A stretch of 64,000 bases of DNA, from positions 1,042,501-1,106,500 of the forward strand of contig CAJHZI010000533.1 in assembly GCA_905160935.1 (NCBI GenBank). Reading direction: 5' to 3'. The notes under the pieces were generated by a model. The model did not search any database. It was not told the DNA's origin and was given only the letters and a program-made list of their open reading frames with translations. Below, in pieces: positions 1 through 64,000 of this stretch. The translations under genes and the position numbers were made by a program. The stretch's first letter is position 1, and each line of letters begins with the position of its first letter. The DNA is from Enchytraeus crypticus (Eukaryota; Annelida; Clitellata; Enchytraeida; Enchytraeidae).

Positions 1-10
1 CATTAATGTG

Positions 11-131
11 CGGATAAGGCATAGCCTCTTGTTGTGAATTAATTAACTCGTTGATCGATAGAGCGTGAGTAGTAGTAGTAGTAACATGTACCTTGGACCT
101 GCCACTTGGCAGAATACTAGGGAGGGAAAGC
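11..131 (+). mobile_element. SINE-B copy
   Basis: Contains the SINE-B sequence from the GGATAAGGCATAG head through CTCGTTGATCGAT to CTTGGACCTGCCACTTGGCAG, ending in a GGGAGGGA purine tail. Confidence 0.65.
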
Positions 132-1392
132 TTTAGTAAAAAAAATTATAAAACTCTTATGTGTAATTCATAACACTTGATCATGCACGATTTACGCTGC
201 ACAGGTCATCATTCTCATCCCGGTTGTGGTCTTCGATTACTTGACTATTTGATAATTTTCAATGCGATAACCAAGTTGGCGGTTTTTGCGTACAACTGCA
301 GCTGTGCAGCTCTTGATTTTAAAATTATATCAAATTTCGCGAAACAATCTTCTTTTATCATTCTTTCTTTCTTTCTTATACTCTTTCATTTTTACTTGCC
401 TTTTTCCTTCATTCATCTCTCTCTCTCTCTCATTCATATCTCTCTCGCTGTATATATCTATCTACCTATATCTCTCTATGGATATATTTCCAATCTATCT
501 AACAACGTTATTGATACGGCTAGGTTAACGTTCTCGGTTATAAATCTGTTAACAGCCAAGTAGATCTCAAGAACAGAAACTATAATGTATTATAATGAAG
601 AGATGTCGCTATTCCAAGCTTGCCTAGAAACAGTGTATGTTCTAGCACTAGACACCAGGGCTTGGTGGGGCTGTCCCCTGACCTTCTGCGATAAAATTTA
701 AGACTAAATTTAAAACTAAAAAACAATTTAATAAATATAAAAGATTCTGCAAAATATAAATATAAAAGATTTACCTCTGTACTATACACACACACACACT
801 TTTATATTTCCACTATAAAAGAAGCAAAACCAATTGCTCCCTATGTACTATTCTAAACTCAGTAAAACATATTTTATCCTACTTAGAATTTAAGAAATCG
901 ATGCTACCATAATTTATTTTATCTTTCATTCGAATGTGAACATCGAGACATATCTAATTTATTTCAATTCAGAATGATGCTGAAAGTATAATCATAAATG
1001 AAAATTACACTAGTAAATATTTTCGATTAAACGAATTATAGTGTTAACATCCAGTTCTCACATCTCTCTCACGCTCAGCAGGCCTTTAGTTTTGAACTCT
1101 GCAATCGTGACAGTAAATATTAAATGTACTTAAATGAAATATAGATGTAAAAAAATTATACAATCTAACCCCATATATATTCATGTATGCTACCATTTAT
1201 ACTTTTATTAATTTGCCACTTAGAAAAGCTTCAGCTTTAAGCCGCTATAATGTATGAATTCTTGTGGAATGGTAAATAGTTAACAAACAACAGGCTATTT
1301 TTGTTCAGTTTTATTACAAATACAATAAAATTACAAAATATTGACATTACAAAACTAAAGTACATAGAAGTGGCCTCACTTAACGTCAGAGA
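132..1392. other. AT-rich intergenic DNA
   Basis: A short CT/TATC microsatellite lies at about 410-475 and an AC run at 786-799. No gene or mobile element was recognised in the rest. Confidence 0.5.
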
Positions 1393-1404
1393 TTATGGCG
1401 GTTG

Positions 1405-1985
1405 TTGCACATCTAATATCAGCACAGATTGTGCAAGAAATGGCTGGCATATCTAATATTAAAAGACGATGTGCCAAATAATGGCACATGGACAAGAGCA
1501 CATATTGTGCCAACAGTGGCACATCTAATATCAAAATACGGTGAGCCAAATACTAACACATAGGCAACAGCAGATTGTGATAGTAGTGGTTTATCTAATA
1601 TCAGCAGTGTGTTAAATAATGGCACATACTGTGACAGCATATACTGTGACATTAATTTTCCAACTTGCACACTGCTTAGTTGCTACTGCTTTTCGCTAGT
1701 GTGTTTTGCTAATCTCAAATACAAATATGCAAGCAGTTGCTAATTTTCAATTGTACATGTACGTTTGGCGTGATTGCTGGCTGTCAACTAGATAGGGTCT
1801 ATGTACCCTCTTTGATGACCGTATGCATGTGTGTATATTTGTATGTGTACTTAAAAATAAACACAGTTCTCTCTGGCAATAGTGGCACATCTAATATCAG
1901 CAGACACTGTGTCAAGTAATAGCACATTGACAGCAGCAAAGACTGTGCCGGTAGTGGCACTTTAAATATCAGTACAATTCTAATA
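1405..1985. repeat. Degenerate tandem satellite (GGCACATCTAATATCAGCA units)
   Basis: Units with GGCACATCTAATATCA, TGTGCCAA and AATGGCACAT elements recur between 1405 and 1660 and again at 1873-1985, with monomers of roughly 90 bases and many substitutions. The array is interrupted at 1661-1872. Confidence 0.6.
1785..1872 (+). repeat. Dispersed repeat related to 7250-7523
   Basis: Shares the TTGATGACCGT and AATAAACACA..TTCTCT segments with the duplicated unit at 7250-7523. It splits the satellite around it. Confidence 0.45.
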
Positions 1986-2708
1986 TCATTTTGACGACAT
2001 TCTGAGCAAAGTGCATTTGATTAATACAAAATACTAAAAAATATTTACAGATTTTATGATATCAAATGAAATACAAAATATTCGAAATTGCAAGTAAATT
2101 TGCAAGTAAAATCTTGTTTCTACTTTCTCGTTCTTAATTAATGTGCAATTTTAAAGTTATATTGATTTTTTTCCACAGCCTATCATTTACGAATTAAATC
2201 ATTTACACGTAAGTGTTCACAACTAAAAATATAACGGCATATTTGATCCTTTGATTGATTGATTAACTGATTGATTGATTTATATGGAGATTGAATTTGA
2301 AGGTAGAATTGCCGTAAATAGTAGGTTACCAAAGGCTTATTAACCAGGTACAAAGTCAGACTTTGGAAAATTTATTGGTTCTGCCAACGGAAATTTCTAG
2401 AATTTCTTCAAGCACCTGACAGTATCACAGCAAATATTCTTTATTGCAAGTATCAGCATCTATTGCACACAAGGCAGTTATCAACACAAAATATATAAAT
2501 TGCCGAAAACCGTGTATTAGATATACGGCTTACATAGTGGCTCAAATAATGCTATAAATTTAAATTTTTACTCATCATTTCAACTAATTTTGAACTAGAT
2601 ATGTTAGTAAAATATTTCGGACTTTTAAGCTTGCACCTCTTAGAAATAATTTATATCTAATGATTGCGTCTTTTAATCTTCAGGATCTCGAAGTTGACAA
2701 ATCAGAAT

Positions 2709-2860
2709 CTTCATCATCATCACCAACAACATCATCATCATCTTCCCTAGAATCCCAGTTAAGCTAGGGTCGGGATACGAATAGACCTTTTCCATTCGTT
2801 TTGCAACATTAATTGTGCCTTCTCTGTATTTCTGGAGCTTAGGCGCTCACGTACTCACGT
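2709..2860 (-). mobile_element. GAT-tailed element
   Basis: On the minus strand it reads GCGCCTAAGCTCCAGAAAT, then CGAATGGAAAAGG, CCCGACCCTAGCTTAACTG and a (GAT)n tail. At least nine relatives occur in the window. It is a SINE or a LINE 3' end; its class is unresolved. Confidence 0.7.
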
Positions 2861-3367
2861 AATGATCCTTTTGACTAAATTCAACTTGTATAGAATTAGT
2901 TAATTAGTATTTTAGTAGGTCTGCTATAAACTATGTGACAAGTGAGACATGAAGGAAGGCTATAACTCCAGCCCTGCGCCTAAACCACTGCTGATGTTTA
3001 GAAGCGACTTATCATCCAAGTTTAAGGCATAATTCTAGACTAATTTTAGACTAGTCAGGCTAAAATCATGACAGAATAAAGTAAAATATTTACGTTTAAA
3101 TTGCAAAACACACCACATACTAGAAAAAATAGGCCAACTTATCTTACTAGATAAAATAACACTATTAAGTAATGCAATTACAATGAGTTAAGTGAAATGT
3201 GACAATTTTATCTCTTAGCTGAGTAAAATTTTCATCATTCTAACGTTATGAACCATCTTCTCTATTCGCCACCTATAAATATAGATTAAAATCAGTTTAA
3301 ATGCAGATTTAGAGTTATTGCATAATAATTATAATCTGCACCGTGGAATAAAAACACAAAATTCTTA
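2861..3367. other. 3' flank of the protocadherin
   Basis: AT-rich DNA directly downstream of the protocadherin stop; it should hold the 3'UTR. No clear minus-strand AATAAA was found close to the stop. Nothing else was recognised. Confidence 0.5.
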
Positions 3368-3966
3368 TCAGACTAGAATTGAACTTGAGCTAAAGTCATG
3401 GCTCCTCTCTTCTCCATCACCTGGAATGAATGGAAGGATCGTATAACTCCCTGAAGTTATCGATGTCTCTCCATCCGAAGTGTCGGCCGTGGAGCGACGG
3501 ATCAGCCTACATCCCAGGGCCTCCAGGCTTCCCATACTGGAGCCGACGTCCTGCTTACATGGAGATGTATTCGAGTGTACGACTGGCGGAGTATTTGAAT
3601 ATTTCTTCGGCAATCCTGTGTTAATTTCTAAATTACCTCGAACAGTGTTTTTGAATGTCTTGTCAACATTGTCATAGAGCACATTTAAGCAGTTATTTGA
3701 AGTGTCAACGCTGTTGTCACAAGCTCTACCTGGGATGTGTCGTGAAGGTGACCCAAAGCTGGGTTTATCTGCAGAATGAGACGACGCTGAGTGTAACTTT
3801 TCTGCTGAAGAATTCAGCCGGAGTTTAGCGGATTCATTGTTGTTGAGAGCTCGGCTGCTGAGATCTACAGGGAAAGATTTATAGTTAGGGGTGCCTCTCT
3901 TGTAGACAGGCTCCTGGAAATGTACGCGTCGTGGCTCTGCTGCTGAAGATATTGCTGCTGGAATAT
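3368..3966 (-). CDS. Protocadherin exon 5: terminal cytoplasmic tail
   Basis: 599 nt with the stop at 3370-3368. The acceptor is CTTATTTCAG at 3968-3967. It encodes residues 975-1173, low in predicted structure and rich in Ser/Asn. Visible motifs are RRVHF at 987-991, fitting the PP1-docking RVxF consensus, and TSDGETSITSGSYT near the end, a motif type common in protocadherin tails. The last residues ILV could serve as a class II PDZ ligand, which is an inference. The 3'UTR end was not located with certainty. Confidence 0.85.
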
Positions 3967-6900
3967 CTGAAATAAGAAAAAACAAATAGATAAATCTAAA
4001 TTGGAAACTATAATGAAAAATACAATATAAAAAAGCTAATGATAACGTCATTTTCCTCACTCGAAAGCGATGTCAGTGACGGGAGAGCCCAGGATTTGAA
4101 CCCCGCACATACTGATCCGCGGTCGAGTACCTTACCGACATCGCCACTGGCTCCAGCCAGAAATGATAACAATAGAAATTGAGATAGAGATTAAATACAT
4201 ATAAAAAGCATTAATACTGGAAAAGTTTCATCAAATTGAGAGAATCCGAAGTTACGTTTTATATATCAATTGAAATTTCTCGTTAGAAACTCTTGCTTAT
4301 ACATGAAAGAATTTATACTAGATGGTAGAATGCTTTACTTATTCTTCAGATCTCATTTGATTTGATTATGCGGACATAGTACATGCAATTTGTATACTGA
4401 CCGATAGACTGTAAATTTTTAGGCTAATAGTAATTCAGCGATAAATAGCCTAATATACTAATAATTTGACTGTTTCTTTAATTCAGCGAACGCTAATCGA
4501 TAGATAGATTTATTTTAAAATTTCATTAAGTTATAATTTTACTAAATATCGATTCATTAATTGATTTATTATTCAATATACCTCTGACAGTTGATAAATG
4601 TATTAAGAAATAGGAAGAAGAGTTGGATAGGATACATTCTAAAGGGGGAAGGTCTATTAAAAGAGGTCATAGAAAGTAGAATGGAAGGAAACAGAGGCAG
4701 AAGCAGGATGAGATTAGGTATGTTAGATGATTCATGTGAAAATGAAGAGGAAGGCGGAAGACAGAGAAGAGTGAAGGCGTTATATACCATCGACCTGCCA
4801 GTAGGTAGTGCACTAAGAGAGAGAGAGAGAGAGGGAGAGAGACCTCTGAGACTGGAGCAGTCAGAGTTGTGTACACTTAGACCACGCCCACTGTCTGAAC
4901 TATTTGAACTGTCCACATCAGCTTGAACTCGTCCTGAGACGTCCCCAACATCAGTACCAACCTGAATACTCTGTGAAACACAAAACACAGCAATTAAACA
5001 AAATGAAATTAATAATAACAATAAAATGAGAAAATATTAATGCTCTTTGTTTTGACCATCTATACATTCTATACATCATGTATTGATTAATTAATAATCA
5101 TCTTGCTTTAAAAATTATTACAAAATTAGGGAGAACACATAGACAGCTAAATATTTGACGCTTTCGAGACTTGAAACTGATGTTAACATCTTCTTGACAG
5201 CTATACTTTAATATTGGTATTTTTACATTTGATTTAAATTTAAATCTCTTAAATATTGATTTAGCCGTAGTTCTTTTCGGCGTCTGTAGCACCCGGCTAT
5301 GCCGCAATATTTATTAGATTTAAATCTGTCAGTTCATACATCGGCAATGCGCTAACTGGACTGAAAGACAATCCATCAGTTAGGCAATAGAGTCAATCAG
5401 CGTCAATCAACCCGGATCGTTTCGTTACATGCTCCGCTTAATCAACTTCTCAAGTACCGACAATCCGGTGTCTACACCATTGGACCACCAGAGAATACCA
5501 AGTATGTACAGCAGTAGACCACCAGATAGAAGGAAATATAAATCGGAATTGCTGCATTTGAGGAAATAAAGCTATCAAATATTTCACTAATATATTGGGG
5601 AAGTTTTAAACCTGAAGCCGTTTTAATACTTGTAAACTACGAGTCAGTTATTTCTTTGAGATTTTCATTGAGATAATTTGTAACTCCAGACAAGATAATG
5701 CGGTTGATATTCTGACAGTGGTGAATAATCAGAAGCGATATTATTTAGAAGGTTTGTACCGCATATTTTCATTTTTAAATTCGATTTTGCTTTATTTTGC
5801 TTCAGTTTATTTGTCATTTCTACCACGTGTGCGGAGACATGAAGACCTATGATGTCTAAAGTTACAGGCATGCTCGATGCTGATTTGCCTCATGCAAAAC
5901 TAAATAAGCAAGTTGAATTAAGAGTATGATGCTGTTGTACACGTATATCTAGGAAAATATCCTCGCGAGAATTCCGAATTTGGTTAGCTATGCAGGAGTC
6001 CGTAACATGTCAGAGTAAAAGCACACAGATCCGGTCACTTAATGAGCATTAACATAACATGATATCACTTGCACGCTGCCCTGTGGCAGGATTCATTTCT
6101 ATATTTCTTCCCCCGTAACGTAAACAGAAGTAATGCAACGTGATAAAGTGATACTTGTTGAAACCCCGACACTTCCGGGTAGAGTGCTTGCTCTAGCACC
6201 AAGCATCCCGGGGTAGGGTGCTTGCTCAAGCCTGAAGCACCCCTTAGTATGATGTTTGTTCTAACCTGAAGCACCACGTGGTATGGTTCTTGCTCTAGCC
6301 TGAAACACCACGTGGTAGGGTGCTTGCTCTAGCCTGAAGCACCACATGGTAGAGTGTTCTAGCCTGAAGCACCACGTGATAGAGTGCTTGTTCTAGCCTG
6401 AAGCACCCCGTGGTAGAGTGCTTGCTTTAGCCTTAAGCACCACGTGATATGGTGCTTGCTCTAGACTGAAGCACCACGAAGTAGGGTGCTTGTTCTAGCT
6501 TGAAGCACCCCGTGGTAGGGTGCTTGCTCTAGCCTGAAGCACCACGTGGTAGGGTGCTTAGTGTCCCATTGAACTATGGGCAAACAGCTCATACGATCAG
6601 ACTGCCCCATTCAAATGGTGTCATTGATAATAGAATCTTCTAAATAAATATAGACAATTTTATGACTTAAGGACTTATGGACTGAATCTTATGAAAACTG
6701 AATAATTGAACGATAGGCCAAGAGTATAGAAAGTAGTAGTAAAATGCATCCTCGATCAGGCATATTTAGTGCAATGCGCTTGAATTATTACACAAACTTA
6801 TCGTCCTATGTTTGGCTACCAAGCCGCTACAAGAAATATGATCGGTTTGCTCATCCTATGATATTAGAACCAGTTAAATCAAAAACTATATGTCGAATTA

Positions 6901-9900
6901 TGTCTATTTAAATATAATTAAACCAATAGCTGAATATTTTTTCAGGAGATGTTTTCCTTTGAAAATCTCAAATCAACAGCAACATTGATCAGACGTTGTC
7001 AAGTCTGAGTTAAAACAAAGGCATTAGAATATTCTGGGTTATCTACTTAGAAATAAACTCAATTTTATTTTTTTTAAATAAATACGCCTACAAGAAATGA
7101 GGATCAAGTAAAACAGTAATCGGTATAACTTTCAGCTCTCAATCTCTTGTATGATTTTGGAGGATCTCTTCATATCACCCCTCTCGAATACTTAAAATCT
7201 TTTTACTTCTCGTCCTTCTTAGTCCTATAGCACAAGGTATTCAGCTAGATAGAGTGTATTTCACTCTTATTGATGACCGTTTATTTGTATTTTGATGGAT
7301 CTATTTACTTATGTCTGTATATTGATTCATGATTCAAATTAATAAACACAATTCTCTATCTCGTTCATAATTAAAGCCTCTTGAAATAATTAAGTAGAGT
7401 ATTTACTTATATTTTAATTGATCTACTTACTTATGCTTGTGTATTGATCCATGATTCAAATTAATAAACACAATTCTTTATCTCGTTCAAAATTAAGCCT
7501 CTTGAAATAATTAAGTAAAGTCAAACTGTTGTTTGTTTACATAATCAACCCCTTACAAAAGGTGGTACAAATCATTCCCCTAATTCAGAGCTACTCTATA
7601 TTTGAGCCACTTGTGTAGATACTCCCCGGAGAGTGACCCTGACATGATATCTTAACACACCCTTCTAAACATTCCCTCTCCTGTCATATGGGCCCTAAAG
7701 CCATCCACTTACGCATACTGGTATTTCCATTTCTGACCAGAGGAGGGGATACAGCGTAGCGGTTAGAGTGTTCGCCTCGGATTCAAGTGGTCTGGATTCA
7801 GTCAAGTAATGATAGATATCCCCTTGAGCCCATTGAAGGTTAACCTTGTATCGGAGCTTGCTGCCGATTGGCGCTATCAATAGCACAGCTATGATTAACC
7901 ATGGAAAGGATTAATAATAACCTGCCTGGAACTTGTAAAGTTGTCTCGAAGATCGGTCACCGGCCATAACACCGCCATAGAAATTGTCGGAGGTTGTTAT
8001 TGATATTATTATTGCCAGTTCGCAATTGACTAAAGATATAAAAGCCATAAAGTTGTTAAGCTAAATGTAACGTTTGTGCCCATAACTCAAGGGATACTGT
8101 TAGAGAAAGCCCGGATGAGATTCGAACCGATAACTTCCTGCTTCTAGAGCATGCTTATTGTCCATTCGACCAACCAACCCGTACTAGATTGCTAATTCAA
8201 CGAATAAATGACCCACGTTCATCACAATCTCAACCTCAATCTTATTTTTGACATAAACACTTTATAAAACATACGATCAGTAATTAAGAGCAGTACGTTA
8301 GAGAGTAGGTCTGTAGAAGAAACGGATTGTAATCGTCTTACGATGGACGCGACACTGCCCGAGGCAAAGTTATCGTAGGATGGGAAAGCGAGAAACTCAC
8401 AGCGGGGCGTTGTTCTCTCTCCGCGGGGCGCCGGATCATTGCAGCGGGGCGCTAGGCTAATCCTTGTTTGTACTCAGCGAGTGGCGGGACTTTAGTGCCA
8501 CACAGCGAAATACCGTGCAGCAGATGTTTCAGCAAATTCATCTATAAGTAGCCGTACAGCTAAGTTAACATCAAATATCCGTATTACATGATTACTGCAA
8601 GTGACGGTCTAGCCATAATAGGAACCCGAGGTATGCTGCATAGAGCTGAACGATTGCTTCACGGGATTCTCTTCCTATCTTGACTTTTAATTGTCGTTTC
8701 GGGAAAATAAGAAGCTGCGAAAATTTGAATCATGATAGTTTAGTAAAACGGTCAAAACCTACATTGAAGTAGCAGCTCATGGGTTAACGTAATCACGTTT
8801 AGCTGTAAGCATACGAGAGCGTAAGTATAAGCATTGACGAGATTATGTAGATTTTCAAAGCAGGGTTTAAATCGTATGCTGTTTCATCCCTGATATATTT
8901 CGGACAGATGTAATTAGATCTAAATTTGGTTTTAGCCTCTTGCGATCTTGGCTTTCGGCCAAGTAAACGGATAAAAAGACGCAAACCACTTTGCTATTCT
9001 CTGTAGTTTAAGTTTTGGTCGTCTGGAAACATATTGCACTTCGAAGAGCTTACAGTGTCCTTTTGTACCGTTGGTTTATTGTATATTTGTAAATGTATAT
9101 GCTAGTGTATATGGCTATATACTGTATATAAACGCATAATACCAAGCTTGCAGTGATCTTTCACTGAGGTTTTGATTGCATAATGGGATTTCAATTGCAC
9201 ATGTTCTGGGCACATATGTATTTCTGGTCTTTTTGTCTCCTCTCTCCTTCTCTGTATTATATTTCATGTATATACAGGCTGGAGCCAGTGTCGATGTCGG
9301 TAAGATATCCGTCACTGACATCGCTTTCGAGTGAGGAAATTGACGTTAACATTAGCTTAGCTTAGCTTATATTTTCGAGTTCCACCTGAACTGAATTAGT
9401 CATGATTCTGACTGTGAAACGGTCTCATCTGCTGATGCTGCTTCCGCTCTCATGTAGGTTACAGCTCTTAACCTCTTGGCCGCTTTGCAACACGAAACAA
9501 ACCATTCCATCAACGATCAACAAGCTCTGCCTTACGACGAGTTAGTTACGGTTTGTCCTCAGTTAACCGAATGTGACATTAAACAGACGGCACTCAAGTG
9601 AAAGCGATACGAATGACCTCTATAATAAAAATAATCTTCATCAATCGCCCGAGGTATTGAATTTTACTATAAGTGGATAATAAAAAGATCCTCTAGGATA
9701 ATACGATGCTGCATGATTGAAAGGAGAGAGAAATCTAATACAAATAATATTCTTCTAAGAGGGATTCTTATAAGAAATTAGAAGGAATATCCATGGAATA
9801 TTCTTATAAGAGAGATTTTGAATATTAGAATACTATTATTCTAACAGTAGACGCTTGACATCAATAAATTTTGTATCTCACTGGTTTTTTGGTGAAATTT

Positions 9901-12900
9901 ATTTCTTGAACGTTTGGAAATGGCTTACACCTCTCCCATCACATCATACAACTTTCAAAATGACAGCTATACCGAGGCTCATTTAATGTCCATTTCGCTC
10001 AAACATAGCACTACAGTTCTCGGAAAGTTTGGTTCCATCACAAAACTGTACCTTAACCGAACCTAAAAGTAGACCTTAGATTATCAATAAGGTTATTATT
10101 GATACGGTTAAAACAAGGCTATCAAGATGGTTAACAAATGCTTCTCGGTTCCTGCTTGGTGGGCTTTTACAAGACCAGCAGATTATGGTTGGTCTATTTG
10201 GCCCTGGTCTAACCATAATTCTTGTATAAGTATATATTATGGACAAAATTGAGCAAAGACAAATAGATGTCAGAACATAATTAGAAACTTAGAAGATTAA
10301 GAAGGTATCAATGAAACAGCCAACTCAATAGCTCGAAAAATACTGAACATACTAAATGAGCACATAAATTATCACAATTTTTAACTAAATAATTATTAGA
10401 ATGATGAATTGATGTACCCTGAATACGTATATATTTTAAATTGATATCCCCGTACATAATATTAATGTCATATTGGCTTTTAAACTTCAAATATAAATGT
10501 GAAACCCAGAAAGGTATAGAAAGCCTTAGGCGGATAAGTCTTAAAAAGATGACTGACTAATATATAGTACATCATATCGTTGATACTATATGATCTGTAG
10601 TAATATGTGCTATGAGAACGTCCCTGACATCATCCCTGGATGAGGAAACGGATGTTAAACCTTTATTATTATTTATTATTATATTAAAATCCTGCTAAAC
10701 TAAACTGAAACACTTGATTTTTTCAAAAACGTACAATATACGAATGAATCAGAGTAGTACTTACAAGGAAATTTCCAGGTCCTCTCCTGAACGATGGAGG
10801 TCTCATCCTGGGCAGAGTGTCCTCTCCTCTGCCGCTCTCGAACCCTGACGAGGAATCGCTGTTATGTGCCTTGGACCACATCTCATTGGAAGATGACAAC
10901 CCGTCTACAACAGTGGCTATTTGAGTTTCTCCTTTAACTACATCTTTACAGTGACCGTTTCTCATATCCTTTCTCGGGCTTTCTCTAGAACGTCTCGCAA
11001 CTTTGTTCCTACAGATGACGTAGATGATGGCTGCCACCAGGATGACAGCAACAACACCTGACACCGACACCACGCAGGCGACGATGATGATGTTTGAATT
11101 AGTCCCGTTGTTGTTGCTCTGAGTTATAACGGCAACAGGATCAGGCGGAGGTGATACAGACGAGTCAATGATGATCGTCAGCGTCACCACCGTCTTCATC
11201 TTTGGATTAGCTTTATCAGCTACCCTGATGCTGAGAACCGTGGCTCCGTTGTCGTGATCAGAAAGATCCGAGGTAACCAATATCTTACCGGATTCTGGAT
11301 CTATGGAAAAGAGTTCGGAAGGAACCGCGAGGCTGAATTGGAATGGAGTGGTTCTGTTCTTGAGCAGATGATGCGGAAGGATCTGAGCGACCACGCTGCC
11401 TTTCTTAGCTCTGTTCGACAGCCAGACTGAGTCGTTGCTGATGGTAGGATAATCGACCACTATGGCATTTCCGCTCTCATCGGTAATATAGAGAGTTATT
11501 CTTGCAGTAGAGGACAATGCCGGGGATCCAATGTTACTCGCAATAACATCGAAATAGTAAACATCTTGTTGATCACGATCGAAGTTACACAGAGTTTTCA
11601 GTTGTCCCGTTTGTTCCTCGATGAAGAAACAGTCTAGTCCTGTTGGAACAGTGTATTCCACTAGATCAGATTTTCCAGTTTCATTTCTGGATTCGTTGCC
11701 TTCGACGGAATAGTGCACGATAGCGTTTATTCCAGTATCCTTGTCAGTGGCGATCAATGTGGCTAGGGTCCTATCTGAAGGATTCTCACCAATAGCAAAC
11801 ACATACGAGGACTGATTGAACATTGGCGGGTTGTCGTTGACATCATCGATGACGACATGAACAGCCGTGGTAGATGTCAACACGGGGGCGCCACTGTCGC
11901 TTGCCATGACGTGTATCTGTAAACCAAACGGCATCTTTTCTCGATCCAATGAAGTGTTGGTAAGTATGATACCAGTGGCTGGATCTATGACAAATAGAGA
12001 ATGATTGTCGCCAATGAGTGAATATGTTATCATTCCATTGAATCCAGCGTCTCTATCGGTAGCATTCACCTGTAGAAGATATGAACCAGGAGGTTTGTTT
12101 TCCTGAATGTGCGCTGTGTAGGATGTGTTCTGAAATATAGGCGAATTGTCGTTAACATCATCAACTTTAACTGAAAGTGTTGAAGAACTGGATAGAGAAG
12201 GCTGGCCGTTGTCCTTGCAGACAATGACCACCTCATACAAAGACTCTTCTTCCCGGTCTAGGACTCTAAGCGTCACCAGTTTATACCTGCCGTACTGGAT
12301 CAGCTGAAGACCAAATACGTCAGATGTTGGGTCCAAGGCACAAGAAACGTTGGAATTCTGTCCCTCGTCGTCGTCGCTGGTTGAAATCAAAGCTGTAAAC
12401 GTCCCTGAATCCGAACCCTCCTTGACTTCCGCCACTCTATCATCGGATAATGTGTTGATCGTTATTTTTGGTGAATTGTCATTTACGTCCTTAACTACAA
12501 TGGTAACAGAAGCCGATGAAGAGAGACTAGGAGAACCTCCATCTACAGCCACAACAGTAAAATAATGTCTTGCCTTTGTCTCGCGATCCAGCTGTCGTGA
12601 AGCCAAACTTACGATACCGGATTCCTCGCTAATCTCAAACAATCCATCGGCTGTTTTACTAGAGAGTCCTGTCGCTTGAATGTAGTATTTAACCTGAGAA
12701 TTAATACCAGTATCTTTATCAGACGCTCTTAGTGTGATCAGAGCGGTGCCTATGGTCGTGTCCTCTCTTACCTCTACCTCGTAGCTCGACTCGTTAAACG
12801 TTGGTGGATTGTCGTTAACGTCATTCACGATGATATCGAGGTACATATATCCTGTTAGCGATTTAACTCCACCTCCCACAGCGGCAATCTAAAATTAAAA

Positions 12901-15448
12901 AAAAAAACCTAGTAGGCAATCAGTCAATAAAATATTAAAAGCCAAATAATAACTGTAATAACTGTAACTATAATAATTGTATCTTAATCGGACTGAGCCG
13001 GCGACAATTTAATTTAGTGTCTTAAAGTTGTTGCCCGACTTTAAGCTAGTGTTATCTCGTTATTGATATTCCTGGACTGGAGATGACACTTTAAAAAAGC
13101 ACCTGAAGTGCCTATATTAACAAATGGACCTTATAATCATGGTCTATTGCATTCACTGAGGAGGCTCAAACATATGTATTATAGATCTTGTGCGCACATT
13201 TGCCATTCATATTTCCAGCTTAAGACACAGCAACTTTGTCAAGTCAGTTTTGATAAGACTCATATTTCATGTTTTATAATATTTTAGCGTATAAAGGCGT
13301 GCAACATTTGATTAAGATAGCACTACCAACACTACAAAATTTTACTGTTAGCTAATTACATCCCTTACGTCACGTTAGAACAAAGAAACAAACGCTAAAT
13401 TCTCAATGTCCACGTCTAGGGAAAACATAAACCTTCAGCTTATATCTGTCCACTGTTTCCCTGTCCAACTTCTCGTTAACAACTAGCTGTAGTGTAACCC
13501 CTGACCACTGCAGAGAAAACTTCCATTCTCCATCTGCCGGAGATATAGCCGATAGTTCATACTTCTGAATTCCATTTATCGGGGAATCTTTATCCAGAGC
13601 GCTAGGGAGAGGAAAAGTGGTTCCTGGAACGACAGATTCCAGTATATTAACGGAAGTAGAATTGGTTGGAAAGATTGGCGTGACGTCATCCAGGTCAATG
13701 ATGTCGATACGAACTGGAATGATCTGGAAGAGATCCGCAGGGCTCTGACCTACATCGAACTCAAGGGCACAGATGAGCTGTGAGGCACAAAGCTCGTCTC
13801 TGTTTATGACGCTCTTTATCTGAAAAATTAAATACTATGTTACTACATTGTGTAGGTTAAGAAAATCCTATGTAAAACGCAATTAATTTCATCATCATCA
13901 TCATCATCATCCTCCCTTGAATCCCAGTTTAACTAGAGTCGGGATACAAATATACTGTCTCAAATCCACTCTGTCCTACAGCACATCCCCTATTTGAGAC
14001 TTTTCCACTATTAATTAATTTCATCAGTAAATATTTAAAATGTCAAAAGGTTCCTTTGGGTAATTTTCATCTTATGGAACTTAATGATGCTTGGTGCTGA
14101 CGAATTGATCAACTTTATCTCTAAGTGTCGTAAAAGGCGAAAAAGCACTAAGATCCACACCAACGTCATAAAGGACATTCAGTTAGTAAGCGTCTAGGAT
14201 CCAGAAATTGCTACAAAATTTTCAAAACCGAATGGAAGATCTTTCGTATTCCAACCGTAGTTAAACTTGAATTCAATGGAAAATGATGATGATTACATTG
14301 TATAAAGTACGAACATTTCCATCTGAAATGAAAGAATTTCATCTTTAACCATTTACAATTTTAAAGATTCTTCTAGATATTTTCATTTAATGATACTTAC
14401 CACTGCTTATGACAAAAAATAGCTCTGCTCCACATGGATAATATTATTAACTTTAATGATGCAGCGTCCTATTTTTGTAAAATGTTTCTTTGAAGTCTTA
14501 GACCGTTATAGCGAATATTAGTCGAATATTTTTCTTCAAAGCTTATTAAGATAAATGTATATACTCAAATCAAGAGATGTTATTCATTTTATACATATAC
14601 ATGTATGTGTAGTATATAGTTTTAAATTGTCATGCGCCTAACGCTAGTTTAATAAGAAAATCAACTGACGAGTCTGTATTATTCATTCAATAGTAGGCAT
14701 ACTATAATCAGAATCTGTCAGTCTAATTCACAAAGAAAAGAACATGTATAAATAAGCCATTAATCTCGAAACTCTCTAATATTGTCGCTAAAGATAGAAG
14801 CTACACAATCGTGCACAATTACTGCAGTTGTTTAACCTGAATGTTTGTGTGTGTATGTCATATCATGTCTAAAGTACTTCTGATTGACTGTCTATATCGA
14901 TGAAATGCGCCATTTATGTGTGTATGTACACATGTGTATGTGAGTGATATAACATACCTCAAGTACTCCTATTTGACTGTCTATGCTGATGAAATCTCTT
15001 CGTATGTGTGCTTGCATGTGTTTGCATGTGTGCTTGTATGTGTGTGTAGGTGTGTGTGACATATCATACCTCAAGTACTCCTGTTTGACTGTCTATCCTG
15101 ATGAAATCTGCTCGTATATTTGCTTGTATGTATGTGTGTGTGTATGTGTGTGACATATCAAACCTCAAGTACGCCTGTTTGACTGTCTATGCTGATGAAG
15201 TTCTGCGAGGAATTGTTCGTCGGATCCTTTAGGATCACAAATCTTAATCTCTTTAGATCATCTGCAGAATATCTCTCCGCCAATCCAGCTTTGTCAATCA
15301 GATTTCCTATAATTGTTCCAGTCGGCTGCTTCTCTGTTGTGCTAAATATCACAGTGGCTCTGACTGTGGAAATCCATAAGTAGATCACGACAATCCACGT
15401 AGGTAGGAGTAAAGTTGAAACTTTCATTTCCATCAACTTCGTGGTCAT
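3368..15448 (-). CDS. Protocadherin, 7 EC repeats, complete gene (5 coding exons)
   Basis: A calcium-dependent, probably homophilic cell-adhesion receptor of the plasma membrane. Coding exons are 15448-15164, 13819-13433, 12888-10765, 4970-4844 and 3966-3368, with GT-AG boundaries and phases 0,0,0,1. They total 3522 nt, or 1173 residues plus stop. Signal peptide is about residues 1-31. EC repeats lie at about 32-145, 146-255, 256-366, 367-476, 477-581, 582-706 and 707-823, with repeated DVNDN linkers and LDRE motifs. The transmembrane helix is at 824-850 and the tail at 851-1173. Seven ECs plus RVHF at 988-991 recall vertebrate delta-1 protocadherins, whose conserved tail motif binds PP1; true orthology is not shown. 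EC6-EC7 lacks the canonical DxNDN linker and EC7 is degenerate. Introns are full of SINEs and minisatellites. The start could also be Met6 or Met8. The exact codon sum and matching phases make the model strong. Confidence 0.93.
4032..4160 (-). mobile_element. SINE-A copy (nearly full) in protocadherin intron 4
   Basis: tRNA-derived SINE. The minus strand shows GGCTGGAGCCAGTGGCGATG (box A side), GGGGTTCAAATCCTGGGCTC (box B GGTTCAAATCC) and the tail CGAGTGAGGAAAATGACG. It lies 65 bases upstream of the exon 5 acceptor. Confidence 0.88.
4590..4843 (+). mobile_element. LINE-B 3' end in protocadherin intron 4
   Basis: Encodes the C-terminal end of a non-LTR retrotransposon protein (INVLRNRKKSWIGYILKGEG, then EGNRGRSRMRLGMLDD), followed by the CGACCTGCCAGTAGGTAGTG tail and a (GA)n run. 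It is damaged relative to the copy at 45215. The tail ends at the exon 4 donor. Confidence 0.85.
4844..4970 (-). CDS. Protocadherin exon 4: cytoplasmic tail
   Basis: 127 nt, entering in phase 0 and leaving in phase 1. The acceptor is TGTTTCACAG at 4972-4971. It encodes a Gly/Asp/Ser-rich tail piece with DSSNSSDSGRG and VHNSDCSS, echoing the NSDSSSGFESGRG motif at the end of exon 3. The donor AGAG|GTCTCT at 4843 directly touches the (GA)n tail of an inserted LINE. The phase-1 end joins exactly to exon 5 to give Asp975. It is not recognisable from length alone; phase, motif and acceptor support it. Confidence 0.82.
6169..6560. repeat. 34-bp minisatellite with E-box cores
   Basis: About 11-12 copies of a 34-bp unit built on CACCACGTGGTAGGGTGCTT and GCTCTAGCCTGAAG. 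Several units keep the palindrome CACGTG. One unit is four bases short. Confidence 0.9.
7250..7523. repeat. Direct duplication of about 130 bp
   Basis: Two copies (about 7250-7394 and 7395-7523) share GATTCAAATTAATAAACACA, TCTCGTTCA.AATTAA and GCCTCTTGAAATAATTAAG. The second is slightly deleted. Confidence 0.8.
7752..7920 (+). mobile_element. tRNA-like SINE, minor family
   Basis: Starts CAGCGTAGCGGTTAGAGTGT (box A-like) followed by GGTCTGGATTCAGTC (box B-like), then an unrelated body. Only one clear copy was seen. Confidence 0.45.
8095..8205 (-). mobile_element. tRNA-like SINE, second minor family
   Basis: The minus strand reads ACGGGTTGGTTGGTCGAATG, then ATCGGTTCGAATCTCATC (box B). It is related to the copy at 45044-45128. 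Confidence 0.6.
8402..8451. promoter_or_regulatory. Three GC boxes at exact 21-bp spacing
   Basis: GCGGGGCG occurs at 8402, 8423 and 8444 in otherwise AT-rich intron DNA. GC boxes are typical Sp/KLF sites. A regulatory role is only inferred. Confidence 0.3.
9277..9369 (+). mobile_element. SINE-A, internally deleted
   Basis: Has the head GGCTGGAGCCAGTGTCGATG joined to the tail CACTGACATCGCTTTCGAG and an (AGCTT)n end. The box B region is missing. Confidence 0.8.
10617..10684 (+). mobile_element. Family D (ATT-tailed) 3' end
   Basis: CGTCCCTGACATCATCCCTG, GATGAGGAAACGGATGTTAA and an ATT-rich tail. Its 3' module resembles that of SINE-A. Confidence 0.7.
10765..12888 (-). CDS. Protocadherin exon 3: EC2 end through transmembrane segment
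   Basis: A large exon of 708 codons, as is common for protocadherin ectodomains. It begins IAAVGGGVK, completing EC2, then EC3-EC7, a 27-residue hydrophobic helix (protein residues 824-850), a basic stop-transfer stretch (RNKVARR) and the juxtamembrane motif NSDSSSGFESGRG. The acceptor is TTTTAG above 12888; the donor is CTT|GTAAGT, close to ideal. Read-through past the donor would add 13 residues and stop, giving a conceivable short-tail isoform. Confidence 0.96.
12889..13432 (-). other. Protocadherin intron 2
   Basis: 544 bases of AT-rich intron between exons 2 and 3; no repeat family recognised. Confidence 0.6.
13433..13819 (-). CDS. Protocadherin exon 2: rest of EC1 and most of EC2
   Basis: Encodes 129 residues in phase 0 at both ends. 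The acceptor is TTTTTCAG just above 13819 and the donor is AAG|GTTTAT at 13432. It carries the EC1-EC2 calcium linker (DLDDVTPIF, residues about 137-145) and the EC2 motif LDRETVDRYKLK, which is completed by the first residues of the next exon. Without splicing the frame would end in a few codons. Confidence 0.92.
13889..14010 (-). mobile_element. GAT-tailed element in protocadherin intron 1
   Basis: Reverse orientation: (ATC)n followed by CCCAGTTTAACTAGAGTCGG and the rest of the 3' end. Confidence 0.75.
14092..14296 (+). mobile_element. GAT-tailed element in protocadherin intron 1
   Basis: Forward orientation: AAAGCACTAAGATCCACACC, TTCAGTTAGTAAGCG, CAGAAATTGCTACAAAATTT and a short (GAT)n tail. 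Forms an inverted pair with 13889-14010. Confidence 0.8.
14856..15200 (-). repeat. Tandem copies of the protocadherin exon 1 donor region
   Basis: Four imperfect copies of a roughly 55-base unit that includes the end of exon 1 (FISIDSQ.GVLE) and its splice donor. The units begin near 15151 (real), 15057, 14944 and 14856, separated by TG-rich spacers, giving periods of about 94, 113 and 88. The second and third copies keep GT donors (GAG|GTATGA and GAG|GTATGT); the fourth has lost GT. Confidence 0.85.
15164..15448 (-). CDS. Protocadherin exon 1: signal peptide and start of EC1
   Basis: Encodes 95 residues. Met1 is followed by a basic stretch and a hydrophobic core (about residues 10-28), with likely cleavage after Ala31. 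The first cadherin strand follows, ending in the FISIDSQTGVLE motif typical of EC domains. The donor is GAG|GTTTGA at 15163-15162, phase 0. Reading past it gives Val then a TGA stop, so splicing here is required. A possible 5'UTR acceptor (TTACAG) lies just upstream of the ATG at 15468-15467. The donor and its flank are repeated in tandem further into the intron. Confidence 0.9.
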
Positions 15449-15570
15449 CTTATATCCTTAGACTATCTGTAATTAAATACATCATCAGAAAAAAGTCATA
15501 GCACATTAAAGTTAAAAGCCTATTGTCGTCCCCAGTACATGTATGTAGTCAAAGTAGTAGAGAATATGTA

Positions 15571-15632
15571 GCAAATCCTGGGCTCGCCCGTCACTGACAT
15601 CGCTTTCGAGTGAAGAAATTGACGTTAACCAT
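15571..15632 (+). mobile_element. SINE-A 3' fragment upstream of the protocadherin
   Basis: Starts inside box B (CAAATCCTGGGCTCGCCCGT) and ends GACGTTAACC. Confidence 0.8.
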
Positions 15633-16154
15633 GGGGTTTCGAGCACAGGTCGTCTAACTTAACAGACAAGGTTTTAGCAAACTCGACCACCAGCTGGTAT
15701 ATAAATTTATTAAAAGTCTTAAGAATAATAATGGATATGCTAAATTTATCATCTATTTGCAAGGTGACCTATAAAATTATTAATCTGCAAAGTAAAACTA
15801 ATTGAAAAACTAATAATATGATACGTCAATATTTGTCTTTAGTTGAAGAGATACTGAAAGCTTTTATTTGCTCCATAAGCTTGCATTAATTTGTACGCTA
15901 AAGTATACGAGCATTGAAATTTAACCGTTGTAAAGAGCCGTTGAAAAATACAAAAATTAGTCCATTAGTTTAACAGATAAACTATATAAGTTCTGCAATC
16001 TTCGTTTATAGAATAAATGTTACAATCCTACATGTTGCCCAACAAGTATCAGAAACATAATTTTATACAAAGTAGGCCTACAAATTGTTATTTCTCTTCT
16101 TTCAATATAACACAAGCAGAGCATGTGTTTTAGCTGAAGTACATGTAGCTATCC
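15633..16154. other. AT-rich 5' flank of the protocadherin
   Basis: No promoter motif or gene could be supported here. Confidence 0.45.
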
Positions 16155-16155
16155 A

Positions 16156-16198
<43 letters not shown>

Positions 16199-16265
16199 AG
16201 AGGGAAAGCGAGAGCGAGAGAGGGAGAGGGAGAGAGATAGAAAATGAAGAGGTAGAGAGAGAGAG
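16155..16265. repeat. (GA)n microsatellite
   Basis: A pure GA run at about 16158-16194, then interrupted purine-rich repeats. Short open frames here are low-complexity artefacts. Confidence 0.9.
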
Positions 16266-16409
16266 TTATATTATAAAGGAGAGAAAACAAGTAATCAAAC
16301 GGATAATTTTGTATAAGGAAATCTATAAAACTTCAACGAATACATACAATTTAGCTGATCACTACATTTATTTATTCATGATCTGCAAAACATGCCATAA
16401 ACTGGACGT

Positions 16410-16640
16410 GCTGTACGAGAAGACTGAGCAAGAACTACACAAGGCAACGGGAAACCATTTCAGAAGCCATACTACCATCAAGCTATGGGCTAAATTAAGG
16501 TATGGCTATTAAGGCATAACCATTTGTGAAGGGATTACTCATTGATCGATGGAGTGCTTTACAGGGCGTGGAGAGCAGCATGTCAGTAAAAATATATATC
16601 TTGGACCTGCTACTTCACAGAACACTAGAGAGAGATAGAG
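16410..16640 (+). mobile_element. SINE-B, long copy
   Basis: Shows CAAGGCAACGGGAAACCA, AGGCATAACC..TTTGTGAAGGG, TTGATCGATGGAGTGCT and CTTGGACCTGCTACTTC, ending in a GA-rich tail. It extends further 5' than the other copies. Confidence 0.75.
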
Positions 16641-18001
16641 AGTGATTGTTATATTTAGCTAATCTTATGATAATTTCAGCGTTTAGTATTGATCAATTTC
16701 AACTTACAAATGTGATTTACGCATCTACATTGACCTTTTTCGAATAGTAAAATGACATCATTGATATTTGTAAAAATTTTCGTTTAAATTATTGATAAAT
16801 AGCAATTACGAATGGAGATGGAATGCAAATTAAAACAGAGATTATAAATGAGAAGAGAGTTTCGCTCTTAATTCATAATACTTGCAGACAACAGGTTCTA
16901 ACTTTGGTGCTATGAGATTTTTCACTCCATCAAATATTGCCCCGGGCAAAATTCTAAGCAAAAAATGGTCTGGCAAATAAAAGATCATTCTTTAGCAGAC
17001 TTAGAACCACTTCATCATTCGTAAACAAACATTGCACACCACACACATTCAGTATTAATCATTTAAAGGCTCAAAGGTTTAACAATTTCTCGTCTATGCA
17101 ATGTAGATCTGAGCTTCAAATGTTCATATTTCTACATATTCTAGATATGCAAAACTAAAAAGTCAGTGATAAATCATTTGAATAAAATAAATTTAGTTTT
17201 ACATTTACTGCTATAAATTTTAAATTACAATTAAAACATCTGCCTGTCAAATGATCAACTAAGTACTATTAGGAGATATAAGAGATTTTATGAGTATACC
17301 ATCAATGTATTCACAAAGCGTTGCACGTTTTCTACGTCTTATAATGGCCTAAGAAATCTTATAACATGCATTTGTAAATTCGCTGACTCTTCATTTAAAG
17401 ACATTTGACGTTTCTTCTAAGCTCGAATTATTAATAGAAGAATTAATAGACTCGAGTCAGGAGAATCATTGCAATATTAACCACGAAAGTATTCAAAATT
17501 ATGAATAGGGTTTCTATTGCGGACAGCGAAATGACGCGTTTATTGTTAGCTTTTCTCTACCGTCAGGCATTATTATGCTTCATAAAGAAATGGCAGGCGC
17601 CTGGTACATTTCTATGCAAGTAGTTATGCATAACCGTCGCATTTTGCACCTGCTTAGATTTTTTATCAATTTAACTGTAAATGTACTGCAGTATCTGATA
17701 TTTTCTTTAAATATCAAATACACCGAAATTGATATAAATTATAACGTATTTTTTTCAGTTACTTTTAAAATTTATAGTCTATATTTCCTAAACATCGTAT
17801 TATTCTTAGAGTATATTATTATTACTTTGTTGCTTCCTGACAACTAAAGATTAGATCAAACAAAATCATAATCGTAATCGCAATCAAGATCGTCTTGGAT
17901 CTTGGACTTGCACTGTTTAGATCTCGCTTTCTCTTGTGTTCTCTGTGTACTCAGTCATCACCGTGTGGTGCTTTGACACATGTTTGTGTAGAGGCTGCAA
18001 G
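16641..18001. other. AT-rich intergenic DNA
   Basis: No gene or repeat family recognised. The open frame at 17575-17847 is typical of AT-rich chance. Confidence 0.5.
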
Positions 18002-18058
18002 AGACGTCCCTGACAATGCCTTATGGCGAGGAACCGGACGTTAAATTCTTATTGATTG
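18002..18058 (+). mobile_element. Family D 3' end
   Basis: GACGTCCCTGACAATGCC, then GGCGAGGAACCGGACGTTAA. Confidence 0.65.
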
Positions 18059-18532
18059 AATGATTGTAAGAAGCGACTGAGTAAGAAATGAGGAAGGGTA
18101 GAGAGGGAAATAATATATCTCAAGATGTCAATTTAATTCCAAAATTGCTTATAGATGTTGTTGATTAATTAGAGTAACTCAGAAATTACAAATTAGAGTA
18201 ACTTAGCTTACTCTAGTAGAAATTAGAGTAGGCGGCGCTAGAGAACTAACATGTACTTGACTGCAGTCTAGTGTAACGTTAAAGTCTGACATTAAATTCG
18301 GAGTTGTTGTCAGCAACCGATGTGTTGCTAGGACTGTTAACAAAGAACATGGCACAAGAGCAGCATAGTATCCGGTCAATGAAAGCGACGATCAATAGAA
18401 CGAAGCAATAGCGAGTCTATGGAAAGTTTACAGACTAGTGTAGCATGCGAGAAGTTGTTTGAAATAATTTCGTATCTAATCTCAAGGACGTATCTAACCT
18501 GAAATGGTTAGGGTTTAGAAACATTTAACAAC

Positions 18533-18668
18533 CGGCTAGAGCCAGTGGCGACGTCGGTAAGATACTCGACCGCGGATCGGTGTATGCGCGGTTCACATCC
18601 TGGGCTGGCCCCTTCATGACATCGCTTTCGAGTGAGGAAACTGACGTTAACCTTAGCTTTTTAGCTTT
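18533..18668 (+). mobile_element. SINE-A, nearly full
   Basis: CGGCTAGAGCCAGTGGCGAC, box B-like GGTTCACATCC, tail CGCTTTCGAGTGAGGAAAC and an AGCTTTTTAGCTTTT end. Followed almost directly by a LINE-B fragment. Confidence 0.88.
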
Positions 18669-18689
18669 TAACTTAGTTATTAAGATTTT

Positions 18690-19150
18690 TTTAAAGTCTA
18701 AAGAAAGACACAAAGATAAATATAGTGAAAACTTTGGTTTGGACCACGCTATTGTATGGATGTGAAACATGGACCTTAAGGAAGGAAGATATTAGGAAAC
18801 TGGAGGCATTGGAAATGTAGATTTGGAGAAGAATGGAGAGGATTAGCTGGACTCAAAAGATTAGAAATGAGGAAGTCCTGGAGAGGATTGGCACAGATAG
18901 ACAGTTGATAAATGTATTAAGAAATAGGAAGAAGAGATGGATAGGACACATTCTAAGGGGGGAAGGTCTATTAAAAGAGGTTATAGAAGGTAGAATGGAA
19001 GGAAAAAGAGGCAGGGGCAGGCCGAGATTAGGTATGTTAGATGATTTAAAGACCCTCTCATATGTGGAATTGAAGAGGAAGGCGGAAGACAGAGAAGAGT
19101 GGAGGCGTTATGTACTATGGACCTACCAGTAGGCAGTGCACTAAAAGAGA
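18690..19150 (+). mobile_element. LINE-B 3' end, longest copy
   Basis: Encodes the region after the reverse transcriptase: SLKKDTKINIVKTL, LLYGCETWTLRKEDIRKLEA, a TAG at 18817-18819, then IRNEEVLERIGTDRQ, NRKKRWIGHILRGEG and GRGRPRLGMLDDLK, ending WTYQ and stop. The stop lies inside the GGACCTACCAGTAGGCAGTG motif, which continues as the 3' tail. Clade is not assignable by eye (RTE-like tail). Confidence 0.9.
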
Positions 19151-19487
19151 GATTAAGAAGTATTTCGCAAGATTTGACGTTCATATTTTAGTCAGTCAAT
19201 CATTCACTCATTCAGAATATCGAATCAACTAGTCATCGGAACATGTCTCAGACAGTCAGAAAAGAGCTTTAGAAGGCTCTTAACTTATAACAATACATCA
19301 CATGCAGGCAAATATTCATCGCCCTCAAAGAAATGGCAATTACATATTCTTCAAGTGTGAAATTATAATAATATTTATTGAACTTCAACTTATTTGTTAT
19401 ACGTTATTTTAGTATAATTTTATACTGTATTTTAAGTGACAAAATACCATGTAGAGAGGGCAGTTAACTTCAGCCTCATTAAATTTT

Positions 19488-19558
19488 TATAATAATAATA
19501 AATAGTAATAAAGGTTTAACGTCCGTTTCCTCATACAAGGATTATGTCAGGGACGTCA
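19488..19558 (-). mobile_element. Family D 3' end
   Basis: Reverse orientation: (ATA/ATT)n, then GGTTTAACGTCCGTTTCCTC and TGTCAGGGACGTC. Confidence 0.7.
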
Positions 19559-21896
19559 AACACTATTCCTGGAAATTCCTTGAAGTCACACAGGCTCGAT
19601 TCCTGAACAGGCTGGTAACAGAATGCATTATCATTTATTCACAGTATTAGTAAATAGAAAACTTTCTCGCAGCCTGATACCAGACCAAACATGAGGTCGT
19701 AAACGTGATAGATATAATCACGGATTGCCATTTTACTATACTGATTGCTTAATCTATAGTTACAATAAAAGAATGACAAGCCTAAGCAAGCTGTTTAGTG
19801 ACGTGCTTGGATTAAACTAATTAAGAATCCGGCTACTCTGATATATTTAGATTTACAATTATAGTTTTAGAGTTTTCTAAATATTGCTAGATCTGATTTA
19901 GTCAGTTTTGCGTGTAGTTTCTCTCCAGATACATGTATCTAAGCATTGAAAGTAGCCTATATTATGATAGTATCTGATATTAACTTTATAATTCTAAGTA
20001 TTAATAAAACCTTAACGCTAAACATAAACGTAAACAGGTTCTCCAATGCAAAAATATATATTTATTTAACTGAAAGGTACATACAGCGATGTGCTGAACA
20101 GGTCCAAGTGAAGTATCTACTAGCTAGTGTTTTCTTTATACGCGTGTGTACATAATATATGTAGCTTTCTAAACGTAACTTTAGAGCATTTCAAATCTTT
20201 TACAGTGTCGCGTCGAGTTAGAGTGAGTGGATATAATCTCTCAAATAAACTAAAATAATTCCAATCGAACAACAGAAGCTAATTATGTCAGTGACTACAC
20301 AGTATCTAAAGCAGATTAAATCAATGCATCAAGTCACCTTCTTCACAAACTCCGAGGACCCACCGATATGAACCGCTTTAACTTACAGTGAAAATGAGCG
20401 TGACAATTACATTAAATGTGAAGCTTAGTAATTCATTCCACAATTACGACTTTGTTATATAATGGTTTGCAAACGCTAGATCCAATGTGCATATTTCTAT
20501 TCAGAGTCTGCTTTCATGCTCCAGAAAGAGCATTCTATCGAGGAACAAATTTCTTCCTCGCGGAGACAGCACATGCGGTATGTCATGTGTGCAATTATGC
20601 GAACAAAAAAAGATTATATCTTGTTCAAACCTTTCTGCATCCTCAGCTTTAAAAAATATAGCTTAAATGGTGTATTTGTAAATATTCCTTTTATTTATTT
20701 AATCTTGCTTTTAAAGCATTCATTACAGTTCATGCTCGGTATATTCAGTAGTGGCCCAGAGTTAATAGAGACAATTATAATTGAAATAATACCAACAAAC
20801 CTAAGTAAGCTATTCGATCAACCCGGTAGAATCAACAGTCTATTCACTACAGCTTTAACACAAAATAGTCTGCATTGCTTAAAATCATGACTGCCTTAAC
20901 ACTGTGAATATTAACTAAAAGTAATACCAATAACATCAGTATTACTAGTAATACTTGTAATACAAGAAATAGCAGTAATACTAGTAATATTACTATTATC
21001 TTAACTGTCAATCTTTGTCAGAAACATTTAATTTATATCAATAAATTTCTTGCTGAACAGAAATGGATATAAATAAAATTCATAGATATCAATTCAAGAA
21101 GTGTCAAAGCCCCGTATGATTGAATTTATAATAATTTACTTACATTTTAAATTTATTTCCTAAACGTTTACAGCTTTCTAGTAATATTCTGCAATAGTTG
21201 TACATATGTTATTTGAATTAACCACTTTAAAGACAACAGACATAAAATTCACAAGCATTAATTCCTTGGATATCAAAGACTTTATTGATTCTTTAATAAT
21301 AAATTTTAAACTATCCCTTTAAATTAAAATATTACCTAATATTTTGCCTATACGAATCATTTCATACTGCATTAGTTATGCACACTATAACTAACATTGT
21401 TAATTAACAGACTAGGGTCTTACACAGAATAAACAGACGAGGTCCCATATTGTCACTCAATTCAATCGACAGGTGCACCACAGCCTAAACCCTTTGTCGG
21501 GGGCAGTGCCTTGGCTCTGGGAATATCATAAACACTGCATTCTTGCACAATAAGAATCTCGCTATGGTTTAGATACCCAGCCTCTATAGCCTTTGTGGCC
21601 CTAAACTGATAGACAAATATTGTCATGCCGTGAAGAAAGTTTCAAACTGTTTCCCATAATTACTACGTACGCTATTAGACTTACAATACGAAGCGTGACA
21701 GTGGGTGTAAACTGATTCGTTATTTGATGACGCTGTAACGTTACAGGCACTTCAGCAGTGAAAGTTTTTACATCTAATGTTTACTAAACAATAACTCTAC
21801 ATGCTATAAATAGCTCGTTACACGGCACTTCCGTTGTATACGCGGTTTGAAAAAGAATTAATGAGTTACACATTAATTAAAAATGCAACAAAGTAC
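19559..21896. other. AT-rich intergenic DNA
   Basis: Only a short repeat of AGTAATACT-like words with inverted symmetry at about 20935-20997 was noticed. Open frames at 20452-20890 match no recognised protein. Confidence 0.5.
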
Positions 21897-21918
21897 TGCA
21901 AGTCTTGCATTCAGTGCA

Positions 21919-22250
21919 CTACAGAATAGACCAAACATCTAATGCAAGTGTTATATCCAGTGGCGCTGTCGGTAGATGTTCGACTGCGGACCAGTATGTA
22001 CGGGGTTAAATTCCTGGGCTCCCCGGTCACTGACATCGCCTTCGAGTAAGAAAACTTACGCTAACATTAGCATTACCACCATTTTACCAGCCCACAGAAT
22101 AGACCAAACGTCTACTGCAAATGTAGTGCACTTTAGAATAGATCAAACGTCTACTGCAAGTGCAGTGCACTTTAGAATAGACCAAACGTCTACTGCAAGT
22201 GTAGTGCACTTTAGAATAGACCAACCGTCTATTGCAATGTTATATCCTGA
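21919..22250. repeat. 39-bp tandem array split by a SINE-A
   Basis: Units of AGAATAGACCAAACGTCTAC plus TGCAAGTGTAGTGCACTTT, about four copies at 22094-22250 and one at 21919-21956. The gap between them is filled by a SINE-A. Confidence 0.85.
21957..22076 (+). mobile_element. SINE-A inserted in a tandem array
   Basis: CCAGTGGCGCTGTCGGTAGA, GGGGTTAAATTCCTGGGCTC and a divergent tail. The 5' end lacks the GGCTGGAG head. Confidence 0.82.
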
Positions 22251-22442
22251 CACCAGCAGCAGCAAGACCGCTACATACTAAACCAAATCTTAAAGAAATG
22301 TTTTATTTCATTACTGAAAGGCTGTCGAACAACACACCAATAAACCACCGGCTCAGATCATCGATAGTACAAATCGATAGTACCTGAGAACAATCGATAA
22401 TACCTGAGAATCTGAAACCAGATTTTAATATAGAGCGCCATA

Positions 22443-22536
22443 AAGCCGATGCTAACGTCAGTTTCATCTCTCGAAAGTGATATCAGTGACGAGCCAGCCC
22501 AGGATTTTAACTCACTCATACTGATCAGCGGTCGGA
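22443..22536 (-). mobile_element. SINE-A fragment
   Basis: GCTAACGTCAGTTTCATCTC, TATCAGTGACGAGCCAGCCC and ACTGATCAGCGGTCGG; the box B core is altered. Confidence 0.78.
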
Positions 22537-22691
22537 TTAATATGCGTGTGCGTATAATAAAGAGGACTATGACTGTAGATTGTAGGTGAGGTGATTGCAT
22601 GGGCAGGTGAGGCTAAACTATGTTTATAAGCGGGAGAGGGAGAGGGTTGTAGGTGGAGGTGTTGCTAAGTGACGGTAATTGCTGAGGTTAC

Positions 22692-22943
22692 GTGGGGGTC
22701 AAGTTCTGTACAATAGTAAAATATGGTTCAGGCCAGGAGCAAGGGACAATCGATGAAACCATTACAAAATTAACAAAGCCACTTCTTGAGCCTGGTTCTT
22801 GTAAGTCTCGAGAGTTGCAGATGGAGTCTTTGAAGTGCGAAAACTGCTACGAGGCCATAGAAAAACAGACAAAAGAGTTCCACCGTAATATTAAAGAACT
22901 TCACAATGCTCTAAGATTTAACGTTGCGCTCGAACAAAATTAA
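22692..22943 (+). CDS. Doubtful 83-codon ORF, possible small gene or exon
   Basis: The second half (CENCYEAIEKQTKEFHRNIKELHNAL cut at its middle) looks like a charged amphipathic helix with a CxxC pair, better than expected from AT-rich noncoding DNA. A TTGCAG before ATGGAG could be an acceptor, and a GTAAGT lies inside the frame. No family was recognised, and there is no supporting neighbour. Confidence 0.2.
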   Translation: MGVKFCTIVKYGSGQEQGTIDETITKLTKPLLEPGSCKSRELQMESLKCENCYEAIEKQTKEFHRNIKELHNALRFNVALEQN

Positions 22944-23900
22944 TTGTTTTATAGTGAACTTATTTTATAGAGAAAATTATTATTGGCTTTATTTTGAAAT
23001 TGTTTTATAGCGAAATTGTCAATAGTGTAGTGAAATAGTTTTATAGTGAAATTATTGTTTTATAGTTAGAAAGTGTATACAGCCGAGTGATTTCTAAATA
23101 GTCTTTAGCAAATCTTTAAACCATCACCAAAAATTACGATTGCTCTTTATTTAGTGTTGACTGCAAAGCGATTCGTTGAATGATTGTTCCATTTCTAAAA
23201 ATTAAAATGAACAATACCCACAATGAAGTATTATAGTAATATTAGACTGCGAAAGTTAGAGCTGATCCGGAAAATCGTAAATGTCCTAATTATTAAACCT
23301 CCTTCAATTTGATAACTTAATGAATGATAAACAAAATTTGCACTTGGCTCCCCGCATTTAAGTCCTAATGTTTTGAAAGGGAATTCAAGCGGAATAGTCA
23401 CGAAGTTCAATATCTACAGAAGATTAAGCAAATTTCTGTTCCTAACATCTCTAATATCTTTACCTAATTTGATTTGTCAAGATTGTGCTCATTAGCAAGA
23501 GCAAGATACTGAAGCTCAGACCTGGGGCAGGAGAGTAGGCTAAAGAGAGATAAAGATGGAGAGACATATATAGAGAGACTGAGAAACAGCGAGATAGAGT
23601 GAGATAGAGTTACGTTAATTAATTGCAGCTCAATAAAAGTATACACATATACACTGTACTAAATTATACTGGACTTACGTATCTGATAGTGCACCTAAAT
23701 CAAACATTCAAATTCGTCTGCGGGGGGGAACATAACTCGACAAATTAACACACCGCTAATAGAGCTCGATGTGGCTGAATCAATGCGGGGTTCAGAATCG
23801 TTTGTCGTCAGGCCGACGAATAAACACTAATAACAGATAAATCGTCTCGACCCTTGAGTCAAAATAGACTAGAGTGAAAGAATATATCAGCCATATTTGT
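22944..23900. other. AT-rich intergenic DNA
   Basis: Short repeats of TTTTATAGTGAAATT at 22946-23060; otherwise nothing recognised. Confidence 0.45.
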
Positions 23901-23904
23901 CTAT

Positions 23905-24060
23905 AAGAGGCAGGGGCAGGCCGAGATTAGGTATGTTAGATGATTTAAAGACCCATGCATATGTGAAAAAGAAGAGGAAAGCGGAAGACAGAGAAGAGTG
24001 GAGGCTTTATATATCATGGACCTGCCAAAAGGTAGTACACTGAGAGAGAGAGAGAGAAAG
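23905..24060 (+). mobile_element. LINE-B 3' end, truncated
   Basis: Begins AGGCAGGGGCAGGCCGAG (the GRGRPR codons) and ends with TGGACCTGCCAAAAGGTAGT and (GA)n. Confidence 0.85.
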
Positions 24061-24386
24061 ATTTGTCTGTAATTGTAATTTGATTATTCTATAAGTTATT
24101 ATATGATATGAAAGTGGCTAGTGAATGTATTGGGGTCATTAGAGAATTTGCTAGCTTTACTGAAAAGAAATAAATATTAAATTAAATCTAAATTAAACTA
24201 GAATATGTACAAACAACAGAAAGTTAAATATTTAAGTTAAGTCTGAATTTTCTGCGAATTATTTAAAATGTCATTTGAACATAGGAATGATTTATAATAG
24301 CGGAATGATTGTTGTCCTGACAGACAGATAAATTCACAGACTTCTGGAAAAATTTAATCCAAGCATTTGAAATAATAATAATTTAG

Positions 24387-24472
24387 GTAAAGCTAATATT
24401 ATCGTCAGTTTCCTCACTTGAAAGTGATGCCAGTGACGGTCAAGACTAGGATTTTGAACCCCGCATATACTT
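24387..24472 (-). mobile_element. SINE-A fragment
   Basis: AAAGCTAATATTATCGTCAG, TGCCAGTGACGG and GATTTTGAACCCCGCATATA; the tRNA-like 5' part is missing. Confidence 0.8.
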
Positions 24473-24567
24473 AATTATTATTTAGAATTCATATATCGTC
24501 TGCAATCTGCAATCGCGAATCCTATATCTTGTGTGCAGAATTGAGCATCAACAAATTGATGCCTGTG

Positions 24568-24765
24568 TGCTCTCTCTCTCTCTCTCTCTCTCTCTTCCGT
24601 GTACTGCCAAGTGGCAGATTCAAGTCACATATTCATACTCAAATTTTTTTCTCGCTCTATAACAGCACTCCTTAGATCAACAAGTTAATCCCTTCACAAA
24701 GTCTATACCTTATACATTACTTATGTAGCCTATAGCTTGGGAAAAGTATGGCTTCTGAGGTGGTT
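24568..24765 (-). mobile_element. SINE-B copy with (CT)n end
   Basis: Reverse orientation: (CT)n, TACTGCCAAGTGGCAGATTC, CACTCCTTAGATCAACAAGT, CCCTTCACAAAGTCTATACC and the AAGTATGGCTTCTGAGGTGG head. Confidence 0.85.
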
Positions 24766-26431
24766 CTCGTTTTTTGATGCCTTTGTTAAAATAAAAATCA
24801 GTTAGTATAGTATCCATGATTAGTGTTATTGAATGAACAGCCACAGAAGCACGCTCGGACTCGATCAAGTCTTCCACGAGAGCCGCGTGCTCTACAGCTG
24901 TCAATGCTCTCTTTGCATTGACGCAGAAGACGTTAATCTCTGCCATGGCAATAAAATTGTCGCTAAACTACTGCTCATATTGTCCTCTTTCTGTTTCCAT
25001 TGTCTTATTTCCAGCCGTCTTCTAGTATTGATTCAGAAGTGTTGTAGTTTTATTTCTAGTGATAATTGTTTACTTGTGTCTCAGTGAAATGTTGAGTTTT
25101 CAAATTCAAATAGGAATTTCGTCCAGAATTTTAAATAACATATATGTGGAGAAAGGCAGAAGATAGAAATATATGATGAAGTTGTCGTGGACCTGATAAC
25201 ATACAGTGAGTATTTATGGCATAATTATACGCCAATGTCATTAATGTTTTGTCTTTGAATAAGAAATAAATCATCCACCTCAATTTATATGTATTTAATA
25301 CCAAACAGCAGGTCCTGTAAGAATCGACATATGGAACCCTTAAACATAATGTCATGAAAAGTAAATCATACTTAGCATAACATATTGTGCGATACAAACA
25401 AACTCAGAGAGGCCCAAAAGGTCCAAAAAGGTCAAACAATTTGCACACCTGATTGATCAACATAAGTTTGCGATTAACAAAATCCACATTGGCAGCAATT
25501 GAGCTAAGTTCACCTGTCCATGTAGCGCAAAATTTCCTATCACCTGCTTTATTCAAAGAACTGACTTGAAAACCCTGGTGGAATTGCAATTGCCATTTAA
25601 GCTTAAGAGTATACTCAATTCTTTGCTAAATTAGAAGCAACTCAAGTTTAGACTAGTTTGAAGAAAGTGCTCTATAGCTGAATTAAAGATGCTCTATTTT
25701 TAAGTAACATTCAATTAGACTACTAAATATTAAATCAGCTGAAAGCAGATCAGTTATTTTAATGTAATATATCACACACATGTATACGAAATGTTACGAA
25801 ACTTTACATGAATTTATCTTATAGAAATATTATTACAAATGATGCTGCTTCGCTTCATATCAAACTATATTATCCAAATAAAGCAGTAGGCCTAACCATG
25901 CAGCGTAACATTTAATGAAATAGAAATTTTAATTTCAATAACAATAATTTAGCACATATATATACATGTATACTTAGCACGCCACTAAAGTGACGCATTC
26001 AGTTCGTATATTTCATACACTGACACAGTGTGTAGTCAAATAAAGCCGCAGAAGAGTTTTTAAGATATGGTTTCCCACTGGGTCTTTCAAAGGGTGTCAA
26101 ATAAGATGAGAAAGTTTCTATTGACGGGTTGGCGCACGACACACGAACGCAGTGAACGCACAAAAGTATAATTCCCAATTTCATTTAAATGTGATCTCTA
26201 CAGTCCTATTTAATTATTTATTACCTCTTCAATCTTTTATTTATAATTTATAAATTAATTTAGACAAAATATTTTAAACGCTCACGGAAATATTACCCTT
26301 AGATTTAGATCTAATAAGATTTTGTAAGGTATTGTCTTATTAAATAAATTTAGTTCTAACTGCAACTTCTCTATATGCAGATTAGCTGCATTCTGGACGT
26401 ATAAGTTCCACATTTTACATTTATCACAGTA
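24766..26431. other. AT-rich intergenic DNA
   Basis: No gene or repeat family recognised. The minus-strand frame 25999-26184 was considered and not supported. Confidence 0.45.
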
Positions 26432-26570
26432 ACGGACTGAACCGGTGTCTTGTTGGTATGTTGTTTGCCAGTGGATCAGTAGGTGCAGGATTAAAATCCT
26501 GAACGCTCCCTGTCAGTGCAGACATTACTGACGTGTAGCAGGAAACTAACGCTAACTTGGCTTGGCTTTT
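26432..26570 (+). mobile_element. Diverged SINE-A relative
   Basis: AGTGGATCAGTAGGTGCAGG, ATTAAAATCCTGAACGCTCC and GCAGGAAACTAACGCTAACT then GGCTTGGCTT. It keeps the layout but differs at many sites. Confidence 0.6.
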
Positions 26571-26837
26571 TATACGCCCTTTACATCATTTAGATAATTT
26601 ATTGTTAATTAGATGCATAAGAAGTTTAAAATAGTATTTTGCTTGGCAAATTTTCTAACAAAGCTATTCTCAGATGAAGCGACTGCCAAACTTTCAATGT
26701 ATTTTGAGAGAAAGAGCAGAAAAACTGCTGAGTGTGACACACGACAGTTCTACAATAGCTTCTCTCTCTCTCAATTACTCCCATTCTAGTAACTGAATGA
26801 CCAATGAAATTATCATATTCTGCTTCAGACAAGCTGA

Positions 26838-26922
26838 AGCTTATAACAATAGTTAGCTTATAACAATAATTAGCTTATAACAATAATTAGCTTATAACAA
26901 TGGTTAGCTTATAACAATAGTA
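26838..26922. repeat. 17-bp tandem repeat, 5 copies
   Basis: Units of AGCTTATAACAATAATT with few changes. Confidence 0.9.
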
Positions 26923-27146
26923 ATATAATTATAACAATAAGAATGTTGCTGTCATCGTTTACTGGATCGAGCAGCATTATTTAACCGAATCCAAGGCGAA
27001 CAGCAAAAAATATAGGAGTCAAAAGACAGTACAAAATCCAAAACAGAACAATTTCAACAATCAGAAATCAGGCCAATGACTGTATTGCGCTATCATGCAA
27101 TACTGGCAGCTTTAGATCATTCTGACTGGAGTACTGTGGATTCGAA

Positions 27147-27516
27147 GGCTCCAACTCCGGATTCCTCTAACTGTGGTCTCAGTGGCTCCAGCTCTGCATT
27201 GCTTTTACTCTGGTCTTAGAGGCTCCAGCTCTGGATTGCTCCTACTGTGGCCTCAAGGCTCCAGATCTAGATTTGCTCTCACTGTTGTCTCAATGGCTCC
27301 AGATCTAGGTTGCTCTCACTGTGGTCTCAAGGCTCCAGATCTAGATTGCTCTCACTGTGGTCTCGAAGGCTCCAGGTCTAGGTTGCTCCTACTGAGAACT
27401 TAAAGGCTCCAGTTTTAGGTTGCTCTCACTGTGGCCTCGAAGGCTCAAGCTCTAGATTGCTCTCACTGTGGTCTCGAAGGCTCCAGGTCTAGGTTGCTTG
27501 TTCTGGGGTCTCGTGA
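27147..27516. repeat. 36/37-bp minisatellite, about 10 copies
   Basis: Units of GGCTCCAGATCTAGATTGCT plus CTCACTGTGGTCTCAA. It creates a short artefact frame at 27173-27403. Confidence 0.92.
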
Positions 27517-27539
27517 ACTGATCGGCGTGACACGCGACA

Positions 27540-28640
27540 TGACGACAAAGCGCTGACAAGAGAGTGGGATGAGAGGGGAAGGGTGGCGTGAGAACGGAAA
27601 GGGAGAGAGGGTTTCATTGTCGCAGATGATTTATACTTGAGCCGTAACAATCAGCGGAGCAGCGCATTGAAAGATTAGTCTAGAGTTGTATGGCTAGAAA
27701 CTGCACTCTAAGTTATTATTACTAATAGTAGTATTAACTGCTTGTGACGAAGAAATCATAATTATAGAGTTTCAATAAATAGTAGAGACAAATAAATAAA
27801 TCTATAAATACTAGATAGACAAATAAAATGATTATATTATTAACATAAAATATGGTCTTTTAAATACTGAAATTTTGATTTCATTTCAAAATTATATGAA
27901 CTTTTATTACTCGCTACATCAATGTCAACACTCGTCGTTTCAGTTGCATTGTTTAATCCTCTGCTATTCGCAATTGTTCCACGTCATCCGCGGTTCCGCT
28001 TATTCTCCAATCTTCGCAGATGAATCGAATTTCATTGGAAGTGAGAGGAGAGAAGAACGGTGAGGGGAGGGGGTTAAGCAGCTACGGTTGAATGCTTTTC
28101 TGATCCATAACAATGTGGAAAGCGACTTGCGAGATGATAGGTAACGGTTTAGCACTGGGCATTAGCGACAAAGAACTGGAGTAAAATCTAGGGACTCAAA
28201 CTTGAATTGCGCTAACTTAAAGTGACGATAGCAAAGTGAGGTTAAGCCAATAAAACAAACAGCAAGAATAATAGCAGTCGAATATGCTTTGTCAATGTTA
28301 ACAAACTGAAGTGCTTCCATTTACTTAATCTAATTAGCTTTAAGCTTATTTGAGCTAATCCAGTCTATTTTCCGCTTGGGATTCAGGCTAATCCGTTTGT
28401 TCTAAATACTGGTCAAGTATTTTATCTTTCAACCAAATGTTTTTCTAGGTGCGCAACTGGCACTACAAACAACGCATGAACATTGTATTTTATATGTCTT
28501 TTATCATACTGCACCGTCAAAGTTGTATTGCCGTTGCTAGATTGGTATATTTGTTATATCGCTGTTAGATTTGATAACTGTCAAATCTACTAACGTGACG
28601 GTTTACCCGTCATATTTGCGAAAGCAACTCGGTCTGCATT
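27540..28640. other. Intergenic DNA, no feature recognised
   Basis: Purine-rich at 27560-27610 (GGGATGAGAGGGGAAGGG); no gene or known repeat seen. Confidence 0.4.
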
Positions 28641-28647
28641 GCTTTGA

Positions 28648-28710
28648 GTAGTCCCAGGATTTGAATCCTGCACATACTGATCAGAAGTCGGATATCTGAG
28701 CGACACGGCA
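28648..28710 (-). mobile_element. SINE-A fragment
   Basis: AGTCCCAGGATTTGAATCCT, GCACATACTGATCAGAAGTC; the tail is missing. Confidence 0.65.
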
Positions 28711-28739
28711 AAATATCGCAGCCGGATATCTTAACGACA

Positions 28740-30340
28740 CCGGATATGGTGCTCCGCTTTACTTGTAAAGCAATGCGCCACATTGCTTGCTATTGTCTTG
28801 CTTGTATCTCACTATCCTTTAGGATCTACATTTCGTTAAAATCTCTAACATAATTATAAATAGATAAGTTTATGTTATTTTAAGAGTAAGAACTACAGTA
28901 TCAACTAAAATATTATAAAAGTGTACATTTACAATTAATGCTCCTAAGTAAGCAAATAAATATTTTATAAATAGTTAATCAAATCAGTATTCATATTGCA
29001 ATCGTTGAAGAACTAACCATTCTTGGTGGTAACGCCATCTCTGCCTGCTCAGTATTTATTCTAACATTGGTAACGCTGATCAGACTCTGGATTAGACACT
29101 GAGAACAATTGCGAGCAGCAGGGGGAAGTAGACAATTAGAACTTACAGGCAGGGGGTGAATAGTGATGGGGGTGGGTTAAATGAAACAGAACAGACGACA
29201 TAAAAAGATATCGATAAAGCTGACAATGGAATCGTTCTGCACTTACACTCAGAACGCTGATACGGATCGACGTGAACAAGCGTGAAGATCGCGATCAAAA
29301 AATTCAGCAGTTGGGGGGGGGGGGGGCAAGAGCTGGAGAGTCCCCCCTCCGAGTTCTGAACAAATCCGTTGGATATTTTTTAAGAAATTGAATAGTTTGT
29401 AGAACAGTTAGCTGATAAAGGAATTGATCTATGCCGTAAAGTTCGATCTAATGAATTCTTATGTACTTTATTTTTTAACCAATAGCCACAATTTAGCTTA
29501 TCTTACTACTATAAATAATGTTGAGAGAAATTTTTTAAAAATTATAGCGAAGCGCATTTTGCCATAAAAATTCAGCATAACATAATAGCAATTACAACAA
29601 CTAGAGTTCAGCATATCGGCATAAATACCTCCCAATAGATGTAAGATTTTCTTTAACAAAGATTAAATCAATCATAAAATTAAATAAAGAGAAAAAGATG
29701 AATCCCTAGCTATCAGCAGGTACTTATGAGTGAACACAGACGCGATGATAAGGTCAGGGTGATTGATATCTTGTGATAGTACAATGGACCCGTTGATCTC
29801 GTAATAACAGGGCGTAGGTACGCTGAACAAATATACGTCGCCACTTTTACCACAAGTACAGTCGTGGTTATAAAGGATGTGGTTAGCTGACTTCCTTTAC
29901 GATTTCTTGTAAGTATAAGAATTGACACACGGGTGAGTGCGACTGTTTAAGAAAGCGACTACTACATTTAGTATGAAAAGTACCTCAAGTAAACATTCGG
30001 TGCAGTTTTAATGTAAATGTTAATTGAATTATGATATCATGCGCAGTACCAATATGATTCTAGCAACTGAATGCTTGCTTCAGAAGCAATAATTTTAAGC
30101 GGCATGATTTCTAATCCCAAGACACTATAATAAAATTTAGAACGAGTCATCCTAATAACCATTCCTGCCATACACCTTGATATAGACATGTATGAAAAGT
30201 TGAATATTAGTCGTGTATTTGCGCTAAATCCCTTACACTCAACATACGAGATGGAAATTAACTAATAAATAAGTAAATCGATTGCAATTTTTCAAAGTGC
30301 ATTTAGTTACATGTGAAATTAAACGAAGTGTTATACACTG
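28740..30340. other. Intergenic DNA with a poly-G run
   Basis: A G run at about 29314-29327 is followed by a C run near 29342-29348. Nothing else recognised. Confidence 0.45.
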
Positions 30341-30353
30341 TTTGCATATACAT

Positions 30354-30356
<3 letters not shown>

Positions 30357-30407
<51 letters not shown>

Positions 30408-30597
30408 TTACGTAATGATATGCAATTATATATGTATATATATATATATACTTTTATATAATATACATGATATATGATCACAATAATATCATATAATTAT
30501 ATATATATATATAGGACTGTATATATATATATATATAATATATATATATGTTATATATATGATATATATATGATATATATATGATATATATATGATA

Positions 30598-30643
<46 letters not shown>
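30357..30643. repeat. (AT)n and GATATATAT microsatellite
   Basis: Long AT dinucleotide runs with GATATATAT variants; short frames made of Tyr-Ile are artefacts. Confidence 0.95.
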
Positions 30644-30649
30644 TTATTA

Positions 30650-31365
30650 ACAACTCCTGTGTTAGCTAGAGACAACTGTTGTGTAGCTACGAAAATTGAG
30701 TTTTAATTCTGATTGTATCCAGAAAACTGTAAGATATTCAAGACTACCACAACTGACAACAGGCCGAGAAATCGTGGAAATTACCAAAAAGTCACTCCAG
30801 AACATACTAAGCCGCACTATGACTATTCCCATCTCCAATTAAGATTATAAAACTCCTATTTCAACTCTGATGTGGACCGATTTAATCAGACGACAGAATG
30901 ATTAAATCACATTTAAAATCCCATTAATATAACAAAAAACATGGAACCATATTGTTGGAATCAATTGCAGGCATGGTGATAAAATAATTTAAAACAATTT
31001 TAACCTTACCCGAAATTTGCCGGCTCAGGGTTCTATTAAATGTACAAAATACTCTCAAAGCCTACTTCAAAGATTCTATAGGCCTACTGAAGAAATGTTG
31101 CATCGATGTCGCGTGTGTCTGTTATACAAAATTTACAGACTATACATGTAAATACCATAAACATGCAAATGTGTTCTATTCTTTATTCTCTCCGTAATTC
31201 CTGTGCAGCTCTTAAATCCTTAATAGAAGTTCGTATCCAATTAGTATCATCAGCATCTACTTCAGCAATACAGTTCTGTTCACAGCACCTGAACAACAGG
31301 GTCATAGAACATGCTTATTTCAAGACTACAAAGCTGCATAAGTGCAGTTTGTACTACGTCTCTCA
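30650..31365. other. Intergenic DNA, no feature recognised
   Basis: No gene or repeat family seen. Confidence 0.4.
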
Positions 31366-31555
31366 TTCTGTTTCTCTCCCCTTTCGTTCTCTGTCACATA
31401 TTTTTTCTCTCCCTGTCTCTCTATCTCTCTCTTTTTCTTTCTCTCTATCTCTCTTTCTCACTTTCTCTCTTTTCTCTCTCTCTCTCTCTCTCTCGCTCTC
31501 TCTCTCGCTCTCTCTCTCTCTCTCTGTCTCTCTCTGTATCACTCTCTCAATCTAG
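31366..31555. repeat. (CT)n microsatellite
   Basis: CT dinucleotide with TTT and CG interruptions; the Ser-Leu frames over it are artefacts. Confidence 0.92.
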
Positions 31556-31777
31556 TAAAATTATCTACAAAGTAATGATTTTTTTAAAAATATTTTAAAT
31601 CGCATAAAAATCCACTACCACAGATCTGCGGAACGGTTCCACTAAGATATACAGGTATATTCTGTTGTTTAACGGATTCTATGCTATGATGATTCAGTAT
31701 GACAACAGTGACTTATTGCTTTTGGTAACAATGACTTATTGCTTTTACATACTCATTATATTTTCAGTTTAGTAACG

Positions 31778-31906
31778 TAAAGCCAAGTTAACGGCAGTTT
31801 CGCCTCGCGAAAGCATTGTCAGTAACAAGAGAGCCGAAGATCTGAGCCCCACACATACTAATCCGCGGTCGGATATCTTACCGATATCGCCACTGGCTCC
31901 AGCCAG
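31778..31906 (-). mobile_element. SINE-A, nearly full
   Basis: Minus strand GGCTGGAGCCAGTGGCGATA, GGGGCTCAGATCTTCGGCTC, and tail GGCGAAACTGCCGTTAACTT. Confidence 0.85.
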
Positions 31907-32180
31907 AGGTTTATATAAAATTCGTAGCGATGAATATAAATTTCTTATAGAATTGCTAAATCAAACTCTCTTAATACTTAAATACTACTATAATAATAGC
32001 TATACATTGTTATGCTCACATATAAATATTGCATCTGTATTTAGAATTTTACCTAAAGTACTGAATGAACAATTGAGAGCATCAATGTATCCTATCTTCT
32101 TAAGTCATAAAGTAAAACCAACAAATACAGATAAACGTAAACTAATTGCTAAAACTGATTAAAATAGATTTCGTATTCAC

Positions 32181-32306
32181 AGAGAGCTCGATAAGATGCC
32201 GGTAAGATATTCGACTGCGGATCAGTATGTGCGGGGTTCAAATCCTGGGCTCTCCCGTCACTGATATCGCTTTCGAGTGGGAAAACTGATATTAGCTTTA
32301 GCTTAA
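32181..32306 (+). mobile_element. SINE-A, 5' end replaced
   Basis: GCCGGTAAGATATTCGACTG, GGGGTTCAAATCCTGGGCTC and CGCTTTCGAGTGGGAAAACT, then AGCTTTAGCTT. Inverted relative to the copy 275 bases upstream. Confidence 0.85.
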
Positions 32307-32309
32307 CAT

Positions 32310-32440
32310 ATAATTTAAGACTCTAAGTATACGTTGAATTTCTACTATAGATATATGTATAATGTATATAGAATTTAAGACTCTAATAATACGTTTAAAT
32401 TCTTCTAAAGATAAATGTATAATGTATACATGTACATATT
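32310..32440. repeat. 60-bp direct duplication
   Basis: Two copies of AATTTAAGACTCTAA..TACG through ATGTATAATGTATA. Confidence 0.75.
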
Positions 32441-32861
32441 TATATGTACACTATATATGACTGTTCCAATGCTTCTGGTAGGCAGATAATCCACGTCTTT
32501 GATCCCAAAGCAACTGAGCAGATCCTGACATACTGCGGCCCTATGTAAGCGAAAAGATCTGCGTTAAGCGCTGCTAGTCGAAATCCGAGTCGTTGAATAA
32601 ACGCTAGGTTATTGAAGCGTTCAGCAAGTGTGGCCATATCCTTGTAATTAGATGTCCGATATTACAAAGACATTGAATTATCATAGTGAATTTAATGTTA
32701 CAGAAACTAGAGATCTGCGATAAAATGTTAATTTATGATAACTATACTGGAAAAAGAGATTAAATCGACTAATAAAATATATAATTAGACATTAGAGAGC
32801 AATACAAAGAGACAGAAATCTCAGTTTAGCGTTTGTTTCCATATACGAGTGTACAGTTAGA

Positions 32862-32945
32862 GACCGCCCAGTGAGGATTCGAGCCCGTGACGTTTTGTGT
32901 GGCACGCAAGCTTTCTATCACTCAACAAGCAGTTGCTGCATGCGC
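32862..32945 (-). mobile_element. tRNA-like SINE head, third minor family
   Basis: The minus strand reads TTGTTGAGTGATAGAAAGCT and CGGGCTCGAATCCTCACTGG (box B). There is no functional tRNA fold. Confidence 0.5.
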
Positions 32946-32949
32946 TAAT

Positions 32950-33985
32950 ATTTCACTAGAGCATAGAGTCTAATAATATCGTAATAATATGAGAAAACTT
33001 TAAAGTCACCCTAATGATACTAAACTTAAGGAATGAATTAGGATCTACATATAATATGACACAGTCATTACTGAGTTTCTGAAATAGGTACTAAAATTAT
33101 TCACTTTCTACTCACTTATACTTTTCACCATACATATCATTGATTGAATACAATACCAAGAAAAATTTAAAGCAACCTTCAATATTCTCATATTTCTGTC
33201 ATTTATACAAAATAATTGTGAATCTCTGACATACTTGCAGATGTGGTTTCAATTCTAAGGTTACACTTGAGTATTTAATTATATTTCGTATTTAACAGAA
33301 TTATGAAGAGTGTTAAGCAATAATGATCCCATTAAAAACTAAAACTTTACCATGCATCAGTATACGTTAATTGCATTTCTACATCTTCAGACATATTAGC
33401 AGACTTCTGAGTTCGACAAATCTACAAAACTTCGACACAAACGGGTTTCGACGAATATTCCAAACTGTTGCCGCAGGCGTTAGACATAAAAACCGGACGG
33501 CGCAGAGATTCTGAGACTGAGACTTTGGCCACGCTTGAAAGATTTAAATCTTGTTCAAAGAATTCACAGCATTACTTTAAAACTTACCGTCTTCTCAGAT
33601 CACGCCTCTGCAGATGTGATTTCATGATTAGGGAATACTGTGAATTTATGTGAATTCGTGTTTTGTCAATTCTAAGCAACTAAATTTCTCAACTACAAAC
33701 TGGACTTCAATGGCATTGAGACAAACACAGCCAAAGATACTCTTAGCTTAACTAACTTAATTTTACTGGTTCAGGAAGTCTTAAGGACTTGTAGCTCCAG
33801 TCACTTCAGAGCTACTACAATTCCCGTGTTGTGTCCGGGACGTTACTGCCACAGTTAAAATTTGGTCTATTGCCAAATGTAAACTGACGCATAAGTCGAT
33901 TAAGCAATTACTGATGGAATGGAAGAACGACTTCAGGTGCAATATATTTATAAATAAAAGCTACGTTGAAGTTAGGGTAATTCGT
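32950..33985. other. Intergenic DNA, no gene recognised
   Basis: A GTGTTGTGTCCGGGACGT motif near 33823 resembles the 5' part of the GAT-tailed family; otherwise nothing seen. Confidence 0.4.
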
Positions 33986-34072
33986 AGCCGTTATGTTGGG
34001 ATCACCTGGTAGATCGATGAAATGCTCGCGAGAACACAAATGTATCGGACCTGCCATTCGGTCTAACATTCT

Positions 34073-34125
<53 letters not shown>

Positions 34126-34130
34126 TATAT
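33986..34130 (+). mobile_element. SINE-B 3' part with (GA)n
   Basis: GTAGATCGATGAAATGCTCG, ATCGGACCTGCCATTCGGTC and a GA run to about 34120. Confidence 0.75.
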
Positions 34131-35100
34131 ATATATGTAGGCAGAGACAGAGAGACAAAAAGAGAAAAAATACTTTATATAAAATAAGAAAACAATATTG
34201 AAATACAGAAATGCCTACTACATAAATAATATTAATTGATATTTTTTTAAATATTAATAATTATATTGCTGTAATTCAATCATGATTAGTTAATATTTTA
34301 CTAAACTATAATAAAATATTTTCAATAATTTTTAGAGTGATGTTGAAACCTAACAACGGATGTTATATAATTAAAAACCTGCATGCGTTGTGTTTACTTA
34401 GGCTAAAGCTGTAACAGTGAGTATTGATGGTCAATGCAATTCATTTAGAAGTTTAATAACGCAATTTTGATGATAAAAGTGCAGACTCGTACGAGTAGGA
34501 ATAAAATTCATGATGGTAGAAAATAAATTAAAATGTTGAGTAAAATTTACTACATTGAGTAGAATTTACTACATTGAGTCTTCAAAATGCATTGCTCTAC
34601 ACTTGTGCAAAGTAAGAGTGGGTGTGGATGCTGGTATGCTGGTAGTGATAAGTGACTGAGTATATGTCGGATGTATAGTATAAAGGTATAGAGGTGAATA
34701 TCTTTGGCTATGTTTGTCCCTATTCCATTGAAGTCCAGATTGCTGTTGACACAAAGACTCAACTTGTAGATCTTTGAACTGATGAATTATTCTATATAAA
34801 AGTCCAGGTCGGGATTTAATTGATTACTTTGTATGTAATAACCGGCTCAGCAATATATCAACAATCAAATCAATGTTCTCACATGCGAGCTAAACAAACA
34901 ATCAAAGCCAGACATTCTGGACTTCATAGACTTGCTGGATAACATTGTGGTGTGGTAGTCCACTGACTGTTAGTCAATTAGCAGCGTTACTATCTAAAAT
35001 CTAAAGAGTCAATAAAATCTGAATTAATTTTGTACCATGCATTTAGCACATTTTGCGTCAACCGTCTCTATAACTAACTATAGCATATGCTTTAACACGC
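34131..35100. other. AT-rich intergenic DNA
   Basis: Local duplication of AGTAGAATTTACTACATTGA words near 34545-34580; nothing else recognised. Confidence 0.4.
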
Positions 35101-35102
35101 AC

Positions 35103-35180
35103 GTACATATATATAGAATAGAATATATATACATATATATACATGTATATATATATATATATAGAGTATATATATATAGA

Positions 35181-35268
<88 letters not shown>

Positions 35269-35328
35269 GTATATATAGTGTGTCTATGTATATATATATA
35301 TAGTGTGTATATATATATACTCTCTATA

Positions 35329-35370
<42 letters not shown>

Positions 35371-35412
35371 CGAGACGGTATAATGTCATATATATATAAT
35401 GTCATATATATA
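35103..35412. repeat. (TA)n microsatellite
   Basis: TA runs with AGAGTATA and GTGTGTATA interruptions; Tyr-Ile frames on both strands are artefacts. Confidence 0.95.
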
Positions 35413-35564
35413 TAAAAGAACAAAAGATAATCAGGACCCACAAGAAACCAGTGAAGAAGTTCTGAAGAGATATGCTACATTAAGAAATAGAAAGAAGAAT
35501 TGGTAAAGACACAGTGTAAGAGAGGAAAGTTTACAATAAGATGTAATAGGAGGACATTATTATT

Positions 35565-35712
35565 ACAAACCAATGGTAGAAAGGGCATTCAGTTAGTGAG
35601 CACCGAACTCCAAGAAATTTAGAAAATAGAAATGTAAACGTATGGAAAAACTTCAAAATAAGATCTATACGCATCCCGACCCTAGTTAAACTGGGATTTA
35701 AGGGAAGATTCT
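35565..35712 (+). mobile_element. GAT-tailed element, worn
   Basis: GAAAGGGCATTCAGTTAGTG, ATCCCGACCCTAGTTAAACT and a GGGAAGATT stub of the tail. Confidence 0.75.
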
Positions 35713-38314
35713 ATCCAGCAATACATTGAGGCCTATAAATTCAGCAATTGTAGGTTAATACAATCTACTCTTTGAAGTAAATCATTAAAGTAAAACCAGG
35801 TAATTTGCCAACCTTATGGAAAACTCATTATCATTATTAGCGCAGTGTTATATCATTAAACTTGAAAGTGCAAGGACGTTCTGACAGACTCCCAGTTGAT
35901 ATTCTGATAATTGCCTTCATACACGTCTCTAGCTGCGGCTACTCTGATGATATCTGCAACAGCTGACCCCAGATGTGGGATCTCTTGATGGCTACACGTA
36001 TGTTATTAGCGCTTGGCAATTAGCAATCGTTCACGCTCCAGCGAACAGCTTCTGGACATTTCTGAAAGATTAATATCAGTCAAATGCTGTTACGTTAGTA
36101 ATTCGTCCTGACACATGAGTCTGTCAGTTGCTATTAATGATTTCTATGATGCTATGATGTTGATAGGAGAAGCATTGACAGCCTATACGTTCCCCAATGT
36201 CTCAAGATTTCAAAGCAACTGCGAAATTTAATATAATTTAACCTTTTAAGTACAATTGGAAAAGTAGGCACATGGTTCATAGGCAAAGTAAGCGCAGAGT
36301 TGATAGGTTCATCTGTCTTTTTATCTTTTCTAAAGATATAACTGATATTAAACTCTGACTTTGATTAATCGACTTTTATGAAATTGAATTTCGAGCAAAC
36401 AAATGCCTTGATTTATTATATAAAAAGTGTTCGATACATTTTGGGCTATTTGCCAATAGATCCATCTTTTATGCTCACAAATGAGCAAGAATTGTATCGT
36501 TCGAGGAATTTAAACCGCGTACAATATGATAAATAAATAGAATATCTGACTAAAGTATATTCCTCTTTAAGAAAACTAAACTTTCGTCTACTTTTAGGAA
36601 AATCTTTACCCATTGAAAATGTGACTATATTTCAGCAGCTTATTTGGTGTCCCTTATTTCATTATGCAGATGTAAATAAATCTGTGAATTGGATTCATTT
36701 CAACAGGAACACTAGCTTTCAGCTCTCTTTTGCAATCTCTTTTTGCAATTAAATTCTGAAATTAAGAAAAATAATTTCTTTGACCAATAGTATATCGATC
36801 TTTAAATTTGAACAAAAAATATCATTACACAAATTGCGCGCTAAGACTAAGTTTTTGCATGTACAGTACAGTTAACAGCTAGATAAATACTCTTCCTCTG
36901 AACACATATAAACTGTTGAAAAGATTATTAGTTTAACAGTTAACTTAGTTTAGTTATAAACTAAGCAATAGTTTAATTGAATAGCAGAACATAGGAAGTC
37001 GTGATACTAATCAACGGTGTTTGAAACTGAAGGCATAAAACGTGAGAGCAAAGTTTAGTGCTTGATTTCAGTGTAGTATAAACTTTTTAATATTGTCAGA
37101 GGCGATCTGACAGTAATTTGAATCGATCGCCTAATCTTTAACAGTTAATATTGCTGCAGACCAGTCCATTCAAACGGTACATTCGCTTGCATTCTTAATT
37201 AATATCTTAAATACACGAATAGGTGACCAACAATGTGCCAACGTATCTTTTAAAAATTAAAATTCAACTAAAAGAATTTTTAAAAAGAATAAAATAATTT
37301 AAGTAAAATATATCTAGAATCAAAATAGAACCTCGTTTGCACCTGGAATTGCTAATCTTCTATCAGTAAGCAAACCGGAGCTGTGTGTAAGAAGATGGGC
37401 AGTTGTTGATATGTAGGATATCATGCTAACAGGACGTATCAGCAGACAATCTACTCTAAATTTTCCATTTTAAGAATGCTGCCAAAATTTCTACAGTAAG
37501 TTCTCAGTAATTAATTAACAGTTATGTTAAAAATTAAAAATATATTCAAACTGGTGTAATATTTCACGATAATGAATGACTTAGGAGAAGAATATGTTAG
37601 ATATATATGGTAACCTTATCTGATATTTATTTATTTATTAAAAAAATAAATAATTTTTTTAGTGGCATCGAATTCTTGTTCCCTGTTCTCTTCCGCTTGA
37701 TTGTTGATAAAGATCGGAGTATAATGACTGAATAAAGTTGTAAAGTTATCCAGACGCACCAGCTGAACTACTGTTACATTACTATGTTGTGATTGGTCTA
37801 TAGTATCACTGGGTTTGATAAAAAAAACTACAAAATAAGAAACACTTGTTTAGTAGTAGAACTTTATTCAGTAAACGTAGAGAGAGGAAGAGCTAGGCTA
37901 AGCAACAATATACTGTAGTTAATATAACTACATAAAGACTAGAATTAACGATGTCAAACTCTACCAACAGGGACTACAACAGAATATTTAACTAAATAAT
38001 GAGATACATATAGGACTACAATGCCCTACAATCCTAAATGTATACATTAGTGATTTCAGCTTTACTAACTGTAATAAATGAATTTATTTTAATGCTAATG
38101 ATTGCTTAGCTTAATTAGTGACCAATTTAAATGTTCAGCAATAATCTAATCGAAAATATTTTATCCCACCCTTCACAGCCGGGAAGAGTCGGATAAAATA
38201 TTAGTGGAAAGTAACTGGATGGTAGTTAAGAATAAAGTATATTAACAGTTTAGGAAAAAGAATTAATTGTTTGATAATTACATTATAGATTCAAGCAAAT
38301 AAGATTAAGCTAAA
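35713..38314. other. AT-rich intergenic DNA, 2.6 kb
   Basis: No gene, SINE or LINE piece recognised. A small AT palindrome (AAAAAATAAATAATTTTTT region) lies near 37640. Confidence 0.45.
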
Positions 38315-38370
38315 ATAATAATAAAGGTTTAGCGTCCGTTTCCTCATACACGGATGTTGTCAGAGACGTC
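38315..38370 (-). mobile_element. Family D 3' end
   Basis: AATAATAATAAAGGTTTAGC, GTCCGTTTCCTCATACACGG, TGTCAGAGACGTC. Confidence 0.7.
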
Positions 38371-39055
38371 AAAATGCATTGAAATATGAAAATATACATC
38401 TAGGAACACCATAAAATACATTATCCTTTACTTTGTCATTTATATTGCCTTGGTTAATTGAAATAAAGTCAATATTTATGAAAAAATAAATCTAAGACCT
38501 TATAAAAAAACAAATAATTACAACAAAGTGCAATAATACTAGTTGTACATGTAATTAACAAATCTGTATTACAATCTCTGTGCATGGAGCGGGATAAGAT
38601 GGGCAGCTGTTGATAAGGAATACTTTTATCACTCTGACTGGACAGGTGTTCAATGGGCAACTGATCCGAATCCGCATTTACAACAACACATCAGCAGGAC
38701 TTCCTATCACATATCAAATACAATCCTCAACTAATCTCATGCCAATCGGATTTTGTTCCCATGGATAAATACACATGTGTCTGCTCTTCCAGTCTTTTTC
38801 AACACTTTCCAGGTATAAACTATAATACTAGTGGAATATTGGATTAAGGCTGAAGGCTATATCAGCAATGGGTTAGCCCTAGATTTATGTTGTGTATATT
38901 TGGTCAACGCATTAACGTTAAAACAGTTAGTAGCTCTCTACCAACTTTCGTATATTATGTAAGCAAACGTTTTTATAATATAAAGATATACATTTAAAAA
39001 TGTAATTATGAATTCCTTAAATGTTAATCTATTTATGGTAAGAAGCAAAAACTGT

Positions 39056-39184
39056 TAAAGCTAAGGTTAACGCCAGTTTCCACACTCGAAAGCAATGTCA
39101 GTGACGGGTGAGAGCAGGATTTTAACCCCTTACATATTGATCCGCGGTCGAGTATCCTACCGACTTTGCCACTGGCTCCAGCCA
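39056..39184 (-). mobile_element. SINE-A, nearly full
   Basis: Minus strand GGCTGGAGCCAGTGGCAAAG, GGGGTTAAAATCCTGCTCTC and the GTGGAAACTGGCGTTAACCT tail. Confidence 0.87.
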
Positions 39185-40400
39185 ATAGAAACACTAAGTT
39201 AGGTATAAAAATCCAAATAGTTTCGCTTAATGTCATCCTCATCATGCCCTTATACTCACAGTCTATTTACATCTCATAAGGAGCACTCCATTGACTATTT
39301 TATTCATTCAATCAGGATGCTTATGGGAAATAAAAGTTAAATATAAAGTACAGTTTTTGACAATTTATTATGGAGGTTTCCATATGGGACTCATGATATA
39401 TTACTAAGGGTCCTCAAGTGGGCGGTATCCCTATGGAGGGGGGGGGGGGGAGAAGGAGATGTGTCGTTAAAGGGGTATTGAGTTCAACTTAAGATAATTA
39501 TCATGGGGAATAACTTAACTTTTAACTTTTAACTGTTAACTTGTCTCAATAACTTTTCAAGGGGATTGAAAAGTTAAAGTGATAAAGCACTAAAATTGAG
39601 TCAAAAATGGTTCGTCTCTGTAACCTTAGGGAGCATATAATCAGAGTGGTCTAGACTATTAAATAGAATGACTTCGATCAATACAATTTTGAGAATATTT
39701 TAAAATGAAGTATCTTAACAGATTCTTATCCCGCTAAATTAGGTAGATATTTCAAACTGTTTGAGTCAGATAAAAACGTGATGTTTGTCTATTAATTGAC
39801 AACTATTTCGAGAGTATTACATTTGCCAGGAGAAATAACTTCCCAATTTTATATTCAACGCAAACGTCCTTAATCCAAAGTTTCGTCAATACAAAGGGGT
39901 TTCCAAATCAGACTTGTAAGCTATATCCCCAGTAGAACAATCCTTGATTCAATGTAGTTTCGTCACGGTCTTAAGGAGTGTGAAATATCTAAGCAAGGCG
40001 CATTACTCGTAGATGGGAAATGCAAGAAGTGCAATGTTTAAGAAGTTGAAAGAACAAACGACTTAAGAGAGCGGGTTAATTGATGCTGCGTGCTCGTGAA
40101 TGCAGCTGTGCAGTGTAACACTAGACTATGGGTTCAACCCTTGGCCGTCCATCGATGATCTGTAGACATAGAGATAACAAGAGATAGGTGGGATAGATTT
40201 CATCTTTGTCCGAAAACCATGCAGGATCAAATCATCGGCATATTTTCATTTTATAGATCAGAAATCTGTGGCATTCGTCAATTTCTCACGATTTAATCTC
40301 TGCGCTACTAAACAAAACTTTATGTGCATGGGGATGGAATCCAAGTGATCATACTCAATTAATAAATTACATATTTAGCACGCGTTATAGTAAAATAGTC
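39185..40400. other. Intergenic DNA with a poly-G run
   Basis: A G run of about 12 at 39438-39449. TTAACTTTTAACT words repeat at 39505-39545. No gene recognised. Confidence 0.4.
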
Positions 40401-40403
40401 AAC

Positions 40404-40595
40404 TATGTTGATATCGCTTTTATATTATATGCCAAAACCGTTAAGCAATTCATTTCATTTTCCGAATGACCAGTCCTGTGATGTCCGAATCGAACTCACG
40501 CGAGTTCAATTCACTCCAGGATCAATCATTTATATTTTCATGACGTTATCTGACTCCTCTAACCAACGCACTCTTGAGACATTCAATGCATATGA
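40404..40595 (-). mobile_element. SINE-C (tRNA-like) copy
   Basis: The minus strand shows GTGCGTTGGTTAGAGGAGTC (box A side) and GCGTGAGTTCGATTCGGAC (box B). Related copies lie at 51993-52230 and 52957-53108. Confidence 0.7.
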
Positions 40596-40779
40596 TAATT
40601 CTTTTATATAAATAGATTGACAAACTTCCTTGACTTTGGGCCGGTTTACCGTTTGTTGAGCAGTGATTAACACCTCGTGTCATAACAGGAGACTACACAA
40701 GAAATTATTAAAGCACAGGGAAAGTCACTTAATAAGCAATATTTTCTCCAGCTATAGCCAATAAATTGTGAATACGGCT

Positions 40780-40905
40780 TTGGCTTTTGTAGGCTAAGGC
40801 ATTAACTTTTGATCGATAAAGTGCTCTTTATGTAGCTTGAAAGCCGGCTGTGGTTATGAATATATTCCTTGGGCCTTCCACTAAAGACAGAGGGAAAGAT
40901 TCTTT
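40780..40905 (+). mobile_element. SINE-B, worn copy
   Basis: GGCATTAACTTTTGATCGAT, AAAGTGCTCTTTATGTAGCT and CTTGGGCCTTCCACTAAAGA. Confidence 0.65.
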
Positions 40906-41261
40906 GATTTTCATACTGGTGAATCCTGGCGATCCCATTGTCGAATTAACCATAAACATAGACAGAAATCAGCTCCAGTGTGAGACTGTAAGAGTAAATA
41001 AAATCTACAAAACTCTAGAAAATTCAAAGTATGAAATGTTTAATTTTAGTTCATAGTTTCATTAGCTAAACGCTGTACTACCAAATGTAAATATGGAGGT
41101 GGTGTAAAATATCATGTAGTGCTTGTGATAATGGATGTTCACCGGCTTACAGATGGTGATCAAAGAAAAGATCAGTGTGTGAGAAGAGCTTATAGGCTGT
41201 CACGCTTCATTACAACTGAGCGGCATCTCAGACTTGATCTGAGATACATGTAGTAGTGCAG

Positions 41262-41480
41262 AGATAGAGAGAGAGAGAGAGAGAGAGAGTGTGTGTGTGT
41301 ATGAGAGAGAAAGAGAGAGAGAGAGAGAGATAGAGAGTGTGTGTATGAGAGAAAGAGAGAGAGAGAGAGAGATAGAGAGAGAGTGTGTGAGAGAGCGAGA
41401 AATAGAGATAAATAGAGAGAGAGAAAGAGAGATAGAGAGAGATAGAGAGAGAGAGAATGACAAAGAGAGCAATACATAGA
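41262..41480. repeat. (GA)n and (GT)n microsatellite
   Basis: GA runs with GTGTGTGT and GATA interruptions; Glu-Arg or Ser-Leu frames here are artefacts. Confidence 0.95.
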
Positions 41481-41867
41481 GAAAGAAAAATAAATAAATA
41501 AATAGAGAGACAAAATTAGTCAACATCAAGGTCAGTATTGAAAAGTGAGAGAATATGACTAAAGTGAGAGAGTTTAAGAAAAGGGTGAGAGAGATAAAGA
41601 GGAACTTTATCTGGTGTACTGTGAGATGTTATAAGATGATACAGCATGACTGTGAGAGAGAGAAAGAGGAGAGGAGAGGGAGAAAGAAGAGATATGAAAC
41701 ATGGATAAAGTGGGGAACATAGGACTAAGTCGATTTGATTTTTTGTATAGTTGTTCCTCTTATTGATCGGACGCTTACATTCCTAATTTAAAGATAAATT
41801 GAGTTTAAGTGTAATGTTTTAGATAGTCAGAAAGGAGATTTTGGAGTTTTCCTCTTCGTGTCCACTC

Positions 41868-41958
41868 ATATGTGGACATGAAGAGAACAGCGGAAGACAG
41901 AGAGGAGTGGAGGCGTTATATACATGGACCTGTCAGTAGGCAGTGCACTACGAGAGAG

Positions 41959-42009
<51 letters not shown>

Positions 42010-42010
42010 T
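41868..42010 (+). mobile_element. LINE-B 3' end with AT microsatellite
   Basis: CATATGTGGACATGAAGAGA, CATGGACCTGTCAGTAGGCA, then an (AT)n run at 41961-42004. Confidence 0.82.
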
Positions 42011-42104
42011 ATTTTAGATCTTAACGTGGCAATGGCATCACGAAGGGGCATGTCACGTAAATGTTGTTGTCTTGCCGATAACATTGTGAATTTAGTACCA
42101 TTGT

Positions 42105-42218
42105 AACCAATATGACCACTGCGACATACTGTGATCTGCATATGTGCGGGTTCAAATCCTGGGCTCACCAGTCACTGACATCGCTTTCGAGTGAGGAAAC
42201 TGACGTTAACCTTAGCGT
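42105..42218 (+). mobile_element. SINE-A, 5' end worn
   Basis: GTGCGGGTTCAAATCCTGGG, ATCGCTTTCGAGTGAGGAAA and a TTAACCTTAGCGTT end. Confidence 0.86.
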
Positions 42219-42441
42219 TGAGTTTTGTTAGTATGGATGATGAACGTTTAGCACACATGCCCTTTATTCAGAAGGCCATCTGATAATTTTCAAACTGAAC
42301 CCTTTCTGACCGTATACCTTGTGATATGGTAACAGAAACATACATTAAACTAATCTGTATAGCTTTTATTTCTTTAAATTATTGTATTTTGTTAATGAAT
42401 CTGTTTCGATTTAAAAAGTGGAAACTTTTTACAATATACGT

Positions 42442-42479
42442 ATTTCTATACAATACACGTTGTATATTGTATAGAAATT
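42442..42479. repeat. Perfect inverted repeat
   Basis: ATTTCTATACAATA and its exact reverse complement are separated by about 10 bases. Confidence 0.85.
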
Positions 42480-43390
42480 ACCCTTTATTAGCCACTAATA
42501 AAATGTATTTCACTATCATATCATATTATTGCGAAATTACTTTGAACTTTAGCTGGAAAGTCATTCAGTTATTTTACATTAATATTTGAGTTGCTGATTT
42601 AAGTTTTTCATGTTTGTGTGGTTTTCTTTGATATTCTTATTATGATTTACTCGTATGATTGTATTAGCAGTTTATTTGTATGTTGCTAGCTGAATGGTGA
42701 AATAAAGATACATGTATACAATACAATGATAGCCAAATTGAGAAATCTTGCGTTAATTATAGTCAGTAGTTCAATTAAATGGACTAGAATTCGATGAATC
42801 GATGTTAGAGTAATTCTATTTAGTAAAATTTTAAATAGTTGAACACTAGCAGACCGTACCTGACCGACCAATCTGTAATAAAGGTAATGGCAGAACCGAG
42901 ATAAGTTCATAATTGGCAAGTTATTTCAGCCTACAGCCCACACCACTGTTCTTAATTATAACACCGACTCTTGCGGTAATTGAACCCAGAGAGTTTCGAT
43001 TTATTTTGATAGCGAAAATTTCTAGTTGACTTTAATTGAAAATTTTCCAATAGATTAGAAGTCGGTTATCGTCGTAACGGAACGAGCAGCTGCTAAATCA
43101 CTCCAGAGATTTGAGTGTTGCTCTAGAATAGTATGACTCTCAGCTTCTCTATCCATTTCCCTTTCCCTTTCTGTCTCTCTGTTTCTCTGTCTGTAGATCT
43201 GTCTGTCAGTCTTGAAGGTACGTTAAATGATATGGATGAGGTACACATTTGCTATTATTGTCTGCTTGCAAGCTTTAAGGAAATTTAGCGACCTTTAAGT
43301 TGATCAAGATTTCGACTCCAAACACTAAATGTCAGGAATCCCTTGACTTGATTGACTTGACTTAAAATATACGGGTTCTTAAAAGAAGAG
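42480..43390. other. AT-rich intergenic DNA
   Basis: CT/CTGT-rich words at 43140-43210; no gene recognised. Confidence 0.4.
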
Positions 43391-43394
43391 TTTT

Positions 43395-43500
43395 GTGTCG
43401 ACATGGTAGAGCTCTCGTCTCTCGAGAGATAGGGTACTAGTTCGAGCCTGAGTTGTGACATGGGAATTTTCTTCCATGGAGTAAATAATAAGCCAATTTT
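43395..43500 (+). mobile_element. tRNA-like SINE, fourth minor family
   Basis: ATGGTAGAGCTCTCGTCTC (box A-like) and TACTAGTTCGAGCCTGAG (box B-like). The anticodon arm does not pair as in a real tRNA. Confidence 0.5.
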
Positions 43501-43867
43501 ATTCACCGGTTGGTATCAAACCGAATATAGCCGATCTTAAGATTTTACTTTACTTCTAGATCCCTCCATGTTTATCTCATAAACGGCAACGACACGCTTG
43601 AAGGAAAAACTTATATTCTTAACTATTATTGTATTATTCTTAAAACCTTTTTTCATACTGTTGTGATTACGGCTGTGATCTTCTGTTCCGCTTGTATGAC
43701 AAAATCAGCGGAATGAGTCGTGAGTTGTGAAAGGGCTGTCGTTAAGTTACTGTCGCGAAGTTATTGTCGCTCAGTTGATGTCATTAATTAATTAATTAAC
43801 TAATTAGTTGTTGAGAAATCAACTCGACAGAGACCTACCCGAGAGAAATACCCGTACATAGATATAA

Positions 43868-44018
43868 CACGAAGGTCAAGATTAGGAATGTTATATGATT
43901 TAAAGACCCAATCATATGTGGACATGAAGAGGAAAGCGGCAGACAGAAAAGAGTGGTGGCGTTATATACCATGGACCTGTCAGTAGGCAGTGCACTAAGA
44001 GAGAGAGAGAGAGAGAAA
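43868..44018 (+). mobile_element. LINE-B 3' end, truncated
   Basis: AAGGTCAAGATTAGGAATGT, CATGGACCTGTCAGTAGGCA and a (GA)n end. Confidence 0.85.
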
Positions 44019-44019
44019 A

Positions 44020-45040
44020 CACATTGGGACTAAAACGCAAATGAGAATGAAATGGCAAAATCGACGAGAAGAACATAATCATTGGAGAGAGAAACAAGAA
44101 AGGAGTATGGAGATGAAAAATTGAATTGTAGTTATTTTCTAAAAGTCGACAATAGACGTCAAGTTGTTCCAATATTGAGATGTGACGTCTAACTTGATGC
44201 CAAATCTAAATCAAAGATTCTAAAGCTTTTTTAGCAAAGCAGCTAACAAAAATTTCATTGGATTTGCGGCATTGGATTTTTGAAAATGTTTAAAATAATA
44301 TAGCTAACAAAGTCCAATCTGTTCCCTTAGAACTGTAACAACAAGTCTAACGTGGACTTTTGTTTTCTATTTCGATGTCCAAACATTGCCCGGGGCAAGT
44401 TGAATCAGTCGCCCAAAGGTCTAAGGCTGTGTTATAATCCACTACAGTTGACTCTGAGCTGATATCCACTTAATATTTCCCTGACTTATCCATTACTTGA
44501 GGTCGTTAATCTAACGTTAATGTGATATCACCGTACTCTACATATATATCATGCACACTAAAGCGCAGGGCCTCAGGCTGATAAACTTGCGATTAGATAA
44601 AAAGTCTGCTCAAATATAATACTGGTTGCCGCAGTCTTATAATGAGAAATGATATTTACTGTAAAATATTATTTAATATTATAATTATTTAATTTCTTTT
44701 TAATTTTTTAATTCTCTAATTATTTTGTATTATATTATTTTATATATTTCTATAATAATATTTAATATTTATCACTTAATTGTCAAAACAGTGTTGCTGC
44801 GTTTAATAGTGTAATAGAAATCTCAGTAATTCAGACTAGAGTAAACATTGATAGCTAATAATTATGGTAATAGCGCTTTATGGCTGCTTTATGGTACCCT
44901 TTCTCAAATTGCTTGTTTGTTTATCTGATTACATGTATGTTTCTGTCAGGTGTATAATTAATCAGTGCCGAGATGAGCAAATAGACGATATGATGATGAA
45001 AAAATTCTAAATCAAATATCTATTTTCGTATCACATGAGA
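44020..45040. other. AT-rich intergenic DNA
   Basis: No gene or repeat family recognised; very AT-rich at 44660-44780. Confidence 0.45.
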
Positions 45041-45043
45041 TAC

Positions 45044-45128
45044 TATCAGAGATGATCTGGGTGGAATTCGAACCGATGGCCTCTAGCTTCTAAAGTAAGC
45101 GTGCTGTCCAATAGGTCAACCAGCCGTA
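45044..45128 (-). mobile_element. tRNA-like SINE related to 8095-8205
   Basis: Minus strand TACGGCTGGTTGACCTATTG, CCATCGGTTCGAATTCCACC. Confidence 0.6.
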
Positions 45129-45214
45129 CAAAAAACTAATTTAAAAATATTCCCATATAAAGCTTCTAATAGTTATAACCATATAACTTTATAACTCTAA
45201 TAGAGAGTTATCTG

Positions 45215-45510
45215 TGCCAAGTCTCACCAGGATGTCCTGGAGAGAGTTGGCACAGATAGACAGTTGATAAATGTATTAAGAAATAGGAAGAAGAGATGGA
45301 TAGGACACATTCTAAGGGGGGAAGGTCTATTAAAAGAGGTCATAGAAGGTAGAATGGAAGGAAAAAGAGGCAGGGGCAGGCCGAGATTAGGTATGTTAGA
45401 TGATTTAAAGACCCTCTCATATGTGGAATTGAAGAGGAAGGCGGAAGACAGAGAAGAGTGGAGGCGTTATGTACTATGGACCTGCCAGTAGGCAGTGCAC
45501 TAAAAGAAAG
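45215..45510 (+). mobile_element. LINE-B 3' end, young copy
   Basis: Open frame from INVLRNRKKRWIGHILRGEG through GRGRPRLGMLDDLK to WTCQ and stop. Almost identical to the matching part of 18690-19150, including the unusual GCACTAAAAGA end instead of a GA run. Confidence 0.9.
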
Positions 45511-46312
45511 CTTCTAAAGTCTCTAAGAAATTAAACGTAGCTTTATATTTCTCTCTATCATGCATAATCTTCCTTATGTCCTGCAGAGCGATAGACTCAA
45601 GGAATAAATTATGACCTATGCTCTGCTTAACTTTCACTACCGAGCGCCCCATCGATTAAAAGATCCTTTCACTGAGATCATTCTATTAATAATACCGAAT
45701 ACAGCCAGCCTCTAAGATATTTGACGGAATAAATTCCTGCAAATAGGAACCGCATTCAATTGTGTTTATACCACTCCTGCACATTTTTTCGATGACTTAA
45801 AATTGAGAATTTTTCTGCACTTTATTATATAATGAATTCAGATGCATTTAGGCCTAACATTGTCCGTTGGAACTCGCAATACAGTGAAGTTTAATATAGT
45901 AAAAGCCATAAATATTAAGTATATGTTGAATAAAAATTAAACATCTACATTAAAGTAATAAATGTTGAATAAAACATCACAAAATTAATGTTGAGACTGC
46001 GAATCTAGTTCCATGAGCAAATCTTTCAAATTGTTTATGGGTAATTCTTTTTATCATATTCGAAAATGTGAAGGCTTACAATAATCAGTTTCAAGTTTTA
46101 GTCAAATAGCAATTAGCCAAATACTGTTATATATCTATTTTTATATTAAAAATACAAATTCTCAAGTGTTTAAAGCTTTAATGGTCTGTATCATTTAAAT
46201 CTTGATGACTCATATTATAACAAATTCTGGAGGATTTTACACTTAAAATCTCTAAAATCCTAATAGAACAAGCTTTGCTAATAGTTATGCTTTATATTTC
46301 TTATATTTATTA

Positions 46313-46392
46313 TTTGCCTATCTGTGCCAACTCTATCACTTCTTCATTTTTTATTTCGTCAGTCCATCTAAGTTTCTCCATTATTTCCTACA
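46313..46392 (-). mobile_element. LINE-B internal fragment
   Basis: The minus strand reads ATGGAGAAACTTAGATGGAC and GAAGAAGTGATAGAGTTGGC, matching the ME.ISWT...NEEV segment of the 18690 copy. Confidence 0.7.
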
Positions 46393-46539
46393 CGCAGATA
46401 CTGACTGGGTAAAATGCTAGAAAAATACAGTAATGCTTCTGCCATCTGGTGATATATGGATTTTATGCGAGTTAAAGTTTGCAAAACCATCCTAGAAACA
46501 GAGTTTTCCTCAGTAATATGACACATTAAGGTGTTAGTA

Positions 46540-46680
46540 AAGCATAGTTTTAGAGAATGAATTCACTAGCGAATCGATGGAGTGCTCTTTATGGAGCTTG
46601 AAAGCATAATATGAAGGGGAATATCAGCCTCTATATGCCACGCAGCAGAACACTAGTGAAGGAGCTTTAAACAAAAATTG
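46540..46680 (+). mobile_element. SINE-B, worn copy
   Basis: GCGAATCGATGGAGTGCTCT, TTATGGAGCTTGAAAGCATA, ATATGCCACGCAGCAGAACA. Confidence 0.65.
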
Positions 46681-47460
46681 TCATGGCCTTACAATATCTT
46701 AGGCTCTGCCTACAACTGTACACTAGAAAAATTATTAATTGAAGAAGTAGATTTGATAGGTTGAGTCGATGCTAGACAAGTGAAATTCTCTCAACAGAAG
46801 TGAATAAGAGATTGGGCACTGTCACGATGACAAAGCAACATCGAATCTTAAACCAAATCTTTTAATTTTAAATCTTTAAAGACATCTGAATAAAAGATCA
46901 TTAATGGGTTTCTTTCAGAAGCTATCATTTTGATAATATTCAGTGTTTTTACTAACCGTTTTTCATGTATACTAAGTAAGAAGAAAAAAATGTAATCACT
47001 TAATTAAATTATTACGAGCCTGTCTAATACATTACGATGATAATTACAGATATATTGCAACTTATAGTACTTGACCTTTGATATGCTCAACTATTACATA
47101 GATAAGAGAATTTTACTTCATTCGCTTCCGATTGCTTAACGGTTAAACATAGACTATCTACTGTGTATTAGTTAATATTCACAGGTTATATAAAATTATA
47201 CATCAAATTCGTGTATTACACGTAAACTGTTTGAGCTAATTGAAATGTAACTTACGTGTAGTTTACATTTAGCTAATTGAAATTATTTCATTTATTTTTA
47301 TTAATCAAGCTACCGGTATGGTAAGAAGTGACTAAGCAAACGTCGAAGAAAGCTATCGAAAATAACCTCAGATCCTTCTCAGATGCCACTTCCCCAGGCT
47401 TTAGGCTACATGAGGTATGAATAAGGCTTATTTGTAATTAGCGCCTCCAATACGTTTTTT
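46681..47460. other. AT-rich DNA upstream of the aldo-keto reductase
   Basis: AGCTAATTGAAAT occurs twice near 47234 and 47270; no promoter motif can be supported. Confidence 0.4.
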
Positions 47461-47462
47461 CG

Positions 47463-47464
<2 letters not shown>

Positions 47465-47511
<47 letters not shown>

Positions 47512-47552
47512 GTTTTCCTCATCATGTCCACATATGAGTGGATCACTTTTTG
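47465..47552 (-). mobile_element. LINE-B remnant with (CT)n, upstream of the aldo-keto reductase
   Basis: A (CT)n run at 47467-47508 followed by CATCATGTCCACATATGAGT, the reverse of the LINE-B ACTCATATGTGGACATGA segment. The part between the two is missing. Confidence 0.6.
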
Positions 47553-47718
47553 TCAACACTCATGTACATCTTTGCTTTACTACTGGCTGGGAAAATATCT
47601 TAGTTATAGCATTCTCTCAATTAAGTGTAGTGGCATAGTTTCAAAATGTTGTGAAAGCAGAAACATTAAGCCAATAGTATACTGTCAGTATCTCTAAGAA
47701 ACATAAATCTTTTCTGAA

Positions 47719-47814
47719 ATGACTTCCGGATTCGCCCATCAGCCTGCAATCCGGTTGAACAATGGATTGGAGATTCCTCAGTTTGGACTCGGGACTCTCA
47801 TGAACTCAATATCG
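47719..47814 (+). CDS. Aldo-keto reductase exon 1
   Basis: 32 codons from ATG. Contains LNNGLEIPQFGLGT, the N-terminal AKR signature (first beta hairpin and strand 1). Donor TCG|GTAAGA, phase 0. No 5'UTR intron or promoter could be placed with confidence. Confidence 0.93.
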
Positions 47815-50800
47815 GTAAGACAATTAAGATAGTTATCTAACTACATGTTTATATTGTTTGTATATTCTATGCTGTTTATTTCATCATTAACGAACGCCGA
47901 ATCATTGACAAATAATGAACAAATAATGTTGTGATGAACAAATAAACTATATGAACAAAAAAAGATAACTCATAATCGTATGAGTCTAACATCATCATCA
48001 TCATCATCATCTTCTTCTTCTTCTCCTTCTTCTTCCATTAAATCCCAGTTTAACCAGGGTTGGGATACGAATGCGAGTTTACCATTTAGATACATATAGT
48101 TATATAGATCATTAGATCTATAATAGTATCATGTATAGTATCATTTGGATCCATATGGTTTTATTATAGTTAAAAGTACTTTATATAATAAGTGTTTAAC
48201 CGTGATGACAGGCAGCGGTGCCTCACTTTCTGTAGGGGGCAAGGTTTGCGTGCACTTGAAAGAGCGTGCACATAATACACAATTTGAAGCAAAATCGGGC
48301 TCAGTTAGGCTAATACTGGAATTTGGTCTGCCAGTTCGGAAGACCGAGTGCTGGAAGTAGTCAATAAAATTCCCAGGATACTGGAAGATTATTTATAAAT
48401 CAGCAATAAATATCTATAATGATGACATGAGATACGGTGAACAAGAAGAACATGAAACATAGGGGAATGATCGGTTATATGTGACAGGGAGGAGTGAAAG
48501 TTCCATTCGTAGCCCGACCCTCGTTAAACTGGGATTCAAAGGTAAGATAAAGATGATGATAATGATTGTTACTATTATGCGCTATCAGAAGGCAGCGCAC
48601 TGTGCTTATTAGAATATTTAACATCCCATTCCAAGCGTCATGCCCATCCAAGTATTACTGTAATCATCATAAGACCAGCAAATAGCAAAACTGAAAGAGT
48701 CATTGAGAATGACCGCTCTGAAAAATGGTATGTTCTGAGCGTAACAAAAGAAAAGTGTGGATATTTTGGTTAAACTTCTAATTTGAAATATATTACTCAA
48801 AGCTCTCAGTGATCTATCGATTGTGTCTAGATATTTAGACACAGAGTTATCGTCTACAGAACATGGTTTATTTTCTCAACGACATATCTTTGCAGTAAAA
48901 ATAAATTGTATGGTTTAAATTTTGACTTTCCGTCTTGTGTCCGGGTTGTTTGAAGAATAGATCAACCGGTGACGGTACATGTCGTAGAAGGTGAACCAAA
49001 CCAACGTCAGAAAGGGCATTCAGTTAGTAAAAGCTTAGGCGCCAGAAATTGCTACAAATTTTCTAAAACGAATGGAGGAGAATATAATATGGTATAGGAC
49101 AAAGAGGAGTGGAGAAGGTCCATTCGTATCCCGACCCTAGTTAATTAACTGAGATAAAAGGGAAGGAGAAGAAGTACGATTTACATCTTGAGCTGTCCTG
49201 CAGAAAAAACTGTAAGTTCGGCACCGGCTAAGTGAGAATAATGACTTTTTTGACGCATGCGATACTCTACATCTATTGACTATGTTTATATTCTTTTGAT
49301 TACAACCTCCTGTCTGTCCTGAAACAGCCGGATGATGACCCAGTCATTCAGATGATAGAAGCGGCTGTAGAAATTGGTTACAGACATTTCGATACAGCAG
49401 AAGTTTACGGTAACGAGAGAGCCATAGGCATCGCACTGGAGAGATGTATCAACAGAGGTCTTGTGAAAAGAGAGCAACTCTTCATTACTACTAAGGTTTA
49501 ACTGTTATTGCAAATGATATAACTAAAATTATAATATTATTATTAGTAGTAATAAAATATTTTCAGAAGCAGTTTTATTATTGTGAATCTGGAATAGACT
49601 AATGACTATTCTACACCTTATAAAAATTCAAGGGTTTTTAGAAAACACTTGGAGTTTTTGCATGGGTGTTCGGAATATGTTAGTAAAATGGCAAATTAAC
49701 AATGATGATCGTCATACTTATGTAATGGATTTGCTTCGACTTGACGTTGCCTTTCTAGTTATAGACCTTTTATACTTTTCGGTAGTTTTTCAAGAATATA
49801 TATTTACAAACAACTTAATCAGAACGGTTTCACTATCCATTCCTTTGATGTACACTCTTATTATCTTTTACGTCAAAGGTGTTCTGGAAGAGTTAAAGGT
49901 GCTCGAAAATCATTGTAATTGCAGTGTTTTTATATCTGTGAGAAACTTAAGCTCTATTAATCGCAAAATTTGATCTGTCTGGGTTCGTTCAGAGGATTTA
50001 TTCTGCCGCTTCTACATTTATTGAGTATAAATGATCCCGTGTGGTGTTCGAGCAACTGAGAAATAGACCAATCTTAAACCGCTCGTGTTGTAAGGGCTAA
50101 GCGACTACCTGCCTAGTGGCAGAAGAATTGCCAAACACCATCCAGTCCCACCCCTTCCCTCTCTTAATTCTGACAATGGTCGTATAAGTGTAATTAATTG
50201 TTGTAATTAGTTGTGGAGAAGTCATTACAGTCACAAGGATATCATACCGACTCTGAAGAAAAGTCTGGAACGGTTGAGGCTTTCCTATGTGGACTTGTAT
50301 CTCATCCATTGGCCAAATGCCTTCAAGGTATTGTAACATAGTGTCTTCTTTAGCAGCTTAATAAGAAACATGACAGATACATATAATTATAAAGTTTTAT
50401 ATTAATTTAATTATACATATAACTTAACGAGGGTTACCCATGTTGTGTCCGGATTTCTGAAGAATAGACCAACCGAGGACTGCACGTGTTATAAAAGTCG
50501 ACAAAGCACTAAGATCCAAACCAATGTCAGGAAGGGCATTCTGTTGTTGAGCGCCTAAGCTCCAAAAGTTGATATTACATGTTCTAAGCCCGATCCTAGT
50601 TAAATTAGGATTCAAAGGAAGATGATGACGGTGATGATGGCATAACGAGGGTCTTAAGGAATGTCTTGCTTAGTTGCTGTCTTTTAAATTTTCCAGTGTT
50701 AGTTGTCTCTCTAACCACCGGCTATTGCCTATTTGGCCTACATGAATATGTATTAATCATAATCATAGTTTCTTTTTACCGCTCATGCTATTTTTCACAT

Positions 50801-51793
50801 AGCATTTAGCTAATGACATTTTACATGACATTTAGTTCATGAAATTTAACTTATGGCTTTTGTCATCATATAATTACTCATGATATTTATCTCATAACAT
50901 TTTACTCAAGACATTTAGCTCAAGACATTTAGCTCAAGACATTTAGCTCAAGACATTTAGCTCAAGACATTTAGCTCACTACATTTAGATCATGACATTT
51001 AGATCATGACATTTAGATCATAACATTTAGATCATGACATTTCGATCATGACATTTAGATCATGACATTTAGATCATTACATTTGGCTCAGATTAACTAA
51101 ATTTTTCGCCTATCTAGTCTCTTTATTTCCATAACGCGCTCATGTAATAGTTATTATTGTGTGGACATTTCAGAAGATACGGTGATTATGATTTTTTAAC
51201 TTCTTGCTAGAGTTTTTAGCAGATATACAATTTTCAGGGTAAACTGTCTTGGATACATTTTGAATTTAGTTAGTGATATCTCTTTGTTTAAGTAGTGCAA
51301 AGAAAACCAAGGAATTAAATTTTGTTAACAAATTTAAAATTACATTTCAGTAACCGTTGTCAGATTAGAAGAGTAAAGTTCATTTTGTTACATGAACTCT
51401 AGTCGCATCTTAACAGGCCCGTTGAAATTAAGCCATTGTATCAGGACAACATACTCGAACTAATGTCAGAATATTTGGGGTATTTACACAGGATTACTAA
51501 TATTAGCACATGTATTTGATCTCAAACCGAGTTCGAAGTGTGACATAATATAACTTATATATCTGTGTTGATTAACGTATTTCGTCTCACCTACGCTCCA
51601 ACGTCAGAAATGGCATTCGGTTGGTGAGCTCATAAACTCCAGAAATTGCTACAAATATTTAAACGAATGGAAAAGTCTCAAACTGGGGATTGGCTGGTGG
51701 TGTGGTTTAGGACAGAGAGGATTTGAGACAGTCTATTTGCATCCCGAACCTGGTTAAACTGGGATTCAAGGGAGGATGATGATGATGATGATT

Positions 51794-51826
<33 letters not shown>

Positions 51827-54800
51827 TCTCTTCTACGCTCCATGTCAGTTGTCAATAACCTCTTCTCATAACTTTCAGTCATAGCTGGTTTCTGGTAACG
51901 CTATTCAAACGATGGGAAATTTTACTTTGTTGCGGGTACTGCAATATTTTTGTTCTGCAATTTTGAAGTAGGCCTATAGCCTAAAAAGTAAACATGTATT
52001 ACAGTGAAATGATCAACTATGTTGTTATCTATCACTTTTTAACACCTCATGTTTAAACCGTTAGGAAATTTAGTCCATTTTCGTATAATCACTCCACATA
52101 ATGTCTGAGATTTTACTTTCAGATCAGCGCGGCTGGGATTAGAACTCACGAGAGTTCAATTTACCTCCGGATCTGTCATTTAAAACTTCATAGCGTCGCC
52201 CCTACGCTATTCAGACATTCATATCAATTCACATCCTCTATTCCTACATATCGATCAATGATTACATATCTTGAGATAATCCCTAGTGACACATTATTGA
52301 CTTTTCAGGCGTCAGAGGATTATTTTCCTAAGGATGAGAGTGGAGAGATAGTATTTGATGACTCCATTGACTATGTCGACGTTTGGAAGGTAAGGTTACA
52401 CGCCGAAGTGTATCTCTTCTTCTTCTTCAGTGCAAAGTGGCAGGTTGAAGGTGCATGTTCATACTCAAAGTTTGCTTTCTCGCTCCATAAGAGCACTCCA
52501 TAGATCAATAAGTAAATCCCTTCACAAAGTCTATGCCTTATCCATACCTTATTTAGCCTATAACTTTGGAAACGTATTGCTGTATGAAACGTATGAATTA
52601 TATCAGCTGTAGAATAATTATTATATCCAGCTTAGCCTACAGGTTGATGGGTTAATAACAACAGCTATATAGTGAATAAAGCTAATACTGACATGCAGTG
52701 CCGGTTGGGTGATCGAATGGATTGAAAACCGCTACTGCATGTTTTATCTGCATTGCTTGCCTGAGAAGCATGAGGCCCTCGGTTCAAATCTCAATCGAAC
52801 TGACTCTGACACTATCCCTTGTGGTAAGGAAACTGACGTTAAACTTACTTTTACAGCTTTATAAATTTGAGCGCCTGAGAAATATTTTAAATAAAGGCTT
52901 AATGAATAAGCAAATGTTATATTTGCTAGTTTGAAATAGTCAGAAAAAAGTAAAGTAAACACGCATTATAGTGAATAATAAACTATGTTGATATCTATCA
53001 CTTTTTAATACCACATGTTTAAACCATTAGGCAATTTAGACCATTTTTCGTATAACCAGTCCAGTGAATGTCCGAGATTTTACTCTCAGATCAGCGCGGC
53101 TGGGATAATAAATAAAAAGAATAATAAAAAATAAAAATAAATAAATAGATAAAAATAGGGCAGAAATAAACTATTACTACAAAGTGCTATTTATGTCAAA
53201 TGTAAATACAATTTCCTATCATTAAGTTGTAACCACTCTACATGTACAACACATATCACTTGGATGGGTTATAATAATTATTATCTCAGAACTGTTAAAG
53301 AATATATCGTTTATTCTCGCTTACAAACATATGAACCAAATGCCTATCTGTTCATGGTTATAAACAGCAGAATAATTTGTCAGATGTCATAAAACGTTAC
53401 ATCTACTTTATTTCAAATTTTAAGAGAGATTGTTTTTGTCTCATAGTAAGTCAATATTAATCAGGTCCTTATTTATTTGTGCTTATTTTTAACACGTGCA
53501 GTATTTAATAAGATACATCTGATGTTTTTCTTTTCCGCAATCACAAGTTACTTCATTTAGCCTTATTATTTTAATTTTGAAATTAGCTTAGCTTAATTGT
53601 TATATTTTTATATTCTTAAAATATAACTTTTCTATTTGAGATTTCACTCACTATTGTCTGATCATTGGAATAGTTCTTAATTTGAAATTAGTCAATTGTA
53701 TGGATACCAACATCTTTACGGTACTTCTTAGGCTAGTGTGGTAAATTTTGTTATACTGATTACTTGAGCAGACGTTTACCCTTTATTGCCTGTTTACCCT
53801 CTACTCGTTATTTACTCTTTCATAGTGCCTGCTTGTCTACCTAATTACTGCTATGTGTACTGTAAGTTTCTGCAACCTGTAAATTGTTCGGTTATAGGAA
53901 AATAAACAGCATACTAACTTAGAAACTGAAGTTACGAAGCGAACACTCGAATAGCTGCATGCATAAGAAAATATCCTTTTACTGAAATTACGCTTACACG
54001 TAACTGACACTGTTTTAAATGTAGTAACTATGCAATTGGCCAATTCACTGTATCATTTTGTAAGGTATTAATTACGATAGTGATATTCTCTGCATAACTT
54101 AATAACAAGTTTTTCAATTTCTTCTAGTCAAATAGATCTGCATTCCAAGTTAATTGGTACGCAGTTAGTGGCTTCTATAGAAGATTTTAACAAGTACAAG
54201 TCCTTCTAGATTTCGATGTCAATGAAAAGAACTCATGACTCATGACGACTTTGAAACTGGAAGTCAAATTCTGACTTCCAGTCAGAATAATAGTTATGTT
54301 TTAAATCTTTATCATAATAGTTACGTCAGAGATTGCTAAAACATGTTTACAAATATCATTTGATGTTATGACTTTATTTTAATCTTTTTCTATATAATCA
54401 TTTTAAAATATTTAAGGGATTGGAAGAATGCATAGACGCGGGACTTACAAAATCTATCGGAGTCTCAAATTTCAACAGGAAACAACTTCAGAGAGTTCTA
54501 GATACTTGCCGAATACCACCAGCAGTAAATCAGGTTTGTATGATTAAAAGTAAACACTTTGACATACTTCTGTGTGATTTCTTTCTAAAGTAGTACTGAC
54601 CTGACATAATGAACTAAGATTATTAAGAAATATTTAGTGAATGCTAACGTTTGCAAAATCAATTGTTTCATCGAAAAGATACAGAAAGCAGAATACATGT
54701 AGTAGGTGAGGTAGAGTTAAAAACCTAATAACTCTCTCTCTGGTGTCAGTGGTATATTGTAAAGATTTCAGGCGGAGCCTTTTTAAATTATTCTGTGAAG

Positions 54801-57800
54801 TACTCTTTAAGGATCGTGAAAGCAGACTCTAACTATGAATATGTATCATGGACCTGCCACGTGGCTGAACCCTAGAGAGAGAGAGAGAGAGAGAGAGAGT
54901 AAAAGAGAGAGAGAGAGAGCAGAAGGTTTAATTCTGCTCTCTTCTTTCTTTAGTGCTTCATTTTTTTGCATTAGCGGAATATTTTCTAACTGTATTCATT
55001 GAACTTGCGAAGAAATCGGCAACGTTATTATGCAGTGATATTTATTAACTTGTGTTTTTAATGCTATTTGACGCCTCGTTTGATATTGTTCTGCTAAATA
55101 ATGTTTTACCTTTGTTTTACAATATCCTCAGATTCTGGTTGCAACATTATTCATTAAATAGTATTGAGACATGCCAAATTCAGTTATTCATAGTTATTTA
55201 ATTTTGGGTAGTAATTACATTATTTTAAAAATCTCGATTGATTTATAGCTGATAATATAATTAGGGATCATTATTTAAAGAATTTAAATGTGTTATGAAT
55301 CTTTTCAAGTTTGAGAGTCACCCATATCTAAACAACGAAAAACTGATTCAATACTGCAAGGAGAAGGGAATAACAGCATGTGTCTATGCGCCTTTGGGTG
55401 GCAACTCAGCTAAAGTAGAGTAAGTAATTTGTACTTCTAAATAGAATTTAATTAAGTTTAAATGAGAATTTAATATTAAGCAATTTTTGTTTCGAACTTA
55501 AAGTTAAATTTAAATTTAAACGTACATTTATTACACGAACTGTACAAAGATTGGCACTAGGGGATTCAATATCTCTTCTGAGCTTTCTATAGAAGTTTAT
55601 GACAGCTTTGTTCAATCCTACATAGAATTAACTACTTTAGCGCTACTGTGGCTTATTTCACAGAGCGGCGATCATATTAATTCACTTTTTATTATTACTT
55701 TTAATGTCCTGGGCTGTATAGGTCCCTGTGCTAAAACATAACATAAAAAGAGAGTTTATCTAATTAAAAGTTAAAATAATTCCTCTACACTCTGGGAAGC
55801 CGCATTAGAAAAAGTGCCATCGTAAAAGAGAGCATTGAAACGCTGGAGAGCAGTATACATGAAATATTAGTATTTTAATAATTATTATGCTTATATCCAC
55901 CTCCTCCTCTCTACTCTCATCCGCCGGCTACTTTGGGGACCTCGACAACTATCGGGCTTCAGTGGCAGAAGATTTAGGCTTTCCTAAGTACGAGCCTCAG
56001 AGCGAGCTAGACGAGGAGAGCGAGGCAGCGGGCTCTCCATCTATTGCTGCCTCAACACCATACAGCTTTAACTGTGTCAGATCTTATTTGAGCGATTCAC
56101 ACAGACGAAGTTTCTACGACAGAGGCGCTTCGGAAAGAATGGATGTCATCATGGATGACGATAACAACGATGATAACATTCAAGATGAGGATGAAAATGG
56201 TAAAGACGACGATGTGGATTTAGCGGAAAATCTCAAACTTCATTCAATTTTCACCAAAGAGCAGAAACCTCTCTCTCCCTCCAACAGCCACGTTAACCAC
56301 TCAGCTGCACACTTCAGAGATCTGGAAGACTCTGCCACCAGTTCTCCAAGTCTTCATAATTCCATTTCCACCTCTACTAATCAGTGCACGTCTAGTTCTC
56401 AGAATAATTCTTTCGCACCCCTAGAAGCGCTTAGTCCAGCAAGTCCTAAAGCCAATCTTCGGGACTCTTTAGCGATAGTTGGGGACTCTCTAGCCAGTAG
56501 CTCTAGTGGTATGAGGGAAAGCTTCCGTGAGGAGGAAAAGAATGAGTTGAATTCCAGCAGAATTGCTTTCATTGGATATGGCTCTTCCACTTCCGTCAGA
56601 AATGGAAAGGGAAACGAAGACTTTGACACTTTGTTAAAAAATTCTGTTTCATCGGAATTCCGTGTGCAAAACAAATAGGAGAACCATATAATTTAATTAA
56701 TTATAAAAAATTAATGAAATAATAAAATAACTGGCATTGAATTAAAATTGACTAAGAAAATCACCAAATGAAACAATGAGTTGAGTTGAGCATATACTAC
56801 GAATACAGAAAATGTGGAATTGAGTAATATAAAATCACCATTATCTTTTATTTAAATAAACTACTGATTTTTATTATGCTTATTAGTATTTAAATTATTA
56901 TTATTATACTATTACTATTGATATTATTATTATAATATTTTTATTGCCCTGGGTTGTATAAGGCCCTAGGCTAAATATAAGATAAAAAAGACTTTATTTA
57001 ATTAAGAGAAAGATGAAAAAAATATTATTAGTTTATTATTATTATTTTTATTATTTTTATTATTATTAATATTTATTATTTATTATTATTGTTAATATTA
57101 TTATCTTACCCCTGGCGTAGAGAACCCGGTATTTACATTAAATTAAATTCAATAAAGAACCCGAGGTTTGATAAAACGATTCGAGCAATACTTGCTGAAT
57201 CGCCGCCCGGCTACTTGAGGTAATCAAGCGTTTTAAAAGAATTGCTGAAGCAAACTGCGTTAAATCTTTGCAAGGTCATGGAAAGCCTTTACATAGGAGA
57301 GAGGTCTCTCGCTTATAGTCGGCTGCTCTGTAATAAGTTTGCCTATGCCATTAATGAAGTCAACTCCATCGGGATTCATGGGACCCATGGTTTCAATGGC
57401 CACCGGAACAACTTCATATCAGGTCTGAGTTTGCCATAGTGTCAATAATCGTGAAATCCCATACGGTACATTTACCATAGCAGCAGCGCACTAAAGTTAT
57501 TCCGTTATTATTATTGTTATTTTTATTACCCCGTGTGTTAAGAATCCGAGGTTTGTTAAAAACAAACCTTATTATTGCTACTGTTATTTTTGCATTTTTC
57601 ATTAGGCCTTATTTGTATTTTTTATTTTTAGTATTGTTAATGCCGTTTCTGTAGCAATGCAAATTTTGACGGTGTAGGGGAGCTAACCCCACGAGCAACC
57701 CTCCTCCTTCAACCAGGCTTAGGACAGGCACTGGGAATCCCAGAGGTGGAGTTAAAGTTTCTGAGAAATAGTTTCTGAGAGAAGGTTGAGGTTTTTAGGT

Positions 57801-60800
57801 CATTTACTGAGAATGTTCGAGGATAGATACGCAAAGATTGCAGTTAACTGGAAGCCAACTCAAGGAAAAAGGAAACGAGGAAGGCCTAGAAGTACTTGGC
57901 TGAGCACGATCAACAAGGATTTGAGAGCATTATTCATTTCATGGGAAGACGCTGTGAAGATTTCTGATGATAGAAGCGAATGGAGGAATTTTGCCGCACT
58001 ATGTTCTGTACAGAATGCAAGGAACTGATGATGATGATGAGTATTGTAAATATTATTAATATTGTGATACTTTTCTTATAATTTATGACAGTAACTACAA
58101 CATTGGCCAAAAAATATCGGAAATAATATTTTTTAAATGAAACATAAGTTAACTCAGCACTATGTGGTTCTGTTGTAAGCTAAATTATACAGTTGGGATG
58201 TTTTGTGCTGTTATCTGCTTATAGAAGAGAGAATCACCCCAAACTCTATGAAGATGCCGTCCTACTGGAGATTGGAAAGAAGAGAAATTGTTCAGCAGCT
58301 CAGGTTATGCAATAATAATAATAAAAGCTGGTTAAGCTAATGTTAACGTCAGTTTCCTCACTCGAAGGCTATGTCAGTGACGGGCGAGCCCAGTATTTGA
58401 ACCCCGCACATACTGATCCGCGGTCGAATAACTTACCGACATCACCACTGGCTCCAGCCAATGATAGTTCCTAGGAAGCGGAGTCATCAGCACTATCGGT
58501 AAAATGCTTGACTGCGGATCAATGGATTCAGGATCCAGTGCTCGCCCCCTCACTGACAAAGTTCCGAGGCAGGAAACTATTATTGAACAAGGATTCAGCT
58601 TTCAGTGTTTGTTGTTGGCGATAAGCTGAACAAACTTAATAATGCTCTAATAAATACAATGAATGAATTTACAACTACCGGTGTTTTTAAATTTTATAAT
58701 ACGAATGGAAGAGCTTATAGAGGATTGACTGGTGATATGATATGGGGCAGAGAAGGGTGTAGAAGGTCAATTCGTGTCCGACCTAAGTAAATTGGAGAGA
58801 AACGTAAGATGATGATGTTGATTGATGGTGTGTATTTACAAAGAGAATCAGGTATAAATCCATTGGATAACTTCAGATTCAACTCTCGTGATGGCATCAG
58901 TGACAGGCGCGCCCAGGATTTAAGACCATGCAGACCAATCAGCTGTCGGAAACCTAACCGATGCTGCCGCAGACTTAGTCATTCTTCACATGAACTAAAC
59001 TATACTGACAATGGCATGGAATGCTAAAATGAAGAAAGATAACAATGACGGATTGGCCTGGATGTGATGTCCTCGAGGCGCAGACTATCCCGTATATGCT
59101 ACTGTTCCATAGTCGATTTTAGCTATTAGTTTCATACTAATTAGCTAATTTAGTACATTTAATTAGTTAATTACTAATTTTTATATTAGTTCCATACGTT
59201 TCAACTAAAGCTGGTGAATCTAACTATTGTAATTCTCTCCCACCCTCTCTCGCTCTCTCTCTCTCTCGCTCTCTCTCTCTCTCTCGCTCTCTCTCTCTCT
59301 CGCTCTCTCTCTCTCGCTCCTCTCTCTTTTTCTCTGGTGTTTTTGAAAATAAACGTACTTTCTGCTTCAGGTCGCACTAGCCTATCAGTTGAAGCGAGGT
59401 GTCGTTGTCCTTCCCAAATCTGAAAAACGGGAGAGACTTAAAGAAAACTTGCACGTGTGTTTTCACTGATTTATCTTTATAAATGATTCAATATTTAAAA
59501 AAGCTAAAGCTAATGTTAACGTCAGTTTCCTCACTCGAAGGCGATGTCAGTGACAGGCGATCCCAGGATTTGAACCCAGCACATACTGATCCGCGATCTA
59601 GTATCTTACCGACGTCGCCACTGGTTCCAGCCAATTTAGTACCACGTCTGAAATTCTGAATCTAGGATGTGAGCTTATGTAATGGCCATTTTAAAAGAAC
59701 CTGCAATTTCTAATTTGTTCTTAATTGCAGGCGCCATCAAATTGCGGTCTAGACCATGTATTAGATTAGGCCCTAATTAACCCTGTTGAAGTAGCCTCGT
59801 ATGTTCTAGGTGACTTTAGTTTTATTAAAAAGCGCTATGTCACTTCACTGCTAATAAATTCTATTCAATGCTCATTCAATACCTATTTATTGCCCATTTA
59901 ATGCCCATACAATGCCTATGCAATGTCCATATAAAGCCTATTCAATACCCTTTTCCCACCGTAAATATAATTATTCTACTTTCGTTTAGGACCTTACCTA
60001 TCCTCAGCACATTTTTTGCAGATTGGTCTGAGTGCATTAATTGGTAGTGATGTGTACTGTGGGGAAGTCCCTGACATCGTCATTGGATGAGGAAATGGAC
60101 GTTAAAACTTTATTATTATTAGGCCTACTATTATTACCCATTAGCCCATTCAAATGCTATCCGTTACTTATTACTCTTTTGTAAAGAATTGTAATATGTA
60201 TATTGCATTATAAAGTTCGTTTTAACTTTTAGGGTTCATTTAGTAATGTCCAACTCGATAGCTAAAAGATTTTAAAGAAAATCACAAACTACTTTAATTG
60301 TAATTATAATTGTAATTGTAGTTGGAAATGTAATTGTTATGTCTGTGCATGACCATTAATTTATAATTGATGTATTTTGTAATCTAAAATTTACAATTAC
60401 TAAACAGAATACTAGAAAAATATCTCCACATTTGTAGCGATGGCATCACTAGGTTTTGACATATGTGTTGAGAAAGGAAGGGATGAGCAATGGCCGGGGC
60501 ACTACTAGGGGTTGATGGGGGGAGGGGTATTTAATGCACTTTCAAAACTATTTGTATGGAAGCTGCTTAGAGAAACTGTCGTTTTGGAGCACCTGTTTGT
60601 CTAAATATCACAAGTGGTTATAACACTATAGGCCTGTATGTATGGGTGATACCGCAAAATATCTACATGTCTAAAAATACATATCTTAAAGTATCTGAAA
60701 ACTTTAAAGGGATATCAAAACAACTTGTCGCTCTTACAATTTAAATTAGATATTTAAGCGCAATAATCGAGTTTTCCATACGCCAACAAAACCAATAGAA

Positions 60801-61082
60801 GGGACATGGAAAACTATACAAGAAAAGGTATACTTTGAATATTTTGCATATTGCTCATCAAACGATAAACTTGTAATATACAGTGTCGGGCGACAGGCAA
60901 CCGCTGCAATAATAGGGCCTAATTGGTCGATTTTCCTTTTCAATTTTTGGTTTTTTAATTAACTTTGTTAACGTGTTCAGGCGCTAAATGTTGAACTGGA
61001 TGATCAAGACATAAAGACCGTACAAGCTCTGGATAGAAACTACCGCATATACGATGAGTATGGTGATATTCTGTTTGTCTAG
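47719..61082 (+). CDS. Aldo-keto reductase, complete gene (9 coding exons)
   Basis: A cytosolic NAD(P)H-dependent oxidoreductase of the AKR superfamily, probably AKR1-like, reducing aldehydes or ketones to alcohols; the substrate cannot be told. Coding exons are 47719-47814, 49328-49495, 50211-50327, 52309-52389, 54417-54533, 55310-55419, 58225-58303, 59371-59454 and 60981-61082. They total 954 nt, or 317 residues plus stop, the normal family length. The catalytic tetrad Asp54, Tyr59, Lys88, His121 has the same spacing as Asp50/Tyr55/Lys84/His117 of AKR1 enzymes. Cofactor-site residues include Ser171-Asn172, Gln193, Tyr219 and the LPKS...R block (Lys272, Ser273, Arg278). All boundaries are GT-AG and phases agree. 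The introns carry many SINEs, two LINE 3' ends and one unexplained 263-codon ORF. No frameshift or internal stop was seen, so it looks functional. Confidence 0.95.
47990..48080 (-). mobile_element. GAT-tailed element, intron 1
   Basis: (ATC)n and (CTT)n, then AAATCCCAGTTTAACCAGGG. Confidence 0.75.
48470..48567 (+). mobile_element. GAT-tailed element, intron 1
   Basis: GTTCCATTCGTAGCCCGACC, CTCGTTAAACTGGGATTCAA and a GAT-rich tail. Confidence 0.75.
48933..49176 (+). mobile_element. GAT-tailed element, long copy, intron 1
   Basis: Extends 5' to CTTGTGTCCGGGTTGTTTGA, then CCAACGTCAGAAAGGGCATT, CCAGAAATTGCTACAAATTT and CCCGACCCTAGTTAATTAAC. Ends about 150 bases before exon 2. Confidence 0.8.
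49328..49495 (+). CDS. Aldo-keto reductase exon 2: catalytic Asp, Tyr, Lys
   Basis: 56 codons (residues 33-88). Acceptor CTGAAACAG; donor AAG|GTTTAA. Contains GYRHFDTAEVYGNE with Asp54 and Tyr59, then VKREQLFITTK ending on catalytic Lys88. Phase 0 at both ends. Confidence 0.96.
49602..49973 (+). CDS. Doubtful 123-codon hydrophobic ORF in aldo-keto reductase intron 2
   Basis: The frame runs 123 codons from ATG, with hydrophobic stretches at about residues 48-65 and 77-92 and an unexpectedly ordered mix of residues (RNMLVKWQINND, EELKVLENH). No family was recognised. It lacks flanking splice evidence and lies in AT-rich intron DNA. It could be a relic of a membrane-protein gene, or chance. Confidence 0.2.
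   Translation: MTILHLIKIQGFLENTWSFCMGVRNMLVKWQINNDDRHTYVMDLLRLDVAFLVIDLLYFSVVFQEYIFTNNLIRTVSLSIPLMYTLIIFYVKGVLEELKVLENHCNCSVFISVRNLSSINRKI
50211..50327 (+). CDS. Aldo-keto reductase exon 3: catalytic His
   Basis: 39 codons (residues 89-127). Acceptor TGTAATTAG, weak in pyrimidines. The start is fixed by the LW dipeptide that follows TTK in this family. Contains LKKSLERL and YVDLYLIHWP with catalytic His121. Donor AAG|GTATTG. A second AG inside the exon (before TCACAAGG) is excluded because it would remove the LW segment. Confidence 0.92.
50431..50640 (+). mobile_element. GAT-tailed element, long copy, intron 3
   Basis: GGGTTACCCATGTTGTGTCC, AAAGCACTAAGATCCAAACC and GGAAGATGATGACGGTGATG. Confidence 0.8.
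50800..51090. repeat. 14-bp minisatellite in aldo-keto reductase intron 3
   Basis: A worn left part (50800-50905), then units AAGACATTTAGCTC (about 50905-50980) followed by units ATGACATTTAGATC (about 50985-51085). Confidence 0.9.
51593..51826 (+). mobile_element. GAT-tailed element with long (GAT)n, intron 3
   Basis: CCAACGTCAGAAATGGCATT, ATCCCGAACCTGGTTAAACT and a (GAT)n tail at 51775-51826. Confidence 0.85.
51993..52230 (-). mobile_element. SINE-C copy, intron 3
   Basis: The plus strand reads GATCAACTATGTTGTTATCT, TCAGATCAGCGCGGCTGGGA and AACTCACGAGAGTTCAATTT, the reverse of a tRNA-like head. Ends about 80 bases before exon 4. Confidence 0.7.
52309..52389 (+). CDS. Aldo-keto reductase exon 4
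   Basis: 27 codons (residues 128-154). Acceptor GACTTTTCAG, donor AAG|GTAAGG. Contains EDYFPKDESG and the YVDVWK end that precedes the MEE-type helix in AKRs. A SINE-B copy starts about 20 bases after the donor. Confidence 0.92.
52410..52580 (-). mobile_element. SINE-B copy close behind aldo-keto reductase exon 4
   Basis: (CTT)n, AGTGCAAAGTGGCAGGTTGA, CACTCCATAGATCAATAAGT, CCCTTCACAAAGTCTATGCC. Confidence 0.82.
52690..52850 (+). mobile_element. tRNA-like SINE with the SINE-A/D type 3' module
   Basis: Head TCGAATGGATTGAAAACCGC, box B-like CTCGGTTCAAATCTC, then GGTAAGGAAACTGACGTTAA. Confidence 0.65.
52957..53108 (-). mobile_element. SINE-C copy, truncated, intron 4
   Basis: CTATGTTGATATCTATCACT, ACCATTAGGCAATTTAGACC and TCAGATCAGCGCGGCTGGGA, then an A-rich break. 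Confidence 0.7.
53109..54416. other. Rest of aldo-keto reductase intron 4
   Basis: AT-rich; A-rich repeats at 53108-53158. No exon or repeat family recognised. Confidence 0.45.
54417..54533 (+). CDS. Aldo-keto reductase exon 5: IGVSNF motif
   Basis: 39 codons (residues 155-193). Acceptor ATATTTAAG (no C at -3), donor CAG|GTTTGT. Encodes GLEECIDAGL and IGVSNFN (Ser171, Asn172 bind the nicotinamide amide in the family), ending in PAVNQ with Gln193. Confidence 0.95.
54750..54925 (+). mobile_element. SINE-B copy, intron 5
   Basis: TTCTGTGAAGTACTCTTTAA, CATGGACCTGCCACGTGGCT and (GA)n. Confidence 0.78.
55310..55419 (+). CDS. Aldo-keto reductase exon 6
   Basis: 110 nt (residues 194-229 plus two bases). 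Acceptor CTTTTCAAG, donor GA|GTAAGT, phase 2. Encodes FESHPYLNNEKLIQYCKEKG and VYAPLGG; Tyr219 is the ring-stacking position. Phe194 stands where most family members have Val in the VExHPY motif. Confidence 0.94.
55687..55784. repeat. Direct repeat left of the 263-codon ORF
   Basis: TGTCCTGGGCTGTATAGGTC, CCTGTGCTAAAACATAACAT and TTATCTAATTAAAAG; matched at 56926-57022. Confidence 0.75.
55887..56678 (+). CDS. Unrecognised 263-codon ORF inside aldo-keto reductase intron 6
   Basis: Encodes a Ser-rich, acidic, probably disordered protein. Visible parts are SSAGYFGDLDNY and DLGFPKYEPQSELDEESE near the start, an Asp/Asn-rich acidic stretch at about residues 88-112, and Ser/Asn/Thr runs in the second half. 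No domain was recognised. Base composition and codon use look coding, and it is far less AT-rich than the surrounding intron. An AATAAA sits about 45 bases after the stop (56721). It could be a nested gene, a 3' terminal exon, an alternative end of the aldo-keto reductase transcript, or a retrocopy. An AG at 55869-55870 would join exon 6 in frame but has no pyrimidine tract. Similar direct repeats flank it at 55687-55784 and 56926-57022. The real start may lie elsewhere. Confidence 0.5.
   Translation: MLISTSSSLLSSAGYFGDLDNYRASVAEDLGFPKYEPQSELDEESEAAGSPSIAASTPYSFNCVRSYLSDSHRRSFYDRGASERMDVIMDDDNNDDNIQDEDENGKDDDVDLAENLKLHSIFTKEQKPLSPSNSHVNHSAAHFRDLEDSATSSPSLHNSISTSTNQCTSSSQNNSFAPLEALSPASPKANLRDSLAIVGDSLASSSSGMRESFREEEKNELNSSRIAFIGYGSSTSVRNGKGNEDFDTLLKNSVSSEFRVQNK
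56926..57022. repeat. Direct repeat right of the 263-codon ORF
   Basis: TTGCCCTGGGTTGTATAAGG, CCCTAGGCTAAATATAAGAT and TTATTTAATTAAGAG; same order as the left copy. Confidence 0.75.
57030..57470 (-). mobile_element. LINE 3' end, third family, intron 6
   Basis: The minus strand encodes EVVPVAIETMGPMNPDGVDF, then NGIGKLITEQ and SERPLSYVKAFHDLAKI with a stop soon after, resembling the C-terminus of non-LTR retrotransposon proteins. A 3'UTR and an (ATA)n tail follow. A short relative of its tail lies at 57510-57568. Confidence 0.65.
57740..58043 (+). mobile_element. LINE 3' end, second family, intron 6
   Basis: Encodes FLGHLLRMFEDRYAK, GKRKRGRPRSTWLSTINKDL and DRSEWRNFAALCS, then a stop and (GAT)n. 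This is a well-known type of C-terminal tail in invertebrate non-LTR retrotransposons. It is a 5'-truncated insertion ending about 180 bases before exon 7. Confidence 0.85.
58225..58303 (+). CDS. Aldo-keto reductase exon 7
   Basis: 79 nt; its first base completes Glu230, matching the phase-2 donor of exon 6. Acceptor CTTATAG, donor CAG|GTTATG. Encodes the helix segment HPKLYEDAVLLEIGKKRNCSAAQ in the usual LxxxAxxxxxSxAQ arrangement. Mobile elements crowd both sides. Confidence 0.9.
58333..58460 (-). mobile_element. SINE-A, nearly full, after exon 7
   Basis: Minus strand GGCTGGAGCCAGTGGTGATG, GGGGTTCAAATACTGGGCTC and the GAGTGAGGAAACTGACGTTA tail. Starts 30 bases after the exon 7 donor. Confidence 0.88.
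58485..58588 (+). mobile_element. SINE-A relative, opposite orientation
   Basis: CACTATCGGTAAAATGCTTG, CTGCGGATCAATGGATTCAG and CGAGGCAGGAAACTATTATT. Confidence 0.65.
58695..58822 (+). mobile_element. GAT-tailed element, intron 7
   Basis: ACGAATGGAAGAGCTTATAG, GGTCAATTCGTGTCCGACCT and AAGATGATGATG. Confidence 0.75.
58885..58982 (-). mobile_element. Diverged SINE-A relative, intron 7
   Basis: GATGGCATCAGTGACAGGCG, CGCCCAGGATTTAAGACCAT, CAATCAGCTGTCGGAAACCT. Confidence 0.6.
59232..59328. repeat. (CT)n with CG steps, before exon 8
   Basis: CT runs with regular CTCGCT interruptions, ending about 40 bases before the exon 8 acceptor. Confidence 0.92.
59371..59454 (+). CDS. Aldo-keto reductase exon 8: cofactor-binding LPKS block
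   Basis: 28 codons (residues 257-284). Acceptor TCTGCTTCAG, preceded by an unusually long CT tract at 59235-59325. Encodes VALAYQLKRGVVVLPKSEK with Lys272, Ser273 and Arg278, which hold the 2'-phosphate of NADPH in relatives. Donor CAC|GTGTGT. Confidence 0.95.
59500..59633 (-). mobile_element. SINE-A, nearly full, after exon 8
   Basis: Minus strand GGCTGGAACCAGTGGCGACG, TGGGTTCAAATCCTGGGATC and the GAGTGAGGAAACTGACGTTA tail. Confidence 0.88.
59640..60055. other. Aldo-keto reductase intron 8, left part
   Basis: CCATTCAATGCC-like words repeat at 59870-59950 (ATTCAATACC, ATACAATGCC); nothing else recognised. Confidence 0.4.
60060..60123 (+). mobile_element. Family D 3' end, intron 8
   Basis: AGTCCCTGACATCGTCATTG, GATGAGGAAATGGACGTTAA and (TTA)n. 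Confidence 0.7.
60125..60980. other. Aldo-keto reductase intron 8, right part
   Basis: AATTGTAATT words repeat at 60296-60330; a G-rich patch lies at 60518-60530. No exon recognised. Confidence 0.4.
60981..61082 (+). CDS. Aldo-keto reductase exon 9 (C-terminus)
   Basis: 33 codons plus TAG at 61080-61082. Acceptor CGTGTTCAG. Encodes ELDDQDIKTVQALDRNYRIYDEYGDILFV, the usual C-terminal helix and short loop C. The 3'UTR continues into a (GAY)n tract. A distant AATAAA occurs near 61989; the real poly(A) site is unknown. Confidence 0.93.
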   Translation, partial: ALNVELDDQDIKTVQALDRNYRIYDEYGDILFV

Positions 61083-61139
61083 CAATCAACTCTCTCTGCT
61101 TTTGTCTGTCTGACTATCTTCCTTCTTGATTAATAGCGA

Positions 61140-61275
61140 TGGTGAATGGCGATAGTGATGATGATAATAATGTTGATGGTGATTTGGTGATGATGATGAT
61201 GACGACGATGACGACGATGACTACGATGACGACGATGACGACCATGACGACCATAACGACGACGACGACGACGAC

Positions 61276-61307
<32 letters not shown>

Positions 61308-61380
61308 CGTTGATGGTGATATGGTGATGATGATTATGATGACGATGACGACGACGAAGACGACGGCGACGGCGACGGCG
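61140..61380. repeat. (GAT/GAC)n trinucleotide tract behind the aldo-keto reductase stop
   Basis: Blocks of GAT and GAC with ACG variants, ending in GGCGACGGCGACGGCGG. Lies 60-300 bases after the stop, so probably in the 3'UTR. Confidence 0.92.
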
Positions 61381-61610
61381 GTATATTTTTTTAATAATTT
61401 ACAATCAGTGTATTTATAATTGATTTATTCATTTAATTATTCTAGTTTAAATTATTTATCTAGGTATCCCGACAGTTTGCATTATCCATTCAGCAAAGAC
61501 TAAAAGGTCGTGATGTAATTAAATTACAATGAACTCGCCCTTCTCTTTCAAGCATTACAGTGACATAATGACTACAATTCGCAGCATCTCTTTAAGAACT
61601 GAGGTCTGAA

Positions 61611-61755
61611 GAGAGTGTTATCTGAAGAGGACTTTATCTGATGGGAACTTTGTCTGAAGAGAACTTAGTCTGATGCGAACTTTGTCTGCAAATAACTTCG
61701 TCTGATGGGAACTTAGTCTGATGGGAACTTTGTCTGAAGAGAACGAAGTCTGCAG
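61611..61755. repeat. 16-bp tandem repeat
   Basis: About nine units of TCTGATGGGAACTTAG and TCTGAAGAGAACTTTG types. Confidence 0.85.
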
Positions 61756-61759
61756 GCTG

Positions 61760-62124
61760 GAAAGAGAACATAAAGGCCAGATTAAAGTGACCTGACATTA
61801 ACTTGATCTAGTGATTCTATTACATCACATTACATACTTTTAAACACCAGTAATTTTAGGGTTAGAATACAACCTTTTGATGACACATTTTACTAGATAT
61901 TTCAATATATATTCACTGAACTATAATATAGCTGCTAAAAAGGTAAATATAATTAAATGTGATTATGGAGAAAATGAACTTATTGACCAATAAAATTTAA
62001 ATGAAACATTGCAAATATTATGAAACAAATTAAAAAGAAAGAGTGCAACCTTTCCTACGAAAACCAGCCCTGAAAGACAGACACGGTACGCTCTTTCTTG
62101 AGCGACGACGTTTTTAGTGTGACT

Positions 62125-62172
<48 letters not shown>

Positions 62173-62310
62173 TGTGTATCTGGAGTTATATATTAGAATT
62201 GTGCTCTACTAAGTACCACTGGTTCCTTGCTGTGCTCGGGTGTTGTTGGACCACTGCAGAATAGGGAAAACGCAAACAATCTGCTGAGTGTACGTAAGAG
62301 GCGACTAAGG
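61760..62310. other. 3' flank of the aldo-keto reductase
   Basis: AATAAA at about 61989; a (GA)n run at 62128-62168. No gene recognised. Confidence 0.45.
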
Positions 62311-62312
62311 CA

Positions 62313-62422
62313 GGATTAACTTATTGATCTAAGGAGTGCTCTTATGGAGCGAGAAAGCAGATTTTGAGTATGAATATGTACCTTGAATCAGCCGGCAGCG
62401 CACTAAAGAGAGAGAAGAAGTT
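62313..62422 (+). mobile_element. SINE-B copy
   Basis: GGATTAACTTATTGATCTAA, GGAGTGCTCTTATGGAGCGA and GAATATGTACCTTGAATCAG, then a GA-rich end. Confidence 0.8.
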
Positions 62423-62773
62423 CCTCTGGAATAGTTTCGGAAAACCGGTACAGTAAGTCTTTGACCCAGGACAGTGTGTGCATGAATAGTTCAATTCAAG
62501 TTCCTGAGATCTTTTCCATCTCAAGTGTCAGAATAAGACACTAACATTAACACCGGTTATAGCTACTAATGATAGCGTGTCAGTTCACATGACTTTTAAA
62601 TTAAACCTAATTATCTATACGCGGGTCTATATTTATATAGTTAACATGGTAAATAGATGTAAATAATTATTATTACTGATAGGCTCAACGAAAAACATAA
62701 ATCACGTGATATACAATAAATGCATAAGGGGAACCACCGCCTATACACGTATACTGTCCTGCGTTTTCATGAT

Positions 62774-63010
62774 TTCTCTCTCTCCCTGTCCCTCTCTCGC
62801 TCTCTCTATCTCTCTAATGTTCAGCCAAGTAGCAGGTCCGTTCTACTTTTTTTTACTCGCATACAGTTTTAACACTTCATAAAGACTAATATATAATTAA
62901 TAAGTTGATCCCTTCACAAACGGCCACAACTTATTCACACCTTAATAAGAATGTAGGCCATACAAGGTAGCTTTGGATAAATTATGGCGTCTGAAATGGT
63001 TTCCCGTAGC
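62774..63010 (-). mobile_element. SINE-B copy, long
   Basis: (CT)n, GTTCAGCCAAGTAGCAGGTC, AAGTTGATCCCTTCACAAAC, and the head ATGGCGTCTGAAATGGTTTC near 63000. Confidence 0.8.
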
Positions 63011-63670
63011 CATCAATAGTTAAACTCCAAAATTTATAATTAGTACCGTAATGTACCTTAACCTAGTCTAGTACTATTGTATTGGCCGACCATCATATGC
63101 ACGTACATGTACTTGGAGGTGTTGTTATCCCAATGAACCTTCTATAGTAAACTAACAGAACAGTTTTCTTTAATATTTGCTAGTGGGCATTCTCAGATAC
63201 CCAGAGACCGTGTGCATATTACTTATACTGAAGATTAGAAATTCCTAGTTAAATGGAGTTCCATTCGTCTCTTTCTCAATTAAATGGACTGCAGCGAACG
63301 TTGCCGGTGGAAAACTAGGATTAAATAAACCGCAATAAATACAGCAGAGATTATTAAACTATTAAAGTCTAAAACTATTAAAGTATTATTAAACTATTAA
63401 AGTCTAAAACTATTAAGCTATTATTACACTATTCTTGAGAAATCTTGATGAGCTAGGCATTATTTCTACTTACGCTGAGAAAATTAAGTGGCTATTAACT
63501 TTTGTCAATGTAACTGGTGTTCGTATTGAGATTTAATGGCTGCTGTAATTTTCAGAAACAAGATCGCAATAATCATGGTAACCTATTTCGATAATTGCGC
63601 TATATGCAGTGTATATCTTCATCTCTTCGTTTGATGTGTCTTTATAAGTATTTCGTTAATAAAGTAAAGT
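63011..63670. other. AT-rich intergenic DNA
   Basis: ACTATTAAAGTCTAAA words repeat at 63355-63425; no gene recognised. Confidence 0.4.
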
Positions 63671-63672
63671 TG

Positions 63673-63757
63673 GTAAAGCTAAGAGTAACATCAGTTTCCT
63701 CACTCGAAAGTGATGTCAGTGACGGGCGAGCCCAGGATTTGAACCCCGCACATACTA
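63673..63757 (-). mobile_element. SINE-A 3' part
   Basis: AAAGCTAAGAGTAACATCAG, GATGTCAGTGACGGGCGAGC and CAGGATTTGAACCCCGCACA; the tRNA-like head is cut off. Confidence 0.85.
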
Positions 63758-64000
63758 GTGTTAAAGGAATCTCTTACATCGATGATACATTATATTTTCG
63801 ATGACAAATAAAGAAACTTTGGTCTGCTACTTAAAGCAAAATTATAGTCCCCTATACCTTTCACTATTTACAGCAATTTACAAGAAAATTTGCATAATAG
63901 CGTTATTTTTGAAATATTAGGTTCCTGTGAGGTTCGTTGCTTTTGGAAAGGCCTTCTTATTAGTTAACTTTAAAAGATAAACTTTTTCCAAATCTCTGCA

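Follow-up and report, generated by a model that had tools for sequence, protein, structure and literature searches.

The minisatellite of human IFI6 reportedly supplies several splice donors. Two downstream units of this repeat are described as being used as donors, which generates three mRNA species and different isoforms (PMC4526556). A review (PMC3443670) covers intron gain through tandem genomic duplication of AGGT, of which Drosophila cases have been described (PMC2891723). In intron 4 of DOK7, competing 5′ splice sites whose use was shown lie 11 nt apart under the control of SRSF1 (PMC5585400). Here, we analyzed a 64,000-nucleotide stretch of the Enchytraeus crypticus genome (the window), in which the end of the first coding exon of a protocadherin gene recurs in tandem within the following intron. 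The best explanation, to which we assign a probability of about 0.7, is that a minisatellite captured the exon end, that the array is largely neutral, and that the donor at 15163 is the functional one, perhaps with some unproductive splicing besides.

The protocadherin gene lies on the minus strand of the window, and its exon ends were inferred from the reading frame and GT-AG boundaries. The gene, the repeat copies, and the stop codon that matters for their use are located as follows, with a slash marking each exon-intron junction.

15164..15448, minus strand: exon 1, the first coding exon, with the ATG at 15448, placed by translation and by homology over the junction
13820..15163, minus strand: intron 1, 1344 nt
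13433..13819, minus strand: exon 2, the rest of EC1 and part of EC2, with the inferred donor AAG/GTTTAT
10765..12888, minus strand: exon 3, cadherin repeats and a transmembrane-like stretch, its end inferred by eye
14849..15163, minus strand: CA-rich array region at the start of intron 1, with the spacers between the copies
15140..15204, minus strand: copy D, the true exon end and donor GAG/GTTTGA at 15164/15163
15046..15110, minus strand: copy C, an exon-end copy with the decoy donor GAG/GTATGA at 15070/15069
14934..14998, minus strand: copy B, an exon-end copy with the decoy donor GAG/GTATGT at 14958/14957
14845..14909, minus strand: copy A, the most diverged, its donor lost (TAG/ACATGA at 14869/14868)
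15158..15160, minus strand: in-frame TGA that would end translation upon decoy use

Exon 1 encodes a signal-peptide-like start and the first part of EC1, and an acceptor-like TTTAATTACAG is found just upstream of it. By eye, the window at about 15580-15630 resembles about 1151-1201 of another locus of this genome (L003), both stretches ending in ATTGACGTTAACC, and the stretch, a short way upstream of exon 1, has the appearance of a dispersed SINE-like repeat. In the Pfam search, the frame of exon 3 contained five cadherin stretches and that of exon 2 matched cadherin weakly, and the exon 1 frame by itself gave no match at E 0.001. Among solved protocadherins, the best match for the spliced protein was Protocadherin gamma B4 (E 1.5e-40), and in none of the three alignments shown was there a gap at the junction 15164/13819 (TGVLE/IKSVINRDEL). 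Because the spliced protein aligns without a gap across this junction, the coding donor is assigned to GAG/GTTTGA at 15164/15163 in phase 0, where the first-pass annotation had placed it. The gene has protocadherin-like EC1-2 followed by more cadherin repeats. Cadherin_2 (PF08266) had 51 matches in the genome at E up to 0.1, with 50 above the family cut-off, and their distribution over many contigs suggests a sizeable protocadherin family. Scanned against Rfam at gathering scores, the window gave no match, an NCBIfam search with two of its ORFs gave no family, and its G+C content was 0.32-0.40 per 4-kb step.

The repeat unit consists of the last ~41 bases of exon 1 and ~24 intronic bases, and four copies are arranged in tandem on the minus strand with spacings of 94, 112, and 89 nt. 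When the 41-nt exon end was compared with intron 1, the copies there showed 35, 35, and 31 identities of 41; the next best site showed 21, and the maximum among 300 dinucleotide shuffles was 24. An nhmmer model of the four copies matched only these four in the window, and when the exons were compared by blastn with introns 1 and 2, nothing matched except the last 36 bases of exon 1, found twice at 94% in intron 1. A GT follows the exon end in three of the four copies, copy A reading TTTAG/ACATGA. The first-pass annotation had stated that the exon 1 end is present four times together with its 5′ splice site; this is right for the copies but not for the donors, and the third donor, which had been put at 14955, actually lies at 14957. 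In addition, mutually exclusive tandem exons were considered and rejected: of the 285 coding nt of exon 1, the copies include no more than the ~41 at the 3′ end, and copy D is no separate exon.

Over 65 sites, copies D, C, B, and A differ from the four-copy consensus at 7, 3, 6, and 13 positions, respectively, and four of the seven differences in copy D are located at -41 to -37, near the unit edge. Such unequal divergence is as expected for tandem copies of unequal age, and the array is a fairly old duplication, not a fresh one. At +3, where they have A in place of T, and at -10 and -37, copies A, B, and C agree against copy D; the true copy may have changed after the duplication, or one changed copy may have seeded the others. 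From the same agreement, the true donor could have been weakened since the duplication.

A search of the genome (524,188,772 bases in 802 contigs) with the core of copy C returned three matches, all inside the array and without copy A, by a procedure that scores the best candidates only and skips very common words, so that diverged copies elsewhere could be missed. Because the matches came from here only, the origin would seem to be a local, CA-rich tandem duplication. An origin of the core from a dispersed element is unsupported, this array being all that the search returned among the best candidates scored. With the whole array as the query, 47 matches were obtained, of which the other 46 fell mostly on the TG/CA spacer (query about 173-229) and a few, on contig C643, extended over a longer stretch at about 72%. 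The exon core was found neither in the part read of locus L002 on C643 nor in the whole of L003, both of which contain a simple or unrelated, TG-rich tandem repeat; that of L002 (1100-2060) is a composite array whose spacers are TG-rich and in which a GTGAGTGTG motif recurs. In the window itself, TRF reported 56 tandem-repeat rows, some of them overlapping.

In 14 other loci, 16 donor regions were inspected and none had a duplicated exon end; we attributed partial overlaps at L003 and a 63% match at L019 to simple or neighbouring repeats. Within this gene, the exon 2 end is not duplicated in intron 2, nor the exon 3 end in the next 1.4 kb. Thus, capture of an exon end is not common, and in the loci covered there was no sign of a feature shared among protocadherins. 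In L003, the donor of a collagen exon (GTGAGT) is followed within a few bases by a 21-bp tandem array (1725-1947), and arrays therefore abut donors elsewhere in this genome. Tandem arrays are frequent, and the capture of an exon boundary by one of them is uncommon but unsurprising. The first-pass annotation had offered a minisatellite that captured exon sequence as one of its two readings, and this one is well supported by the core found only here, the CA-rich spacers, the unequal divergence, and the one dead donor.

Donor strength was examined with two matrices. One was mammalian and gave scores of 2.72 for the real donor, 7.28 for copy C, and 8.81 for copy B, with 1.59 for the exon 2 donor. 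For the other, we took 18 donors of this genome, recognized by eye at the point where a conserved frame stops (16 from other loci and two from this gene), a small sample mostly of related genes, read from the sequence alone and including one entry (L020) readable in two ways; this matrix gave 7.51, 9.28, and 9.74 for the real donor, C, and B, respectively. The decoys had earlier been called stronger-looking and a scoring of the four copies had been proposed. C and B indeed rank above the real donor with both matrices, and copy A offers no GT; the description fits the mammalian matrix well, but the gap is smaller with the matrix of this genome. Among the 65 GT sites of intron 1, the decoys also have the two highest scores.

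There is nothing abnormal about the real donor, which falls within the range of the 18 donors read, whose leave-one-out scores extended from 0.26 to 11.4. T at +3 occurs in three of them. The apparent exon end in the paralogue L027 is the identical 9-mer GAG/GTTTGA, which scored 5.76 when left out of the matrix, with three of the 18 donors below it. Because of this twin and of the exon 2 donor AAG/GTTTAT, the real donor looks less unusual than had been implied. L025 and one collagen exon of L003 apparently have GTATGA as their donor. Both introns of this gene in the EC1-EC2 region have GTTT donors.

Exon 1 ends in LE, and reading past the real junction gives V and then TGA (15160-15158), which leaves 96 residues, just as the first-pass annotation had predicted with a TGA two codons past the junction and a protein of about 96 residues. 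Decoys C and B lie 94 and 206 nt downstream of the real donor with frame offsets of 1 and 2, and the stop would stand 88 or 200 nt ahead of the new junction, respectively. In general, a stop codon more than about 50-55 nt upstream of a junction exposes an mRNA to nonsense-mediated decay (NMD). Since both distances exceed this limit, as in alternative splicing coupled to NMD, decay of the decoy transcripts is expected. Because the TGA intervenes, no longer protein is obtainable from the decoys, and with frame offsets of 1 and 2 the alternative donors would not provide the different protein isoforms reported for IFI6.

We consider that a segment with the last ~41 exon bases, the 5′ splice site, and the adjoining CA-rich beginning of intron 1 was probably duplicated in tandem, and that slippage or unequal exchange in the CA-rich sequence would have produced the three intronic copies. 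The donor at 15163 would then make the functional mRNA, and the decoys at 15069 and 14957 would be tolerated, yielding at most some unproductive, NMD-prone transcript. The three extra exon ends are probably an ordinary by-product of repeat growth. By our own arithmetic, with three to six changes over 65 sites, an intact GT in both B and C is expected by chance about three times in four, and the survival of these donors is therefore no sign of selection. A plain competition model, in contrast, would favour the decoys, because they score best in intron 1 and are nearer the acceptor. If they were used often and at random, splicing noise would cost the gene a fixed fraction of its mRNA, and this fraction might differ among individuals according to the copy number of the array. 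However, the true donor is inside the range of the 18 donors read, and the divergence of the copies suggests a long persistence, which would be hard to reconcile with heavy loss in an important gene, and we regard such constitutive loss as rather unlikely. It is also doubtful, and somewhat more so, that unproductive splicing is regulated here, with factors binding the CA spacers (hnRNP L-like) or the exon shifting U1 between 15163 and the decoys, so that some cells would make NMD-targeted mRNA and less of this protocadherin. A switch between productive and unproductive splicing had been the other reading of the first-pass annotation, and it is conceivable in principle, as the decoys are good donors whose use would be unproductive. 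Both decoys outscore the true donor, shift the frame, and leave the TGA well before the junction, and hnRNP L and LL are described as favouring repeated CA dinucleotides (PMC3823766), so that the decoys might conceivably be subject to a CA-dependent effect. On the other hand, donors surviving in two of three intronic copies are what chance predicts, the donor is dead in the third, no exon-end duplication was seen in the 16 donor regions elsewhere, and TG/CA tracts matching the spacer occur at many places in the genome. Very doubtful, in our estimation, is a splicing attenuator tunable by copy number, in which the CA-rich units, two of them with a donor scoring above the real one, would send part of the pre-mRNA of an adhesion gene to NMD at a dose set by the repeat number or by CA-binding factors.

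The array might also be the birth scar of intron 1, left by tandem duplication of an AGGT proto-splice site. AG/GT is present in copies B, C, and D, and the intron seems peculiar to this gene. A search of the genome with the exon 1 and 2 protein gave 137 matches, two being the exons themselves, and the count covered the 47 top-ranking rows other than self (rows rather than genes, with E values up to 9.2e-8), weaker rows including later cadherin repeats having been left out beforehand. In 40 of the 47, a single frame continues across the site of intron 1, in one case with an internal stop, and the remaining seven start past it. Because none begins or ends near this position, intron 1 would have been gained here or lost elsewhere. 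Among the rows left out, one (E 0.24) starts at residue 88 and another, from the gene's own exon 3, at residue 99; these look like matches of later cadherin repeats. Nevertheless, an origin of the intron by this duplication is highly improbable: exon 2 has no similarity to intron 1, the acceptor TTTTTCAG/ATAAAG is unlike the copies and lies outside them, so that donor and acceptor are not both contained in the copies, and the copies already hold intronic sequence after GAG, from which the intron seems older than the array. An assembly artefact can be given almost no weight, since the four copies, prone to misassembly as repeats are, disagree at many sites and are separated by three different distances. 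As for the region more broadly, the introns at 13433 and 15164 are both missing from the paralogue frames read, e.g., L012 and L036. Intron 1 also holds a MITE-like element at 13888-14293, with terminal inverted repeats (13900-13950 and 14243-14293) that are 80% complementary; it has many copies in the genome, with at least 69 matches, itself included, from 40 scored of 4545 candidates.

The array resembles a natural competition test of tandem 5′ splice sites, with near-identical exonic context, three donor strengths, one acceptor, and an outcome that is simple to read. Exclusive use of the weakest donor, which is also the most upstream, would mean that position or exon context counts for more here than the match to U1; if the decoys are also used, the repeat sets the dose of the gene. 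Automatic gene models may wrongly extend exon 1 at such a locus.

Compared with the described systems, as far as the cited accounts present them, the locus shares with intron gain through AGGT a tandem copy of exon sequence with AG/GT; the copies here, however, sit within an intron that already existed, and its acceptor bears no relation to them. It shares with DOK7 two donors for one acceptor and a choice that shifts the frame; in DOK7, however, use of the sites was shown and 11 nt separate them, whereas the decoys here, known from sequence, are 94 and 206 nt from the real donor. The closest precedent is IFI6, likewise a tandem repeat at an exon-intron boundary in which several units have a 5′ splice site, a GT being kept here in three of four copies. 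The downstream donors of IFI6 are reportedly used and give isoforms, whereas the decoys of this array cannot lengthen the protein. Taken together, the array is of a known kind, another instance of the tandem duplication of an exon boundary together with its donors.
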